Shown here piece by piece: positions 1-64,000 of a DNA stretch of 64,000 nt; position 1 is the stretch's first letter, and every line of letters begins with the position of its first letter. Below the pieces are notes generated by a model. It searched no databases. It had not been told where the DNA came from and worked only from the letters and a program-made list of their open reading frames with translations. Made by a program: the position numbers and the translations under genes. This DNA comes from Bacteroidales bacterium (lineage in GTDB: Bacteria > Bacteroidota > Bacteroidia > Bacteroidales > Bacteroidaceae). Location of the stretch: positions 124,001 through 188,000 of the forward strand of contig JAAYUD010000011.1 in NCBI GenBank assembly GCA_012517855.1, in the 5' to 3' direction.

Positions 1-2049
1 GAAAAGCATTGGATAGGATGGGCCGGAATAGATGTCGAGAATGAGAATGATAAAAAAAACATTGTGTCAACGTTAAATGAGTCTCATTACCATCCTGTGT
101 TTTTATCGGCAAAGCAAATACATCAATATTACGAAGGGTATTGTAATAGTACACTTTGGCCTTTATTCCATTACTTTTATTCATTCGTAGAATACGATAA
201 TAGATATTGGGATACTTATAAAGACGTTAATCGGTTGTTCTATCAAGTCGCTCAAACGTTGATTTCTCCCGGTGATATTGTATGGGTACAAGACTATCAT
301 CTGATGTTGCTCCCCAAAATGTTGAGAGAAGGAATTAAAGATATAAGGATAGGCTATTTTCATCATGTTCCGTTTCCTTCTTATGAACTGTTCAGGGTGC
401 TTCCCGAACGCGCTGAAATATTATACGGATTGTTGGGAGCCGATTTAATAGGATTTCATACCCATGATTATGTACGGCATTTTGCCAGTACGGTAAGTCG
501 AGTCTTGAGATTGCCTCTCAAACTTGATTGTATTTGTATGGAACGCCACAAGTCGTATGTTAACGCTTTCCCAATGGGAATCAATTATGATTTATACCAT
601 GATGCGGCAACGATGCCAGATGTAAAGAAATCTGTAAGGAAACTGAAGAAAGATTATGGTAAAGATAATAAATTGATCTTATCAGTCGATCGATTGGATT
701 ATAGTAAAGGTATACTACATCGGATTAAGGGATTTGCCCTCTTTTTACGAAATCATCCTCAATACAAAGAGAAAGTTTCACTCGTTATGATTATTGTCCC
801 ATCTCGTAATATAGTTGGTAAGTATACCAAATTAAAAACAAAAATAGATGAACAAATCGGTGCTATTAACGGGAAATACTCAACAATCAACTGGATTCCG
901 GTTCACTATTTCTATCATAGTTTTGAATTTAATGATTTGGTTTCAATGTATGCTATCGCTGATATAGGTTTAGTAACTCCGTTAAGAGATGGGATGAATT
1001 TGGTTGCTAAAGAATACATCGCGACCAAAAGAAGTGCACCGTGCGTACTGATATTAAGTGAAATGGCTGGAGCTTCTATCGAATTGAGGGATGCTATTAT
1101 TATCAATCCCAATGATATTAAACAAATTGAACAGGCTATTGTGCAGGCTTTGGAAATGCCTATAAAAGAACAAAACGAGCGGTTAAAAAAAATGCAAGAC
1201 ATATTATCCAGGCATACGGTAGAAAAATGGGCCATTGGTTTTGTTAACGAACTAATTGGGGTATATGATAAGAACAAATATCTAAATAAAAAAGTGATTG
1301 ATGCTAAAGAATGCAAGGATATTAGTACGGCATACCATAACAGTACATGCCGTTTGTTGGTATTTGACTATGATGGAACATTAGTCGGTTTCAAAGATAA
1401 TCCTTCTGATGCTTACCCGGACAATGTGGTGTTAGATTTGCTGAAGCAAATTTCAAGAGATAAATCAAACCATGTAGTTATTAGTAGCGGACGAGACCAA
1501 GGCACATTGGAAAAATGGTTTGGACACCTATGTATCGATATGGCTGCCGAACATGGAGCTGCTTATAAAGAACGTGGAATATGGCACGGCTTTGTTGGAC
1601 AAAAAATGTGGGATAATGAAATATTGGATATTCTGCAAATGTATACAGACAAAACTCCAGGAGCTTATCTCGAGAAAAAGAAAACAGCTTTGGTATGGCA
1701 TTATAGGTGTGTAGACGAATGGCTTGCATCTTTTAGAGAGCAGCAGCTCGTCAACGCTTTGATGTCACCTTGTAACCGAAATGGCTTGCAAATGATGCGA
1801 GGCAATAAAATTTTAGAAATAAAGTCGCCGTTATATTCAAAGGGAGGCGAAATGAAAAGGCAGTTAGAAAAAGGCAAATATGATTTTATTATGTCTATGG
1901 GCGACGATATAACTGATGAAGACATGTTCAAAGTATTGCCTGATGGCGCATATAGTATTAAAATAGGTAGTAGCTCCGATATTGCAAGGTATAATATACC
2001 GTTGCAAGAGGATGTCATTCCTTTTTTATATAAAACGTTTTTAACGTAA
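1..2049 (+). CDS. Bifunctional trehalose-6-phosphate synthase/phosphatase (5' partial)
   Basis: The reading frame is open from base 1, so the true start lies upstream and some tens of N-terminal residues are missing. The first two thirds are a GT20 OtsA-like synthase that makes trehalose-6-phosphate from UDP-glucose and glucose-6-phosphate: WVQDYHLMLLP, FHHVPFPSYE, SVDRLDYSKG and TPLRDGMNLVAKEY are hallmark motifs. The last third is an OtsB-like HAD phosphatase that removes the phosphate, with LLVFDYDGTL as the nucleophile motif and GDDITDEDMF near the end. Fused synthase-phosphatases are common in Bacteroidetes. It converges on the GH15 gene with only 16 bases between the stops. The product is probably cytosolic and made for stress protection. 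Confidence 0.95.
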   Translation, partial: EKHWIGWAGIDVENENDKKNIVSTLNESHYHPVFLSAKQIHQYYEGYCNSTLWPLFHYFYSFVEYDNRYWDTYKDVNRLFYQVAQTLISPGDIVWVQDYHLMLLPKMLREGIKDIRIGYFHHVPFPSYELFRVLPERAEILYGLLGADLIGFHTHDYVRHFASTVSRVLRLPLKLDCICMERHKSYVNAFPMGINYDLYHDAATMPDVKKSVRKLKKDYGKDNKLILSVDRLDYSKGILHRIKGFALFLRNHPQYKEKVSLVMIIVPSRNIVGKYTKLKTKIDEQIGAINGKYSTINWIPVHYFYHSFEFNDLVSMYAIADIGLVTPLRDGMNLVAKEYIATKRSAPCVLILSEMAGASIELRDAIIINPNDIKQIEQAIVQALEMPIKEQNERLKKMQDILSRHTVEKWAIGFVNELIGVYDKNKYLNKKVIDAKECKDISTAYHNSTCRLLVFDYDGTLVGFKDNPSDAYPDNVVLDLLKQISRDKSNHVVISSGRDQGTLEKWFGHLCIDMAAEHGAAYKERGIWHGFVGQKMWDNEILDILQMYTDKTPGAYLEKKKTALVWHYRCVDEWLASFREQQLVNALMSPCNRNGLQMMRGNKILEIKSPLYSKGGEMKRQLEKGKYDFIMSMGDDITDEDMFKVLPDGAYSIKIGSSSDIARYNIPLQEDVIPFLYKTFLT

Positions 2050-2065
2050 GCTCCATCTTTTGGGG

Positions 2066-3862
2066 TTATGGACGAATAAATTTAGAAAGTCCTATCTCTT
2101 TTGAAAAGAGTAAGGCTGTATCGATAAGAGCTAAATGTGAATATGCTTGTGGAAAATTGCCTAATTGTTCCTTTGTTGTGAAATCCAAGTCTTCGCTAAA
2201 AAGCCCCAAATGATTGGAATAGGTAAGCAAATTCTCGAATAGGCGTTGGGCTTCGCTTTTCCGCCCCGTTACATAAAGCCCTCGTACCATCCAAAAAGTG
2301 CAAACCGTAAATGCTGAATTAGGAATACCAAAATCATCATGATTATTATACCTGAACATCAGTCCTTTATAATATAGTTTATCGTATACGGCATTAACTG
2401 TCTTAATATAACGCTCATCTTCTGCGGCAATAAATCCGTATTTTTCCATCAGTAGAAGAGATGAATCTAATTCAATATTGGAATATGTCTGAGAAAAACT
2501 TTGGATTTCTTCTTTCCAACCGTGTAACAGCACATCTTCTTTAATTTTTTGTGCTTCAATTCTATAACGTTCCGAATATCCTTTTTTGTACAGCATACCG
2601 GCTATTTTTGCTGCTCTGTCCAACGTTACCCAACACATTATTTTAGAAGAGACGAAGTGCTCTTTCTTATTTCGCATTTCCCAAATTCCGCTGTCATGAG
2701 AGTGCCAATCATTTAATACAATTCTGCAGATATGTTTAACGACCTCGAACATTTCTTCCACTTCGTCGAGTGTCCCTCTGAAGTAAAGATAGTATTGGTA
2801 GATTACGTTCATTAGATACCCAAATGAGTCGTTTTGCCTTTGGCTGTAGGCCGCATTACCTATTCTGACAGGCCTGGAATTTTTGTAACCGCTCAAATAA
2901 GGTAATTCTTTCTCTACGATATCACGTTCGTATCGGATACCATACATTATTTGAAGACTATCGTATTTGGAGCGTAGAATATTCTGTATGAACCCCATGA
3001 AACTTCTGGCAGCTCCACTATGTCCCGTCTTTATGAGGGTCTCTATTGACATGGAGGCATCTCGTAGCCAGCAGTATCTATAATCCCAATTACGAACACT
3101 GCCTATCGATTCCGGTATGCTAGTAGTCAGTGCTGCCAGAACAGCTCCTGTACGTTGATATGACATTAATTTCAGAACCAACATGCTTCGTTCTATAAAG
3201 TTATTGAAACGAGTATATTGTTTGGAGCGGTTTGACCAATTCATCCAATATAATTTTGTGCGCTCATATTCCAAACAAACTCTTTCAATATCTACTTTAA
3301 TTACTTTTTGATTATAGGAGATAAGAATAAACTCGTCTTGAGAAAGTTCAAACTCTTTTTGGTTAAGTATGTAATTAAAATCGATGCTGGAGTATAGATA
3401 TATGGCATCGTGTATATTACCGTCAATACCTGATTTTATGTATTCGGGACCTGTCTTGTGCTTGACTTCGCCGTTGGCATAGTTCAAGCGAGGATCATAA
3501 TTAATTTTTATTTTGGGATGTCCCCTTTTGAGGCGAATATAGCGATATAGTTCGGAGGGGATAAAGTAGTTTGTATTATCATTGATTTTATACCGTGGCA
3601 TAAAATCAATGACTTCGAAGCACCCTGATTCGGAATCAAAGGTCGTAATCAAAACATTTGTATGATCAATATATTTCTGCTTGATGTGATAATCTTTATA
3701 ATTTAGAAACCCTAGAGTTCCGCCGATGTTCTGATCCAGAATCTTTCCAAAGACGGAAGGAGAATCGAAATCCGGTAAACAAAACCAATCTATACTTCCT
3801 TCTAATGAAACGAGTGCAGCCGTGCGCCCATTACCAATAACTCCATAATCAAGTTTTTCCAT
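2066..3862 (-). CDS. Glycoside hydrolase family 15 protein (glucoamylase/trehalase-like)
   Basis: A 598-residue protein with no signal peptide, so probably cytosolic. The N-terminus (YGVIGNGRTAALVSLEGSID, then WFCLPDFDSPSVF) is the typical beta-sandwich start of bacterial GH15 enzymes, and NWDYRYCWLRDASM around residue 260 belongs to the alpha/alpha-barrel catalytic domain. The family hydrolyses alpha-linked glucose from maltodextrins or, in some members, trehalose. Its place tail-to-tail with the trehalose synthase/phosphatase makes a role in trehalose or alpha-glucan turnover likely, but substrate cannot be read from sequence. A well-formed Bacteroidales promoter lies just upstream. Confidence 0.9.
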   Translation of the reverse strand: MEKLDYGVIGNGRTAALVSLEGSIDWFCLPDFDSPSVFGKILDQNIGGTLGFLNYKDYHIKQKYIDHTNVLITTFDSESGCFEVIDFMPRYKINDNTNYFIPSELYRYIRLKRGHPKIKINYDPRLNYANGEVKHKTGPEYIKSGIDGNIHDAIYLYSSIDFNYILNQKEFELSQDEFILISYNQKVIKVDIERVCLEYERTKLYWMNWSNRSKQYTRFNNFIERSMLVLKLMSYQRTGAVLAALTTSIPESIGSVRNWDYRYCWLRDASMSIETLIKTGHSGAARSFMGFIQNILRSKYDSLQIMYGIRYERDIVEKELPYLSGYKNSRPVRIGNAAYSQRQNDSFGYLMNVIYQYYLYFRGTLDEVEEMFEVVKHICRIVLNDWHSHDSGIWEMRNKKEHFVSSKIMCWVTLDRAAKIAGMLYKKGYSERYRIEAQKIKEDVLLHGWKEEIQSFSQTYSNIELDSSLLLMEKYGFIAAEDERYIKTVNAVYDKLYYKGLMFRYNNHDDFGIPNSAFTVCTFWMVRGLYVTGRKSEAQRLFENLLTYSNHLGLFSEDLDFTTKEQLGNFPQAYSHLALIDTALLFSKEIGLSKFIRP

Positions 3863-3899
3863 TATATCAACTATTTATCGAGGTATAAAGAATAAATCA

Positions 3900-3930
3900 C
3901 AAATATAAAAAGATTCGTTATATATGCCAA
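3900..3930 (-). promoter_or_regulatory. Bacteroidales-type promoter of the GH15 gene
   Basis: On the minus strand a TTG (-33 type) at 3928-3930 is followed after 20 bases by TATATTTG (3900-3907), a full match to the -7 consensus TAnnTTTG. It lies about 40 bases before the GH15 start and overlaps the terminator hairpin of the preceding gene. Confidence 0.6.
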
Positions 3931-3951
3931 CCTTTGGCAACGAATCTTTTT
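3907..3951 (-). terminator. Hairpin terminator after the EEP-family gene
   Basis: A perfect 13-bp stem (AAAAAGATTCGTT with its complement at 3939-3951) encloses a second 5-bp stem GCCAA/TTGGC. A-runs and T-runs at the ends allow termination on either strand; it lies 46 bases downstream of the stop of the minus-strand gene at 3997-4926. Confidence 0.7.
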
Positions 3952-3996
3952 ATATAATCGTCCTAAGCTCTTCGATATGTATTTGGGCCAGGCTCT

Positions 3997-4926
3997 TTAT
4001 TTTCCGTTCTTTATGGAACGATTGAATGCGATACGGGCCATAACAGGATAATGATCGGATGGTGTATGGCGCTTATATTGATATAAATCTATTTCTTGAG
4101 GAGCGGCATTCGATTTGTGTGCGTCATTGGCGATGGGGGTCCAATAGCAATTGGTGAGAACAGCATAATTGTTAATAGAAAAACTCGGGGATACGAAAAT
4201 ATGATCAATGCGGCTGTCTGTCTTTATATCCGAGTTGAAATCATTGAATGTTCCATTTTCTGCAAAACGGTGCTTGGCATACACGTACGAATCTTTTAAT
4301 ATACCAGACGTTGTGAAGATCGTATAGATTTCGTTTTTCTGATCTACATTAAAGTCTCCGGTCAGTACAACAGGAGCTCCCTTGCACAATTCGCGGATCT
4401 TGGATACTACCAATTTGGCAGATTCACGGCGTGCTACAACTCCGATGTGGTCCATGTGAAGATTAAAGTACCAGAAACGCCATTTTGTTTTGCGGTCTTC
4501 AAAATGCCCCCATGTACAAATGCGGATACAAGCAGCATCCCATCCTTTATTGGGATGTGTCGTGTCTTCTGCCAACCAGAAATGGCCGGAGCCTAATAAA
4601 TTGAATTTGGCCGTTTTGTAAAAAATAGGAGAATATTCTCCTCCCTCTTTTCCATCGTCACGTCCTACGCCAATATATGAATAGCCGTCGAGTCCTTTCA
4701 ACATATCATGCAATTGCCCCACCAAGACTTCTTGAGATCCAAAGACATCGGGACCTTCAAAATTAATCATATCACAAATAACAGGACAGCGCTGCTGCCA
4801 TCCGTTTCCATTTTGGACGTCATAATCATTTTGGTTACGAATATTATAAGAACCGACATATAGTGATTGGGCTCCTACGAGGATGTACGCGAATGCAAAT
4901 GCAATAAACAAGATAGTACGTTTCAT
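3997..4926 (-). CDS. Exported endonuclease/exonuclease/phosphatase (EEP) family protein
   Basis: A 309-residue protein with an N-terminal signal peptide ending near VGAQS, so exported to the periplasm or cell surface. EEP-fold motifs appear in order: GSYNIRN (metal-binding Asn), GSQEVL (metal-binding Glu), NLHMDHIG, LTGDFNVDQ, SRIDHIFVS and the C-terminal SDHYPVMARI with the catalytic His. The superfamily includes DNases, sphingomyelinases and sugar- or inositol-phosphatases; secreted Bacteroidetes members of this length are usually annotated only as EEP family, and the substrate is unknown. It begins 21 bases after the stop of an outer-membrane barrel gene and is probably co-transcribed with it. 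Confidence 0.85.
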   Translation of the reverse strand: MKRTILFIAFAFAYILVGAQSLYVGSYNIRNQNDYDVQNGNGWQQRCPVICDMINFEGPDVFGSQEVLVGQLHDMLKGLDGYSYIGVGRDDGKEGGEYSPIFYKTAKFNLLGSGHFWLAEDTTHPNKGWDAACIRICTWGHFEDRKTKWRFWYFNLHMDHIGVVARRESAKLVVSKIRELCKGAPVVLTGDFNVDQKNEIYTIFTTSGILKDSYVYAKHRFAENGTFNDFNSDIKTDSRIDHIFVSPSFSINNYAVLTNCYWTPIANDAHKSNAAPQEIDLYQYKRHTPSDHYPVMARIAFNRSIKNGK

Positions 4927-4947
4927 TATTTTATATATTTAGCTATT

Positions 4948-5637
4948 TTAAAAATTCACACCCAGATTAATATAAAAGCAACCATTGTGAGAAGCATCGA
5001 ATGTGTCGTGACTAATGTTTGCCAAACCTATGTCATAGGTCATGTCCATGTATATGTTTTGGAAAGAGATGCCACAGCCCAAACGTAGTCCGCCGTCGAA
5101 GCGTCTGAATTTGCTTCCCGAAAAAGAATCTTCAGCTTCACGATCGCTATAATTTTTTATCCTGCCGCCGATGCCGTATGCAAAATAGCCACCTGCAAAA
5201 GGCTGGATCGCTACGTCATCGTTAATGAAATACTGATATTTCATGACGATTGGGAGCTCCAAATAATTTAAATTGTAAGTGAACTTTTTATCGCTATTGT
5301 ATCCTTTGCCCCCTTTCTCTGTGTAGTACAATCCACTTTCGAGGAAGATAGGCGTATCGTATGCCACTTGCATCCCGGCAACAAAACCTAGATTCAGTCC
5401 CGACTGATTGTCGCCACCGTCCAACGATTTGTCATCCGAATTGATATGCGAGAGTCCAAGCCCTAAGCGCAGTCCGTAATAGATTCCTAAATCATTGTTT
5501 GTCCAACGATTGAAATTGTACCGATTGGAGTTGTTATTATAAGAACGATTATTTCGATTATTTCGACCATTATTCTGAGCAGATGCCGGTATCAAAAGAA
5601 CTATTCCAAAGATTGCCGATAAAAATATTTTTTTCAT
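4948..5637 (-). CDS. Outer-membrane beta-barrel protein (porin/OmpX-like)
   Basis: From the ATG at 5637 this is a 229-residue protein with signal peptide MKKIFLSAIFGIVLLIPASA and then a low-complexity stretch rich in Asn and Arg (NNGRNNRNNRSYNNNSNRYN), an unusual linker. The rest alternates hydrophobic and polar residues with Gly/aromatic strand ends (YYGLRLGLGLSH, GLNLGFVAGMQV, LPIVMKYQYF) and ends in YINLGVNF, a C-terminal aromatic typical of barrel insertion. An upstream in-frame ATG at 5706 is possible, but MKK gives the normal signal peptide. Function unknown; likely one transcript with the EEP gene. Confidence 0.75.
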   Translation of the reverse strand: MKKIFLSAIFGIVLLIPASAQNNGRNNRNNRSYNNNSNRYNFNRWTNNDLGIYYGLRLGLGLSHINSDDKSLDGGDNQSGLNLGFVAGMQVAYDTPIFLESGLYYTEKGGKGYNSDKKFTYNLNYLELPIVMKYQYFINDDVAIQPFAGGYFAYGIGGRIKNYSDREAEDSFSGSKFRRFDGGLRLGCGISFQNIYMDMTYDIGLANISHDTFDASHNGCFYINLGVNF

Positions 5638-5651
5638 ATTCTCATTTTTGT

Positions 5652-5695
5652 AGAACCTAATGTCAAAGGGAGTATGCCTGTTGTGATTAGGTTCT
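5652..5695. repeat. 10-bp inverted repeat in the leader of the barrel gene
   Basis: AGAACCTAAT at 5652-5661 is perfectly complemented by ATTAGGTTCT at 5686-5695 across 24 bases, 15 bases upstream of the barrel-gene start. It could be an operator or a 5' leader stem; no U-run follows in the gene direction. Confidence 0.4.
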
Positions 5696-5836
5696 CGGTT
5701 TAACAACTACAAATTAAGAAAACATTCTTCATTTAAGCACATAAAAAAGAGATAAATAAATCTAATTGATTTTGATTCGGGCGAAATAATGGGCTTTAAT
5801 ATTCGGATTTAACGGCACCTCTATAAAATGCAACAA

Positions 5837-6481
5837 TTAAAAAACCTGCATCTTCAATCCTAGAGATAGATGAATGATGTCATGCAATTTTAGATAGCGG
5901 TTGTTGAAAGCACTGGCGACATACAAATCGCTCGTCCCTAACTCATAAAAGAAAGTCACACTTTTGGAATATTTACGGCGCTCGTTGGGTATGAAATAAA
6001 CAAAACGTTGTCCGACAGATAAATTGAATCGGATACGAGTTGAAAAGCCATAATAGCCACCCGGATATTTGCTCGGCTCTTTTGTCCAAAATTCGTCTCC
6101 CAAGATGGAATTAACATAAAGACTGACTGTCAAAGGGTCTATCGCAAAATGTTTTCCCAGAGGCTTATTGGTCCAAGGAATATAGTTCTGTTTTAGTGTT
6201 AATGTCAATTTATTCTCGGATGTACTATACTTAGGTAAAAAACCTAGATATAGGTCGGTTTCCCACTGATGATGTTTACCATATTCCCATCCCGGGCCAA
6301 ATGAAAGTAAGCCCATTGAACCGGCAAATTGCAACTTATAATGCCGGGGTACTAATTTGTTCCAAAAAGAATGGTATTTGACTACTCGCTCTTGATATAA
6401 ACTATCATCGGCTTTGAGAGAAACGAAAGATGGGCACGTGAGTAACAATAAGGTGGATATTCTAAAATTCAACCACTTCAT
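5837..6481 (-). CDS. Hypothetical exported protein, probable outer-membrane barrel
   Basis: A 214-residue protein not assigned to a named family. It has a signal peptide ending near SLKA and then amphipathic segments with many Tyr, Trp and Gly (LLSFGPGWEYGKHHQWETDLYL, cut here for length), which suggest a small beta-barrel. The C-terminus GLKMQVF ends in Phe. It overlaps the stop of the upstream metallophosphoesterase gene by 20 bases, so the two are very likely translated from one mRNA and may act together at the envelope. Confidence 0.65.
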   Translation of the reverse strand: MKWLNFRISTLLLLTCPSFVSLKADDSLYQERVVKYHSFWNKLVPRHYKLQFAGSMGLLSFGPGWEYGKHHQWETDLYLGFLPKYSTSENKLTLTLKQNYIPWTNKPLGKHFAIDPLTVSLYVNSILGDEFWTKEPSKYPGGYYGFSTRIRFNLSVGQRFVYFIPNERRKYSKSVTFFYELGTSDLYVASAFNNRYLKLHDIIHLSLGLKMQVF

Positions 6482-7265
6482 ACTTATATCCTTTTTTGTA
6501 GAGAGTAAAAACTAAATAAGAACGCTTTGCGATGTTGGCACTGGCATAATACATCACACCATCGCCAAAAAGATTATCGGCTTCGATTTGATGATCATGG
6601 GCGGATAGACAAAACTGTAAGTTAGGGAAACGGCAGATGTCTTTTTCGAATATCTTTGCCACATTATTGTTAAACTGATCGCTATATGGACGGGCATGCA
6701 TGGCAAAAATCGTTTTGTCGTCGGATGAAGCAAGACTGTCTAATTGACTATCTATGAAATTGAAATCAGGGATCGGATTTGAATAATCATATTCAAGAGC
6801 ATTTGTGTTCAAGCAAATGAATTTTGTATGGCCCGCTTTAAAAGAAAAATTCGGATTGCCGAATACTTTGGTGAAGACTTCTTTTCCACCACCCAAACAA
6901 TCGTGATTGCCCAACAATACTACGTAAGGCATTTTAAGCTCATTCAGAATATCCCGTTGCCATAAAAATTCTTTTGTAACGCCAAAGTCGCTGATGTCTC
7001 CGCCATGGAGTACAAAATCTATGTCATTGCGCTTATTGAGTATACGTACAAAATCTTGAGTGTCATCGTACCAGCGTTGTGTATCGCTGATTACGGCAAA
7101 GCGAATGGTATCGCGTTTGGAGCAGTTTCGTTCTATTAAAGCACTATTTTTGTTGTTTATTCCAATTTCGCCTTTTACTAATCCATCGTAAGGGGAATAG
7201 TCAAAAGCACTGCAAGAAGTAAAAAAGAGCAATAAGAAAGGTAATAGTTTTCTTGTTTCAATCAT
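6462..7265 (-). CDS. Metallophosphoesterase lipoprotein
   Basis: A 267-residue protein with a lipoprotein signal (LPFLLLFFTSCSAF; the lipobox Cys sits near residue 18). Calcineurin-like phosphoesterase motifs follow in order: VISDTQ, HGGDISD, LLGNHDCLGGG, AMHARPYSD and SAHDHQIEA, supplying the Asp, Asn and His ligands of a two-metal centre. The domain is short and complete. Family members hydrolyse phosphomonoesters or diesters, and surface forms may handle nucleotides or phospholipid headgroups; the substrate here is unknown. First gene of a two-gene unit with the overlapping barrel-like gene. Confidence 0.85.
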   Translation of the reverse strand: MIETRKLLPFLLLFFTSCSAFDYSPYDGLVKGEIGINNKNSALIERNCSKRDTIRFAVISDTQRWYDDTQDFVRILNKRNDIDFVLHGGDISDFGVTKEFLWQRDILNELKMPYVVLLGNHDCLGGGKEVFTKVFGNPNFSFKAGHTKFICLNTNALEYDYSNPIPDFNFIDSQLDSLASSDDKTIFAMHARPYSDQFNNNVAKIFEKDICRFPNLQFCLSAHDHQIEADNLFGDGVMYYASANIAKRSYLVFTLYKKGYKYEVVEF

Positions 7266-7290
7266 TTCTAAGTAATATATGAATTCGAGG

Positions 7291-7298
7291 CAAAGGTA
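7291..7298 (-). promoter_or_regulatory. -7 box before the metallophosphoesterase gene
   Basis: TACCTTTG on the minus strand matches TAnnTTTG and lies 26 bases before the start codon. No clear -33 element was seen. Confidence 0.45.
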
Positions 7299-7461
7299 AA
7301 ACTAAATTTTTATTTCTAGTTTTCAATAAGAGGTTTGGAACAAGAAATAAGTAATAAATTCCTTAAATAGAGAAAATGGGAATCTATTGCGGTAAAATAG
7401 AACAAAAGGTGGTGTGAGAAAAAATAAACGCAACAAATATGGGAAATTAAAATAGAATAAG

Positions 7462-7469
7462 TATCTTTG
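7462..7469 (+). promoter_or_regulatory. -7 box before the GH3 gene
   Basis: TATCTTTG matches the Bacteroidales -7 consensus TAnnTTTG, 50 bases upstream of the GH3 start codon. Confidence 0.5.
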
Positions 7470-7518
7470 AATCATCGTACTGAAACAAAACTAAAGAAGA
7501 TTCAATGACCTATAAAAC

Positions 7519-9774
7519 ATGAAAACATTTATTACTTCAGCATTTATCAGTTGTCTTTTGGGCACAGCCTATGCACAGACATCAAATTACCCTTTTCAGA
7601 ATATTCAACTACCGCTTGAACAACGAGTGACGGATTTGGTTAATCGCTTGACTCTCGAAGAGAAAGTGGCCCAAATGATGTATACCGCTCCCGCAATTCC
7701 AAGGCTTGGCGTGCCGGCTTATAATTGGTGGAATGAAGCTCTTCATGGAGTAGCCAGAACAGAAAAGAAAGTAACCGTCTTTCCGCAAGCTATCGGGGTT
7801 GCTGCAACATTCGATCCGATAACGGCATTTGACATGGGAACGGTAGCTTCTACAGAAGGCAGAGCTATCTATAACCAGTGTCGGAAAGAAGGGAAAGAAA
7901 TACTGATATACCATGGGCTTACCTATTGGACACCGAATATCAATATCTTTCGCGATCCACGTTGGGGTAGGGGACAAGAAACTTATGGAGAAGATCCTTA
8001 CCTTACGGGTCTGTTTGGGCTGAACATGGTAAAAGGCTTGCAAGGAACTGACACTAAGTATCTGAGGGCGGCTGCTTGTGCCAAACATTTTGCGGCACAT
8101 AGCGGACCAGAATTCGGGAGGCTTAGTTTCGATACTAAAGTAAATTTGCATGATTTGTTCGATACCTATCTTGCTGCTTTTCGTCAATTGGTGACAGAAG
8201 GTAATGTAGCCGGAGTGATGTGTGCTTATAATTCTTTGAATGGACAGCCGTGTTGTGGCAATAATCAGCTGATGATGGAAACATTGCGTTTGGATTGGGG
8301 CTTCAAAGGATATGTCACATCAGACTGTGGAGCTATTGAAGCCTTTATTACAGGTCATAAAAGTCAGCCTGATTCATTGAGTGCCGCCGTTTCGGCTGTG
8401 CTTAACAATACCGATTTGGAATGTGGAGGCAGCTATGGTGTACCTTCTGCCGATTATAAACAAGGTATTTATAGCAAACTGCTTGATGCCGTACACGAAG
8501 GAAAGGTTAGCGAAAAACGTCTGGATGAATCATTGATGAGGCTGTTTACGGTTAGGTTTAGATTGGGACAGTTCGACCCGGATAGTGTGGTACCTTATGC
8601 CCAAATACCTTGTTCTGTTATCGATTGTGCGGCGCATCGAGAAAAGGCATTGCAAATAGCACGAGAGAGCATTGTTCTTTTAAAGAATGAAAAGAAAATA
8701 TTGCCTCTAAATCCGGAAAGGGTAAAATCGGTGCTGGTTATTGGTCCGAATGCTAATAACGAAAAAGCGTTGTGGGCAAATTATAATGGGCTACCATCGT
8801 CGACTGATACTCCTTACAAAGGTATTGTCGAAAAGTTCAGTAAAGCAAAGGTAGACTATATGAAGGGATGTGATTATTATAGTACTGATAAAGGTCAATC
8901 ATCTTTTAAAGAAATTGCCAAGAAAGCATCTAAATATGATATTATTGTGTTTGTTGGAGGAATTAATGCGGATATGGAAGGTGAAAACGGTTCGGTTGAT
9001 GAAAATGGACCTGCTGCCCCATTTTTTAAAGGGGGCGATAAGACAACTTTGGTTTTTCCTGCTAAACAAACCGAACTCTTTGAACAACTTAAGGAGACTG
9101 GGCGTCCCATTGTTTTTGTCTGTATCTCCGGAAGTGCCCTCGCTTTTTGCAAAGAAGCGAGAGAAGCTAATGCCGTTATACAATTCTTTTATGGTGGACA
9201 GGCAACAGGTAAGGCTTTAGCCGATGTGCTGTCTGGTGATTATAATCCGGCAGGCAGGTTGCCTCTTACTTTCTATGCCAGCGACAGCGATCTGCCGTCT
9301 ATCGATAACTATTCGATGGAAAACCGTACTTATCGCTATTTCAAAGGTAAACCACTCTATCCGTTCGGATACGGATTGAGTTATACTTCTTTCAAATACA
9401 GCGATCTTAAGATGGTAGATAGAGCTATGTCAACCGATCGTGTTAGCGTTTCGGCAACAGTGACCAATACGGGGAAGACAGGTGGTGATGAAGTGGTGCA
9501 ACTTTATGTGAAGCATGATGCTGCGGAAGCTCCTATCGTTTCACTGAAGGGAGTGCAACGTATCTGTCTGAAAGCAGGAGAATCTAAAAATGTATTCTTT
9601 GAACTACTTTCTGCCGATTTGGGAATAGTCAATAAATCGGGATATCTTGTCAATAAGGCCGACCATATTACTATATATATAGGTGGAGGGCAGCCACAGT
9701 ATCCTACATCTACATCCGGCAATGCAGTAACACATGAACTAACGATCACGGGAGAACCTCATTACCTGCATTAG
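7519..9774 (+). CDS. Glycoside hydrolase family 3 beta-xylosidase/beta-glucosidase
   Basis: A 751-residue exported enzyme (signal peptide ending near GTAYA). Residues about 30-350 form the (beta/alpha)8 domain: WWNEALHGVAR and TVFPQAIGVAATFD are typical of the xylan beta-xylosidase branch of GH3, and VTSDCGAIEAF carries the probable catalytic nucleophile Asp269. An alpha/beta sandwich domain (around 380-590) and a C-terminal fibronectin-III-like domain (VSATVTNTGKTGGDEVVQLY) complete the usual layout. It would release terminal xylose, arabinose or glucose from oligosaccharides in the periplasm. The gene stands alone with its own -7 box and a strong terminator. Confidence 0.92.
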   Translation: MKTFITSAFISCLLGTAYAQTSNYPFQNIQLPLEQRVTDLVNRLTLEEKVAQMMYTAPAIPRLGVPAYNWWNEALHGVARTEKKVTVFPQAIGVAATFDPITAFDMGTVASTEGRAIYNQCRKEGKEILIYHGLTYWTPNINIFRDPRWGRGQETYGEDPYLTGLFGLNMVKGLQGTDTKYLRAAACAKHFAAHSGPEFGRLSFDTKVNLHDLFDTYLAAFRQLVTEGNVAGVMCAYNSLNGQPCCGNNQLMMETLRLDWGFKGYVTSDCGAIEAFITGHKSQPDSLSAAVSAVLNNTDLECGGSYGVPSADYKQGIYSKLLDAVHEGKVSEKRLDESLMRLFTVRFRLGQFDPDSVVPYAQIPCSVIDCAAHREKALQIARESIVLLKNEKKILPLNPERVKSVLVIGPNANNEKALWANYNGLPSSTDTPYKGIVEKFSKAKVDYMKGCDYYSTDKGQSSFKEIAKKASKYDIIVFVGGINADMEGENGSVDENGPAAPFFKGGDKTTLVFPAKQTELFEQLKETGRPIVFVCISGSALAFCKEAREANAVIQFFYGGQATGKALADVLSGDYNPAGRLPLTFYASDSDLPSIDNYSMENRTYRYFKGKPLYPFGYGLSYTSFKYSDLKMVDRAMSTDRVSVSATVTNTGKTGGDEVVQLYVKHDAAEAPIVSLKGVQRICLKAGESKNVFFELLSADLGIVNKSGYLVNKADHITIYIGGGQPQYPTSTSGNAVTHELTITGEPHYLH

Positions 9775-9821
9775 AATACCTACGTTCGGGATGAGAACTT
9801 AGGTATATCGTTGCTGTTTTG

Positions 9822-9859
9822 GCGGTCTATTTCAACAGAATCATGTTGAAATAGACCGC
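9822..9859 (+). terminator. Strong hairpin after the GH3 gene
   Basis: A perfect 16-bp stem (GCGGTCTATTTCAACA and its complement) with the loop GAATCA, followed by a T-rich stretch, 47 bases after the GH3 stop. It also marks the left edge of the decayed cassette that starts at about 9865. Confidence 0.8.
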
Positions 9860-9864
9860 TTTCT

Positions 9865-9956
9865 CTATTCGTACGTTTCCGCTACGATATTGTAACGAAA
9901 GGCATAATGCTCTGCCAAAATGCTTCTAAACGCTTTGTGAGACCTTTTTGAAAGGG
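9865..9956 (-). pseudogene. vapE-like gene fragment
   Basis: The minus-strand sequence aligns base by base with codons about 22-52 of the intact VapE gene at 51569, sharing for example AGCGTTTAGAAGCATTTT against ACGTTTAAAAGTATTTTT and GCGGAAACGTACGAAT against GCGGAGACGTACGAAT. One base is missing in the T-run and the match ends at a TAG directly after ACGTACGAA. The ATPase domain is absent, so no function remains. Confidence 0.75.
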
Positions 9957-10028
9957 TGAAATCTGTGAAACATACTGATGAAAGTTGGTTCATATCAGAA
10001 CGATTTTATGTTTTGTCCTAATAAAACT

Positions 10029-10118
10029 GTCGTTCCACATATGTGAGTTGATCGAATCACATATATGGAACGATCGACTCACATATGTGATTCGATCAAC
10101 TCACATATGTGGAACGAC
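10029..10118. repeat. Four-box palindrome (iteron) array, copy A
   Basis: Four 10-bp boxes, CACATATGTG at 10036, 10080 and 10102 and CACATATATG at 10058, lie at an exact 22-bp period with 12-bp spacers, flanked by GTCGTTC and GAACGAC. Nested in this, the outer 36 bases on each side form a perfect inverted repeat around an 18-base centre. Box spacing of about two helical turns suggests a site for a cooperatively binding dimeric protein. Confidence 0.8.
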
Positions 10119-10161
10119 AAAACTTGAATGAGTCAACAGAAATGCCTTAAATACGACAACG

Positions 10162-10360
10162 ATGATTCAATAAGATGTGTACAAAACACCTTCTCTCAGA
10201 GAAAAAGAATCGGATCACTTTCATGCGCGGGCAGTAAGCAAGGGAGTTTCAATACGGTGTGTACACCACAGATACCGAGTCAATACTTATTCGGCTGATA
10301 TACGAGGTCTACGATCCGCGTTTCATAACATACTAACACTAAGCAAGATAACCCCGTTTT
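10162..10360 (+). pseudogene. HU-like DNA-binding protein pseudogene, copy A
   Basis: Starting at ATG 10162 the frame reads MIQ-stop-DVYKTPSLREKESDHF and then HARAVSKGV, which is the start of the Bacteroidales HU-like DNA-binding family (typically M-x-Y-x-VY-x-TP ... HARVVxxGT). The frame has a stop at codon 4. About 130 bases present in copy B are deleted at an AGGG microhomology, which shifts the frame before the GSF region. The gene is dead. It is divergent from the vapE fragment across the box array. Confidence 0.65.
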
Positions 10361-10499
10361 GAGGTCCCGTAAATAAGCCGTGCCTGCGTACGCCGCTCAT
10401 AATCAATATGATAATATGACAGAAACTTTAGCGAAAATAAGAAGCGGCAGAACTATTAGGCTAACCAGAATAGCTCAAGTATTACAATCGTTGTTTCGG

Positions 10500-10997
10500 C
10501 TATAAAATTTTGATAGCAATAGCGGCACATGCTTCAGCATCGGCAAGAGCATGATGATGCTTTGTCAAGTCGTATCCGCAATGCGCTGCTACCGTTTGCA
10601 ATTGGTGGTTGGGTAGCGATTTTCCAAAAATTTTGCGTGAAGCACGGCAAGTGCATAGAAAATGATAATCAGGATATGTCAAATGGTATGTGGCATAAAC
10701 TGCCTTAAGGCAGCCTTCATCGAAAGGGCTATTGTGAGCTATTAATGGTAGGTTACCTATGAGTGGAGCAATTTCTGCCCATACCGTGGGGAAGTCGTCG
10801 GCATCGTCCGTATCAATAAAAGTGAGTCCATGGATCTCTGTATTCCAATGACTGTAGAAGTTTGGACAAGGACGAATTAAATGATACGTTTTGTTTTTTA
10901 TCTTGCCGTCAGCCACAAAAACTAACCCTACGCTGCAAACACTGGATGGAAAACGATTTGCCGTTTCAAAATCTATTGCAACAAAATCTTTTATCAT
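10500..10997 (-). CDS. DEDDh 3'-5' exonuclease (DnaQ/epsilon-like)
   Basis: A 165-residue single-domain exonuclease. Exo I is FVAIDFETAN (Asp and Glu metal ligands), exo II is PLIAHNSPFDEGCL, and exo III is HHHALADAEACA with the catalytic His-x5-Asp pattern of the DEDDh class. The family removes nucleotides from 3' ends of DNA or RNA. It lacks any polymerase or helicase fusion, so it is probably a stand-alone proofreading or repair nuclease. It is the last gene of the minus-strand run, 21 bases after thiL. Confidence 0.9.
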   Translation of the reverse strand: MIKDFVAIDFETANRFPSSVCSVGLVFVADGKIKNKTYHLIRPCPNFYSHWNTEIHGLTFIDTDDADDFPTVWAEIAPLIGNLPLIAHNSPFDEGCLKAVYATYHLTYPDYHFLCTCRASRKIFGKSLPNHQLQTVAAHCGYDLTKHHHALADAEACAAIAIKIL

Positions 10998-11018
10998 CTC
11001 ACATCGAAATAAAACATA

Positions 11019-12044
11019 CTAGCAATGTTGCCAGCCTTGTGCTTTTAGTTCAAACTCGTTTCCGTCTCGAGCGATAAGGGCGTAGCCTAATTCGGGGGCC
11101 GTGATGCTACCTATTAATTTTACTCCTTCTATTTTGATTATCTTGTCGTGGTCGCCAATAGGCACAGTGAAGAGTAATTCATAGTCTTCTCCTCCATTTA
11201 GAGCACAGGTTGATACATTCATGTTCAACTCTTCTGCCATTACGGCTGTTTGATAATCAATAGGTATATGTTCTTCGTAGAGCCGGCAACCTACCTTACT
11301 TTGTTTACAGATGTGCAGCATCTCGGACGATAAGCCATCCGAAATGTCCATCATAGCAGTAGGTTTAATATCAGCCTCTGCAAGTTGCTGTATAATATCG
11401 CGGCGAGCTTCGGGCTTAAGTTGGCGTTCGAGCAAATATTCTTTCCCTTCAAAATTGGGTTGGGTATCTTCTCCTGCTCCTTTCAATACGGATTTTTCGC
11501 GTTCCAACAATTGCAGTCCCATATAGGCTCCTCCAAGGTCCCCAGTGACGCATACTAAATCATTTTCCTTAGCTCCGTTACGGTAGACGATATTACCGGC
11601 CTCGGCTTCGCCAATGCAAGTAATGCTGATAGTAAGTCCTGTCATTGACGAACAGGTATCTCCGCCGACAATGTCGACATTATAGTGTTCGCAAGCAAGT
11701 CGAATCCCAGCGTAAAGAGCATCGATGTCTTCTACAGAAAATCTTTTTGAAATGCCGAGTGAAACAGTTATTTGCTTAGGGCATCCGTTCATGGCATAGA
11801 TATCTGAGAAGTTGACGACAGCTGCTTTATAACCGAGGTGTTTCAAAGGAAAATAGGTTAAATCAAAATGAATACCTTCCAATAACATATCGGTGGTGAC
11901 TAATGTCATTTTATTATCGTAGGAAAGTACTGCTGCATCGTCGCCGACACCGTATTTGGAAGAAGAGTGATGTAGTTTGATATCTTCGGTCAGGTGTTTG
12001 ATAAGACCGAATTCTCCTAAAGTTGCAATTTCCGTTCTTTGCAT
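11019..12044 (-). CDS. thiL: Thiamine-monophosphate kinase
   Basis: A 341-residue cytosolic enzyme that phosphorylates thiamine phosphate to thiamine diphosphate with ATP. Visible motifs: GVGDDAAVL and TTDMLLEGIHFDL near the N-terminus, GGDTCSS, DISDGLSSEM and GGEDYELLFT, in the order seen in ThiL/PurM-fold proteins. Length and start (MQRTEIATLGEFGLI) are normal. The start is 2 bases after the purine nucleoside phosphorylase stop, so translation is probably coupled. Confidence 0.95.
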   Translation of the reverse strand: MQRTEIATLGEFGLIKHLTEDIKLHHSSSKYGVGDDAAVLSYDNKMTLVTTDMLLEGIHFDLTYFPLKHLGYKAAVVNFSDIYAMNGCPKQITVSLGISKRFSVEDIDALYAGIRLACEHYNVDIVGGDTCSSMTGLTISITCIGEAEAGNIVYRNGAKENDLVCVTGDLGGAYMGLQLLEREKSVLKGAGEDTQPNFEGKEYLLERQLKPEARRDIIQQLAEADIKPTAMMDISDGLSSEMLHICKQSKVGCRLYEEHIPIDYQTAVMAEELNMNVSTCALNGGEDYELLFTVPIGDHDKIIKIEGVKLIGSITAPELGYALIARDGNEFELKAQGWQHC

Positions 12045-12046
12045 TG

Positions 12047-12853
12047 TTATAGCTTTTCTATCAGTTCTTTGAAGATAAGAGTCATGTTAGGTTCCGAATT
12101 GTCGGCTGCCTCTTGGACGGCAAGGTGGTTTACTTCCATGATATGGTTTTCGACACCTAAGTCCGTAACCACGGATATGCCGAATACTTTCATGTCACAA
12201 TGACGTGCAACAATGACTTCGGGTACGGTAGACATACCTACAGCATCGGCGCCGAACATGCGGAACATGCGATATTCGTGGAGAGTTTCATAAGTGGGTC
12301 CTTGAGTTCCCAAATATACTCCTTGTCGTACTTCGATGTGGTGTTCCTTGGCAATTTCCAGTGCCATGGCTATTAGTTTTTTATCATAAGGCTCTCCCAT
12401 GTTTGGGAAACGATCGCCATATAAATTCTTTCCACGGAGCGGATGTTCGGGGAAGTAATTGATGTGATCAGTGATAATCATCAGATCGCCTACCTTGTAA
12501 TCGGGATTCGTCGCACCACTGGCATTCGAAACAAATAGGGTTTTGATGCCAAGTTCGTGCATTACTCTGACCGGGAAGGTTACTTCTTGCATAGAGTATC
12601 CTTCGTAGTAGTGAAAACGCCCTTGCATTGCCATGATATCTTTGCCACCTAGTTTGCCGAAGATAAGTTTACCGGAGTGACCTTCGACTGTCGATACGGG
12701 AAAATGGGGAATTTCGGTATATGGAATTTCTAATTTATCTGTTATGTGATCGGCTAAATGTCCTAATCCTGTACCCAGAATGACTGCTATTTCCGGAGCC
12801 GTATGTACTTTATTGCGTAGAAAGCCTGCTGTTTCTTTGATTTTTTCTAACAT
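12047..12853 (-). CDS. Purine-nucleoside phosphorylase
   Basis: A 268-residue PNP of the trimeric type that converts inosine or guanosine plus phosphate into the base and ribose-1-phosphate. Motifs: ILGTGLGHL (phosphate loop), HFPVSTVEGHSGKLIFG, MQGRFHYYEGY, VSNASGATNPDYKVGDLM and FGADAVGMSTVPEVIVARH (purine and ribose site). The gene overlaps the end of lpxK by 44 bases, an unusually long coding overlap; the downstream ATG choices would shorten a well-conserved start. Confidence 0.93.
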   Translation of the reverse strand: MLEKIKETAGFLRNKVHTAPEIAVILGTGLGHLADHITDKLEIPYTEIPHFPVSTVEGHSGKLIFGKLGGKDIMAMQGRFHYYEGYSMQEVTFPVRVMHELGIKTLFVSNASGATNPDYKVGDLMIITDHINYFPEHPLRGKNLYGDRFPNMGEPYDKKLIAMALEIAKEHHIEVRQGVYLGTQGPTYETLHEYRMFRMFGADAVGMSTVPEVIVARHCDMKVFGISVVTDLGVENHIMEVNHLAVQEAADNSEPNMTLIFKELIEKL

Positions 12854-13922
12854 AGTCTAATATAATTTGATTGAATGATTCTTTTTTATCTTGTAAAAGG
12901 TTGATGCGCACCGGAAGAATATATAGATTCTTTTTCACTTCTTCGCTCATTTCAAGATGTGAACGAAGTCGTGCTGCATCTTTTTCGGTTGTGATAATAA
13001 TACGTTTGCCCTGCGGGAGTCTTTCAAACTTTTCATTGAGCCGTCTTATGTCTTCCACCGAGAAGTCGTGATGATCTGCAAAGTGTATAGGAAACACTTC
13101 TTCGACACACTCTCTCAACTTGTTGACTAGTGGTTCAGGATTGGCAATGCCCGTAACGAGCAGTACAGACGTATCTTCTTTTAATTCTGAAAGCGGCATC
13201 GTTTTAAGCTTATCGCTTTTGAACATCATATAAAGATTTCCATAGCTGAGTTGCGAAAAAAACAATTTTTGATAGGGTAGTAAATTAACACCTTTGCTAA
13301 TAACGTTGAAGTCGATGGGCTTGATGTCGTCCGGACATTTGGTTACGATGACTATCTGAGCGCGGTCTTTGCCAGCAATGGGTTCACGCAATCTGCCTGC
13401 CGGAAGCAGTTTGTCATGATAAAACGGGCGGAAGCAACTGGTGAGTAAAATATTCAGTCCGGCTGAAACATATCGATGTTGAAATGCATCGTCGAGTAGA
13501 ATAATGTCGACACTCGGATTTTTTAATGCCATCAGGTTCTCTATACCCCTACAACGATTACTGTCGACTGCTACCTTGATGTTGGGGAATTTCTTCATTA
13601 TTTGGAAAGGTTCATCTCCAATTTCTTCGGCAGTGCTATGTGGCGTAGCCAGAATATAGTCTTTGGTATGCCTTTTATATCCTCTGCTCAGCACGGCAAT
13701 ATTAAACTCTTTATGGAGAAGGCGGATAAGATATTCCGTATGGGGCGTTTTCCCGGTACCGCCTACTGCCAAATTGCCTACACAAATAATGGGTATGTCG
13801 AATCGACGAGTATGTAGGGCAATCTTTTTATCGAAAAGGAAATTTCGAAAATTAACTGCCATACCGTATAGATACGATATAGGAGTAAGCCATTTATCAA
13901 TATGAATATCTTTGTGGTACAT
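12810..13922 (-). CDS. lpxK: Tetraacyldisaccharide 4'-kinase
   Basis: A 370-residue inner-membrane-associated kinase that phosphorylates the 4' position of the lipid A disaccharide precursor. The Walker A loop VGNLAVGGTGKTPHTEYL is near residue 50, and the N-terminal hydrophobic helix (WLTPISYLYGMAVNFRNFLF) is typical. DDAFQHRYV and the C-terminal DHHDFS and TTEKDAARL blocks complete the family pattern. It starts 5 bases after the sppA stop and overlaps the next gene, so it belongs to the same operon. Confidence 0.95.
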   Translation of the reverse strand: MYHKDIHIDKWLTPISYLYGMAVNFRNFLFDKKIALHTRRFDIPIICVGNLAVGGTGKTPHTEYLIRLLHKEFNIAVLSRGYKRHTKDYILATPHSTAEEIGDEPFQIMKKFPNIKVAVDSNRCRGIENLMALKNPSVDIILLDDAFQHRYVSAGLNILLTSCFRPFYHDKLLPAGRLREPIAGKDRAQIVIVTKCPDDIKPIDFNVISKGVNLLPYQKLFFSQLSYGNLYMMFKSDKLKTMPLSELKEDTSVLLVTGIANPEPLVNKLRECVEEVFPIHFADHHDFSVEDIRRLNEKFERLPQGKRIIITTEKDAARLRSHLEMSEEVKKNLYILPVRINLLQDKKESFNQIILDYVRKNQRNSRLSTQ

Positions 13923-13927
13923 ATTAA

Positions 13928-15706
13928 TTAGTTAATATTAAGGAAGAAAGGAATTCGAGCTTGAATAGTCGGTTGCTTTTGAAGCGAATTGATAAAAGAA
14001 AACGCTTCGTAATAGTTCCCTAATCGACTCTTCAGTAATTTGGTTTCTATATAATTGTCCGGTTTCTCTTTCAATAAGGTGGAGAGAATGCTCTTTTGTT
14101 CAGGATATGACATAACGGAATAGGCCGATACTTTTGATAGTTTTGCGGCAATGGCAATTGCTTTATCCATATTGCCCATTTCGTCTACCAATCCTAGTTT
14201 TAAGGCTTTTTCGCCACTCCAAACCCGACCTTGGGCAATGTTTTCGATAGCTGCTGTGCTCATCTTGCGTCCTTTAGCGCATCGTGAAACAAAAGTGTTA
14301 TAGCCGTTAGCAATCCGCATTTGAATTAGTGATTTTTCTTCCGGAGTCAGCGAAGTGCCCAATACTCCCATATCAGACATTTTGTTCGTCTTGACGCCGT
14401 CGAAAGTCAATCCTATCTTGTTGGCCAACTTGGTGAAATTCGGTATTACACCGAAGATACCGATGGAACCGGTAAGCGTAGTGGGTTCTGCAACAATTTT
14501 GTTTGCTCCGCATGAAATGTAATAGCCGCCTGATGCAGCATAGTCACTCATCGAAACGACAACCGGTTTTTTGGCTTTCAGTAATTGGATAGCATGCCAT
14601 ATTTGTTCTGATGCGAAAGCGCTTCCGCCGGGAGAGTTGACACGTAGAACGACAGCTTTTACATCGTCGTTTTCACGTAAGTCGCGCAAATCGGAGACAA
14701 CTTCGTCACCTACAATTTGTTCGTCGGATAGAGAAGAGGACGTTGATGATTCATCTACAATTTCGCCGCAAGCGTAATAGACTGCAATTTCATTACCACT
14801 TTTGTCTTTGGATGTTTTATCTTTTACATTGAGCATGTCGTTGATACCAAGAATATTGAGATTATCATCTTTGCCTATACCTACTTTCTTCTTCAAATAA
14901 TCTTTTACTTCCGATTTGTATAGTAGAGTGTCTGCCATATGAGTGCTGACACACACTTTAGCTTCATTGAATAAAACGGTTCCCTTGTCGGCTATTTCGT
15001 TTAATGTAGAAGGGGTCAGGTGACGTGAAGCAGCTACATCTTTAACCATTTTTCCCCATAAGGAACCAAGTAATTCTGTCATCTGAAGGCGATTGGCATC
15101 ACTCATCGAAGTAGAAGTCAAAGGTTCTACAGCCGATTTGAATGTACCTACTTTGAATACTTGTTGCTCGATCCCCAATTTGTCGAAAAGGTTTTTCATA
15201 TATGTTATCTGAGTAGACAAACCTTTCCATCCGATAGACCCTTGTGGGTTGAGTATGATTTTATCTGCGACACTCGAAAGATAATAAAGTCCTTGAGTAT
15301 ATGTGTCGCTATATGCAATGATGAATTTTTTGCTCTTCTTAAAGTCCAGCAATGCATCTCTGATTTCCTGATATGAAGCAAACGAACTGCTAAGCAATTT
15401 AGCTTGAATGTATATGCCCTTGATATCTTCGTTGGATTTAGCTTTTTTGATAGCTGATATAACATCGTCCAGCCCTATCGACTTGTCTTCATCACCGAAT
15501 ATCCTAGCCCATGGTTTATCCTGAACACGTTCGGAAAGTTGTCCATCTAAATTAAGCATCAAAATAGAATTCTTTTTAACAGTAACTGATGTGTCTGACG
15601 AAGCAGCAATGCCCGAAATAATCATGATACCGATAAAAAAGAATATCACACCGGTAATAATAAGACCGGTTACAGTCGCTAGCGTGTATTTCAGAAAATC
15701 TTTCAT
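13928..15706 (-). CDS. sppA: Signal peptide peptidase SppA, long (67-kDa) type
   Basis: From the ATG at 15706 this is 592 residues with one N-terminal membrane segment (VTGLIITGVIFFFIGIMII) and two tandem ClpP-fold repeats in the periplasm. The second repeat carries SPGGSAFASEQ and SMSDYAASGGYYIS with the nucleophile Ser; the general-base Lys sits in the first repeat near GLYYLSSVADKI. It degrades leftover signal peptides. The frame stays open for 25 more codons upstream, but the MKDFLKY start gives the expected membrane anchor and avoids overlap with nadD. Confidence 0.94.
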   Translation of the reverse strand: MKDFLKYTLATVTGLIITGVIFFFIGIMIISGIAASSDTSVTVKKNSILMLNLDGQLSERVQDKPWARIFGDEDKSIGLDDVISAIKKAKSNEDIKGIYIQAKLLSSSFASYQEIRDALLDFKKSKKFIIAYSDTYTQGLYYLSSVADKIILNPQGSIGWKGLSTQITYMKNLFDKLGIEQQVFKVGTFKSAVEPLTSTSMSDANRLQMTELLGSLWGKMVKDVAASRHLTPSTLNEIADKGTVLFNEAKVCVSTHMADTLLYKSEVKDYLKKKVGIGKDDNLNILGINDMLNVKDKTSKDKSGNEIAVYYACGEIVDESSTSSSLSDEQIVGDEVVSDLRDLRENDDVKAVVLRVNSPGGSAFASEQIWHAIQLLKAKKPVVVSMSDYAASGGYYISCGANKIVAEPTTLTGSIGIFGVIPNFTKLANKIGLTFDGVKTNKMSDMGVLGTSLTPEEKSLIQMRIANGYNTFVSRCAKGRKMSTAAIENIAQGRVWSGEKALKLGLVDEMGNMDKAIAIAAKLSKVSAYSVMSYPEQKSILSTLLKEKPDNYIETKLLKSRLGNYYEAFSFINSLQKQPTIQARIPFFLNIN

Positions 15707-15728
15707 AATTATATTATTTGTTTTAATG

Positions 15729-16307
15729 TTATGTCTTGTTATAATAATTGTATAGACTTGCCCATATGTCAGGGTGGACAAAATATCTGATGTCTTTTCT
15801 TTCTTTTATTGCCTCTCTAACGAATGTCGAACTGATTTCGAGCATAGGAGAGTGGACAATATGCACTGTATCTGGTATTGGTTTCTCAATGTTGATAGAA
15901 CAGCCTTTTCGCGGATATACATAGATGTCGTGGCAATCTATAATTTTTCGCCAGTCTTTCCATTCTTTGAATTTTATCCAATTGTCCGCTCCTACGATAA
16001 GACTGAAATGAATATCGACATAGGTTTTACGAAGTTCTTCCAGGGTACGAACCGTATATGATGGTCTTGGCAGATGGAACTCTATGTCGGAGGCTTTGAA
16101 ACGAGGGTAGGCAGCTATTGATTTGTTGACTAACTGCAAGCGGAATTCTTCGGGAAGCAGCTCTTCACCTTCTTTCCACGGATTACTTGGCGACACTACA
16201 AACCATATCTCATCGAATGTCTCGAATTCGCAGAGATAATTGGCCAGAGCCAAATGTCCGATATGAATGGGGTTGAAAGAACCGCTATATATTCCGACTC
16301 GTTTCAT
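15729..16307 (-). CDS. nadD: Nicotinate-nucleotide adenylyltransferase
   Basis: A 192-residue nucleotidyltransferase of NAD synthesis. GIYSGSFNPIHIGHLALA at the N-terminus holds the (T/H)xGH-type signature of the fold, and EISSTFVREAIKERKDIRYF is the ISSTxIR motif near the C-terminus. It joins nicotinate mononucleotide and ATP to form deamido-NAD. The gene follows gmk by 18 bases in the same operon. Confidence 0.95.
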   Translation of the reverse strand: MKRVGIYSGSFNPIHIGHLALANYLCEFETFDEIWFVVSPSNPWKEGEELLPEEFRLQLVNKSIAAYPRFKASDIEFHLPRPSYTVRTLEELRKTYVDIHFSLIVGADNWIKFKEWKDWRKIIDCHDIYVYPRKGCSINIEKPIPDTVHIVHSPMLEISSTFVREAIKERKDIRYFVHPDIWASLYNYYNKT

Positions 16308-16325
16308 ATTATGTTTCTGTTTTCG

Positions 16326-16895
16326 CTATTTTTCTAAAAAAGTTTTTACCGCTTCTAGTGTTTCCGCCTCGGCCTTTTCAAGTTGGTCGTTTGTAATAAC
16401 GACATCGTATTGAGGGGCAAAAGACAGTTCAAAAGAAGCTTTGTCAATACGCTTTTGTATCATCTCGGCTGTATCGGTAGCTCTTGATTCCAACCGCTTT
16501 TGTAGTTCTTCAATAGATGGGGGTTGTATAAATATAGATAATGCTCTATCACCGTAGTGTTTTTTTATATTACATCCTCCTTTTACGTCTACATCAAATA
16601 CTACATTTTCTCCAATTTCCAGTTGCTTTTCTACTTGCGATTTTAGTGTGCCGTAAAAACGTCCGGTATAAACTTCTTCGTATTCTAGCAAATCACCCTT
16701 AGAGATACGCTCTTGGAATTCGTCCGGAGATAAAAAGAAATATTCCACTCCGTTTTTTTCTTCACCACGTGGAGGACGTGTCGTTGCCGAAATAGAAAAG
16801 GCGAGGTTTAATTGCTGTTGAAGCAAGTAGTTGATAATTGTCGATTTGCCTGATCCGGATGGAGCAGAAAAAATGATAACTTTTCCCCTTACCAT
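16326..16895 (-). CDS. gmk: Guanylate kinase
   Basis: A 189-residue cytosolic kinase converting GMP and ATP to GDP and ADP. The P-loop is IFSAPSGSGKSTIINYLL. The GMP-binding block SATTRPPRGEEKNGVEYFFL and the lid region (SIEELQKRLESRATDTAE) follow at the usual spacing. Normal length. It starts 2 bases after the yicC stop, suggesting coupled translation. Confidence 0.97.
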   Translation of the reverse strand: MVRGKVIIFSAPSGSGKSTIINYLLQQQLNLAFSISATTRPPRGEEKNGVEYFFLSPDEFQERISKGDLLEYEEVYTGRFYGTLKSQVEKQLEIGENVVFDVDVKGGCNIKKHYGDRALSIFIQPPSIEELQKRLESRATDTAEMIQKRIDKASFELSFAPQYDVVITNDQLEKAEAETLEAVKTFLEK

Positions 16896-16897
16896 AA

Positions 16898-17776
16898 CTA
16901 CATGATATTAAGAACTTGCTCTTTTATTTGCTCTAACTCATCCTTCATTTGAACGACAATCTTTTGCATTTCTGCCTGATTGGATTTACTTCCTAGCGTG
17001 TTGATTTCACGTCCCATCTCTTGCGCAATAAATCCTAATTTTTTACCTTGTCCCTGACCGCTTTCGATGGTTGCGATGAAGTAATTCAAATGATTACTCA
17101 AACGCTGTTTCTCTTCACTGATATCAAGCTTCTCTATATAGTAGATCAACTCTTGTTCAAAACGGTTATTATCGTATTCTACATTTAGGTATTTGCTAAG
17201 TGATTCTTGAATACGGCTTTTTATTTTGTCAACGCGGTCTTTTTCATAAGGTTCTATGCTATTGAGCAATTGAGTAATGTTAGCAATTTTTTCTCTCAAT
17301 TTCTTTTCGAGCGCTGCACCTTCTTGTTTACGGAATTCCAGCAGTTGTTCAATTGCTCTTTTGATAGTCTCATGCGTTGTATTCCATTCTTCGTCTGAAA
17401 GTTCGGATGTCTCATTTGCCGACAATACGTCAGGCATTTTCAGTAATGTCTGAAACCATTCTTCAGGAAGAGGAATATTTAGATTGGTTGAAATATCTTT
17501 GATTTGCCGGTAATATTCGGCGACAAGATTTTGATTGATATGTGTTGCATCGGCTGCACAGTCTTTTTTCTCTACCCACAATACGAAATCGACTTTGCCT
17601 CTTTCAACAGCAGCGTTGATTTCTTTTCGAGTATCCATTTCTTTTTCACGATAGGAGGGAGCCATCCTTATTGACAAATCCATCGCCTTGCTATTAAGCG
17701 ATTTGATCTCTACATTTATTTTTTTATCGGGAAAATCGGCTGTAGCTTTACCATATCCCGTCATTGATAAAATCAT
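16898..17776 (-). CDS. yicC: YicC-family endoribonuclease-like protein
   Basis: With the ATG at 17776 the product (292 residues) begins MILSMTGYGKA, matching the conserved family start; an in-frame ATG ten codons earlier lacks this support. The C-terminal domain ends with the conserved IAQEMGREINTLGSKSN block. Escherichia coli YicC has been reported as an endoribonuclease involved in small-RNA turnover; here that is inferred from family only. First gene of the yicC-gmk-nadD-sppA-lpxK run and divergent from tsaB. Confidence 0.92.
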   Translation of the reverse strand: MILSMTGYGKATADFPDKKINVEIKSLNSKAMDLSIRMAPSYREKEMDTRKEINAAVERGKVDFVLWVEKKDCAADATHINQNLVAEYYRQIKDISTNLNIPLPEEWFQTLLKMPDVLSANETSELSDEEWNTTHETIKRAIEQLLEFRKQEGAALEKKLREKIANITQLLNSIEPYEKDRVDKIKSRIQESLSKYLNVEYDNNRFEQELIYYIEKLDISEEKQRLSNHLNYFIATIESGQGQGKKLGFIAQEMGREINTLGSKSNQAEMQKIVVQMKDELEQIKEQVLNIM

Positions 17777-17880
17777 AATACCTTCTTGTTTTTTGCAAAA
17801 ATACACTTAAATTTTCAAGATTCCATCATAAATCATCGTTTAATTGTTTTCATATATGCGGATAACTAAAAATAATCTAT

Positions 17881-17888
17881 TAATTTTG
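17881..17888 (+). promoter_or_regulatory. -7 box before tsaB
   Basis: TAATTTTG matches TAnnTTTG and lies 22 bases upstream of the tsaB start, in the divergent yicC-tsaB spacer. Confidence 0.45.
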
Positions 17889-17910
17889 CATCGTAATTTA
17901 ATAGTTTATT

Positions 17911-18603
17911 ATGTCTTGTATATTAAATATCGAAACGTCTACCAATATCTGTTCGGTTGCGGTGAGCCAAGATGGGGCTGTCATTTATCAACAGCAGGAT
18001 GAAAAAGGTACTTCACAAAATGTCTCTTTAGGATGTTTTGTTGATAAAGCTCTTTCTTTTATAGATAGTCATGCTATTCCTTTGGATTCGGTTGCAGTGA
18101 GTTGCGGCCCTGGTTCGTATACCGGTCTTCGTATTGGTGTTTCGATGGCAAAAGGTGTTTGTTATGGTTTGAATATTCCTTTGATAGGAATTACAACGCT
18201 TGAAGTACTTTGTGTACCGATATTGTTGCATCAGGAAGAATTGCCCGAAAATGCACTGCTCTGTCCGATGATCGATGCCCGCCGCATGGAAGTTTATTCC
18301 GGAATTTACGACAGGGCATTGAACTTGGTAAAACCTATTTCTGCCGATATTATTGATGAGAATAGCTATGTTGATTTTATGGAAAAGCAACCGGTTTATT
18401 ACTTTGGTAATGGTATGGATAAATGCAAAGACAAAATAAAACATCCTAATGCTCATTTTATTGATGGCGTTGTACCGTTGGCTTCCATGATGTTTCCATT
18501 ATCTGAAAAAGCGGTGGCCAAAGAGGATTATAAGGATGTAGCTTATTTCGAACCTTTCTATTTGAAAGAGTTTATTGCGACGAAGCCTAAAAAATTACTC
18601 TAG
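17911..18603 (+). CDS. tsaB: tRNA threonylcarbamoyladenosine biosynthesis protein TsaB
   Basis: A 230-residue ASKHA-fold protein, partner of TsaD and TsaE in making the t6A37 modification of ANN-decoding tRNAs. ILNIETSTNICSVAV at the N-terminus and AVSCGPGSYTGLRIGVSMAKG around residue 65 are the family signature; the metal-binding residues of TsaD are absent, as normal for TsaB. It leads a plus-strand run of six housekeeping genes. Confidence 0.95.
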   Translation: MSCILNIETSTNICSVAVSQDGAVIYQQQDEKGTSQNVSLGCFVDKALSFIDSHAIPLDSVAVSCGPGSYTGLRIGVSMAKGVCYGLNIPLIGITTLEVLCVPILLHQEELPENALLCPMIDARRMEVYSGIYDRALNLVKPISADIIDENSYVDFMEKQPVYYFGNGMDKCKDKIKHPNAHFIDGVVPLASMMFPLSEKAVAKEDYKDVAYFEPFYLKEFIATKPKKLL

Positions 18604-18618
18604 GAAGATTTTTATTTT

Positions 18619-19251
18619 ATGAAATATAATACGCAACAAAAGAAAATGCTATTACCTGAATATGGACGGAGCATACAGAACATGGTGGATTACTGTTGTT
18701 CCATTTCTCAAAGAGAGGAACGTCAGCGCTGTGCCAACAGTATTATTGCTACCATGGGAAATATGTTCCCACAACTTCGTGATGTCCCCGATTTTAAACA
18801 TAAATTGTGGGATCATTTGGCCATAATGTCCGATTTTAAATTGGATATAGATTATCCTTACGAAGTTATCAAAGAAGATAACTTGATTGTTAAACCCGAT
18901 CAGATTTCTTATCCGCACAAGAAAATTCGTTATCGGCATTACGGTCAGATTATTGTCGACTTGATAGATAAAGCATGTGAAATGCCGGAGGGAGAAGAAC
19001 GTGACAATTTGGTTGCTCTGATATGCAATCATATGCGGAAAGATTATGTGTTGTGGAATAAAGATCTTATTGATGATGTCAAGATAAGTGAGGACTTGAA
19101 AGAATATTCCTCGGGGAAATTGTGCTTGACAGAGCACATCTCTGATCTTATGCAGCAGCGTTTTACTGTTTATGGACGCCCGTCTAACGAAAGGAAAAGT
19201 AATGGTAACGCTAAAAACCAAAAGAACAATAAAAGAAATTTTAAAAAATAA
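18619..19251 (+). CDS. DUF4290 family protein
   Basis: A 210-residue cytosolic protein of a family largely confined to Bacteroidetes. The start MKYNTQQKKMLLPEYGRSIQ and the block HLAIMSDFKLDIDYPYEV are characteristic. The C-terminal 30 residues are basic and Asn/Lys-rich (RPSNERKSNGNAKNQKNNK), which suggests nucleic-acid contact, though this is inference. It sits 15 bases after tsaB and 19 before murA, a position that hints at a conserved but undefined housekeeping role. Confidence 0.88.
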   Translation: MKYNTQQKKMLLPEYGRSIQNMVDYCCSISQREERQRCANSIIATMGNMFPQLRDVPDFKHKLWDHLAIMSDFKLDIDYPYEVIKEDNLIVKPDQISYPHKKIRYRHYGQIIVDLIDKACEMPEGEERDNLVALICNHMRKDYVLWNKDLIDDVKISEDLKEYSSGKLCLTEHISDLMQQRFTVYGRPSNERKSNGNAKNQKNNKRNFKK

Positions 19252-19270
19252 TTCTTAATCGTTTTTTTAC

Positions 19271-20578
19271 ATGTCATCATTTATCATAGAAGGCGGTCAT
19301 AAGTTGAGTGGCGATATTTATCCTCAAGGGGCAAAGAATGAGGTGCTTGAAATTCTGTGTGCTACGTTGCTTACCAAAGAGGTGGTGACGGTGAGCAATG
19401 TTCCCGATATATTGGATGTGAATAATTTGATTCTACTCTTGAGCGAGATGGGGGTCAAAATTGTTAAACTCGGACTCGGCTCTTATAGTTTTGAAGCTGC
19501 TTTACTGGATCAACGATATTTGCAAAGTGATGACTTTTTGCAGAGATGCTCCAAATTGAGAGGTAGCATTATGCTGGTAGGACCATTGCTCGCTCGCTTT
19601 GGAGAGACTCTTATTTCGAAACCGGGTGGTGATAAAATAGGTCGTCGTCGGTTGGATACCCACTTCCTCGGTATCCAAAAACTGGGCGCTCTTTTTGAAT
19701 TTGTAGAAGACAAAAGTGCCTATCGTATTACGGCAAAAGATGGCTTAACGGGAACCTATTTGTTGCTCGATGAGGCATCTGTTACCGGAACGGCTAATAT
19801 TATCATGGCTGCGGTTCTGGCAAAAGGAACGACTATTATATACAATGCAGCATGTGAACCTTATATTCAACAGCTTTGTAAAATGTTGAATCGAATGGGG
19901 GCTAGAATATTGGGGGTTGGCTCTAATTTGTTGACTATCGAAGGGGTCAAAGAGTTGCATGGTACGGAGCACAAAGTACTACCCGATATGGTAGAGGTCG
20001 GTAGTTTCATCGGTATGGCTGTAATGACTGCCAGTGAACTTACGATCAAAGATGTATCTTACGAAAATTTGGGTATTATTCCCGATAGCTTTCGTCGTTT
20101 GGGTATCAAACTTGAACAGCGGGGAGACGATATTTTCGTTCCTCATCAAACTACATATCAGATAGAATCCTTTATAGATGGTTCTATCATGCAATTGGCC
20201 GATGCTCCATGGCCAGGTCTGACTCCCGATTTGCTTAGTGTGTTGTTGGTTGTGGCTACTCAAGCTGCCGGTAGTGTGCTGATTCATCAGAAGATGTTCG
20301 AAAGTCGTTTGTTCTTTGTAGACAAATTGATTGATATGGGGGCTCAGATTATATTGTGTGATCCGCATCGGGCTGTTGTCATCGGACATAATCATCGCTT
20401 CCGTTTGAAAGCCAATAATATGTCTTCACCCGATATTCGGGCGGGAATAGCGTTGCTTATTGCAGCGATGAGTGCCGATGGAGTAAGCCGTATAAGTAAT
20501 ATCGAACAGATAGATCGTGGATACCAGAATATTGAGGGGCGGCTTAATGCGCTTGGCGCTAGAATAACTCGTATATGA
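19271..20578 (+). CDS. murA: UDP-N-acetylglucosamine 1-carboxyvinyltransferase
   Basis: A 435-residue cytosolic enzyme for the first committed step of peptidoglycan synthesis, transfer of enolpyruvate from PEP to UDP-GlcNAc. The start GGHKLSGDIYPQGAKNEVL holds the conserved Lys-Asn pair and LVGPLLARFGE precedes the active-site loop. The loop reads PGGDKIGRRR, so the usual active-site Cys is Asp (Asp121). Asp at this position is known in naturally fosfomycin-insensitive MurA enzymes. The stop overlaps the rimM start by 4 bases. Confidence 0.96.
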   Translation: MSSFIIEGGHKLSGDIYPQGAKNEVLEILCATLLTKEVVTVSNVPDILDVNNLILLLSEMGVKIVKLGLGSYSFEAALLDQRYLQSDDFLQRCSKLRGSIMLVGPLLARFGETLISKPGGDKIGRRRLDTHFLGIQKLGALFEFVEDKSAYRITAKDGLTGTYLLLDEASVTGTANIIMAAVLAKGTTIIYNAACEPYIQQLCKMLNRMGARILGVGSNLLTIEGVKELHGTEHKVLPDMVEVGSFIGMAVMTASELTIKDVSYENLGIIPDSFRRLGIKLEQRGDDIFVPHQTTYQIESFIDGSIMQLADAPWPGLTPDLLSVLLVVATQAAGSVLIHQKMFESRLFFVDKLIDMGAQIILCDPHRAVVIGHNHRFRLKANNMSSPDIRAGIALLIAAMSADGVSRISNIEQIDRGYQNIEGRLNALGARITRI

Positions 20579-21105
20579 TCAGGAAAGAAGAATTATATCA
20601 AATAGGCAGGTTTAACAAACCTCATGGCGTTCATGGTGAATTACTGTTCACTTTTACAGACGATGTTTTTGAGAGGGTGGATTGTGACTATCTTGTTTGT
20701 TTGATAGATGGTATTTTTGTTCCTTTTTACATAAGCGAATATCGATTTAAATCCAATAATACCGCACTTGTCATTCTTGATGGAATAGCGACGGTAGAGA
20801 GGGCGCGAATGTTAGTAGGGGTTGATGTATTCTTTCCGCTTAAATATATAAAGGAGGAACAGAAAGACGAATTATCTCTTCAATATTTAGTGGGGTTCTC
20901 CGTAAATGATGTAGCTCATGGTTTGCTGGGAGTTATAAAAGAAGTGGACGATTCGACGACCAATGTCCTGTTCTCTGTCGAAAATGAACAGGGAAAGCAA
21001 CTTCTGGTGCCCGCACAGAATGAATTAATTAGTGATATAGATTATCAAACACGGACTATAACCTTTGATTTGCCCGAAGGATTAGTGACTATAAACCATG
21101 AATAA
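20575..21105 (+). CDS. rimM: Ribosome maturation factor RimM
   Basis: A 176-residue 16S rRNA-processing protein that helps assemble the 30S head. The N-terminal RimM domain starts with YQIGRFNKPHGVHGELLFTFTD (GRxxKPHGVxGE motif, cut at family core) and the PRC-barrel domain begins near residue 95 with YLVGFSVNDV and ends in FDLPEGL. The start codon ATG at 20575 overlaps the murA stop, and its own stop lies 8 bases inside dxr, so the three genes are translationally linked. Confidence 0.95.
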   Translation: MIRKEELYQIGRFNKPHGVHGELLFTFTDDVFERVDCDYLVCLIDGIFVPFYISEYRFKSNNTALVILDGIATVERARMLVGVDVFFPLKYIKEEQKDELSLQYLVGFSVNDVAHGLLGVIKEVDDSTTNVLFSVENEQGKQLLVPAQNELISDIDYQTRTITFDLPEGLVTINHE

Positions 21106-22276
21106 AGAGATTAAAAAGAAAAGAATAGCTATTTTAGGGGCAACGGGTTCTATTGGTACTCAGGCTTTGGATGTGATAGAACATCATGCCGATTTATACG
21201 AAGTACGTGTGCTTACTGCTAACAATCAGGTGGACTTGTTGGTGCAGCAAGCTCGTCGTTTCATGCCGGATGTTGTTGTTATTGCCAATGAAGAGAAATA
21301 TGAGGTAGTGAAAGATGCTTTATCCGATCTGCCTATCAAAGTATACGCCGGCGCAGAAGCTCTTTGCGAAGTGGTCGAAATGGATACAGTAGATATGGTA
21401 TTGACAGCTATGGTGGGTTATGCCGGTTTAAGACCTACTATTCATGCCATTAAGGCACACAAAGTTATTGCTCTTGCAAATAAAGAAACCTTGGTTGTTG
21501 CCGGCGAACTTATTGAACGGCTTGCAACCGAATACAAATCGGCCATCATTCCTGTCGATTCAGAGCATTCGGCTATATTCCAATGCTTGGCGGGAGAAGT
21601 TGGTAATGAAATAGAAAAAATATTATTGACTGCATCTGGAGGTCCGTTCCGTACTTTCAGCAAACAGCAACTGCAGTCTGTTACTTCTGTTCAGGCGCTG
21701 AAGCATCCTAACTGGAAAATGGGGGCTAAAGTTACAGTCGACTCTGCTTCTATGATGAATAAGGGCTTTGAAATGATGGAAGCCAAGTGGTTGTTTGGTG
21801 TAGACCCCGAACAGATCGAAGTGCTCGTCCATCCTCAATCTATTGTTCATTCAATGGTTCAGTTCAAAGACGGTGCTGTCAAAGCGCAGTTGGGAGTGCC
21901 AGATATGAGGCTCCCTATTCAGTATGCTTTTTCTTATCCTGATAGAATCATATCCGATATCGGCCGGATTGATTTTTCTGTCTGTCAATCCCTTACTTTT
22001 GAACATCCCGATACCGAACGCTTTCATAATTTGGCGTTAGCTTTTGAAGCGATGAAGCGGGGAGGAAATATGCCTTGTGTTGTCAATGCGGTGAATGAAA
22101 TAGCTGTGATGGCTTTTCTGCGTGACGAGATAAGTTTTTTGGGAATGAGCGATCTTATTGAAAAGATGATGTCGAGAGCGGCATTTATTAAGCAGCCGAC
22201 TTATGAGGATTATGTAGCGACCGATAGTGAGGTGCGCTGCATGGCAAAAGAATTAATCAAAGTAAAAACAGTTTAG
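21098..22276 (+). CDS. dxr: 1-deoxy-D-xylulose 5-phosphate reductoisomerase
   Basis: A 392-residue NADPH-dependent enzyme of the MEP isoprenoid pathway. The Rossmann motif ILGATGSIGTQALDVI is at the N-terminus; ALANKETLVVAGE, PVDSEHSAIFQCL (metal-binding Asp and Glu), TASGGPFR and VTVDSASMMNKGFEMMEAKW form the active site. Normal length. It overlaps rimM by 8 bases. The lipid product feeds undecaprenyl phosphate and quinones. Confidence 0.97.
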   Translation: MNKEIKKKRIAILGATGSIGTQALDVIEHHADLYEVRVLTANNQVDLLVQQARRFMPDVVVIANEEKYEVVKDALSDLPIKVYAGAEALCEVVEMDTVDMVLTAMVGYAGLRPTIHAIKAHKVIALANKETLVVAGELIERLATEYKSAIIPVDSEHSAIFQCLAGEVGNEIEKILLTASGGPFRTFSKQQLQSVTSVQALKHPNWKMGAKVTVDSASMMNKGFEMMEAKWLFGVDPEQIEVLVHPQSIVHSMVQFKDGAVKAQLGVPDMRLPIQYAFSYPDRIISDIGRIDFSVCQSLTFEHPDTERFHNLALAFEAMKRGGNMPCVVNAVNEIAVMAFLRDEISFLGMSDLIEKMMSRAAFIKQPTYEDYVATDSEVRCMAKELIKVKTV

Positions 22277-22285
22277 AATTTTATA

Positions 22286-23644
22286 ATGGAAACATTTCTT
22301 ATTAGAGCACTTCAGTTGATAATGAGTTTATCATTGCTTGTTATTATTCATGAAGGAGGTCATTTCTTGTTTGCTCGTTTATTTAAGGTTCGGGTAGAGA
22401 AATTTTATATATTTTTCGACCCTTGGTTTTCGCTATTTAAGTATAAAGCTAAAAATAGCGAGACAGAGTATGGCGTCGGTTGGTTGCCACTTGGTGGTTA
22501 TGTCAAGATTGCCGGAATGATAGACGAGTCGATGGATGTCGAACAGATGAAAAAGCCGGCACAGTCTTGGGAGTTCCGTTCCAAACCTGCTTGGCAGCGT
22601 CTTTTAATAATGGTGGCGGGTGTGCTTTTCAATTTTCTCTTAGCACTGTTCATCTATTCTATGATATTGTTTACTTGGGGCGATCAATATATAGATGTTC
22701 ATAAGGCTCCGCTGGGTATGTCTTTTAATGAAACAGCCAAGAAGGTTGGCTTTCATGACGGTGATGTACTTTTATCAGCCGATGGATATAAATTCGTTCG
22801 TTACGACGGCGATGCTTTGAGTAAAATCGTTGATGCCAGAGAAGTGACAGTTCGGCGCGATGGTAAAGAAACGGCTGTTTATATTCCAGATAAATTGATG
22901 GAAAAACTAATGGGGGACAGCTTGAAGTTTGCCACTTATCGTTTTCCTTTTGTTGCCGATTCGATAAGAATCAATTCTCCGGCGGCCAAGGCAGGTTTGA
23001 TGCATGGTGATAGTATCGTTGCATTGAACGGAAAATCTATTTCATTTATTGACTTTAAAAAGGCGATGTCCGATTGTGAGAAATTATCCAAAACACAACA
23101 CCCCGATTCTGTCAACCCGCATCGCATTACGTTGTCGTTCGTTCGGAATAAGCAAGTCCATACGGTGACTTTTGATACGGATTCTCATTTTCAAATAGGA
23201 GTTGTTCCGGTACAAGATCTGATGGCTATCATGCCGATGGTAACTCATAACTATGGCTTCTTTGAATCATTCCCTGCTGGCATCAAACTGGGTGTAAATA
23301 CATTGGGAGGTTACGTCAATAGTATGAAATATGTCTTCTCTAAAGAAGGGGCCAAACAGCTTGGCGGGTTTGGTACTATAGGCAGTATCTTCCCTGCAAC
23401 ATGGGATTGGCATCAATTCTGGTACATGACGGCTTTCCTTTCTATTATTTTGGCTTTCATGAATATTCTGCCAATTCCGGCATTAGACGGAGGGCACGTG
23501 TTCTTCCTGTTATACGAAATGATCACTCGTCGCAAACCCAGTGATAAATTTTTGGAATATGCTCAGATGGTGGGTATGGGAATATTATTTCTTCTATTGA
23601 TATGGGCCAACTTTAATGATATATTAAGGTTCTTCTTCCGATAG
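22286..23644 (+). CDS. rseP: RIP metalloprotease RseP (site-2 protease)
   Basis: A 452-residue inner-membrane zinc protease. HEGGHFLFARLF (zinc site HExxH, His22-Glu23-His26) lies in the first transmembrane segment and NILPIPALDGGHVFF, with the third ligand Asp, in the C-terminal membrane part. The periplasmic region between them contains a PDZ domain (INSPAAKAGLMHGDSIVALN). It cleaves membrane-embedded anti-sigma factors or signal peptides. The gene ends the plus-strand run and is followed by a terminator. Confidence 0.95.
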   Translation: METFLIRALQLIMSLSLLVIIHEGGHFLFARLFKVRVEKFYIFFDPWFSLFKYKAKNSETEYGVGWLPLGGYVKIAGMIDESMDVEQMKKPAQSWEFRSKPAWQRLLIMVAGVLFNFLLALFIYSMILFTWGDQYIDVHKAPLGMSFNETAKKVGFHDGDVLLSADGYKFVRYDGDALSKIVDAREVTVRRDGKETAVYIPDKLMEKLMGDSLKFATYRFPFVADSIRINSPAAKAGLMHGDSIVALNGKSISFIDFKKAMSDCEKLSKTQHPDSVNPHRITLSFVRNKQVHTVTFDTDSHFQIGVVPVQDLMAIMPMVTHNYGFFESFPAGIKLGVNTLGGYVNSMKYVFSKEGAKQLGGFGTIGSIFPATWDWHQFWYMTAFLSIILAFMNILPIPALDGGHVFFLLYEMITRRKPSDKFLEYAQMVGMGILFLLLIWANFNDILRFFFR

Positions 23645-23663
23645 AGCATCAATCATTATAATC

Positions 23664-23702
23664 ATTGGTCCCATTGGGTATATAATGCCTGATGGGACTA
23701 AT
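23664..23702 (+). terminator. Hairpin terminator after rseP
   Basis: ATTGGTCCCATT pairs with GATGGGACTAAT (with a G-T wobble) over a 15-base loop, followed by a T-run, 20 bases after the rseP stop. Confidence 0.7.
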
Positions 23703-23733
23703 TTTTTATCTTTTTCTCAGAAAAACACATCTT

Positions 23734-23749
23734 TGGCACGTGGTTTGTT
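23734..23749 (+). promoter_or_regulatory. Possible sigma-54-type -24/-12 promoter of dnaK
   Basis: TGGCACGTGGTTTGTT fits the sigma-54 pattern TGGCACG-N4-TTGCW with one change (GC to GT at -12). It lies 100 bases before the dnaK start, after the rseP terminator. No ordinary TAnnTTTG box with good spacing was seen between it and the gene. It could be coincidence. Confidence 0.4.
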
Positions 23750-23849
23750 TTTATCTCTTCGTCGATTGTTGCGAGTCATATTGTGCACGAGGAAAACATC
23801 GGCCTGAAAAAAAGAAATTGAATAATAATAAATAAAAAACATAACAATC

Positions 23850-25784
23850 ATGGGAAAGATTATTGGTATTGATTTAGGAACAACGAATTCCTGCGTAGCA
23901 GTTTATGAAGGCAATGAGCCGATAGTAATTGCAAATAGTGAAGGCAAACGCACTACACCTTCGGTAGTGGCATTTGTTGAAGGTGGTGAACGTAAAGTAG
24001 GCGACCCTGCCAAACGTCAGGCTATTACAAACCCGGAGCGCACAGTTTATTCTATTAAACGTTTTATGGGTGAGAATTGGGGACAAGTACAGAAAGAAGT
24101 AGCACGTGTTCCGTTTAAAGTGGTCGATGAGAACAATATGCCTCGCGTATCCATAGACGACAAACTTTATACGCCTCAAGAAATCTCTGCAATGGTTCTT
24201 CAGAAAATGAAGAAGACAGCCGAAGATTATTTGGGAACTGAGGTCAAAGATGCCGTTATTACTGTACCGGCTTATTTCTCTGATTCTCAACGTCAGGCAA
24301 CCAAAGAAGCTGGCGCTATTGCCGGTCTGAATGTAAAACGTATTGTCAACGAGCCTACTGCTGCTGCATTGGCTTATGGTATTGACAAATCCAATAAAGA
24401 AATGAAAATTGCCGTATTCGACTTGGGTGGTGGTACTTTTGATATCTCTATCTTGGAGTTCGGCGACGGTGTGTTCGAAGTCCTTTCTACCAACGGTGAT
24501 ACCCATCTCGGTGGTGATGATTTTGATCAGGTTATTATCAATTGGCTTGTTCAAGAATTTAAGAATGACGAGGGAGCCGATATCTCGAAAGATCCGATGG
24601 CATTACAGCGTCTGAAAGAAGCTGCAGAAAAGGCTAAGATCGAACTCTCTTCCTCGATGAGTACGGAAATCAATCTACCCTATATTATGCCGGTAGGTGG
24701 AGTGCCTAAACATTTGGTTAAGAATCTGACTCGTGCCAAATTTGAATCGTTGGCTCACGAATTGATTCAAGCATGTCTCGAACCTTGCAAAAAAGCTATT
24801 GCCGATGCCAAACTTTCTACCTCGGATATTGATGAGGTTATTTTGGTTGGTGGATCTTCTCGTATACCGGCCGTTCAGCAATTGGTTCAAGATTTCTTCG
24901 GAAAAGTACCATCCAAGGGTGTCAACCCCGACGAAGTCGTTGCTGTAGGTGCTGCCATTCAGGGAGCTGTCTTGTCCAACGAAATTAAAGACGTTGTCTT
25001 GCTTGATGTTACTCCGCTGTCTTTGGGTATTGAAACATTGGGTGGCGTTATGACAAAGCTGATTGATTCCAACACGACTATACCTTGCAAGAAAAGCGAA
25101 GTATTTTCTACTGCTGCCGACAATCAGACAGAAGTAACGATCCATGTGCTACAAGGCGAACGCCCTATGGCTACTCAAAACAAATCCATAGGTCAGTTCA
25201 ATCTCACAGGCATTGCTCCGGCCCGCCGTGGTATTCCGCAGATTGAGGTTTCTTTTGATATTGATGCCAATGGTATATTAAGTGTTTCGGCAAAAGATAA
25301 AGCTACCGGCAAAGAGCAAGCTATCCGCATCGAGGCTTCCAGTGGTTTGAGCAAAGACGAAGTCGACAGAATGAAGGCTGAAGCTGAGGCTAATGCCGAA
25401 GCTGATAAGAAAGAACGCGAAAGAATCGACAAGATAAACGGTGCCGATAATATGATATTCCAGACCGAGAGTCAATTAAAAGAACTTGGAGAGAAACTTC
25501 CTGCCGATAAGAAAGCTCCTATTGAAGCTGCTTTGCAGAAATTGAAAGATGCACGTAAATCGGAAGATTTGTCAGCTATCGATGCAGCAATGGCAGAAAT
25601 TAATACCGCATTCCAAGCTGCTAGTGCCGAGATGTATGCTCAGAGCGGTGCTCAACAAGGTGCCGGTGCACAGCAACAACAGGCTGGCCCTGACATGAAT
25701 GCCGGTCAGGCAGACAATGCACAAGGTTCAGATGCTAAGAGTGGCGATAATGTTCAAGATGCCGATTTTGAAGAAGTGAAATAA
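23850..25784 (+). CDS. dnaK: Molecular chaperone DnaK (Hsp70)
   Basis: A 644-residue cytosolic chaperone. The ATPase domain opens with [15 protein letters not shown], then [16 protein letters not shown] and [16 protein letters not shown]. The substrate-binding domain begins near residue 390 and the C-terminal lid is Gln/Ala-rich ([20 protein letters not shown]) before the DnaJ/GrpE-associated tail DADFEEVK. Length is normal for Bacteroidetes. It works with DnaJ and GrpE on nascent and stress-damaged proteins. No dnaJ or grpE is beside it; it is a single-gene unit. Confidence 0.98.
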
Positions 25785-25810
25785 TTACGATAAATCGGTC
25801 GTCGTACAAC

Positions 25811-25860
25811 GATAATAAAAAAGCGTGTGACTCTGTTGAGCCACGCGCTTTTTTATTATC
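25811..25860. terminator. Bidirectional terminator after dnaK
   Basis: A 20-base arm starting GATAATAAAAAAGCG pairs with 25841-25860 apart from one wobble and one end mismatch, with A- and T-runs on either side. The rest of the spacer to 26164 shows no gene. Confidence 0.8.
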
Positions 25861-26164
25861 GTGTTTATTCTATCTTGTGAATGATGATGATTCTTTCATA
25901 AGAACTAATCCTGTATGAGATAATTTTATCACTTATAGCTTGTTCTTCGCAGATAGCTCTATCGCCTTTTCATATGAATTAGGAAAAATACTTTGTTACG
26001 AACTGAACAAAAGTATTTCTAATAAGATTTATCCAACTTGCCCTTTTTCGCAATCCAAAGAAAGAATATCGTTATCGAATTACAAAGCATAAAATATACG
26101 GAGATAAATACGAGAAATGGTCAATTGCGAAAAAAATAAATCGTTTTGGTCTTTGCAGACACGG

Positions 26165-26665
26165 TTATAATATTACCGTCAATCCGAATTTTCCGTCGGT
26201 AAAAGCGTTACCTCCACCAAATTCGAGATTGAGTGCCATATTCTTTGATATAAAATAACGACCTCCGACTTGTAAGCCTAATCCTAAACCAGAAGAGTGA
26301 GAGCCGCCGTAACTATCAGGGGAGCTCCATACGTAAAAGCCAAGATTGAGGCCGGCATATAGATCCCAGTTCCGAGGTATATGACACAAATTATTGAAAT
26401 GGTAATTGAAATTCCCCGAAATTCCTACTATGGAGTGATTGTAATAATCATCGTGCCAATCTTCACGGTAATGGCGATAAGATATTTCTCCCCCCAATGT
26501 GACATCACGACTCACAGCATGATCTAATCCGACATAAAGAGGAACTCCCCAGTCGGAAAAGCCTACGCCGAAATTTACTTGATTCCTACCTGTGCCCAGT
26601 GAGTTCTGGCCAAATGAAATAGCAGAAATAAAAGCAAATACAGCAAAAATGATAGCTTTTTTCAT
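26165..26665 (-). CDS. Small outer-membrane beta-barrel protein
   Basis: A 166-residue exported protein with signal peptide MKKAIIFAVFAFISAISFGQ. Repeated short amphipathic strands with Gly and aromatic ends (VNFGVGFSDWGVPLYVGLDH, LYAGLNLGFYVWSS, LGLQVGGRYFISKNMALNLE) fit an 8-stranded OmpX/OmpW-like barrel. The region DWHDDYYNH is unusually acidic and aromatic for a loop. No specific role can be named. It stands alone, convergent with dnaK. Confidence 0.75.
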   Translation of the reverse strand: MKKAIIFAVFAFISAISFGQNSLGTGRNQVNFGVGFSDWGVPLYVGLDHAVSRDVTLGGEISYRHYREDWHDDYYNHSIVGISGNFNYHFNNLCHIPRNWDLYAGLNLGFYVWSSPDSYGGSHSSGLGLGLQVGGRYFISKNMALNLEFGGGNAFTDGKFGLTVIL

Positions 26666-27246
26666 GTAATATGATTTTTAAAAATGAATATTGAAATTTT
26701 ATATTGTCACAACCATTCGTCGCGGTTTTCAACATATTCAAAAATAACACGCTCCAAGAGATTTCTTTCCTTAACGCAACAAATTTACATTAAATTATTT
26801 AATTAGTTGAATAAAAATGGCGAAAAAAATATTATATTCCGTTCTAAATATTGCCTTTTTTTACTCTAAGGGTTTGAAGAAAAACCCTAAAGACGCAATC
26901 AAAGAGATTATTCTGCCCAGACATACTTCAGACCTGAAACAACTTTTATCCCTTGGGTGTCTTGGCTTCTTTCGGCTTGATAAGCTATTAAACAAGGTTT
27001 TATTAAAGGAGCTTATTCAAAATTCCTTTTCTATGCTTTCTATCCCTCTCATTTGATGGCGATATGGATAATTCTATTTTATTGCTGTCCGGCAAAATTT
27101 ATACTTTTACCCATAGCTATAAGGTTTTTGGTCGAAACGAATATAGACAATTGGAGCTGAATTTAGAAATGAACTCAGCTCTTTATTTTTTCAGGTCTAA
27201 AAAGTTTTATCGGACAGCAAGAATTTTTTGTATATTTGTAACCATT
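26666..27246. other. Non-coding stretch with two hairpins
   Basis: No convincing gene. A frame at 26817-27056 (79 codons) has no recognisable family and low-complexity composition. It contains the hairpin AGGGTTTgaagaAAAACCCT near 26870 and a terminator-like hairpin at 27154-27181, as if a plus-strand gene upstream had been lost. Confidence 0.4.
27154..27181 (+). terminator. Orphan terminator-like hairpin
   Basis: GAGCTGA pairs with TCAGCTC over a 14-base loop and is followed by TTTATTTTTT. No intact plus-strand gene ends upstream of it. Confidence 0.5.
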
Positions 27247-28425
27247 ATGGGCATGAAAAATATAAGAAAGAAATTACCACATGTAATGCTGCTCCTCGTA
27301 TTTTCAACATTCTGCAGCTGTTCCATCTGGAGAGGTTTGGTTATGGATGGACCTAAGGGACCTGATTTTTATGACTATCGTCATTTCGAAAGGGATACCA
27401 TATATAACGGTGATAAGGTCTTTAAGTTTCCATACGCCGTTGGAAAAAGTGCTATTTCGCACACAGCAAAGTTTACTGTCGACTCTCTGCATTATACTAT
27501 GGATTCATTGGTCAATCGATTTTTAGGACACGATAGCCAACTATTGATCATCCACGATGATAGCATCGTTTACGATCATTGTGTGGCACCTCATATGCCG
27601 GGACAGAATGCAACGATATTCTCTGTATCGAAATCTTTAACAAGTCTGCTTTGTGGTATTGCGATTGACGAAGGATACATAAAAAGTGTAGATGACCCTG
27701 TCACAAAATACATGCCCGAATTACGTAAGTATAATGCAACATACGATAAACTGAAGATTATCCATCTGCTTAATATGCAGGCCGGCTTCGATTTTACAGA
27801 CATCTATTCCCTTCAACATCTTAAAAACCTTCATAAAATGTGCTTGTTGCAGTATGGTAGGAATTATTCAAAAGTTTTCCGCCACATGCGATTTGCTTGT
27901 CAACCAGGAACCAAACATGAATACAACAGTGCTGTGACTGGTCTGCTAAGTCTGATCATAGAGCGGGCAACGGGTCGGAGCTATGCGGACTATATGAGTG
28001 AAAAGGTTTGGAAACCACTCGGAATGGAGCAATTTGGTTGGGTGACTCTCGACAGCAGGAAACATCACCATGCCCATGGCTTTGGTGGCATAGGTACGAA
28101 TGCCTACGATTTGGCAAAGATAGGTCAACTCTATTTGAACAAAGGGGTATGGAATGGTAAGCGTATTGTGAGCGAAGATTGGGTCAATCATTCTCCTGGA
28201 GAGTCTATGGATAATGGGGGATATCATTATAATTGGTATCTTGAGTTTAATGGAAATAAGAATTTGACATTCGGATCATTCTATGCATTAGGAATCGGCA
28301 GGCAGTTTATATATGTCTATCCAAAGAAGAAAGTCGTTGCAGTGATGGTTTCTAAAGACAGCCAAGAACCTGATTGGCTTTGGATTCCATCGTGGCTCGA
28401 TATAATATGCAATAATAGATACTAA
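27247..28425 (+). CDS. Serine hydrolase lipoprotein, beta-lactamase/class C-like family
   Basis: About 392 residues from the ATG at 27247 (27253 is equally possible; the frame is open further upstream but without a signal). MLLLVFSTFCSCSIW is a lipoprotein signal. FSVSKSLTSLLCG carries the Ser-x-x-Lys nucleophile, EYNSAVTGLLSLI the Tyr-x-Asn motif, and HAHGFGGIGTNAYDLAKIG the region of the third motif. The fold is shared by class C beta-lactamases, D-Ala-D-Ala peptidases and esterases; members with this FGGI-type motif are mostly esterases/peptidases of unknown substrate, and resistance should not be assumed. Stand-alone gene. Confidence 0.85.
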   Translation: MGMKNIRKKLPHVMLLLVFSTFCSCSIWRGLVMDGPKGPDFYDYRHFERDTIYNGDKVFKFPYAVGKSAISHTAKFTVDSLHYTMDSLVNRFLGHDSQLLIIHDDSIVYDHCVAPHMPGQNATIFSVSKSLTSLLCGIAIDEGYIKSVDDPVTKYMPELRKYNATYDKLKIIHLLNMQAGFDFTDIYSLQHLKNLHKMCLLQYGRNYSKVFRHMRFACQPGTKHEYNSAVTGLLSLIIERATGRSYADYMSEKVWKPLGMEQFGWVTLDSRKHHHAHGFGGIGTNAYDLAKIGQLYLNKGVWNGKRIVSEDWVNHSPGESMDNGGYHYNWYLEFNGNKNLTFGSFYALGIGRQFIYVYPKKKVVAVMVSKDSQEPDWLWIPSWLDIICNNRY

Positions 28426-28876
28426 TAAGTCGTATTATCCTTAGTGTATGGAATGAGAAATACTGGCTGAAACTAGAACTCCTAGAATAGCTAGAGTTGA
28501 TGTAAGTGATACCTATTTTGCACATTAGGATAGCGAATGTCGCCAAAGATGTCCTGAATAATGTTATGATAGAACTGTTTGATTGCTAAATTATTATGAT
28601 CAAACTGGTGAATATAAATGTCCAGATGGAAATAGATAATATGTCCAGAATACTTATAAGGCAAATTATGAATTTTAACCAACATACGTAATATAGTAAC
28701 TACTCTGATTCCATTCTGCGGCATGCAGTGAATACTGAGTAGTTACAATATCTGATCTAATAGGTAAAAATCACTAAAATCGACCTGAAGTGACTCATTT
28801 TTATTGCGTATTTCTCAACTTTTTCGAGAAAATAATTTATCTTCGTAACATATAAATGTATAATTTAGTAGTCACA
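28426..28876. other. Spacer before the Detocs operon
   Basis: No supported gene up to 28837. A minus-strand frame at 28491-28724 (77 codons) reads like protein in places but matches no family that I recognise and may be a relic. The only clear signals are the promoter and inverted repeat just before the XRE gene. Confidence 0.4.
28811..28845 (+). promoter_or_regulatory. Promoter and possible operator of the XRE gene
   Basis: TATCTTCG at 28838-28845 is a -7 box variant, 31 bases before the chosen start. Just upstream TTTCTC (28811) and GAGAAA (28826) form a 6-bp inverted repeat in the -33 region, a natural place for autoregulation by the encoded helix-turn-helix protein. Confidence 0.45.
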
Positions 28877-29086
28877 ATGGACAGGAAGTTAAACAGAATC
28901 AAAACAGTATTAGTTAACAATGGAAGAACCAACAAATGTTTATCTGATCACTTAGATAAAGATCCTGCTGCAATCAACAAATGGTGTACCAATACCTATC
29001 AGCCATCATTAGAGATGACTATGACAATAGCTAAACTCCTAAATGTAGATATAAATGAACTTGTTTGTTTGGAGGACACTCCCTGA
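28877..29086 (+). CDS. Small XRE-family helix-turn-helix regulator
   Basis: Starting at ATG 28877 (MDRKLNRIK) this is a 69-residue one-domain DNA-binding protein. The helix-turn-helix spans roughly residues 18-50 (CLSDHLDKDPAAINKWCTN, then TYQPSLEMTMTIAKLLNVDI). The ATG seven codons earlier lies only about 10 bases after the -7 box and is less likely. Such minimal XRE proteins often control adjacent defence or restriction genes. It precedes dtcA by 123 bases in the same direction, so control of the operon is the natural inference. Confidence 0.8.
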   Translation: MDRKLNRIKTVLVNNGRTNKCLSDHLDKDPAAINKWCTNTYQPSLEMTMTIAKLLNVDINELVCLEDTP

Positions 29087-29209
29087 TCTTGTAGGCAAGG
29101 GAATTATAAAATAAATTCTTAATAACACATGGACTGGTACATGTTTTTACATCTTGAATACTTTTACCGACATTAGACAACCGATCCATATGTTTTTTAT
29201 CACAGAATC

Positions 29210-32200
29210 ATGAAAAATAAGACAATAAAACAAAAGGGTGTTCCTATATATCATGTAGTGCAGCAATTTCTGAATGCTAGACATGATAAGAAAGAGTGTG
29301 CTAGAACTGCTGCTAATATGAAATACTGTATTTCCGGTTCTGTACTTTCACAATCATTGGATTCGTTATTCAAAACATCTACTTATTACAAGGATATACT
29401 TTGGGGTAATTTATTCCCAAAAACTGTTAGTGAACTTGGTGAAGGTAATAGCTATTTTTTCAAGTCTGAGAATATCTTAGGCGATTTCAGTTGGCTTTAT
29501 ATACTTGTAAGCAAGAACCATTCTGCTATTTCTGAATATGTAATTTTCAGAGATCAAATAGAGAAGGATATCTTGTTGGGCTACTATGATAATGCTCTTT
29601 TATTACTCGATAATATCAAACGCAAATTTGGTTTCAGCATATGGTATTATGAGATGAAATTACTCATATATAGCTATTCAGGTAACGAAAAGAAAAGTTT
29701 GGAATTACTTACTGATATTAATAAAGAGAAAGAAAATGCTAAACATGGTTTTGTGACATTTTTGCTTTCTTATTTGTACAAAAGATGTTCAAAAACATAT
29801 TCTGCTTTCGCTTTTGATTCAGAGTTGGAGAACAAATTTAGAATGAACAGAACAGAATTTCAGAAAGACAGATATTCTTATTATTTGTTCAGACTGAATT
29901 TTTATAAATCATATCAGATGAAAGACTTGTCTCCTGTTCTGATTATGGAAGCAACTAATTCTCTTATTGATCGTTATAATATATTTGTAAATCTGATCAA
30001 AGCATTGTTTGCTAATAGTGAGACTTTGATAGAGAAAAAGACATACTCATCTATTTCCGTGAAATTCTACAGAAAGTCTGGAGATCCTCAGCTTGCTTCA
30101 CTGGTGGCTTATGCTAATACAAAATGTTTATCGCAAAACTACTATAATTCAGATTATATAGACCTCTTAGAGGATTACTATAAGGGGGAATATAGTCCAT
30201 GCATAGAAAAATGTAGATCCTTTGTTACTAATGTTGCTCCATATTTTGATATTTTAAAAATTTATTGCAGGTCCCTGATTGCCTTAGGTAAAGGTTTCGT
30301 CCCAATATGTTTAAATCAAGATTCTATTTTAAATCAGATTTCAAGATACCTCTATTTAGCAATGACTAAATATGAGAATGATGAGATATTAGCTTCATTA
30401 TATCAGATTGATAAGAATATATATGGTTTGGAATTAGCATGTGGATTAGATTATTATCTTTATGGTGAAAATAGCCAAACAAGGGAAGCGCTGAAGAGGT
30501 TGTCATTATCTTATTTTGACCCGTTGTTTTGCAATGTATTCGAGGAGGATGAGGACAAAGGTGTATATCTGGATAGTGGTGCAAATCATATTCGCCAATC
30601 GCTCGTCAATGATTATCAGAAGAAGCGAAACGATGAAGATGTAATGAGTGCGAATGGTATCGCAAAATATATAATTGACATTGATTCTGCCAAAATCGCT
30701 TTTAGGAATCAAGATTACGAAAGAGCTTTGACTTTGTGGCAATCTGTGCTAAGCGAAAATAAATTTGTTTTGCCAATTGTTCAATGCGCAATAGAGTATA
30801 TTTATAGGTGCTACGAATGTTTGGACAAAAAACAAGAGGCTATTTCATTTTTCGTTAAATACTATCTGAAAGGTAAAGCGTATACAAACCAGATAGATAC
30901 ATCGACGCTAATCGAAACTTTGTATCATGAAAAATATAAAAAAGGAGTTAAGAGCGGTCTAGACTTGCAGTTGTTTGTATTTCTTAATGCCAAGGAAGAC
31001 GAACGGAAAAGTGCAGTACTGGAAAGATTCTGCTACTATAAAGATGTTTGTCATGTTGCAGACTTGATCCCTGAATTGGAAGCTGATATACATGAGGATA
31101 GAGAGAAGGTAGAATTGTATCTGTACCTTCTAGCATCGGAGGATATTCTTCGCCATATGGTCTATATAACCAGTACAAAAATGATGCTGGAAGAACAGCA
31201 AAGGATTGCACAATATTTATCTTCTTTAATAGATTCACAAAATGCAGACAAGTATAGTACATTAAATCAGGAAATTTTGGATACTATGGTGGTATACCAA
31301 AGCATAAAAAAAATTGACGAAAGTAAGATATATGTGAATCAGTCGGCTCTAATGAAATATGATTTTAAAGAATATGAGGGTTTATATAATCAGTTTAAAA
31401 TACAGCTGGCAAATTCTGCTCCTACCAATTCATTCATGATTGTAAATACGATTTCGGACTGGACTGACATTAGCGAAGATTCTTCGGTTATTAGTACTAA
31501 GGTAAAATTCACAAGTAAACCTTTTGTTGACTCTGTTTGTCAGGTTTTTACTAGTATAAGGGATAAGTTCCTCTTTAGCAAATTTGGACTTAAAACCTAT
31601 TTAAGTACAAGTATTCGTCATGGTGTATTGGAGGGTGTGCTGAGATCTGGATATGATGGTCTTCACTTGTTGTTGACTACTGAAAATAACAAGTATATGC
31701 CTATTCAGTACTGGAAAGCTCAATATGGTCTGACTAGCGAAGAACAAAAAAACCTCATGAAAGCCCTGGAAAAATTCTCTAGAGGAGTCAATACTACAAT
31801 AGATACTTTTAAGGAAGAGGCTCTTCAAATAAAAGTTGAAGATGAGGACAAGGGTATGTTCAACTATCAGATGACATCAGATGATATGTGTTATGCTACT
31901 GTTGCATGTAATTATCAAGCTAAAGACTATGAGGATTTTTGCATGCTACTAATGGAATATTTGCTTAAAATGGCGGACGGCAGTCTTGTGCAAATAAGGA
32001 GGGATATTAACAACTCGTTGAAAGAAACATTTAATAAGCTTGTAGATAATCTGTCACAGGATATACAGATATTCTCGGATAACCACTTCTATAATGAGTT
32101 AAGCACTGCTGTTACTAGTGCAAGAACTGAAACTATACAAAAAATGGCTCATATTGAAAAATGGTTCCATCTTCAGGATGCTAAATTTGATGATTTCTCG

Positions 32201-32671
32201 CTTGTAAAGCAGATGCGAGCTGTATGGTCAATCACATCAAAGATGTATCCAAATATTATAGAAAATCTTGAATTCTCAGGTCCTGAATATGAGATTGTTA
32301 TAAAATCTGCATACGTTATTCATATTTCGGACATGCTTACTATATTCTATAATAATATGTTTAGCTATAGTAAAGTCGAATCGATAAGGCCATTTAAAAT
32401 CAAAGTTATACGAGAAGGTGATAGCGTCAGAATTTTATTTGAAAATAATATCAAAGAGGATGAAGGCATATTGAATGATAAGTTTAAAGAAATGCTGAAG
32501 TTAGACAATAGGCTTCAAATGGAGGGAAAAAGCGGACTTGTTAAAGTTAAGAAAATCATCAAGGCAGAGCTTGGATGTGAGCAAAATCAGCTGGATATAA
32601 AAGCTGAGAATGGCAAATGTGAAGCATCTGTTTTAATAAATTTGAAAGATATATGTGTAATAAACTTTTAA
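29210..32671 (+). CDS. dtcA: DtcA-like sensor: TPR-rich protein with C-terminal histidine kinase domain
   Basis: A 1153-residue cytosolic protein without signal or membrane segments. The first ~700 residues are helical and TPR-like (paired helices such as YDNALLLLDNIKRKF and YERALTLWQSVLSENK). The C-terminus is a diverged histidine kinase: candidate phosphoacceptor His981 in MAHIEKWFH, N-box SDMLTIFYNNMF (Asn1048/1049) and ATP-lid Gly residues in GKSGLVKVKK (1106-1109). With the next two genes this is the layout of Detocs, where the TPR part senses phage infection and the kinase passes phosphate to DtcB and DtcC. The gene end overlaps dtcB by 19 bases. Confidence 0.85.
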   Translation: MKNKTIKQKGVPIYHVVQQFLNARHDKKECARTAANMKYCISGSVLSQSLDSLFKTSTYYKDILWGNLFPKTVSELGEGNSYFFKSENILGDFSWLYILVSKNHSAISEYVIFRDQIEKDILLGYYDNALLLLDNIKRKFGFSIWYYEMKLLIYSYSGNEKKSLELLTDINKEKENAKHGFVTFLLSYLYKRCSKTYSAFAFDSELENKFRMNRTEFQKDRYSYYLFRLNFYKSYQMKDLSPVLIMEATNSLIDRYNIFVNLIKALFANSETLIEKKTYSSISVKFYRKSGDPQLASLVAYANTKCLSQNYYNSDYIDLLEDYYKGEYSPCIEKCRSFVTNVAPYFDILKIYCRSLIALGKGFVPICLNQDSILNQISRYLYLAMTKYENDEILASLYQIDKNIYGLELACGLDYYLYGENSQTREALKRLSLSYFDPLFCNVFEEDEDKGVYLDSGANHIRQSLVNDYQKKRNDEDVMSANGIAKYIIDIDSAKIAFRNQDYERALTLWQSVLSENKFVLPIVQCAIEYIYRCYECLDKKQEAISFFVKYYLKGKAYTNQIDTSTLIETLYHEKYKKGVKSGLDLQLFVFLNAKEDERKSAVLERFCYYKDVCHVADLIPELEADIHEDREKVELYLYLLASEDILRHMVYITSTKMMLEEQQRIAQYLSSLIDSQNADKYSTLNQEILDTMVVYQSIKKIDESKIYVNQSALMKYDFKEYEGLYNQFKIQLANSAPTNSFMIVNTISDWTDISEDSSVISTKVKFTSKPFVDSVCQVFTSIRDKFLFSKFGLKTYLSTSIRHGVLEGVLRSGYDGLHLLLTTENNKYMPIQYWKAQYGLTSEEQKNLMKALEKFSRGVNTTIDTFKEEALQIKVEDEDKGMFNYQMTSDDMCYATVACNYQAKDYEDFCMLLMEYLLKMADGSLVQIRRDINNSLKETFNKLVDNLSQDIQIFSDNHFYNELSTAVTSARTETIQKMAHIEKWFHLQDAKFDDFSLVKQMRAVWSITSKMYPNIIENLEFSGPEYEIVIKSAYVIHISDMLTIFYNNMFSYSKVESIRPFKIKVIREGDSVRILFENNIKEDEGILNDKFKEMLKLDNRLQMEGKSGLVKVKKIIKAELGCEQNQLDIKAENGKCEASVLINLKDICVINF

Positions 32672-33102
32672 TAGTAGAAGACCTTCCAGAAAAAGCTGAA
32701 GAGATAAAGAAGGAAATTTCTACGCATTTTCCTGATTTAATCATAGTAGAACGAACATCCTATCATTCTGCTATTGAAGAAATCTTTAGAAGGCATGAAG
32801 ATTACTTCTTAATATTGCTGGATATTACGATGTCTACATTTGATGTGAATGCCGAAGAGAATGGTGGAGTGCCTGAAACTTTGGCTGGAAAGCGAATACT
32901 AGAAGGAATGTATCTTCGTGATATTCCAACAATGGTGAAGGTCGTTACGATGTTTGAAAGTTTTGATGGAAAGAGCATAAAAGCTCTTGATCAAGAACTA
33001 AGGGAAGATAATCCTGATAGCTATGATGGATTCATTTTCTTCTCATTTAAGAAAAGCGATTGGAAAAAACAGTTAATAGAATATATTAGTACATTATTAT
33101 GA
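32653..33102 (+). CDS. dtcB: DtcB-like stand-alone receiver protein
   Basis: A 149-residue single receiver domain. The acidic pair is Glu9-Asp10 (LLIVEDLPEKA), the phosphoacceptor Asp57 (ILLDITMS), with a later Thr (VVTMFES) and Lys (FFSFKKSDW) at the expected places. It lacks any output domain. In described Detocs systems the lone receiver acts as a phosphate sink that prevents accidental activation of the effector. It overlaps dtcA by 19 bases and shares ATGA with dtcC, so all three are made together. Confidence 0.85.
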   Translation: MCNKLLIVEDLPEKAEEIKKEISTHFPDLIIVERTSYHSAIEEIFRRHEDYFLILLDITMSTFDVNAEENGGVPETLAGKRILEGMYLRDIPTMVKVVTMFESFDGKSIKALDQELREDNPDSYDGFIFFSFKKSDWKKQLIEYISTLL

Positions 33103-34355
33103 TAAAGATATTGATTCTCGACGATTCTGAAGGAAAAATAGAGAAGATTCAGAAAGTCCTTCAAGAAGGCTGCGCCCTTGATGACGAAAATATATTTGTA
33201 GCAAAGAGTGTAGCAGCTGGACGTACTTTAGTAACGCAAGAATGTTTTGATTTAGTTCTGCTTGATCTAGTTCTCCCAATATTCAAAGATGGTGATCCTG
33301 AAGAAAATGGAGGATTAAGCTTCATAAGAGAGTTAATGTCAGCTGGTGATAGAGTTAATATACCTACTCAGATTATAGGATTGACAGAGAAGGAGGATGC
33401 TTATAAGAAGGAAAAAGAGGAATTTCAATCTTTGCTATTTAGTATTATCCATTGCAAACAAAGTGGTTCTGAATGGGTAGGACAAGTAAAGCAAGCAGTT
33501 AATTATGTCATAAGATGCAAGGATGCTATATTTAATAACCTACAACGTAGGAGTAAGTATGACATTGGTGTTATTTGCGCTTTACCAGAGGAGTTCAAGC
33601 AAATGAAGGCTGCGTTTGGCGGTGATGAAAAATGGAAAAATATTCAGATAGATGAAGATGTTCCATTTCAATTTAAGAGCACTGTAGTGGCTACTGCAAA
33701 TAGTCATGACATGAAAGTTGTGGCAGCAATGGCTGGTCGCCCAGGTGTTATCCCAACTTCAGTTCTTAGTACATTGATGTACACGCTATTTCATGTTGAA
33801 ACAGTATTCATGACGGGATTCTCTGCTGGCTTCCCTACAAAAAACATGAAGTTGGGCGATATTCTTGTAGCATCATCTATTCAAGATTATGCATCAGGTA
33901 AGCTTAATGATATAGATGGTACTATTAAGCTTCTCAAGGAGATTCATCAAATAGAAGCCGCTACAGCATTAACCCTGAAAATGCAAGAGTTGATGGATGA
34001 TGAAGAGACCCAGTCCCAAATAATGTCAAAGGTAAAAAAAGCTAACTTGTTGGTAGAACAACGTGATTTTTATCAACCTGTAATGTCGGCAACTTGCAGC
34101 GGACCATATGTAGTAACTTCTGAAGAACTAGTGAAGGATCTCCAAGAGAATGATAGAAAATTAGAAGGTCTTGATATGGAAGGTTTTGGCTTATATCTGA
34201 CTGCTAAAATGATGTCAAATCGAACTCAGAAAGGTGCTTTATGGATGAAAGGAGTTGGTGATTTCGCAAATCCTATAAAGGAAAATAGATATCATGATAC
34301 ATGCTCTTTTGGTAGTGCAGCTTTGTTATATAGATTTATAAAAGAAAAGATGTAG
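33099..34355 (+). CDS. dtcC: DtcC-like effector: receiver fused to a PNP/MTAN-fold nucleosidase
   Basis: A 418-residue two-domain protein. Residues 1-~140 are a receiver (Asp8-Asp9, phosphoacceptor Asp56 in VLLDLVLP, IGLTEKED). Residues ~153-418 are a nucleosidase of the MTA/SAH family: YDIGVICALPEEFKQM, TGFSAGFPTKNMKLGDILVA, LDMEGFGLY (ribose-binding Met-Glu) and WMKGVGDFAN with the catalytic Asp. In Detocs this domain cleaves ATP to adenine and ribose triphosphate after phosphorylation, starving the infected cell. ATP as substrate is inferred from that system. The catalytic residues look intact. Confidence 0.88.
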   Translation: MIKILILDDSEGKIEKIQKVLQEGCALDDENIFVAKSVAAGRTLVTQECFDLVLLDLVLPIFKDGDPEENGGLSFIRELMSAGDRVNIPTQIIGLTEKEDAYKKEKEEFQSLLFSIIHCKQSGSEWVGQVKQAVNYVIRCKDAIFNNLQRRSKYDIGVICALPEEFKQMKAAFGGDEKWKNIQIDEDVPFQFKSTVVATANSHDMKVVAAMAGRPGVIPTSVLSTLMYTLFHVETVFMTGFSAGFPTKNMKLGDILVASSIQDYASGKLNDIDGTIKLLKEIHQIEAATALTLKMQELMDDEETQSQIMSKVKKANLLVEQRDFYQPVMSATCSGPYVVTSEELVKDLQENDRKLEGLDMEGFGLYLTAKMMSNRTQKGALWMKGVGDFANPIKENRYHDTCSFGSAALLYRFIKEKM

Positions 34356-35057
34356 GCTACCAGAGCCTGCTTAAAATTTGTTGAACTGTTTTTTTTAATA
34401 TTTTCGTATAAGCCTGATAGTTCTTTTCTTTGAAGTGACTAAACCTAAAGAAAGATGTATCAAACAGATTTAATGGAAACCGTATGTTAATATATAACAA
34501 AAATGTTGAACCTACGATAAAGAAAGCGAAATTATGATCTACGTATTATTTGGAATGTTATTTTTTTTGAAGGGGAAGACGTATTGTCAGTGGCGTATGT
34601 TAGTTTTCTCGGTGACGTCCTTATGTTTTTTTGAAAACGTATGGACGTCAACATTATTAGATCCTTATGTGGTTTTGGGTAGTAAGAGATCACCGATAAA
34701 AGTGGGGAATATGCATCAAATTCGATCTGCATTTCAACCTTTGCCACCTCCGTATGACACCATTAGGCACTATCCTACAGTAGGTTAACGGTGTACCGTA
34801 TACAACGCCAGCGAAAAAAGGTCCGAAAATCGGCCCTAGAGTATGCTGTAGACTCCTTATTTTCAGCGGACCTCTGCTTAGAACAAGTCTAAACGATGGG
34901 TTACAGATAGCTGAGAGACCATTTTGTATATAGACGAGTGTTCCATCCATTGAGTACCTCATGTCACTAAATTTCCTGAGGCTTTACTGATGAGTTTGAG
35001 ACGTGCATCCCCATTGACGCAAGATTGCGTTGATCTAAAGTAGTGATATAAATACTG

Positions 35058-35424
35058 TTTTTCGGAACGTTTCGTGAGGTGAATATTGAGAGTGAAACTG
35101 ATACTATTTTAACCGTACCGAAGTGACACTTCTTGATACTCAAATTCAAGCTTCGTTTTCGGAAAATGATAAGGACGAACATAAAAAATCATAAGGGAGA
35201 AAATAAAAGTTTATACTTACAAACTTTTATTTTCTCCCTTATGATTTTCTTGCTGTATATCAATGTGTTACGCGCGTTCTATTTGCGCTGCGGTTATTAT
35301 TCGAACTATATCCGAACGGTAGCTTGAGAACGAAATAGTGCTCAACAAGCCCCTGTAAGTGAGGTTCGGATAAGAAAGTATCAGAATTTCGGCGAATGTT
35401 CGCCTCACGAAACGTTCCGAAAAA
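35058..35424. repeat. Inverted pair of a short sequence around a hairpin
   Basis: Two related sequences of about 120-140 bases face each other: 35058-35180 (plus) and 35285-35424 (minus). Both open with TTTTTCGGAACGTTTCGTGA, share the block TGATACT, and later TCAAGCT...TTCGGA. Translated in register they give FFGTFREVNIESETDT and FFGTFREANIRRNSDT, so they look like two decayed copies of one short coding sequence. Confidence 0.6.
35185..35248. terminator. Perfect 28-bp hairpin
   Basis: The arms 35185-35212 and 35221-35248 are exact complements around the 8-base loop ATACTTAC. The stem begins AAAATCATAAGGGAGAAAAT. The A-run before and T-run after make it a possible bidirectional terminator; it sits midway between the two inverted copies. 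Confidence 0.7.
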
Positions 35425-35571
35425 TGGATTGCACGTAACGCATTGTACCTTAGCTTGTTTATGTGTCAATGGGGGTGAGCATCATGCAAATTGAAATACT
35501 GATATGAGTGTATTGTTGCCCACTTAATTGGATATTGGAAGCGAATCTGATGAATTCACTCGTGAGCCGTT

Positions 35572-37641
35572 TTAAAATTTTAATCGCAGTCCGGCAACCA
35601 ATTCTCTGCCTGGTGAAAGCAACGCATAGCGACGTTTGGAATAATCAATACGATTGTCTACCTTGTCGAGGATATTGTCGATACCCAAACTTGGTTCTGC
35701 AATCAGATATTTGCTGATCCTGAAGGTATGAGTTGTGTTGAAATTGATAGTGCCATAACCTGGTGCATCCTCGTAATCGTTGAAATAGGTACGACTTTGG
35801 AAACGCCCGTTCAAGTTTGCATTTAATGTATATCGACCCCACGTGTGATTGTAGTTGGCAGTAACAGTCGCGGAGTTTTTAACACTACGGTCGAGCAGTT
35901 TCCACACGCCTCCTGTCCGGGTGCGTGCATAGGTATAGGCATAGTTGGCTGTTAGATTCAAATTATCTGTAATATTATAGCTGGCTTCAATATTGAGACC
36001 TCTTATGATGCATTTGTCACTGTTGACATATTGTCCATAGTAAGTCATTTTGTTGAAAGTGGCATCGGTGATGTCGTCTGGAAATTCTTCTTTTAGCATT
36101 TTCTTGGCTGCATCGTCTATGGGTATATTGTTTTTTACAATCATATCATTGATGAAATTCAGATACCCCATGATGTTGAAAGTAAAGCGCTGATTGGTGT
36201 AGCCTGTACTCACAGAAAGGTAGTTGCTGGTTTCCGGATCCAAATTCTTGTTGCCGAAGGTAACGACTGGTTTGCCACCCATACTGGAATTGAAGTAATG
36301 ATAATAGAGTTCGTCCAATCCGGGAGCGCGAAAGCCGCGGGCGTAGTTGAAGCGGAAATTGAAACAGCCTGGAGTATAGTTCAAAGCGAACTTGGGTGAG
36401 AAGTTACTACCGAAGGTCTCATGCTTATCATAGCGCAGTCCGAATGTTGCGCGCAAGTCTGGCAATGCCTGCATGTCGTGTTGTGCATAAACGGATGTTG
36501 TATAAGCATGATTGTCGGTGTTTCCGGCAGTTGCGAGTAGAAAATCTTTACGCCAATCGAGTCCGAAAATCGTAGTAGAATTGGTTGTGAAATGATTCGT
36601 ATTTTTGAACTCTGCCTCATAGTACTGCTGTTTTTTTCTCATTTCGTAATCGCCATCAACATGGCTGCCTTTTGCTGCAGAATTGTACTCATAGCCGTAG
36701 CGGTAGTTGTCGCTGGTGAAGTCGAATTGTAAGGTGTTGTGGCTTGTAAACTTATATTGGGCGCCGGCTCCAAAACGTAGAGATTTGTAGCGTAGGTCGT
36801 AGTTATAGCCGCCGACTTTTCCATCTACGGGTAGTGGACGGTCGGTTTTCTTATAAGAGTAGCCGATATCGCCGTAAAAAGAGAGTGATTTGAATGGTTC
36901 GTACGCGAAGTGTTGACCGATTCCGTTGGTGTGATAGCCCAGAAATAGGGGGTCTATGCTTTGCTGTGTATTACCCGAGTTGCTTTTCACGTACTCAAGA
37001 GGATTGTTGCGGTAGCTATCAGCTTCGTCATGCTTAAAATTGGTGTAACTGCCAAATCCTCTGTAATTGATATTCAGATTGACACTTTGCGTGTTTTGTC
37101 CTTTTCCGGAGAAACGGGAGTTGGTGGTAACACTTATCAACTCGCTTTTCGGTTGATCGGTAATAATATTGATGACACCGCCAATGGCATCACTTCCATA
37201 GAGAGAAGAAGCTGCTCCGTTGAGAACTTCGATGCGCTTGATTTGCGCCATGTTGATGCGGTCGATATCCACATTTCCGGAGATGTCGCCTACAAGCTTC
37301 TTGCCGTTAATCAGGATTAGCACGTACTTATTGCCTAGCCCGTTCTGGCGGAGATAGGAGCCCATGGCATTGGGCATGAACTCGATATTTGGCACTAGAC
37401 GGGTGAGAGCATCATTAAAGGTGCTGATGCCTTGTTTCTGAATCTCTTGTGTGGTTATGACATGTACCGGTGTTGTTGAAGATCTGAGATATTCGTGGTG
37501 ACCGTTTCCTGTTACGACAACGGGGTTCAGTTGGTAAACCGTGTTGACCATACTCGAATCTTTTTTTACCTTCTGTTGTGCTGATATTCCCAGTGCACAA
37601 TGACAGAGGATCAGCATTAATAACATTTTCTTGTTTCTCAT
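35572..37641 (-). CDS. TonB-dependent outer-membrane receptor (heme/cobalamin/siderophore type)
   Basis: A 689-residue receptor with a signal peptide ending near GISA. The TonB box is probably NPVVVTG. The plug domain contains LINGKKLVGDISGNVDI and VLNGAASSLYGSDAIGGVIN (the LYGSxAxGG hallmark), and the 22-strand barrel ends with RELVAGLRLKF. It lacks the N-terminal carboxypeptidase-like domain of SusC proteins, so it belongs to the small-ligand class. It follows an exported CbiK-like chelatase gene by 10 bases, which points to a tetrapyrrole or a metal as ligand. No HmuY-type gene is adjacent. Confidence 0.9.
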   Translation of the reverse strand: MRNKKMLLMLILCHCALGISAQQKVKKDSSMVNTVYQLNPVVVTGNGHHEYLRSSTTPVHVITTQEIQKQGISTFNDALTRLVPNIEFMPNAMGSYLRQNGLGNKYVLILINGKKLVGDISGNVDIDRINMAQIKRIEVLNGAASSLYGSDAIGGVINIITDQPKSELISVTTNSRFSGKGQNTQSVNLNINYRGFGSYTNFKHDEADSYRNNPLEYVKSNSGNTQQSIDPLFLGYHTNGIGQHFAYEPFKSLSFYGDIGYSYKKTDRPLPVDGKVGGYNYDLRYKSLRFGAGAQYKFTSHNTLQFDFTSDNYRYGYEYNSAAKGSHVDGDYEMRKKQQYYEAEFKNTNHFTTNSTTIFGLDWRKDFLLATAGNTDNHAYTTSVYAQHDMQALPDLRATFGLRYDKHETFGSNFSPKFALNYTPGCFNFRFNYARGFRAPGLDELYYHYFNSSMGGKPVVTFGNKNLDPETSNYLSVSTGYTNQRFTFNIMGYLNFINDMIVKNNIPIDDAAKKMLKEEFPDDITDATFNKMTYYGQYVNSDKCIIRGLNIEASYNITDNLNLTANYAYTYARTRTGGVWKLLDRSVKNSATVTANYNHTWGRYTLNANLNGRFQSRTYFNDYEDAPGYGTINFNTTHTFRISKYLIAEPSLGIDNILDKVDNRIDYSKRRYALLSPGRELVAGLRLKF

Positions 37642-37651
37642 ATTTCTATAT

Positions 37652-38488
37652 CTATTTTAATGTTTTATTCATTTCTTGGATTTGGCTGATGATATGATTC
37701 TTTACTTCAGAAAGTGTTGCAAGTCCCCCATGCCACACTTCTACCTCGTAACCGAGAGCTGTGAGTTTCTGCTTCCATAGCCCCTGAATATCATTCACGG
37801 CATGATTGCCTGCAATCATTAGAAGTGGGTATAGAATGATGTGTTTGCCTTTATTGATGGCGAGTATCTTCTCGATATTATCTAGATTTGGATACCCTTC
37901 GATAGTGGCTACATGATAATTATTGTATCCTTGGTCGTGTAGCATATAGTCCAGTTGAGAATAGATCGCATTGGCCGGACCATCAGTGCCATGACCTACC
38001 AGAACGACCGTTTTCGTTGGATCTGTAGCGATGTGTGATGTCAGTACTTTCGCCATCCACTTGCAGTCGTCCACTCCCCAGAGAAGTGGTTTGCCGATGC
38101 AAATCGTATCAAAATCGGCTTTCACCTTTTGCACGGCATCACCGATATGCGCAGTCATTACTCCATCCAGTAGGTCGGATGTCTGTATGATAACCTTTTT
38201 GTGCCCTTGTTGATGAATCTTTTTCAATGCTTGTTGGATATCATCTTTGTGAATGCCGCGTTTCTTCAGAGTATTGATGATTATCTTCGAAGAGTAGGCT
38301 TCGAAGACTTTACAGTGGGGGAAAGCATTCTCTACATCTTTATTTAGTGCGTCGATGGTAAGAGCTCGGCTGGCATCATTTGCCGTTCCATAATGAACCA
38401 TGAGGATTGCACTTTTTGCATTAGGCATCTGTGCCATCAAAGAGATGGCGAATAGTGAAAATAATAGGGTTGATGTAATTTTTTTCAT
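37652..38488 (-). CDS. Exported CbiK-type sirohydrochlorin cobaltochelatase
   Basis: A 278-residue protein of the anaerobic cobalt chelatase (CbiK) family with a clear signal peptide (TLLFSLFAISLMAQ), so periplasmic. Catalytic-site residues known from CbiK are visible in order: His in VLVGHGTDG, Glu in ATIEGYPN and His in IAGNHAVND. The N-terminal block ILMVHYGTAND is also typical. Cytosolic CbiK inserts Co(II) in cobalamin synthesis. An exported form paired with a TonB receptor more likely handles imported tetrapyrrole or metal, as proposed for other periplasmic CbiK proteins. First gene of a two-gene unit. Confidence 0.88.
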   Translation of the reverse strand: MKKITSTLLFSLFAISLMAQMPNAKSAILMVHYGTANDASRALTIDALNKDVENAFPHCKVFEAYSSKIIINTLKKRGIHKDDIQQALKKIHQQGHKKVIIQTSDLLDGVMTAHIGDAVQKVKADFDTICIGKPLLWGVDDCKWMAKVLTSHIATDPTKTVVLVGHGTDGPANAIYSQLDYMLHDQGYNNYHVATIEGYPNLDNIEKILAINKGKHIILYPLLMIAGNHAVNDIQGLWKQKLTALGYEVEVWHGGLATLSEVKNHIISQIQEMNKTLK

Positions 38489-38843
38489 AATTTACTTATA
38501 CGTTTCGAACCGCGAAGGTATGGGGAATACGAAGATGTTGCAATACCCAAAAATAGGTAAACGAAAGACTAGATTAGGTAAATTATTTTTTTGTGAAAAG
38601 AAAGGAGGGAAAGGGGACAAAAGCGATATATGTTTTTGCCTATTCTCGTTTCCTTTAATGCGCCGTTGCTACAAAGGAAATACTATCCTCAGTTCGAGAT
38701 AAATAAAAAAGAATCTATGAAATTGGTAATCACAAGATAATTTTGTGATTAAATGATTGATAATAAATAATTAATAAAATTAATTCAATATGATTGTCCA
38801 AGGACAATGTTACAGAAATATATCGTTTGACAGATCATTTCTT
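38489..38843. other. Spacer with the cbiK promoter
   Basis: No supported gene. On the minus strand TACCTTCG (38513-38520), a -7 box variant, lies 25 bases before the cbiK start. The rest is AT-rich. Confidence 0.45.
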
Positions 38844-39290
38844 TCATTCCTTCTTTTTGACTTTCCAATGTCCACTATAGCCACTACCAATATACTGTAT
38901 GTGATCAAGCTTTAAGATGTGGCGCTTAATGGTGATAATACTTTTCTTACTCATTTTAGCCATTTCTTCAGTTGTTATCTTAGGATTGAGTTTTATTTGA
39001 TTCTCAATCCATGCGTCAAGAGTAGTGCCTTGTGGAATATTTGATATTTGAGTATCATCTTGAGTATCACCTTGAGTGTCATTTATGTCTTCCTCATTAG
39101 AGAACACATTCACACAAAATACGGTAAGCTTAGAGACGTCGAACTGTGCTTCCTTATTGCCGTTATCTCTCAGCATATCCTGCACTCGTTTCACTCCTTG
39201 GTTGAACATATTGACATATTTCATCTCTTTCATGGCTTTTCGGAAATTAATTGTCTGTGTTGCCTGTGAACAAAGGATGTTGGATGCGAT
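38844..39290 (-). pseudogene. Remnant of an AlbA_2/AAA_4-type DNA-binding regulator
   Basis: The 129-codon frame (start 39233) reads EMKYVNMFNQGVKRVQDML followed by a linker and a winged-helix end (TTEEMAKMSKKSIITIKRHI). This is the C-terminal third of the 'divergent AAA_4/AlbA_2 putative DNA-binding' family, whose full members exceed 400 residues. Family-like residues (NFRKAMK) continue in frame before the first Met, and then a stop appears, so the N-terminal domains have been lost. The linker carries Asp-Thr-Gln repeats. A small product might still bind DNA, but truncation is the simpler reading. Confidence 0.7.
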
Positions 39291-39351
39291 AAGTTAATAT
39301 TTCGTCTTTTGTTATTTTCCCTTTTTAATAAATGAGAGTTTTGTTGTTTAA

Positions 39352-40398
39352 TTATATGCTATATAAGTCTAATAACTCTTTAAGTTTAATGTTAAGACCC
39401 GCTTGTTTAAACTTTGGCTCTTGAATCTCATACAGCCGTTTAATGATACGATTTTTTTCTTCTTTTGCTCCAAAGTGAATGCATCTGTGACAAGTTGGAC
39501 ATATGCAGACGATGTTTTCTTCACAATCGATATTTCGATGTTGTTCTTTCCAAAAGCGTTCTGCATTTGATGAAGTACAAGGTATTAAGTGATGACCTTC
39601 CATATATGGGATGTTTTTGGGAGTCGTGAAAGTTTTATGCTCTTTATCGAACGAACATGTATAATTAGCGGATTCCAAAGCTTGCTTTGATATCCTGCTA
39701 TTCTTTTTAACGGCTTTGTTACCATTGTCAATGGAGTATTGTGGCTCTACTTCAGATGTATTTATCAACTTATTTCCAGAAGACAAATCCTCATTTTGTA
39801 TTTCCTCCTGAAAAGTAAAATCATCATCTAATTCTTTTTCGTATAGATAACCTTCAAGATATTTGCTAATCTTTTTATCAAGTTCGGGGTATGTTCCTTT
39901 AAAGAATCTCTGCATGCGGAACATATGAGCATTATAATCTGCTATTCTTATAATGAACTTTCTATCTATATTTATTAAATCGTGAAGATTGTCGGATTCA
40001 ATGCTAAATGTACATCTAATATCCTTTTTATCTTTAGATAAATTGCGTTGAAGTGATGGGATGTCGATACCATTTCTATGGACAGTTGCATTATCACAGA
40101 ACGCAATAATCTCTCTATCGCTCTTATTTTCTATTTTTTGCACGTAGATTACTAATACTCCGTTAATATTTTTGTCTGATTGTTTTGCTCCTAACTTATT
40201 AATGTTAATATTGTCATTTGGTGGGCAATAACCATAATATCTCTTATCATAAGAGCTTCTAGATAAATTGAAAAACTCGTGTCCGACCTCTTCTTTTACA
40301 TAACTTCCTGAATTCATGTCAATCACGATAAACGGTTTGTCTTTGAGAATTGTATTCATGGTGCATAAGAATTTGTTGGTATCAATATCTTTGTTCAT
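39352..40398 (-). CDS. HNH endonuclease-domain protein (possible stand-alone restriction nuclease)
   Basis: 348 residues from the ATG at 40398; the frame extends 15 codons further, but a -7 box variant (TATCTTCG, 40425-40432) lies inside that extension. Residues 1-~200 are an unassigned domain (GVLVIYVQKIE and IIAFCDNATVHRNG), perhaps a DNA-reading module. The C-terminus is an HNH nuclease: YMEGHHLIPCTSSN, then ENIVCICPTCHRCIHFG with zinc-binding Cys pairs. The layout is like modification-dependent (type IV-like) restriction enzymes, but no methyltransferase is near and the target is unknown. Confidence 0.75.
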   Translation of the reverse strand: MNKDIDTNKFLCTMNTILKDKPFIVIDMNSGSYVKEEVGHEFFNLSRSSYDKRYYGYCPPNDNININKLGAKQSDKNINGVLVIYVQKIENKSDREIIAFCDNATVHRNGIDIPSLQRNLSKDKKDIRCTFSIESDNLHDLINIDRKFIIRIADYNAHMFRMQRFFKGTYPELDKKISKYLEGYLYEKELDDDFTFQEEIQNEDLSSGNKLINTSEVEPQYSIDNGNKAVKKNSRISKQALESANYTCSFDKEHKTFTTPKNIPYMEGHHLIPCTSSNAERFWKEQHRNIDCEENIVCICPTCHRCIHFGAKEEKNRIIKRLYEIQEPKFKQAGLNIKLKELLDLYSI

Positions 40399-40414
40399 AA
40401 CTAATTTAGTTATG
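40396..40414. promoter_or_regulatory. Palindrome over the HNH gene start codon
   Basis: CATAACTAATTTAGTTATG is a perfect 9+1+9 inverted repeat. Its minus-strand end is the proposed ATG, so a bound protein or a leader stem there would block expression. It lies 10 bases downstream of the -7 box. Confidence 0.5.
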
Positions 40415-40679
40415 TGCATGGCACGAAGATAGAGAAAAAACATTATAAAATATCATGAAATCTAAAAAATATATCATCAAATTATTTATGCTTTACGTAT
40501 GTCTTTTGGGGAAAATAATGTGCTTTTTTGTATAAATAAGGGTTTAATAATGGGTATCCATTTTGAAAAATGATAGTTGAAACACTAGATTTCTGTTTGC
40601 TAAAATGATGCATATTAAAAGCTTTATCGACGATTGATTTTTTGTGTCTAGACTTTTTGTATTTTCGTTTTTTTCGGAT

Positions 40680-40687
40680 TATCTTTG
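40680..40687 (+). promoter_or_regulatory. -7 box before the 5'-nucleotidase gene
   Basis: TATCTTTG matches TAnnTTTG and lies 24 bases before the start codon; a T-rich TTTTTG around 40652-40660 could serve as -33 element. Confidence 0.5.
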
Positions 40688-40711
40688 TGATGTATTGAAT
40701 ATAGTAATAGA

Positions 40712-42259
40712 ATGATATATTATCGTTTTCATATTTCTGTGATGTTGTTGCTTGTAGCTCTCATTCTGAGTGCAACTACTATTGTTGCCCAAGAAACGAA
40801 AGATACCATAAGCATTATTTCTTTTAATGATTTTCATGGGAAATTTGTTCCCGACAACGGTGTGCCGGGTGCAGCCTGTTTGGTGGGCGCAGTAAAAAAG
40901 ATACAGCATACTCGCCCCAATCCGATTGTGGTTTGTGGCGGTGATAATTTTAGCGGTGATATTTTCTCCAAATATACGCGTGCCAATTTATTGAAGCAGA
41001 TGTTCTCTGCGATGAAGGTTGAAGTGTCTGCCGTAGGCAACCATGAATTTGATTGGGGACTGCCTTTCTTGAAAGATACGATGGCGGTGACTGTACCACT
41101 TATCGGGGCCAATATTGTAGACGATTCTCTATCGAAAGATCATCCTTGGCTTGCGCCTTACTATATTGTAGAGCGCACGTTGCGAGACGGACGTGCTTTT
41201 CGCATCGCTTTTATCGGTCTGACGACTACCACTACACCACTCAAAAGTAAAGCTTCTAACATGCGTGGTATTCATTTTGTAGATCCGGTCAATGCTGTAC
41301 AACGGCAGTTGCAGCGCTTGCGAAGGGAAGCTCGGATAGATATGGTGATCATTTTGATGCATTCCGGTATTTCGATGGATTATCCCTATCGGATAGAAGA
41401 TAAAGATGTGGAGATGTTGCCTTTTGTTCCCGGTATCTCTGCCATTATTGCCGCTCATGCCCATACGTTGGCTTACGATAAGATAAATAATATTCCTGTG
41501 ATTCAGGCCGAGGCTTATACGGCTGGGGTGAATGTACTCTATTTTCAAGTTCGCAATCATGAGGGTATTCGGGATGTATCATACATCGGAATGGATACTT
41601 TGAAGACTAAGGACTTTGCTCCGGATGAAACTATGAAAGCGGCAGTTGACAGGGAAGCTCAAAAATATGGATTTAATGATAAACTGACATACTCCAAAGA
41701 TTTCATGCAACATCGTGCAGACGTCAATCCACATGAATATACGGCACCGGGGGCTTATGTCAGTGCATCTTATGTGTATGCCTATCGCAAGAAACATCCG
41801 GAAATAGTCTGTCCCGTGATAGGAGTTAATCATTATGGGGGTATTCGGTCTGGGTTCGAGAAGGGACCTGTAACGTATCTTCACGCTCTTAATATGTTGC
41901 CTTTTGTGGGCAAAGTTGTGGCTTATCGTTTTACAGGCTCCATGCTAAAGAAGTTGCTTACGGATGGTCGATGTAGGTTACCTTATTATATGCAGACGTC
42001 GGATATCACGATTCATGTGAACAAGCAGAATGGAGTGGACGGCGTGTGGTATCATGGTAAAGAGATTGGGGACACGAACGAATGTATCGTTGTTCTCGAC
42101 AATTATGTTGCAGATGGCAGTGACGGTTATGATGCTTCGCTTTTCCGTCATCCATTGGATACGGTAGGCAATACTGCCGGTTTGTTTACTGATTATCTGC
42201 GTACACTGCCCTATGTGTCGCTCAAAAAAGCGCCTTTACCTATAATAAAGAAAAATTAA
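40712..42259 (+). CDS. Exported 5'-nucleotidase/UshA-like bifunctional metallophosphatase
   Basis: A 515-residue exported enzyme with a signal peptide ending near VAQE. The N-terminal metallophosphatase domain shows ISFNDFHGKFVP, VVCGGDNFSGD, SAVGNHEFDWG and IIAAHAHTLAY (metal ligands Asp, His, Asn). The C-terminal nucleotidase domain (from about residue 330) has GVNHYGGIRSGFEKG, PFVGKVVAYRFTG and DNYVADGSDGYDAS. The family dephosphorylates nucleotides in the periplasm to salvage nucleoside and phosphate. It sits directly before a PhoB/PhoR-like pair, which fits a phosphate-starvation role. Confidence 0.92.
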   Translation: MIYYRFHISVMLLLVALILSATTIVAQETKDTISIISFNDFHGKFVPDNGVPGAACLVGAVKKIQHTRPNPIVVCGGDNFSGDIFSKYTRANLLKQMFSAMKVEVSAVGNHEFDWGLPFLKDTMAVTVPLIGANIVDDSLSKDHPWLAPYYIVERTLRDGRAFRIAFIGLTTTTTPLKSKASNMRGIHFVDPVNAVQRQLQRLRREARIDMVIILMHSGISMDYPYRIEDKDVEMLPFVPGISAIIAAHAHTLAYDKINNIPVIQAEAYTAGVNVLYFQVRNHEGIRDVSYIGMDTLKTKDFAPDETMKAAVDREAQKYGFNDKLTYSKDFMQHRADVNPHEYTAPGAYVSASYVYAYRKKHPEIVCPVIGVNHYGGIRSGFEKGPVTYLHALNMLPFVGKVVAYRFTGSMLKKLLTDGRCRLPYYMQTSDITIHVNKQNGVDGVWYHGKEIGDTNECIVVLDNYVADGSDGYDASLFRHPLDTVGNTAGLFTDYLRTLPYVSLKKAPLPIIKKN

Positions 42260-42315
42260 ATGTTACAATCTTGTTAATTCTTTATTAAACTATTTCGGAT
42301 ATGAGAGATTGAATG

Positions 42316-42323
42316 TATTTTTG
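42316..42323 (+). promoter_or_regulatory. -7 box before the response regulator gene
   Basis: TATTTTTG fits TAnnTTTG and lies 24 bases before the start codon at 42348. Confidence 0.4.
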
Positions 42324-42347
42324 TCGTATTAATAAAAATATCTTCTG

Positions 42348-43031
42348 ATGGAAAAAGCAAAAATTTTAGTGGTTGACGATGAAGAATCTCTATGCGAGAT
42401 TCTCCAGTTCAATTTAGAGACGGAAGGTTTCGAGGTCAATGTAGCCTATAGTGCCGAACAGGCTCTAAAAATGCCTTTGGAAGAATATGCCTTAGTCTTG
42501 CTCGATATTATGATGGGGGCTGTGAGTGGGGTGAAAATGGCGCAGATCATGAAGCAAGATGAAAAATTGGCGGGTATTCCTATTATTTTTATTACTGCCA
42601 AAGATGCCGAAGATGATATGGTCTATGGATTGAATCTTGGGGCCGACGACTATATTGCCAAACCTTTTGCTATTCGTGAAGTCGTTGCACGTGTCAAAAG
42701 TGTGCTTCGCCGTTCTAAAAAGGGGGAGAGTAATGCCGTTACGGTTTTGACTTTTGGAACGTTGGCCATTGATACGGATAAGAAGAATTGCACCCTCGAC
42801 GGCGAAGAATTGAAACTGACGAAGACGGAAATGGAATTGTTGGTGATGTTTCTGCAACATAAAGGACGCATTTTTACGCGAGAAGAGATATTGAAACGGG
42901 TATGGAAAGATGAAGTCATTGTTCTGGATCGCACGATTGATGTGAATATTACCAGGCTTCGGAAGAAGATAGGAGATTATGGCAAATATATAGTAACCCG
43001 TTTAGGATATGGCTATGGCTTCGACGTATAA
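42348..43031 (+). CDS. OmpR/PhoB-family response regulator
   Basis: A 227-residue two-domain regulator. The receiver (1-~120) has ILVVDDEESL, phosphoacceptor Asp53 (VLLDIMMG), ITAKD and GADDYIAKPF. The winged-helix output domain (~130-227) has LTKTEMELLVMFLQHKGRIF and RTIDVNITRLRKKIGDYG, then YIVTRLGYGYGF. It overlaps the sensor kinase gene by 23 bases. The neighbour on the other side is a 5'-nucleotidase, so phosphate control (PhoB-like) is likely but not proven from sequence. Confidence 0.92.
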   Translation: MEKAKILVVDDEESLCEILQFNLETEGFEVNVAYSAEQALKMPLEEYALVLLDIMMGAVSGVKMAQIMKQDEKLAGIPIIFITAKDAEDDMVYGLNLGADDYIAKPFAIREVVARVKSVLRRSKKGESNAVTVLTFGTLAIDTDKKNCTLDGEELKLTKTEMELLVMFLQHKGRIFTREEILKRVWKDEVIVLDRTIDVNITRLRKKIGDYGKYIVTRLGYGYGFDV

Positions 43032-44463
43032 AATACCTTTTCATCGCCGGCTGTTTTATTACCTGATTACGTTTTCGTCTGCTTATCTTATTTGTTTTGT
43101 GATGTTCGAATATAATAAGGAGAAGACGAACAAACTGGAACGGCTCAACGAACGTCTTCAAATAGTCAATTTGCAAGGCTATAATATCTATCGGGCAAAC
43201 GAGAATCTTGCTACTTTCGTTGAGGCACATGCCAAAGGCGATTTGGAAAATCTTCGTATCACCATTATTAATCTAAAAGGGAAGGTCCTTTATGATTCTA
43301 AGTTTAGGGCAGAGTTAATGCAGAATCATGCTACTCGTCCTGAAGTGAGGCAGGCCATACTTTACGGTCAGGGCTTTACGGTGAACCGGTATTCGACGAC
43401 ATTCAAATCCGATTGCTTTTATAATGCCACTCGTATTGATACCCTTATTGTCCGTTCTGCTTTGCCTTATTCTATTACGCTTGTCGACGTACTCAAGGTA
43501 GATTGGAATTTTATTTGGTTCATGCTTGTTTGTGCTTTGATTATTTCGGTGTTGAGCTATGCTATGACACATCGATTGGGGCATAATATCAGACATCTGA
43601 GAGAATTTGCGGCGAAGGCGGAGCGGGGAGAGGCTATCGACAATATTGAACCTTTCATGAAAGACGAACTTGGAGAAGTATCTAATGCTATCGTACGCCT
43701 TTATATTCAACTTCGTCAAGCTAAAGATGCACTCGTAAACGAGCACAATATGGTGTTGCATCAGGAACAGGAGCAAATCCGTATCAAGCGTCAGCTCACT
43801 CAGAATATCAATCACGAATTGAAAACTCCTGTGAGTAGTATTGAGGGCTATCTCGAAACCATCATTAATAATCCGAATTTGGATGAGAAAAAGAAGTTCG
43901 AATTTGTAGAAAAATGCTATGCGCAGGTTATCAGAATGTCGCATCTGCTGGGTGATGTCTCTACTATTACCCGACTCGATGAAGCCGGTAATATAATAGG
44001 TAAAGAGAAAGTTTGCCTGAACGACATTATCCAGGAAGTGTTTGATGACATGATGCCGCAATTGAAAGAGAAGAATATTGCTGTCAGTTTAATTTTGCCT
44101 TCCAACCTGAATATGATGGGCAATCAATCTCTTCTGCAGTCTGTCTTTCGCAATCTGCTCGACAATGCGATTGCCTATTCCGGTTGCGATCATATTTATG
44201 TCAAGTTGATAGAAATGAGTGAAGAACGTTATGTGTTTTCGTTTGCCGACAACGGGATAGGAGTAGAGGAAATCCACTTGCCCCGTATCTTTGAACGCTT
44301 TTATCGGATAGACAAAGGGCGCAGCCGTAAACTTGGCGGTACAGGGTTGGGACTTTCTATCGTGAAAAACGCCGTCATTTTTCATGGCGGCGCTATAGTT
44401 GCCCGAACCCGTGATGGGGGCGGCTTGGAATTTATTTTTGCACTCAAAAAAAGTTTGGAATAA
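43009..44463 (+). CDS. Membrane sensor histidine kinase (PhoR-like)
   Basis: A 484-residue kinase with two transmembrane segments (about 15-35 and 168-187, NFIWFMLVCALIISVLSYAM) enclosing a periplasmic sensor of ~130 residues, then a HAMP-like linker (LREFAAKAERGEAIDN). The phosphoacceptor is His269 in NINHELKTPVSSIEGY, and the ATPase domain has the N-box RNLLDNAIAYSG, FADNGIGV, FERFYRIDKGRS and LGGTGLGLSIVK. A start two codons later (43015) is equally possible. It should phosphorylate the regulator encoded just upstream. Confidence 0.93.
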   Translation: MAMASTYKIPFHRRLFYYLITFSSAYLICFVMFEYNKEKTNKLERLNERLQIVNLQGYNIYRANENLATFVEAHAKGDLENLRITIINLKGKVLYDSKFRAELMQNHATRPEVRQAILYGQGFTVNRYSTTFKSDCFYNATRIDTLIVRSALPYSITLVDVLKVDWNFIWFMLVCALIISVLSYAMTHRLGHNIRHLREFAAKAERGEAIDNIEPFMKDELGEVSNAIVRLYIQLRQAKDALVNEHNMVLHQEQEQIRIKRQLTQNINHELKTPVSSIEGYLETIINNPNLDEKKKFEFVEKCYAQVIRMSHLLGDVSTITRLDEAGNIIGKEKVCLNDIIQEVFDDMMPQLKEKNIAVSLILPSNLNMMGNQSLLQSVFRNLLDNAIAYSGCDHIYVKLIEMSEERYVFSFADNGIGVEEIHLPRIFERFYRIDKGRSRKLGGTGLGLSIVKNAVIFHGGAIVARTRDGGGLEFIFALKKSLE

Positions 44464-44480
44464 TAAAGAGTGAGTTTCTA

Positions 44481-45134
44481 TTATTTTTTTAGTGCAAATC
44501 CCATTTTGGCTCCATCGTAGTTTTTAGAGAGCGTCCCTAACGTTTGTAAGGTGGAATTGTCGCTGACGGCCGAAACTGTTTGCAAAAGAGTAAGCAATTT
44601 GCTTGAGTCAAAAAGGAAATTCAAGTTCGATCCCGATTTTGTTACATAACATGTGGAGTGCAACAGAGGAGCTTGAAATGTAATCTTATTATTTTTAGCA
44701 TCAAAAGAATACGATCCGGTGATACTTTTTCCTGCTACTTTGGCCGAGAACTTTTTATCTTTACCAAGTGTGAAATAAGTATTCGCGCTGCTTAATCCTG
44801 CTTTCTTATAGATAGGGGTCAGGTTGCTCTCTATCTTTTGGGCTGCCATCTCACCCCCTGCCTTAGCCAGCATATTCTGACTTGAAAAAGCGCAATTGGA
44901 GCCAGCATATTTCCATGTGCCGATGAGATCCTTTTCTGATAAACTTGATGAACCTATACTTCCGTTCAACATCTTTGAGATCGAGGAACCTTGTAGTGAC
45001 TTTTGAGTAGCTCGAGTAGCTTGAGTTGCCGTCTTTTTAATGTTATCCAGTAACGATTGGGCCGAAGCTTGTCCTGCCAGACCGAGATTCATTGTGCATA
45101 TAGCGACAATAGTAAAAAATCTTAATTTTTTCAT
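44481..45134 (-). CDS. DUF4923 family exported protein
   Basis: A 217-residue protein with a signal peptide ending ASAQS, then a Ser/Thr-rich helical stretch with ATQATRATQKS, and the DUF4923 domain (LIGTWKYAGSNCAFSSQN ... ITGSYSFDAKNNKITFQA). The LIGTWKY and GSYSF blocks suggest a lipocalin-like beta fold. The family is common in Bacteroides and has no defined function. It converges on the sensor kinase gene with 17 bases between and has its own promoter. Confidence 0.88.
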   Translation of the reverse strand: MKKLRFFTIVAICTMNLGLAGQASAQSLLDNIKKTATQATRATQKSLQGSSISKMLNGSIGSSSLSEKDLIGTWKYAGSNCAFSSQNMLAKAGGEMAAQKIESNLTPIYKKAGLSSANTYFTLGKDKKFSAKVAGKSITGSYSFDAKNNKITFQAPLLHSTCYVTKSGSNLNFLFDSSKLLTLLQTVSAVSDNSTLQTLGTLSKNYDGAKMGFALKK

Positions 45135-45161
45135 GTCTTGTTTTATTTATTTTAGTCGCCG

Positions 45162-45193
45162 CAAAGATACTGCAAGTCAGAACGTCTAACAAA
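45162..45193 (-). promoter_or_regulatory. Promoter of the DUF4923 gene
   Basis: On the minus strand TATCTTTG (45162-45169) follows TTTG-type sequence (about 45190-45193) by 20 bases, a good -33/-7 pair, 27 bases before the start codon. Confidence 0.55.
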
Positions 45194-45688
45194 ATAAAAG
45201 GATTAATTTTTATTGATTCAATACGTGTTATTGGTGATTTCCATTGAACTTAGATACTTTCTCCTTTCGTATATATTAAATTTTACACCATGCTATTGTA
45301 AACCCAATCCGTTGGGCATTTGCTGCATATTCTTTTAATGAAGTATAAGTTGAAAGTCTTATAAAATAGGTGAGGAATATTGTATTTTTGTTCTTCTGCC
45401 GTTTTACTCGTAACGATATTCAGCCTCCGTATTGTTCTATTCACTTGAGTTTATAACTCATATTATTGGAACTTTATGTTTTGAAATATGGATACTGTTA
45501 ATTTGAAGATAAAGTATGCTTTTATGTAATCTATAAATATATAATATAGACTGTTTATGCTTTAAATCGTATCATAATGATAATTTTCTGAAATTAGTTA
45601 ATATAATGAACGGATAATTTCATAATAATAATTAATTTTGGCTACATTTTAGATATTCAACAATCGTTTAATTTAAGAGAGAGAGTTT
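45194..45688. other. AT-rich leader region of the first SusC gene
   Basis: About 0.5 kb with no gene. It ends with TTTAAGAGAGAGAGTTT directly before the SusC start, nearly the same as the sequence before the second SusC gene. Confidence 0.5.
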
Positions 45689-48600
45689 ATGAGAAAAAAA
45701 ATGTTGTTTTTTGTTGCATGCTTATTTATCAGTATAGGCATCGCAACTGCGCAGAACTCCGTCGTTCGGGGTGCTGTTGTCGGAGATGATGGTGAACCTT
45801 TGGTCGGTGCATCTGTTTCAGCCTCTGGTTCTTCTATGGGTGGTATTACTGATGTTAATGGGAAATTTTCTTTTAGAGTGCCTTCATCTGCAAAATCTTT
45901 GAAAGTATCCTACATCGGTATGGAGTCAAAAACAGTTTCTATTGTTTTTGGTAAAGAAATGAAAATTGTTTTAAAGTCTTCTGCCACACAATTAGATGAA
46001 TTAGTTATCGTTGGTTACGGTTCTGCTCGCAAGGTTGGTACTGTTGTAGGGTCTATTACAACGGTTAATTCTGAAAAATTGAAAAATGCACCTTCTTCAT
46101 CTGCACTGGATGCTTTACAGGGGCAGGTTGCTGGTTTGTCAGTATTGTCTTCTAGTGGTGTAGCTGGTGATAATTCGGTGTCTATTAGTTTGCATGGAAT
46201 TGGTTCTCTAGGTGCAAGTTCAACTCCTTTGTATGTTATAGATGGTATTCCATCAACGAGTCGTACCATTATGGCGATGAATCCAAATGATATAAAGAGC
46301 CTTACTGTATTGAAAGATGCTTCTGCTACATCTATCTATGGCTCTCGCGCTGCTAATGGTGTTATTTTTGTTACGACAAAAAATGGTTCTTTTAATTCGA
46401 AAGCGAGTGTTACTTTCAGAACTCAATATGGTTGGTCTACTTTGGCAAATAAATCAATGTATGAAGACATGATGAGTGGCAGCCAGTTAAAAGATTTGTG
46501 GATTAATACAGGTATAATGACTGCTGATGCTATCAAAAAAACGTATACCGATAATGGTTATGATGCGAATACTAAATGGTATAATTATTTTCAGCAGTAT
46601 AATAATCCACAAACTCAAAATGATGTTACAATTGAGGGTGGTGGCGATAAAGTCTCTTATTTAATGAGTGCTTCCCAATTCCATCAGAGAGGAACATCTA
46701 TCGGTAACTATTACGATCGTTATACGATGCGTTCAAATATTGATGCGCGTCCCTTATCTTGGTTGAAGGCAGGAATGAATATGAATCTTTCGTATGATAA
46801 ACGTCAGCAAAATCCGAACTGGGGTGATTCATCTAATACATCAAGCTATACGACTGGTGGTCTTTCCTTTTTGTTGAATCCTTTGTTGCCTGCTGTTGAT
46901 AAAAATGGAAACGAGTATCCTCAGAAATATGCTGGACAAAGTCGTTATAATCAACATTATTATATGGATAAACATCCGAATATATATGATCGCTATGGTT
47001 TGATTGGGAACGTTTATCTTGAAATAGATCCGCTTGAAAACTTGAAAATTACATCTCGTGTAGGTACTGATTTCTCTTTGACTCTTCAGGATCAGAAAAA
47101 TTATCCTTCTTACATTCCAAATAACGGAGTAGGAAGCGCAAATAAGTCTACTGCTAGACAGTATTCGAACACTATAACTAATACTATTGAGTATAAATTT
47201 GCGTTGAATAAAGATAATCGTTTTAGCGTTTTGGCTGGTCAAGAAGGTGTACTTAATTATTACGATTTTTCTTATATGTATTCCAGCGGCCAGACAGATG
47301 ATCGTTTGATGAATGTTCAGAATGGAAAGCAATCGACCTACAACATTATAGATGCAATAGGCTCTGATGGTACAACATATTACAATAAAAGTAAATTTTT
47401 ATCTTTCTTTGGACGTATGGATTATGCTTTGATGGATAAATATTTCTTTGATGCTTCTGTTCGTAATGATGGATGCTCTCGTTTTGGTAAGAGTAATCGT
47501 AATGCCACTTTCTGGGCTATTGGTGGTATGTGGAAGATGAAAAAAGAAAACTTCATGCAAAATATCAAATGGCTGAATGATTTAAACCTGAAAGTAAGTT
47601 ACGGTACACAAGGAAATGCTAGTATTGGAGATTTCTCTTCATTGGCAATGATTGGAACGGCAACTGATTATGCTACATCTTCTTCTTGGGTAATGTCGCA
47701 ACCTTCTAATAATAATTTGACTTGGGAAAAACAGAAATTGTTGACTTTTGCTGTTAATACACGTTTGTTTGATCGTGTAGATTTGGATGTCGAATATTAT
47801 GTTCGTAAAACTTCATCAATGTTGATGGATGTCCCTTATCCATATACTACTGGCTTCAGTTCTGTAACTAGCAACGTTGGTACACTACAGAATAAAGGTA
47901 TAGATGTTACTTTAAATGTTAATATCTTGAGAGATAAGGATTATTATTTAAACTTTAATACTTCATTTAATTACAATTCATCTAAGATTACAGAACTTTT
48001 CCAAGGAAGGCAACGTTGGGAAATTGCTAATACTCTAGTAGCTTATGTTGTTGGGAAGCCGGTGATGTTCTATGCTCCTATTTATGCTGGTGTAAATAAG
48101 GCTGATGGACAACAGCAATGGTATGTTCCGGGTAGTAATAGCGACATAACGACTAAGGGCGCAACGAGTGAAAAATTTGTTGAGGCTGATTTAACACAAA
48201 ATACAGGTAAAAAACGTTATGCTCCTATCAACGGAGGTTTTGGATTTACAGCAGGATGGAAAGGTATCTCTATTGCATGTGATTTTTCTTATGTCTTAGG
48301 TAAATACCTCTTTAATAATGATGGCTATTTTTCAGAAAATCCTTATCAATTTAGCGGCATGAATACTTCTAAAAAATGTGCAGACTATTGGACTTCTAAG
48401 AATACGGATGCTAAATATCCTGATTGGTCACAAGGCGCTGTTATGCAATTTGATACCCATTTACTGGAAAATGCCTCGTTCCTTCGCCTAAAGAACTTGC
48501 AGGTGGGATATGATCTTCCTAAATCTTTATTGAATTTCCAAAATGTTGTCAAGGGTGTTAAATTCACTTTTACAGGTCGTAACTTGCTTACTATTACTCA

Positions 48601-48697
48601 TTATAGCGGTATTGATCCTGAAGTTGATAGCAATTTGACTTATGGTGTACCTGGTAACTCTAAGCAATACTTACTCGGTGCTGAAATTACATTCTAA
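45689..48697 (+). CDS. SusC/RagA-family TonB-linked outer-membrane transporter (1)
   Basis: A 1002-residue transporter. A signal peptide (LFISIGIATAQ) leads into a carboxypeptidase-D-like regulatory domain (GEPLVGASVSASGSSMGGIT), the TonB box region LDELVIVGYGSA, and the plug with SATSIYGSRAANGVIFVTTK. The rest is the 22-strand barrel ending in LLGAEITF. It imports an oligomeric nutrient together with the SusD protein encoded next. No glycoside hydrolase, peptidase or ECF sigma/anti-sigma pair is adjacent, so the substrate is open. Next gene 25 bases downstream. Confidence 0.94.
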   Translation: MRKKMLFFVACLFISIGIATAQNSVVRGAVVGDDGEPLVGASVSASGSSMGGITDVNGKFSFRVPSSAKSLKVSYIGMESKTVSIVFGKEMKIVLKSSATQLDELVIVGYGSARKVGTVVGSITTVNSEKLKNAPSSSALDALQGQVAGLSVLSSSGVAGDNSVSISLHGIGSLGASSTPLYVIDGIPSTSRTIMAMNPNDIKSLTVLKDASATSIYGSRAANGVIFVTTKNGSFNSKASVTFRTQYGWSTLANKSMYEDMMSGSQLKDLWINTGIMTADAIKKTYTDNGYDANTKWYNYFQQYNNPQTQNDVTIEGGGDKVSYLMSASQFHQRGTSIGNYYDRYTMRSNIDARPLSWLKAGMNMNLSYDKRQQNPNWGDSSNTSSYTTGGLSFLLNPLLPAVDKNGNEYPQKYAGQSRYNQHYYMDKHPNIYDRYGLIGNVYLEIDPLENLKITSRVGTDFSLTLQDQKNYPSYIPNNGVGSANKSTARQYSNTITNTIEYKFALNKDNRFSVLAGQEGVLNYYDFSYMYSSGQTDDRLMNVQNGKQSTYNIIDAIGSDGTTYYNKSKFLSFFGRMDYALMDKYFFDASVRNDGCSRFGKSNRNATFWAIGGMWKMKKENFMQNIKWLNDLNLKVSYGTQGNASIGDFSSLAMIGTATDYATSSSWVMSQPSNNNLTWEKQKLLTFAVNTRLFDRVDLDVEYYVRKTSSMLMDVPYPYTTGFSSVTSNVGTLQNKGIDVTLNVNILRDKDYYLNFNTSFNYNSSKITELFQGRQRWEIANTLVAYVVGKPVMFYAPIYAGVNKADGQQQWYVPGSNSDITTKGATSEKFVEADLTQNTGKKRYAPINGGFGFTAGWKGISIACDFSYVLGKYLFNNDGYFSENPYQFSGMNTSKKCADYWTSKNTDAKYPDWSQGAVMQFDTHLLENASFLRLKNLQVGYDLPKSLLNFQNVVKGVKFTFTGRNLLTITHYSGIDPEVDSNLTYGVPGNSKQYLLGAEITF

Positions 48698-48722
48698 TTG
48701 TATGACATTAAAAAATAGCGTT

Positions 48723-50252
48723 ATGAAAAAAATATCGAAATATATATATATACTTGGTTTCGGTGCTGTTGCATTAACATCTTGTAATATGGATGTCACG
48801 CCAACTTATGCTGTTACGTATCAGGATGGTGATACGTTGGTAACTACCAAAGATAATCTCGAGAAAATGGAAAATGGTATATTGTCATCTTATAGAAGTT
48901 GTCAATATGGAGAATTCTCTCAGGCAGAAGAAGTGATGTGTGATGGTTTTAATGCGACTCAAGACTATGGCAATAATTATGGCGGCATTCATCGTATGGA
49001 TGATTCATTTACTGCGGGTGATTATTATGTTCAAGATTTCTGGAGTTATAATTATTCCGCTATCAAAGATTATAATGTTTATCTTGCAGCATTAGAATCA
49101 TATTCTCCTACAACCACTGCATTACAGGCAGAAGCAAAAATATGTAAGGGAGAAGCTTGTTTCTTGCGGGCATCATCATATTTGCAACTTGTCCGTCATT
49201 TTGCTAAAGCATACAATTCAAGTTCTGCTGCTACAGATCTTGCTGTACCTATAGTACTGAAATACGACCAGAATGCAAAACCTGCTCGTAATACAGTGAA
49301 GGAGGTTTATGCTCAAATTAAAATAGATTTGGATGAAGCTGCTGCAGATTTGGCATCGGTCAGTGGAAAAATAGGTGCACAAAAGCCGACTATTGATGCT
49401 GTTAATGCATTATATGCCCGCTATTATTTAGATATAGCAGATTATACAAATGCTGCGATATATGCAATGAAGGTCATTAATTCTTCTGCAGGCTATGCTT
49501 TATCTTCCAATGCGGCAGCAATGACAGCTGAGTATACAAACGATTCAGGAACAGAGTCTATTATGCAGCTATATGCTTCTTTATCAGAAAATGGTTCGGG
49601 AACGAATGATATTTATACGAAAGCTAGTTATAGTACTGATTTTGCTGCTTATCATAAAGGAGTTTTTTTTACATCTTGGTTTCTACCATCTCAAAAGTTA
49701 TTGAATACGTATGAAAATTCGGATTTACGTCTTTCTACCTGGTATTCTAATACTTATGTAAATTATTTGGCAAGCAATGCATATCGTGGAGATTTTTATA
49801 CATTCATAAAATATTTGGGTAATCCCGCATTGACGAGTGGTAATACACCCAACGCTCGTCAGCATGTTAAACCTTTTATGATTGGGGAAATGTATTTAAT
49901 TGCTGCTGAAGCTTATTTAAAAGGTACTGATGCCGGTTCTGCAAAAACATTATTGAATACATTGCAGGCTGCTCGCGGAGCTTCGACTACGGATGCCACG
50001 ATGCCTAATATTCAAAATGAATGGTTTAAAGAAACTGTAGGCGAAGGATTACGTCTGAGTTGTATTAAACGTTGGGGAGAAGGTTTTACAGCACGTGTAG
50101 GACAAACAGGGGCTCTTACAGATAAAGTTTTAATGACAGGTGCTAGTTATACTGATAAATCAATGTCTTCTAGTGATTTTCATTTAGTATGGCCTATTCC
50201 AACTTACGAGATGAAAGTAAATAGTAATTTGGTTCAGAATACTGGTTACTAA
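48723..50252 (+). CDS. SusD/RagB-family nutrient-binding lipoprotein (1)
   Basis: 509 residues from the ATG at 48723 (MKKISKYIYILGF); the frame is open further upstream into the SusC gene, but only this start gives the lipoprotein signal ALTSCNMD. TPR-like helices fill the N-terminal half (AEAKICKGEACFLRASSYLQL) and the C-terminal SusD domain has IGEMYLIAAEAYLKG and LNTLQAARGA, ending in WPIPTYEMKVNSNLVQNTGY. It forms the lid of the SusC transporter and binds the substrate at the cell surface. Confidence 0.93.
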   Translation: MKKISKYIYILGFGAVALTSCNMDVTPTYAVTYQDGDTLVTTKDNLEKMENGILSSYRSCQYGEFSQAEEVMCDGFNATQDYGNNYGGIHRMDDSFTAGDYYVQDFWSYNYSAIKDYNVYLAALESYSPTTTALQAEAKICKGEACFLRASSYLQLVRHFAKAYNSSSAATDLAVPIVLKYDQNAKPARNTVKEVYAQIKIDLDEAAADLASVSGKIGAQKPTIDAVNALYARYYLDIADYTNAAIYAMKVINSSAGYALSSNAAAMTAEYTNDSGTESIMQLYASLSENGSGTNDIYTKASYSTDFAAYHKGVFFTSWFLPSQKLLNTYENSDLRLSTWYSNTYVNYLASNAYRGDFYTFIKYLGNPALTSGNTPNARQHVKPFMIGEMYLIAAEAYLKGTDAGSAKTLLNTLQAARGASTTDATMPNIQNEWFKETVGEGLRLSCIKRWGEGFTARVGQTGALTDKVLMTGASYTDKSMSSSDFHLVWPIPTYEMKVNSNLVQNTGY

Positions 50253-50281
50253 AATAATACTTGAAGTTATAATTTTTTAAT

Positions 50282-50311
50282 AAAGAGTGTGTCTCTTTTG
50301 GCGCACTCTTT
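50282..50311 (+). terminator. Terminator of the first SusC/SusD operon
   Basis: AAAGAGTGTG pairs with CGCACTCTTT (one G-T wobble) over a 10-base loop, followed by TTT, 29 bases after the SusD stop. Confidence 0.7.
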
Positions 50312-50449
50312 TTGTCACTCGTACTTTTTTATGAAGTCATGGAGAGAAAATTATTTGACCTTTAATAGTTTGAGAAACACTGAGATCAGACATTTTTCTT
50401 ATCAATAAGATATTTCTCTCTCTTAGCTCTGCCGAGTCAATTCTCGTGT

Positions 50450-50495
50450 CCCACCAGCGAACAGTGAAAGTTCGTCTGGTGGGATTTTTGTTTTT
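50450..50495 (+). terminator. Second, orphan terminator hairpin
   Basis: CCCACCAG-CGAAC pairs with GTTCG-T-CTGGTGGG (one bulge), followed by ATTTTTGTTTTT. No gene precedes it closer than the already terminated SusD gene, so it could end a small RNA transcribed from 50.32-50.45 kb. Confidence 0.55.
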
Positions 50496-50864
50496 GCTTA
50501 TATAACTTATTTTATATCTCTCATCGTTTTTTATGTCGCTCTGACTTAGCTATTCGCCTTATGAATATAACATTTAATAAGCTTCTCAGGAAATTTTTAT
50601 AGTAGTTACTTCTTTTAATGATTACTTGAGTTCAAGATAAGAAATCAAAAGAAGGCGAGTTCATTTATCTTAACGACTTCATATTCTGTGAACGCATTAG
50701 GCTTGTTTTCTAAAAAATAGATCGCGGCAATGACTAAAAATGGAACAAAACAAAGATCGTCATTATTTCACTCTCCAGCATAACACCTTTTCCATTTGAA
50801 TAGCTTTTTTACCTTTCTTTTTATCCCGAACTGAAAATGAATTATTATGGCTTATGTTTCGCAA
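50496..50864. other. Spacer left of cassette copy B
   Basis: AT-rich, with no supported gene and no similarity seen to the flank of copy A. Confidence 0.4.
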
Positions 50865-50939
50865 AAAAAAAGTTTTAGAACTCTTTCCGTCACCTTATCT
50901 TATTGACTATGAGTGATATATACAGACATAACCTGTTTG

Positions 50940-51284
50940 TGGGACTCCGAAATGACATTATCTTGCTTATTATTAGTGTGTTATGAAACGTGGATCGTCC
51001 GCTTCGCTATGTCATCACTCGGTATCTGTCGTGTGTGGGGCGTATGGAAACTCCCTGGCGTGGGAAAATAGATACTGCTGTTGCGCGAACCTTCTGGCGA
51101 AAGTAGAGAATATATTCCACTGCACAACACTTGATATGCCATCCGATGTTGCTGATGAAGCATACTCCAAATCGTTCTTTAATTGGTCGTAGGTAATCAC
51201 GCCCTTACTTACTGCCCGCGCATGCTAGCGGTCGGGCTCTTCTTCCTTTGAAGATGGGCTTTTGTACACATCGTATTGAATCAT
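50940..51284 (-). pseudogene. HU-like DNA-binding protein pseudogene, copy B
   Basis: From ATG 51284 the minus strand reads MIQYDVYKSPSSKEEEPDR, a stop, then HARAVSKGVITYDQLKND and LEYASSATSDGISSVV, which is clearly the N-terminal half of the Bacteroidales HU-like family. A frameshift follows; the second half continues in another frame as PGSFHTPHTRQIPSDDIAKR. At least one stop and one frameshift show the gene is dead, although it is longer than copy A. Confidence 0.7.
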
Positions 51285-51327
51285 GGTTATCGTATTTAAG
51301 GTATTTTTATTGGTTTATTAAGGGGTT

Positions 51328-51417
51328 GTCGTTCCACCTAGGTGATTCGGTTAACTCACCCTTGTGAGTTGATCGACTCACCTAGGTGATTCGGTCAACT
51401 CATATAGGTGGAACGAC
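51328..51417. repeat. Four-box palindrome (iteron) array, copy B
   Basis: Four 10-bp boxes at 51335 (CACCTAGGTG), 51357 (CACCCTTGTG), 51379 (CACCTAGGTG) and 51401 (CATATAGGTG), exact 22-bp period, 12-bp spacers, flanked by GTCGTTC and GAACGAC. The total length of 90 bases equals copy A. The outer CAC/GTG of the boxes is shared, but the core is CTAG instead of ATAT. Confidence 0.8.
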
Positions 51418-51508
51418 ATCCTTCTAAAGACAAAGATACAAAATCTATCTGATATGAACCAGCTTTCATCCGTATGTCTCACAGACCTCAGGGGGGTACT
51501 TACAGATA

Positions 51509-51541
51509 TTTGGAAACCCCCTTTATGGTGTTATATATTTG
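51509..51541 (+). promoter_or_regulatory. Promoter of the VapE-like gene
   Basis: TTTG (51509-51512) and TATATTTG (51534-51541) are separated by 21 bases, matching the Bacteroidales -33/-7 pattern, 27 bases before the ATG at 51569. A G-run and a C-run (51491 and 51516) can pair around the -33 box. Confidence 0.55.
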
Positions 51542-51568
51542 CCGAAAATTGATTTAAAAAATTACATT

Positions 51569-52747
51569 ATGAAATTAAACACGCAAAACGGCATCGCTGC
51601 CGATGGGGTAAAAGAACCTTTTTTGAAAGGTATCATGGAACGTTTAAAAGTATTTTTGGCGGAGCACTACGACTTCCGTTACAACACCGTGGCGGAGACG
51701 TACGAATGTAGAAGGCATCAATCGAAACTTCATTTCGTTGAAGTAGACCGTCGCGTTCGCAACGATATCGTTTTATCGGCCTTGGAGGCTGGTGTGGACT
51801 GTATCGATCGGGATGTGATGCGTATCATCGAATCTTCATTCACTCCCTCCTATAATCCCATACAGGAGTACATCAACGTCCTCCCTCCGTGGGATGGCAG
51901 GGATCGGATTGAAGAATTGGCAGGGCGGATAAGCGACGACAAGTTATGGGCTATGGTATTTCGTCGGTGGCTATTGGGCATGGTGGCCCAATGGATGCAA
52001 AAGTGTACCAAATTCGGCAACAGTATGGTACCTGTATTGATACATAGACGTCATGGAACGAAGAAATCGTCTTTCTGCCGTATGCTGCTTCCGCCTTCGC
52101 TTCGTTCTTATTTTATAGAAGAGTTCGACACCGAATCCAAATCAGCTTCGAAAGTGATGGCGAAATTCGCCCTTGTCAACTTGGACGAGATTCGCAAGTA
52201 TTCTTTGTCACAAATGGAGAGATTGAAAAGTTTGATTCAACTTCCTCAAATAAATTTGCCCAGGCCTTATCGTGGCGGTTATCAACACTTGGAACGGATG
52301 GCTTCGTTTATCGGTACTTCCAACCATGCGGATATCCTTACCGATCCGACGGGAAGTCGCCGCTTTTTCCCGATCGAGCTGGAAGAGCGTATCGGTAGAT
52401 TCAAGATCTCGTACAAACAATTGTATGCGCAGCTCAAGACGGAACTGCGCGGTGGAGCCCGTTATTGGTATACACCTTACGAAGAGGCATTGATTACGGA
52501 ACGCAATAAACGCTTTTACCGTCGTCCGCACGAAGAAGGTCTTTTCTTCAGTCTGTTCCGTCTTCCCCATAAGGGTGAACGGGCAGAGGAACACAGCATT
52601 CATCTCTTGTATGAGAACATGCGCAAGGTCAGTCCGGCTACGATGCGCGACATTTCGATCAGTATGTTCGCCCGTCATTTGGCAATTATCGGCGTAGAAA
52701 GTAGACACAGTCATTCAGGTTCTGTATATTCGGTCATTCGTCTATGA
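51569..52747 (+). CDS. VirE/VapE-like P-loop ATPase
   Basis: 392 residues from ATG 51569; a TTG ten codons earlier lies inside the -7 box and is rejected. The N-terminal part (FRYNTVAETYECRRHQSKLH) is a primase-like region. PPWDGRDRIEELA precedes the ATPase core with Walker-A-like HRRHGTKKSSFCRMLLP (Lys in place of the second Gly of GxGKS), Walker B ALVNLDEI and the sensor region ASFIGTSNHADILTDPTGSR with RFFPIEL. The C-terminal helical domain is DUF3874-like. VapE proteins occur in phage satellites and islands; a replication or helicase role is inferred from family. Confidence 0.8.
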   Translation: MKLNTQNGIAADGVKEPFLKGIMERLKVFLAEHYDFRYNTVAETYECRRHQSKLHFVEVDRRVRNDIVLSALEAGVDCIDRDVMRIIESSFTPSYNPIQEYINVLPPWDGRDRIEELAGRISDDKLWAMVFRRWLLGMVAQWMQKCTKFGNSMVPVLIHRRHGTKKSSFCRMLLPPSLRSYFIEEFDTESKSASKVMAKFALVNLDEIRKYSLSQMERLKSLIQLPQINLPRPYRGGYQHLERMASFIGTSNHADILTDPTGSRRFFPIELEERIGRFKISYKQLYAQLKTELRGGARYWYTPYEEALITERNKRFYRRPHEEGLFFSLFRLPHKGERAEEHSIHLLYENMRKVSPATMRDISISMFARHLAIIGVESRHSHSGSVYSVIRL

Positions 52748-53467
52748 TCGTTATCAGGGCTGTTGTCCCAACAGAAAAACAGTGACAACTGCGAGACTCA
52801 GCTTTCATAAACAACTGTGTGATAGCTTGATAATGCTTTTTATAGGTCCCGTTTTAGCCTCTGATCCCTATAATATATTGATTAATAAGTGTTTGACGTG
52901 ACGGGAATGTCTGCAAAACTTGATTTCTTATTCCGAACTCAAATAATGATTGCATTTAAACCTTAGGCTGAAGTAACTCAGTACATAATTTGTTCTATTT
53001 TAAACATATATCGAGCTGAAGTACTGCTATCATAATGCTGATAATTAGGCAGAATTATAATTATCACTGGGATGTTACTTTATTTATAATAAAATTGACT
53101 TCATCCTTAGTTTTAGTATCAAGAAAAATCAGTGTCATGTCTTTATTGTTAATAATAATATTGTATTGTTATTAAATTTTTTATTATATAAGTATATTTA
53201 ATAAAATAATAAATGGTTTTATGTGCTATCTTTTTGTTATAGAGTTAAATTTATTATTATTTTTCCTCATTAATTTGATAATAAATTATTCTTATTTCCT
53301 TATTAATGTAATTAATAGTCTTTAAATAGTCTTTATGTATGACATTATATATGTCAAAAAGATAGATTATTAATTTTTCTAATAAAACAGAATGAATTTT
53401 GCGTAATAATAATTAAATTTGTATGAATTTTATTTTTGTTGTTTTAATTAATTAAAGAGAGACTTTT
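52748..53467. other. Very AT-rich leader before the second SusC operon
   Basis: About 0.7 kb without a gene. From 53130 it is mostly A and T and ends with TTAATTAAAGAGAGACTTTT before the SusC start. Confidence 0.5.
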
Positions 53468-56400
53468 ATGAGAAAAAAAATGTTGTTGTTTGTGACATGT
53501 CTTTTGACCGTCGTCTCTATGACAATTGCTCAAACTTCTAAAACTGTTGCAGGTGTTGTGATATCTTCAGAGGATAATCAGCCTGTTGTAGGAGCGTCTG
53601 TTTCGGTGAAAGGTACCAAATTGGGACGAATCACCGATGTAAATGGAAAATTTAGTATTCCTGGAGTTCCAAATTCAGCAAAGACATTGGTGGTTACCTA
53701 TGTTGGTATGCAACCTCAAGAAATTGCGATTAAGCCGGGCATAATTAAAATTGTGATGGAGCCTGATTCAAAAATGCTTCAAGAGGTCGTTGTTACCGGT
53801 ATGCAGAAGATGGATAAAAGATTGTTCACCGGTTCTACTTCAAAAATTACTGGTGATAAAGCTCGTTTGGATGGTGTGGCCGATGTCAGTCGAGCTCTTG
53901 AAGGTCGGGCTGCAGGTGTCTCTGTTCAAAATGTATCTGGAACATTCGGTACTGCTCCTAAAATTCGTGTTCGTGGCGCTACTTCTATTTATGGTAGTTC
54001 TAAACCTTTGTGGGTTGTTGATGGTGTTATTATGGAAGATGTAACAGAAGTCAGTGCAGACGATCTCTCGTCAGGGGATGCTGTTACACTTATAAGTTCT
54101 GCCATTGCTGGATTGAATGCTGATGATATTGAGAGTTTTCAGATATTGAAAGATGGTTCTGCCACTTCTATCTATGGTGCCCGTGCCATGGCCGGCGTTA
54201 TCGTTGTTACTACAAAGAAAGGTAAAGTAGGAACTAATAAAATAAGCTACACAGGAGAATTTACCATGCGTCTCAAGCCTAGTTACCGACAGTTCAATAT
54301 AATGAATTCTCAGGAACAGATGGGTGTTTATAAAGAAATGTATAACGATGGATATTTGTCTCTTGAACGAAGCTATCGTGCTGCCAATAGTGGCGTTTAT
54401 GGCAAAATGTATCATTTGATGAATTTATACGATACTACTAGTGGAAAATTTGGTTTGGCTAATACACAGGAAGCGATGAACGGATACTTACGTGAAGCCG
54501 AATATCGTAATACGGATTGGTTCGATGTGTTATTTAATAATTCATTATCAATGAATCATGCTATTAGTCTATCTTCTGGTACAGAAAAAGCTTCTTATTA
54601 TACCTCTTTAAGTTTTATGAGCGATCCGGGTTGGTCGAAGCAAAGCAAAGTAGAACGTTATACGGCCAATATCAACGCTTTGTATAATATATATAAAAAT
54701 CTGTCATTGAACTTAATAGGTAATACTTCTTATCGTAAACAAAAAGCTCCTGGTACATTGGGCGGTTCAACCAATGTCGTTACAGGTGAAGTCTCTCGTG
54801 ATTTTGATATTAATCCTTATTCTTATGCTTTGAATACCTCGCGTACTCTTGATCCGGGCGCTTATTATGTTCGTAATTATGCTCCATTCAATATTCTTCA
54901 CGAATTGGATAATAATTATATTAATATTGATGTGGTCGATATGAAATTTCAAGGTGAGTTAAAATACAAGCCGATACCAAAAGTTGAATTGGCAGTGTTA
55001 GGCGACTATAAATATTCAACATCTACCCAAGCTCATCAAATAAAAGATTACTCAAACCAGGCTATGGCATATAGGGCAATGGATGATGCTACAATGCGAG
55101 ATGCAAATCCTTGGCTATATACAGATCCTGATGTTACCAATTCTTTGCCTATAAGTGTATTGCCAAATGGTGGGTTTTATCGCGAAACTAAATATTCGAT
55201 GAATAGTTGGGACTTCCGTGCGACAGCAAGTTATAATGATGTGTATAAAAACGATCATATCGTTAACTTTTTTGGTGGTATGGAAGTGAATAATACTGAT
55301 CGTAAAAAAACATGGTTTGATGGTGCAGGAATGCAATATGAGATGGGGTACTTGCCTGCTTACGACTATCGCTACTTTAAGCAAGAAAGCGAACAAAACA
55401 CTCCTTATTATTCTGTGGATAATAGTCATGAACGTGAAGTTTCTTTTTTTGGAACTGGAACTTATTCTTATCAAGGTAAGTATATTGTCAATGGGACAAT
55501 TCGTTATGAAGGTTCTAATAAATTGGGTAAGAGCCGTTCTTCTCGTTGGTTGCCAACATGGAATATTTCTGGTGCATGGAATGCTCATGAAGAGAAATTT
55601 TTTGAGAAATTGAAGCCTGCGATATCTCATTTAACATTGAAAGCTTCATACTCTTTGACGGCTGACCGTGGTCCGGCTTCTGTATCCAATTCGCGTGTGA
55701 TAATTGAAAGCTATAATCCGTGGAGACCTTTCACTAATGTTAAAGAATCGGGTTTAGAAATATCGAGTTTGGAAAATAGTGATTTAACTTATGAGAAGAA
55801 ACATGAGTTGAATATCGGTACCGACATGGGATTTTTGGATAATCGTATAAATGTCTCCTTTGACTGGTACAGGCGTAACAATTATGATTTGATTGGGCCG
55901 ATCCGTACGATGGGTGTTGGTGGTGTGATTACCAAGTTTGCCAATGTTGCTAGTATGAGGTCGCATGGCGAGGAATTTACTATCTCTACTCGTAATATTG
56001 AAACAAAAAATTTTAAATGGTCAACTGATTTTATTTTCTCACATTCTAAAAATACAGTAACCAAACTAGATGCAACTTCTCGTGTTATCGATATGATTAC
56101 TGGTAGTGGTTTCACCAAAAAAGGATATCCTGTCCGTTCACTATTCTCGATTGATTATAAAGGGCTAAACGAGAAAGGTATTCCAACCTTTGTAAATGAA
56201 AGTGGAAATATAGTAACAAGCGATATATACTTTCAGTCAAGAGATATCAGTCATTTAATTTATGAAGGATCTACGGATCCTACAATTACAGGAAGTTTAG
56301 GGAATACCTTTGCTTATAAAAACTTTAAACTGAATGTTTTTGCTACCTATTCATTTGGTAATAAAATACGTTTGGATCAAGCCTTCTTTAGTTCCTATTC

Positions 56401-56794
56401 AGACTTGGATGCTATGCCAAAAGAATTTAAAAATCGATGGACTTTACCGGGAAATGAAAAGAAAACTGATATTCCGGTCATTGCCGATCGTCGGTTACGT
56501 CAGCAAGATTCCCATTTGAGTTATGCCTATAATGCATACAACCGCTCTACTGCAAGAGTGGCAAAAGGTGATTTTATTCGTCTAAAAGAGGTTTCTCTAG
56601 TATACGATTTTCCTAAATCATGGTTAAAACCTTTGGGGTTAACAAATTTCTCTTTAAAACTCCAGGCTACGAACCTTCTATTGCTTTATGCTGATAAGAA
56701 ATTAAATGGTCAGGATCCTGAATTCTATAATACCGGTGGTGTGGCAGTTCCAATGCCACGTCAATTTACATTTACAGTAAGAATGGGTCTTTAA
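53468..56794 (+). CDS. SusC/RagA-family TonB-linked outer-membrane transporter (2)
   Basis: An 1108-residue transporter: signal peptide (ending TIAQ), carboxypeptidase-like domain (NQPVVGASVSVKGTKLGRIT), TonB box LQEVVVTGMQ, plug with SATSIYGARAMAGVIVVTTK and a long barrel ending in PRQFTFTVRMGL. The plug carries an insert (VTEVSADDLSSGDAVTLISS) not present in the first SusC. The first ~15 codons are nearly the same as in the first SusC, but the rest diverges strongly. It heads a four-gene operon with a zinc metallohydrolase, which suggests a peptide- or protein-derived substrate rather than a glycan (inference). Confidence 0.94.
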   Translation: MRKKMLLFVTCLLTVVSMTIAQTSKTVAGVVISSEDNQPVVGASVSVKGTKLGRITDVNGKFSIPGVPNSAKTLVVTYVGMQPQEIAIKPGIIKIVMEPDSKMLQEVVVTGMQKMDKRLFTGSTSKITGDKARLDGVADVSRALEGRAAGVSVQNVSGTFGTAPKIRVRGATSIYGSSKPLWVVDGVIMEDVTEVSADDLSSGDAVTLISSAIAGLNADDIESFQILKDGSATSIYGARAMAGVIVVTTKKGKVGTNKISYTGEFTMRLKPSYRQFNIMNSQEQMGVYKEMYNDGYLSLERSYRAANSGVYGKMYHLMNLYDTTSGKFGLANTQEAMNGYLREAEYRNTDWFDVLFNNSLSMNHAISLSSGTEKASYYTSLSFMSDPGWSKQSKVERYTANINALYNIYKNLSLNLIGNTSYRKQKAPGTLGGSTNVVTGEVSRDFDINPYSYALNTSRTLDPGAYYVRNYAPFNILHELDNNYINIDVVDMKFQGELKYKPIPKVELAVLGDYKYSTSTQAHQIKDYSNQAMAYRAMDDATMRDANPWLYTDPDVTNSLPISVLPNGGFYRETKYSMNSWDFRATASYNDVYKNDHIVNFFGGMEVNNTDRKKTWFDGAGMQYEMGYLPAYDYRYFKQESEQNTPYYSVDNSHEREVSFFGTGTYSYQGKYIVNGTIRYEGSNKLGKSRSSRWLPTWNISGAWNAHEEKFFEKLKPAISHLTLKASYSLTADRGPASVSNSRVIIESYNPWRPFTNVKESGLEISSLENSDLTYEKKHELNIGTDMGFLDNRINVSFDWYRRNNYDLIGPIRTMGVGGVITKFANVASMRSHGEEFTISTRNIETKNFKWSTDFIFSHSKNTVTKLDATSRVIDMITGSGFTKKGYPVRSLFSIDYKGLNEKGIPTFVNESGNIVTSDIYFQSRDISHLIYEGSTDPTITGSLGNTFAYKNFKLNVFATYSFGNKIRLDQAFFSSYSDLDAMPKEFKNRWTLPGNEKKTDIPVIADRRLRQQDSHLSYAYNAYNRSTARVAKGDFIRLKEVSLVYDFPKSWLKPLGLTNFSLKLQATNLLLLYADKKLNGQDPEFYNTGGVAVPMPRQFTFTVRMGL

Positions 56795-56811
56795 TATTAA
56801 TAATACTGAAT

Positions 56812-58392
56812 ATGAAAAAAATAAATATACTATTCACACTGCTAGGAACTGTGTTAGGTTTATCTTCTTGTAACAGTTTCTTAGATAAATTGCCGGATGA
56901 TAGAGCCGAATTAGATTCTCAAGCAAAAATAACATCCTTATTAGTCTCGGCATATTCTACTCATTCTCCTGCTATTGTAATGGAATGTAGTACAGATAAT
57001 GAGGCGGATAATGGGCCTTTGTATACTTCTGATAAAACTCAGGAAGAAGCCTATCTATGGAAATCCATAACAAATGAATCTAACGATGATCCTAAGTATA
57101 TTTGGCAAGCCGGTTATGAAGCCGTTGCTGCTGCGAATCAAGCTTTACAAGCTATCAATGATTTGGGAAATCCTACTGCTTTGAGTGGACAACGAGGAGA
57201 AGCCTTGATGTGTAGGGCTTGGGCTATTTTTCGTTTGTCTAACATTTTCTGCCTCGCATATAATCCACAAACAGCTGATAAAAATTTGGGGTTACCTTAT
57301 CCTCTAGAACCTGAAAATCATGTTGTTGTTGCTTATAAACGTGGTAGCATGAAAGAACTTTATGAGAAAATAAGTAAAGATGTTGAAGAAGCTCTGCCTT
57401 TAATCAATGATAATATCTATACGGTTCCTAAATATCATTTCAATCGCAAAGCGGCGTATGCTTTTGCCGCTCGTTTCAATTTATATTACTTGCAATATGA
57501 TAAGGTGGTTAAATATGCAAATGAAGTACTAGGAGAAAATACATCTGTAAATCAGTTGCGAAATTATGCTTCATATATGAGTTTTGGCTATGCTGACTGC
57601 GGTAATCAGTGGGTACAATCAACAGAAAATCCTAATTTGATGATGCAAACAGCTTATTCTTTAGCTGGCCGTATGCTATGTGGCTTATCATATCCACGTT
57701 ATGGACATGGAACAACTACTATTAATAATTGTGAGACTTACAGGGCTTTAGGACCTTGGGGAACAAGTGGATCTAATGGTTTGTTATATCCTGCGACCCA
57801 TATGTTCGGTGGAGTACAGAATGTGTATTTCCCCAATCAAGTTGAATTTTTCGAGATTACTGATAAAGTAAATCAAACAGGTCTTCCTCATATTGTAGAA
57901 GTGCCATTCACTACGGATGAAACATTGACATGTCGTGCTGAAGCGTATGCTATGACCAAGCAATATGATAAAGCATTGGGCGATCTGAATTTGTGGCAAC
58001 AATCACATTGTTATGCTACGCGTAATAACTATACATTGAAGACTTTGACGTTAGATTATTTAAAAACGTTTTATGATGCTATAGCATACACGCCTGTTCC
58101 AGTGCAAGCCGATAAAGATCGAACCATAAAGAAGACGTTGAATCCACAAGGCTTTACCGTTGAGCCTGGAGATCAAGAAAATCTTATCCAATGTATCCTT
58201 CATTTTCGTCGTATAGACGCAATAAAGACTGGACTTCGTTTTTGTGACCTTAAACGCTATGGTATTTCATTCAGTCATAACGTGAACGGTTCTGATCCTA
58301 TTGTTTTTAAAGCAGGTGATCTTCGTGGTGCCGTGCAGATTCCTAATGATGTAATCACTGCAGGTTTGGAAGCTAACCCTAGAGAAAACTAA
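56812..58392 (+). CDS. SusD/RagB-family lipoprotein (2)
   Basis: A 526-residue surface lipoprotein; lipobox GLSSCNSF. The N-terminal SusD-like segment has EAVAAANQALQAINDLGN and GQRGEALMCRAWAIFRLSNI, and the C-terminal domain has TLTCRAEAYAMTKQYDKAL. It starts 17 bases after the SusC stop. The C-terminus (VITAGLEANPREN) differs from the usual NPGY-type end. It works as substrate-binding lid for the preceding transporter. Confidence 0.92.
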   Translation: MKKINILFTLLGTVLGLSSCNSFLDKLPDDRAELDSQAKITSLLVSAYSTHSPAIVMECSTDNEADNGPLYTSDKTQEEAYLWKSITNESNDDPKYIWQAGYEAVAAANQALQAINDLGNPTALSGQRGEALMCRAWAIFRLSNIFCLAYNPQTADKNLGLPYPLEPENHVVVAYKRGSMKELYEKISKDVEEALPLINDNIYTVPKYHFNRKAAYAFAARFNLYYLQYDKVVKYANEVLGENTSVNQLRNYASYMSFGYADCGNQWVQSTENPNLMMQTAYSLAGRMLCGLSYPRYGHGTTTINNCETYRALGPWGTSGSNGLLYPATHMFGGVQNVYFPNQVEFFEITDKVNQTGLPHIVEVPFTTDETLTCRAEAYAMTKQYDKALGDLNLWQQSHCYATRNNYTLKTLTLDYLKTFYDAIAYTPVPVQADKDRTIKKTLNPQGFTVEPGDQENLIQCILHFRRIDAIKTGLRFCDLKRYGISFSHNVNGSDPIVFKAGDLRGAVQIPNDVITAGLEANPREN

Positions 58393-58405
58393 CTCCTAAA
58401 TAAAT

Positions 58406-59338
58406 ATGATTATGAAATATATAAAGTTTATACTAATTGTTGCTGCAACATTGGTTATTGGTTCATGCAGCAATGAGAAATTGGATCCAAACAGTATCTT
58501 CCCTACTGAATCTCCAGAGAGGAATGCTTTTGATACCTGGCTATTAAATAACTATACGACTCCTTATAATATTGCATTTAATTATTTATATAAGGACAAT
58601 GATACTGATCAATCTTACAATGTGATTCCTGCCGAAAAAGATAAGTCTATTGCTTTGGCTATAATGATAAAGCATGTGTGGTTAGAAGCTTATGCAGAAT
58701 GTTGTGGCGAAAATTTTATAAAAACTTATTCTCCTCGCGTCATGCAGTTGATCGGTTCTGGAGCTTATAATTCTAATGAGTCAATGGTTATGGGAACGGC
58801 TGAAGGTGGCCTTAAAGTAATGCTCTATAATGTGAATGCTATTGATATAAATAATCCTTATATTGATGTCGAGAACCCATACGTCGATAAAACTAATCCG
58901 ACTAAAGATTTGAATTACTATTTTTTCCATACAATGCATCATGAATTTGGACATATTTTGAATCAAAAGAAAAATTATTCGACTGATTTTAATCTTGTCT
59001 CTGCCGCTAAGTACAAATCAACTGATTGGATTAATTTGAATGATGCCGATGCTCCTAAATTAGGATTTGTCTCTGGTTATGCAAGTTCTGAAGCAAGAGA
59101 AGATTTTGTAGAAATATATTCTATTTATATTACTCATTCAGAAGCTTGTTGGCAAAAGATTCTTTCCGATGCTGTTAATGGTACCGATACTTCGGGAAGA
59201 GATGCTATCATTGCAAAGTTCAATATTATTAAAAATTATTTTAAAACTAGTTGGAATATAGATATCACTCAACTACGTGATGTAATATTAAAACGTTTTG
59301 AAGATATTAAGACTCTTGATTTGAAAAATCTAAAATGA
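58406..59338 (+). CDS. Substrate-import-associated zinc metallohydrolase lipoprotein
   Basis: 310 residues; lipobox VIGSCSNE. A zinc-site motif HHEFGHILNQ (HExxH, His about 179) sits mid-protein, with a downstream acidic third-ligand candidate in SSEAREDFVEIYS. This is the lipoprotein family typically encoded after SusC/SusD pairs and named for a HExxH motif. It probably processes the imported molecule at the surface or is a peptidase; no substrate is known. ATG 58412 is an alternative start. Its stop overlaps the next start (ATGA). Confidence 0.87.
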   Translation: MIMKYIKFILIVAATLVIGSCSNEKLDPNSIFPTESPERNAFDTWLLNNYTTPYNIAFNYLYKDNDTDQSYNVIPAEKDKSIALAIMIKHVWLEAYAECCGENFIKTYSPRVMQLIGSGAYNSNESMVMGTAEGGLKVMLYNVNAIDINNPYIDVENPYVDKTNPTKDLNYYFFHTMHHEFGHILNQKKNYSTDFNLVSAAKYKSTDWINLNDADAPKLGFVSGYASSEAREDFVEIYSIYITHSEACWQKILSDAVNGTDTSGRDAIIAKFNIIKNYFKTSWNIDITQLRDVILKRFEDIKTLDLKNLK

Positions 59339-60624
59339 TGAATGATATGAAAATATTAAATATAAGAATAATCAATTTACTGTTTATATCAGTAATTTTG
59401 TCTGTACTTGGATCTTGTACTCCTGAGGTCGACAGTGTTTTTGATGATTCATCTGCTAATCGAATAACAAAAGCCTTGCAGGTTGATAAAGAAATCTTAC
59501 AAGGTGCTAAAAATGGCTGGCTAATGAAGTATTATCCGGCATCTGATCAGCGATATGGTGGTTATAATATGTTGGTGAAATTTGGCACAGATGGAAATGC
59601 TGTTATTGCGTGTGACAAATTTGATGCTTCAAAAACATCTACATCCAATTACTCTTTAGTTCAAAGTGCAGGCCCGGTTCTGACGTTTAATGAGTATAAT
59701 GAAATTATTCATTATTTTTCTGATCCTGTCAATTCTGATGGCATTGGAAAAAAGGGTGAAGGAATGTTGGGGGATTTTGAATTTACTCTTCGAGAGGTCT
59801 CGAATCAGAAAATTGTGATGTATGGCAAAAAGACAAATTCTCGTATAGAAATGACACCTATTTCTCCGGATACGAATTGGACCAACTATTTAAAAAGTAT
59901 TCAAGTGGCCGAATATAATATGGGATTTGGTATGTACAGTTATGTTGCCGGAAATATTACGGCTAAAGTAACTATGTCCTATAGATCAATGACGATGAAT
60001 TATGCCGATGAAAAGGGTAATAATATTTCTACGAATATACCCTATCTTGTAACTCCTACAGGATATGAGTTGTACGATACTTTATCTATCGGCAATGTAA
60101 AAGTGAAAACGTTGACATATAATGCCGGTAATCATGAGTTTGTATCTGATGGCACAGGAGGAGCTAAACTGTATGGTATAATTACTCCGCTTAATCAATT
60201 GTTAACAGGGGGATCCAATTGGTATTTTTCATATGGAAATTTGAGCACATTTGGACAACCTTATTGGGATAAAGCTGCAAATGATCTATATACTAAAGAG
60301 GGTGAGGTCTTGAGTTATATGTATCTAAATGCTAATATAATCTATTTTAAAAGTGGCAGTTATCCAGGGAAATATACAATGACTTCATCTCTTCAAGGAG
60401 ATAATAATATTGGATTTAAGTTGTCTGGCTATGATAGCAATGGTCAATTTTATTATACTAACGGTTATTTTCAATATTTTCTGTATCCTTTCTGTGGGGC
60501 TAGCGGAAGATCATTTACTCTTTCATGTGACAATATTCAGAACCCTACAGTTATAATATTGACAGATGTAACTGATTCGAGCAATGTTATTACATTGACA
60601 AAGAAATCATCAGCTCCTTATTGA
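59335..60624 (+). CDS. DUF4302 family lipoprotein
   Basis: A 429-residue lipoprotein (lipobox VLGSCTPE). The start of the mature part (DDSSANRITKALQVDKEILQ, then AKNGWLMKYYP) is the DUF4302 signature. The remainder is beta-rich with repeated Gly/Tyr strands. The family accompanies the zinc metallohydrolase in such operons and is presumed to be a surface substrate-binding protein. The ATG at 59335 overlaps the previous stop; 59347 is an alternative. Confidence 0.87.
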   Translation: MMNDMKILNIRIINLLFISVILSVLGSCTPEVDSVFDDSSANRITKALQVDKEILQGAKNGWLMKYYPASDQRYGGYNMLVKFGTDGNAVIACDKFDASKTSTSNYSLVQSAGPVLTFNEYNEIIHYFSDPVNSDGIGKKGEGMLGDFEFTLREVSNQKIVMYGKKTNSRIEMTPISPDTNWTNYLKSIQVAEYNMGFGMYSYVAGNITAKVTMSYRSMTMNYADEKGNNISTNIPYLVTPTGYELYDTLSIGNVKVKTLTYNAGNHEFVSDGTGGAKLYGIITPLNQLLTGGSNWYFSYGNLSTFGQPYWDKAANDLYTKEGEVLSYMYLNANIIYFKSGSYPGKYTMTSSLQGDNNIGFKLSGYDSNGQFYYTNGYFQYFLYPFCGASGRSFTLSCDNIQNPTVIILTDVTDSSNVITLTKKSSAPY

Positions 60625-60699
60625 AAATATATTTAAAGATCACTTTTATTTGATTGTAAAATTGTGTTATTCTCTCTCTAAATAGTTTCTTTAATTAAT

Positions 60700-60731
60700 A
60701 AGAGGATGTGACTTAGTAGTTACATCCTCTT
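60700..60731 (+). terminator. Terminator of the second SusC/SusD operon
   Basis: AAGAGGATGT pairs exactly with ACATCCTCTT, extendable by three further pairs, followed by TT; 75 bases after the DUF4302 stop. Confidence 0.75.
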
Positions 60732-61073
60732 TTCGAAATATATAAAGAAGTTTCCACAACAACTTCCGTCTATTTCCAGTACTTCATGCGAGACGAATAT
60801 TTGCCAGCATCTTTTTCGGACCCGAATAGGGTTTATTTATTTTTAAATTAAAATTGTATGATGAACTTATTGCCTTACGGTGGTAATCAGTTGCTCTATA
60901 TAATATCCATTTTTGTTTTCTCGCTACGGTGATTATGAAAAGTGAAATCAAAAAAAGAAATATTTATCTTCTGTTAAAAAACCAATATGCGTGCAGTATC
61001 TTTATGTTCTAAGTATTTATATCTATGTAGTGTAGAAGTTATAAACAAATGATAAAAACATAATGTTAGAACA
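60732..61073. other. Spacer before the NigD-like gene
   Basis: No supported gene. AT-rich; no clear -33/-7 pair was found. Confidence 0.4.
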
Positions 61074-61814
61074 ATGAAGACTTTTAATTATCTTATGGCG
61101 GGAGGTCTATTCTTTATTTGTTTAGCCTTTCAATCGTGTCTAGATGACGATGATTCTTGTGTGGACAAATCTTATCCAAATGCTCTTGTTACTGTAAAAC
61201 AAGATAATGATAAATCTTTGTTTTTGCAATTGGATGATAAGACCAAGCTGTTTCCTGTTAATATGAAATCTTCGCCTTTTGGGAACAAAGAAGTGCGTGC
61301 TTTAGTCAATTTTGATGAGGCGATAGGCTCTAAGGATCAATATAGCAGAAACGTGTATGTCAATTGGATAGACAGTATCAGAACCAAAAAAATGGTTCCT
61401 GATCTGGGATCTCAAAATGATGCTATTTATGGAAATGATCCAGTGGAAATTGTAAATGATTGGGTGACGATAGTAGAAGACGGCTACCTTACTCTTCGTT
61501 TCAGGACAGTGTGGGGAGGTGACAGGACAAAAATTCATTATGTGAATCTGTTGGCAGGTCAGAATCCGAACGATCCATACGAAATAGAGTTTAGACAGAA
61601 TGCTTCGGGTGATGTATATGGAGCAATGGTAGATGCACTAGTTGCATTCAAATTGGATAAGTTACCCGATACAAAAGGTAAGACTGTGAAATTAAAATTA
61701 AAATGGAAATCATTTACGGGCGATAAAACAGCAGAATTTGACTATTGCTCTGGTGTGTTATTACCCACTAAGTCAACACCAAGCTATGTGAAAAACGTAA
61801 TGAATATCAAATGA
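61074..61814 (+). CDS. NigD-like lipoprotein
   Basis: A 246-residue lipoprotein (lipobox AFQSCLDD) followed by an acidic stretch DDDDSC, typical of the NigD-like family of Bacteroidales. The N-terminal OB-like part (ALVTVKQDNDKSLFLQLDD) and the C-terminal domain (DGYLTLRFRTVWGGDRTKIH, LKLKWKSFTG) are both beta-rich. NigD was first named from a bacteriocin-associated locus in Prevotella, but most homologues, including this lone gene, have unknown function. Confidence 0.85.
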   Translation: MKTFNYLMAGGLFFICLAFQSCLDDDDSCVDKSYPNALVTVKQDNDKSLFLQLDDKTKLFPVNMKSSPFGNKEVRALVNFDEAIGSKDQYSRNVYVNWIDSIRTKKMVPDLGSQNDAIYGNDPVEIVNDWVTIVEDGYLTLRFRTVWGGDRTKIHYVNLLAGQNPNDPYEIEFRQNASGDVYGAMVDALVAFKLDKLPDTKGKTVKLKLKWKSFTGDKTAEFDYCSGVLLPTKSTPSYVKNVMNIK

Positions 61815-61853
61815 TTGATTCATAGAATTTCAACCTACAGACATTAATCATCA

Positions 61854-61885
61854 CAGGGTAGTCACATTCAATTGTGGCTACCCTG
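61854..61885 (+). terminator. Hairpin after the NigD-like gene
   Basis: CAGGGTAGTCACA pairs with TGTGGCTACCCTG (one G-T wobble) around the loop TTCAAT, 39 bases after the stop; the U-run is weak. Confidence 0.65.
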
Positions 61886-62416
61886 AATTTGTATAAGCAT
61901 GATATCTGAACTAGCAAACGTGTGGTGACGGCTTGATAATATATATAGTTGTATACTTGTTTGTGTAATATCAAAAAGAAACTATGTCTTGTGAAAAGGC
62001 AAAATAACTTCTTTTTATTGTAATATTCCCAAAAGAAATAATCTGCTATATTAGCGCGCTTAATGTTGACATAATGATATGTTTTAATTGTGAAATATAC
62101 TCTTGTGCTATTATCGCATATTCTCTAATTGTGTATTAATATTCCATGTTCGTTTATTTATTTGCATAAATGTTCATTTTGAGAAAATGCATTAAGTTTC
62201 AATCTATTCTATAATGCCGTTTTGCTAGTGCTGTTTTGTTATAGTTTGTGCTGATTAAGGCTTATTTTGTTTTATATTGAAAGAATCTCTTTCTGAAAAG
62301 ATTATTTAATATACATAAAACAAATACATATTTATCAAAATGAAATATTTTTCTTATCTTTGCCGTGCATTTTGATATTTTCAATAGGTATTATTCTATA
62401 TTAAAGACAGAGGTAA
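61886..62416. other. Leader region of gltB
   Basis: About 0.5 kb with no gene. A -7 box TATCTTTG lies at 62355-62362, 54 bases before the gltB start, giving a ~50-base 5' leader. Confidence 0.45.
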
Positions 62417-64000
62417 ATGAAGAAACAAGAACTTTTTAACAACGAAACAAAAGCAATTCCTTATCAGCGTCAGCCCGAGCAGTTGGGCTTATATGAATCG
62501 GCTAACGAGCATGATGCTTGCGGTGTAGGAATGGTTATTAACATTCATGGTGAAAAATCCCATAATCTGGTAGATTCAGCACTGAAAGTATTGGAGAATA
62601 TGCGTCATAGAGGAGCCGAGGGAGCTGATAATAAAACTGGTGATGGTGCCGGTATTCTGCTTCAAATTCCTCACGAATTTATTCTACTTCAAGGTATTCC
62701 TGTCCCTGAGAAGGGATATTATGGTACAGGCTTATTGTTTCTTCCCAAAGAAAGCAAAGATCAGTCGGCTATTTTGAGCATTATTATTGAAGAGTTCGAA
62801 AAGGCAGGGCTCAACGTCATGCATTTGCGCAACGTTCCTACTTGTCCTGAAATACTGGGTGAACAAGCATTGGCAAGTGAGCCTGACATTAAACAAATAT
62901 TTATTACCGGCTTCGCTGCCGTTGAAACAGCAGACAGACAACTTTACCTTGTCCGTAAAAAAATAGAGAATCGTGTTCGTAAGTCGGAAATCGTTTCAAA
63001 AGACGACTTTTATATTGTATCACTCTCTACTAAAAATATTATATATAAAGGCATGCTGAGCTCTATGCAGCTCCGCAGTTATTATCCTGATTTGACAAAT
63101 AATTATTTCACTAGTGGCATTGCATTGGTTCATTCGCGTTTTAGCACGAATACTTTTCCTACTTGGGGATTGGCTCAACCGTTCCGATTGCTTGCTCACA
63201 ATGGTGAGATAAACACAATAAGAGGTAATCGTGGTTGGATGGAAGCTCGCGAAAGTGTGCTTTCTACACCGACCCTTGGCGATATTAATGATATTCGTCC
63301 GATTATCCAACCCAAAATGAGTGATAGCGCTTCACTTGATAATGTACTCGAATTTTTAATCATGTCGGGCATGAGCCTGCCGCATGCTATGGCTATGTTG
63401 GTTCCCGAATCTTTTAATGAAAAGAATCCTATCAGCGAAGATTTAAAAGCTTTCTACGAATATCATTCTATCTTGATGGAACCATGGGATGGACCTGCAG
63501 CATTACTTTTTAGTGACGGTAGATATGCCGGAGGTATGCTTGATCGTAACGGCTTACGTCCAGCTCGCTATACTATTACCAAAAATGATATGATGGTCGT
63601 TGCATCGGAAGTAGGCGTGATGAATTTCGAACCGAGTGAAATAAAGAGTAAAGGGCGTCTGCAACCGGGCAAAATTCTGTTGATAGATACTAAAGAAGGG
63701 AAAATATACACTGACGAAGAGCTGAAAAAACAACTCGCTGACGAGAGACCTTATCGTTCATGGCTGGCAGCCAATCGTATTGAGTTGAACGAGTTGAAGA
63801 GCGGACGTAAGATAACTCGGAAAGTAGAGAACTATGATCGGATGTTGCGCACTTTCGGCTTTACCCGTGAAAGCATCACGCGCATCATAGCTCCGATGTG
63901 TACAAATAGCATCGAGCCTACTGGTTCGATGGGCAATGATCGTCCGCTTGCTGTACTTAATGACAAACCACAATTATTGTTCAATTATTTTCGGCAACAA
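62417..64000 (+). CDS. gltB: Glutamate synthase large subunit (3' partial)
   Basis: The frame opens at ATG 62417 and is still open at the window end (528 codons visible of about 1500). After a 34-residue propeptide comes ESANEHDACGVG, in which Cys35 should become the N-terminal nucleophile of the type-2 glutamine amidotransferase domain. NMRHRGAEGADNKTGDGAGI, AHNGEINTIRGNRGW and LDRNGLRPARY are hallmark blocks. The enzyme makes two glutamates from glutamine and 2-oxoglutarate with reducing power from the small subunit, expected just downstream. Confidence 0.96.
   Translation, partial: MKKQELFNNETKAIPYQRQPEQLGLYESANEHDACGVGMVINIHGEKSHNLVDSALKVLENMRHRGAEGADNKTGDGAGILLQIPHEFILLQGIPVPEKGYYGTGLLFLPKESKDQSAILSIIIEEFEKAGLNVMHLRNVPTCPEILGEQALASEPDIKQIFITGFAAVETADRQLYLVRKKIENRVRKSEIVSKDDFYIVSLSTKNIIYKGMLSSMQLRSYYPDLTNNYFTSGIALVHSRFSTNTFPTWGLAQPFRLLAHNGEINTIRGNRGWMEARESVLSTPTLGDINDIRPIIQPKMSDSASLDNVLEFLIMSGMSLPHAMAMLVPESFNEKNPISEDLKAFYEYHSILMEPWDGPAALLFSDGRYAGGMLDRNGLRPARYTITKNDMMVVASEVGVMNFEPSEIKSKGRLQPGKILLIDTKEGKIYTDEELKKQLADERPYRSWLAANRIELNELKSGRKITRKVENYDRMLRTFGFTRESITRIIAPMCTNSIEPTGSMGNDRPLAVLNDKPQLLFNYFRQQ

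Follow-up and report, generated by a model that had tools for sequence, protein, structure and literature searches.

Private arrays of usually 22-bp phase directly upstream of HU-HIG genes in Bacteroidales, with dispersed copies in the chromosome

Two 90-base arrays and the elements that carry them

The window, i.e. the whole 64,000-nucleotide stretch of Bacteroidales DNA analysed here, contains two 90-base blocks, hereafter copies A and B (Table 1). As described in an earlier note made from the sequence of the window, both have the ends GTCGTTC/GAACGAC and four 10-bp boxes in exact 22-bp steps. The note assigned ATAT cores to copy A and CTAG cores to copy B. The former assignment holds for all four boxes of copy A, of which box 2 (CACATATATG) has one mismatched arm base, but CTAG is present in only two of the four cores of copy B, the boxes of which are, in order, CACCTAGGTG, CACCCTTGTG, CACCTAGGTG, and CATATAGGTG. 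Since the other two boxes of copy B are imperfect palindromes, the compensated change that had been read from them applies to two of four. A second type of palindrome sits between the boxes, with centres 11 bp apart and centred on GATC in copy A, and both copies are 11-bp ladders in which the two palindrome types alternate. The whole copy A block is a near-perfect 90-base palindrome (z = -13.47 for folding as ssDNA, and -7.63 for copy B). No Rfam match above the gathering score was obtained in the window, and an RNA family was rejected as the identity of the block on this basis.

Table 1. Features of the copy A and copy B elements in the window
Feature	Position	Strand	Remark
Copy A element, a derivative of the TIR element without genes, in the opposite orientation to copy B	9779..10454	-	Right limit approximate
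VapE-like remnant, copy A	9838..9930	-	Residues 36-66, two stops; contig 133838-133930
Copy A array, four CAC-ATAT-GTG boxes and GATC palindromes	10029..10118		Orientation state O1/I2
HU-HIG remnant, copy A	10162..10248	+	Residues 1-29, one stop; tblastn with intact family protein
Left target-site duplication, TAATGATT	50616..50623		
Left terminal inverted repeat, copy B element	50626..50648	+	3 mismatches to consensus
HU-HIG pseudogene, copy B	51002..51284	-	tblastn pieces, residues 1-69 and 174-217
Copy B array, four boxes at 22 bp	51328..51417		
Bacteroidetes -7 promoter-like element of the copy B HU-HIG gene, TATCTTTG	51431..51438	-	Directed into the array
VapE-like protein, 402-aa ORF called from TTG	51539..52747	+	PF05272 and PF12990
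Right terminal inverted repeat, copy B element	52920..52942	-	2 mismatches
Right target-site duplication, TAATGATT	52944..52951		

Copy B lies in a terminal-inverted-repeat (TIR) element (50626-52942) with an 8-bp target duplication on both sides. An intact VapE-like gene is present on one side of the array and a divergent HU-HIG pseudogene on the other; the two tblastn pieces of the latter overlap on the DNA, and thus at least residues 70-173 of the HU-HIG protein are missing. Copy A, which the earlier note also took for a cassette, contains no intact gene of the element and lies between two convergent genes. Its extent was derived from blastn homology with other family copies (~9784-10454) and from an alignment of the ends, and its degenerate terminal repeat (~9779-9803), which exceeds the mismatch limit of the terminal-repeat search, was placed by eye. 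Because copy B lacks at least residues 70-173 and copy A retains ~29 residues of the HU-HIG protein, neither copy encodes an intact reader of its own array. Many other copies of the same family (F1, see below) likewise retain just the HU-HIG start and a short VapE piece.

Genome-wide, 27 terminal-repeat matches were identified; both repeats were located in copy B and at loci L041 and L052, and a single end in the others. The target-site duplication agrees at 8 of 8 positions in copy B. In L041 and L052, the only further copies with two ends, the match between the flanking bases is imperfect, and the duplication is therefore firm for copy B alone. No transposase was recognised by eye among the ORFs at ten terminal-repeat loci, a survey that was not exhaustive, and on this basis a classical IS was rejected as the driver. 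An intact F1 HU-HIG gene is present in L158; two pieces of the L045 copy, separated by 180 bp, match this gene at 95 and 98%. The VapE protein of L045 is 84% identical to that of copy B, yet the L045 boxes are of the ATAT type, which indicates that the core has changed within one element lineage.

Array families in the genome of origin

When the genome (3.64 Mb, 114 contigs) was searched with the four-box pattern allowing up to three mismatches, 48 forward matches were obtained, compared with none for the backward-read control. The matches collapse into 41 arrays, two of which are the blocks in the window; as the search pattern fixed the 22-bp spacing, these 41 arrays cannot test the spacing itself. 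They were classified by flank and array similarity into F1 (21 copies, including A and B), F2a (8), F2b (5), F3 (4), and F4 (3). Several arrays are located at contig ends, as expected of repeats in a draft assembly. Genes for HU-HIG proteins of 205-208 aa start near arrays of F2 (L020 and L026) and F3 (L056) in this genome, and the F1 HU-HIG gene is found in L158 and L045. Neither F4 nor the CTAG type could be assigned an intact cognate HU-HIG gene.

Arrays upstream of HU-HIG genes

HU-HIG genes were gathered by protein similarity alone, in a first set and in an independent one. In the first set, mean identity at a lag of 22 was 0.619 upstream and 0.410 downstream of 35 of 42 genes, the other seven being left out because of too little upstream sequence. 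The independent set comprised 80 named loci, from which L198, L199, L200, L220, and L250 were dropped. Among the remaining 75 genes, the best lag was 21, 22, 42, 43, or 44 upstream of 63, compared with downstream of 9. With an array defined by an identity of at least 0.6 at a lag of 21 or 22, arrays were detected upstream of 56 of the 75 genes and downstream of none, and the threshold was reached in 0 of 347 regions upstream of other mechanically called ORFs at the same loci. The 19 genes below the 21/22-bp threshold include three with a 23-bp array; none is visible at the others.

These results indicate a general rule: most HU-HIG genes have, directly upstream, an array of their own, the phase of which is usually 22 bp. 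The earlier note had named random spacing in other cassettes as the finding that would speak against its fixed 22-bp phase; in this unbiased lag test, the spacing upstream of HU-HIG genes peaks at 22 bp, with minorities at 21 and 23 bp. The repeat sequence varies from gene to gene, CAC/GTG arms being frequent. The sequence comparisons suggest that each diversified HU-like protein in gut Bacteroidales may have its own private set of docking sites. The paired binding protein that the note had proposed is therefore supported in general form, with an HU-like protein and not VapE as the partner (56 of 75 HU-HIG genes with an array; VapE at 18 of 80 loci), but not for copies A and B, which lack an intact HU-HIG gene.

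The three genes with 23-bp-phase arrays (L273, L274, and L275) encode shorter HU-HIG proteins (159-162 aa), and a phase of 21 bp is seen at some other genes; array phase may follow the HU-HIG protein subtype. The array upstream of the intact F1 gene of L158 has shrunk to one palindromic box (GTCGTTCCACATATGTGGAACGAC), reflecting either a real deletion or an assembly collapse, and L159 also has one box. The first ladder scan did not single out L056, L158, or L159, and the one-box regions of L158 and L159 were recognised by reading.

VapE-like genes and the arrays

In copy B, L045, L026, and Phocaeicola vulgatus, the VapE-like gene adjoins the array on the side facing away from the complete or remnant HU-HIG gene, and the best-matching phage families of the VapE-like product are replication helicases and primases; PADLOC gave no match for this protein. 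This arrangement would fit an array that serves as an iteron origin for the VapE-like helicase, from which the element replicates or transposes with the HU-HIG protein only assisting, as would the terminal repeats of the element, the target duplication of copy B, and the outcome at the ten terminal-repeat loci inspected by eye, where no transposase was recognised. A replication initiator beside iterons is, however, a feature of some members only (copy B, L026, and P. vulgatus). VapE is optional, with its gene divergent within 700 bp at only 7 of the 18 loci that have it, as opposed to the array at 56 of 75 HU-HIG genes, which argues against the array being primarily an origin for VapE. We regard this origin as improbable, and VapE was rejected as a general partner of the array on the same count.

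At two loci, L288 (P. sartorii) and L295 (P. vulgatus), a VapE-like gene and an array are present, but the 3 kb examined contain no HU-HIG gene. The alignment between these elements extends over 1577 bp at 86%, but not into the flanks examined.

Position of the arrays relative to the promoter

For 58 of 81 HU-gene arrays (L170 and L172, with uncertain starts, excluded), the 70 bp leading up to the array window contain the motif TAnnTTTG, which we take to be the Bacteroidetes -7 element; at seven control offsets, the counts were 3/78, 3/79, 5/81, 1/81, 2/81, 9/80, and 2/78. The array window ends at a median of 87 bp before the HU-HIG start codon. Judged from this layout, the position of the array is that of a putative roadblock operator in the leader. 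Because the array directly follows the -7 element, its occupation should block transcription of the HU-HIG gene itself, and autoregulation through the array is likely. Stand-alone (bare) arrays differ in this respect: the promoter element lies beside only 2 of 34 (the ends of seven of these arrays being set by eye), and autoregulation thus cannot be their role.

HU-HIG proteins and co-variation with the arrays

The proteins encoded beside the arrays of L026, L056, and L020 scored 94.7, 84.7, and 91.6 bits, respectively, with the PF18291 HMM, for which the curated cut-off is 26.2, and are thus members of the known HU-HIG family; here, their genes have private arrays, often with dispersed copies. 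Their Pfam matches are to HU-type domains only, with no nuclease. The predicted model of the P. vulgatus protein (pLDDT 92, pTM 0.65) combines an HU part with a helical domain at the C-terminus. The latter includes two short strands, and on the basis of this model we read it as a probable winged helix; the Pfam description of PF18291 includes a fusion of the HU fold with a winged helix, and the model fits it. In a sequence-profile comparison, residues 28-125 matched HU/IHF chains, and residues 124-198 matched a ribosomal eS25 chain. The best fold match of the model in the PDB was 4fmr, from the same species (TM 0.41, 12% identity), followed by HU/IHF chains, and PADLOC yielded just a 16-bit SoFic match over residues 134-185.

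The similarity of array units tracks that of the proteins (Spearman 0.39, permutation p 0.001) among 61 non-redundant genes. This Mantel test was restricted to 22-bp arrays of at least 0.6 and proteins of at least 150 aa, proteins of at least 85% identity having been removed (74 reduced to 61). By part, the correlation was 0.32 for the HU region and 0.40 for the winged helix, and the partial correlations were 0.30 (winged helix given HU) and 0.16 (HU given winged helix). Pairs with less than 30% winged-helix identity are near the null (0.408-0.436 vs 0.410), and the signal therefore comes from closer relatives. The co-variation of array and partner protein that the earlier note anticipated is thus seen, somewhat more for the winged helix, but it is moderate; it supports, and does not prove, a possible recognition code, and shared descent contributes and could suffice alone.

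Context and conservation of the dispersed arrays

Arrays lie mostly between called ORFs, the exceptions being those of L028, L097, and L111, which are overlapped by putative ORFs. Mechanical calls of both neighbouring genes were available for 22 bare arrays (a count of gene context that omits five contig-edge arrays and two HU-adjacent arrays); the context is tandem for 9, divergent for 7, and convergent for 6, which is close to random placement. Five arrays (L096, L099, L104, L107, and L108) are no more than 20 bp away from the stop codon of a called ORF. Both observations, together with the promoter element beside only 2 of 34 bare arrays, count against a classical regulon, in which the dispersed arrays would be operators for HU-HIG control of neighbouring genes. 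The F3 family would suit such a regulon, since all four of its arrays, three of them bare and one adjacent to the HU-HIG gene, are flanked by divergent genes. On balance, we consider a regulon unlikely, and the random-looking context and missing promoter elements led us to reject it as the main role of the bare arrays.

Among 14 F1 copies (13 of which lack an intact VapE gene; copy B and L033 not included), array identity is 0.905 as is and 0.942 when flips are allowed, compared with 0.708 for the adjacent flank (~190 bp), and in each of the 91 pairs the flip-allowed value for the array is higher than that for the flank. With copy B and L033 added (16 copies), the values are 0.870 and 0.900 for the array, as is and with flips allowed, respectively, and 0.699 for the flank. 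The HU-side promoter element is retained in 3 of 18 F1 copies. The F1 array therefore persists after decay of the genes and the promoter, through selection or gene conversion.

These data also bear on whether the arrays are REP/MITE-like selfish repeats that spread without a binding role, their link to HU-HIG being historical only. Terminal repeats, internal-deletion derivatives, the dispersed location mostly between called ORFs, and the short outer inverted repeats of some bare arrays (e.g. CTGCCTTTTC..GAAAAGGCAG and CATTCGTTT..AAACGAATG) would all be in keeping with such repeats. Against them stand the excess of array over flank identity in every F1 pair, with the adjoining promoter element mostly gone, and the fact that diverged HU-HIG genes keep arrays differing in sequence but similar in phase. 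Selfish spread is likely to be part of the F1 story; as a complete account, we doubt it.

The 90-bp F1 palindrome occurs in four outer/inner orientation combinations relative to its flanks (12, 3, 2, and 2 copies, with two B-type copies unclassed; e.g. 10029-10118 and L039). These states suggest nested inversions, with assembly error at palindromes as an alternative. The combinations, and the near-perfect palindromes that favour such events, would also accord with concerted evolution only, i.e. gene conversion or hairpin-mediated inversion giving both the array identity and the flip states. That process fails to explain the differently coded arrays upstream of diverged HU-HIG genes, and the flip states might also stem from assembly error; we judge it improbable as the only process at work.

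Dispersed arrays in other genomes

Arrays that share the code of an HU-HIG gene were also found elsewhere in the same chromosomes. In the genome of the window, the HU-HIG gene of L162 has boxes near GGTCrTGAcC, and three further arrays of that code are present. Patterns derived from HU-HIG genes gave further places in eight of nine named genomes, 44 in total, with none for the backward control; as places at contig starts of draft genomes may represent one locus twice, 44 is an upper bound, and only some of these places, counted from the match listings, read as full arrays. The numbers are 5 in P. vulgatus ATCC 8482, 4 in P. sartorii, 1 in Bacteroides xylanisolvens XB1A, 5 in B. congonensis, 4 in B. 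finegoldii, 6 in B. ilei, 13 in Bacteroides sp. 214 (plus two weak ones of other sequence), 6 in B. neonati, and 0 in P. massiliensis, where the pattern (L232) missed even its own array and is uninformative. In P. vulgatus ATCC 8482, the places matched lie near 781, 1595, 1772, 1864, 2283, and 2907 kb. Stand-alone arrays match the array of an HU-HIG gene in genomes G078 (L177), G040 (both types; L171 and L172), and G042 (L189). In G012, which contains many stand-alone arrays, a matching array was found at none of the four HU-HIG loci examined, and around 20 arrays examined from four other genomes, out to a distance of 3.5 kb, HU-HIG genes were likewise not detected.

The CAC pattern reveals further genomes with a code of their own: with up to one mismatch, it was found in 8 of 81 relatives, including the genome of origin. 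In its exact three-box form it is rare, being found in 6 of the 393 genomes of the order that were searched, again including the genome of origin; since the cores differ, this generic pattern understates the spread of the arrays. Relatives of the HU-HIG protein of P. vulgatus were found in 11 of 72,556 plasmid records, mostly from Bacteroides and Phocaeicola and one from Treponema. A related protein occurs in 5 of 50,697 phage records, all unannotated, on which count a phage origin was rejected.

Proposed role of the arrays and comparison with known systems

We consider it likely that the 90-base block is the cognate cooperative array and operator of an HU-HIG protein, and that this array is also kept at dispersed sites. 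HU-HIG dimers would occupy palindromes spaced by a helical turn, all on the same face of the DNA, and would bind cooperatively, bending or wrapping the 90-bp array; occupation just after the -7 element would block transcription of the HU-HIG gene itself. Copies of the private array elsewhere in the chromosome are bare or carried by small TIR elements, either with HU-HIG gene, array, and VapE gene or gene-less, and copies A and B are members of one such TIR element family. The same HU-HIG protein could bind these dispersed sites in trans, as anchors of a private nucleoprotein network and/or as a maintenance site of the element.

A more far-reaching possibility, which we put forward only tentatively and think rather doubtful, is that the pairs form mutually insulated address systems. 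Each HU-HIG paralogue would read only its private array, the dispersed copies, spread by HU-HIG/VapE elements, would form a chromosome-organising or invader-recognising network, and the codes would change together with the ~22-bp geometry fixed. If so, the HU-HIG expansion of this phylum would gain its function.

A 2017 survey of the HU/IHF superfamily by Burroughs and colleagues reportedly covers HU-HIG and assigns no DNA target to it, and we know of no target assigned to HU-HIG proteins. ParB-parS and similar pairs that organise chromosomes from dispersed sites consist of a protein and its own palindromic sites, some close to the gene and others at distant chromosomal positions, and the HU-HIG arrays resemble them in both locations; the HU-HIG sites, however, are alternating-palindrome arrays of 21-23 bp phase that differ between paralogues within one genome and, in the genome of the window, are linked to TIR elements. 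REP/BIME repeats are private dispersed palindromes paired with RAYT proteins, which are Y1 HUH transposases. The HU-HIG arrays likewise combine private dispersed palindromes with one protein family, but the recurrent protein is a DNA-binding protein with HU-type Pfam domains only. Plasmid iteron origins have direct repeats at 22-bp phase next to a gene for a DNA-binding protein, and the phase and the adjacent gene are alike; the HU-HIG arrays differ in being dispersed in the genome, with the VapE-like helicase at a minority of loci.

Within Bacteroidales, the BrickBuilt MITE of Porphyromonas gingivalis is likewise MITE-like, contains an inner array of tandem repeats, and is predicted to form long stem-loops; it has 23-nt repeats in 1 to 22.8 copies, no BLAST matches outside P. 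gingivalis are reported for it, and no link to HU-HIG was noticed there (PMC4596501). No description of HU-HIG arrays was found in a limited search of the open-access literature, with most subscription journals outside its scope. The HU-HIG family is known, and a DNA-binding protein with private dispersed sites is a known kind of system; the pairing of HU-HIG proteins with arrays is new as far as searched. Under the rule, most HU-HIG genes in this analysis have beside them a specific candidate target that can be tested. Public strains such as B. xylanisolvens XB1A and P. vulgatus ATCC 8482 are covered, so that experiments can directly address binding, autoregulation, and what the dispersed sites do. 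The many diverged protein-array pairs could, in addition, help to decipher the recognition code of a winged-helix family.

Other sequences associated with the arrays

Distal segments of F1 and F2a elements are ~81-85% identical at the DNA level despite their different arrays (L026, ~730-905 bp from the array; L039, L044, L048, L052, and L054), possibly as a result of modular exchange between element families. The three F4 arrays (L050, L055, and L057) have 177-212 bp in common at 92-98% identity and lie no more than ~420 bp from contig ends. In G012, a second MITE-like element (~159 bp, ends CAGGGCTGACGCATTA) was identified; it has an end adjoining five of the seven arrays examined and is also present upstream of an HU-HIG gene (L097, L098, L099, L101, L102, and L166). 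In L098, two ends of this element are ~1.3 kb apart. A preference of the element for insertion next to arrays is possible.
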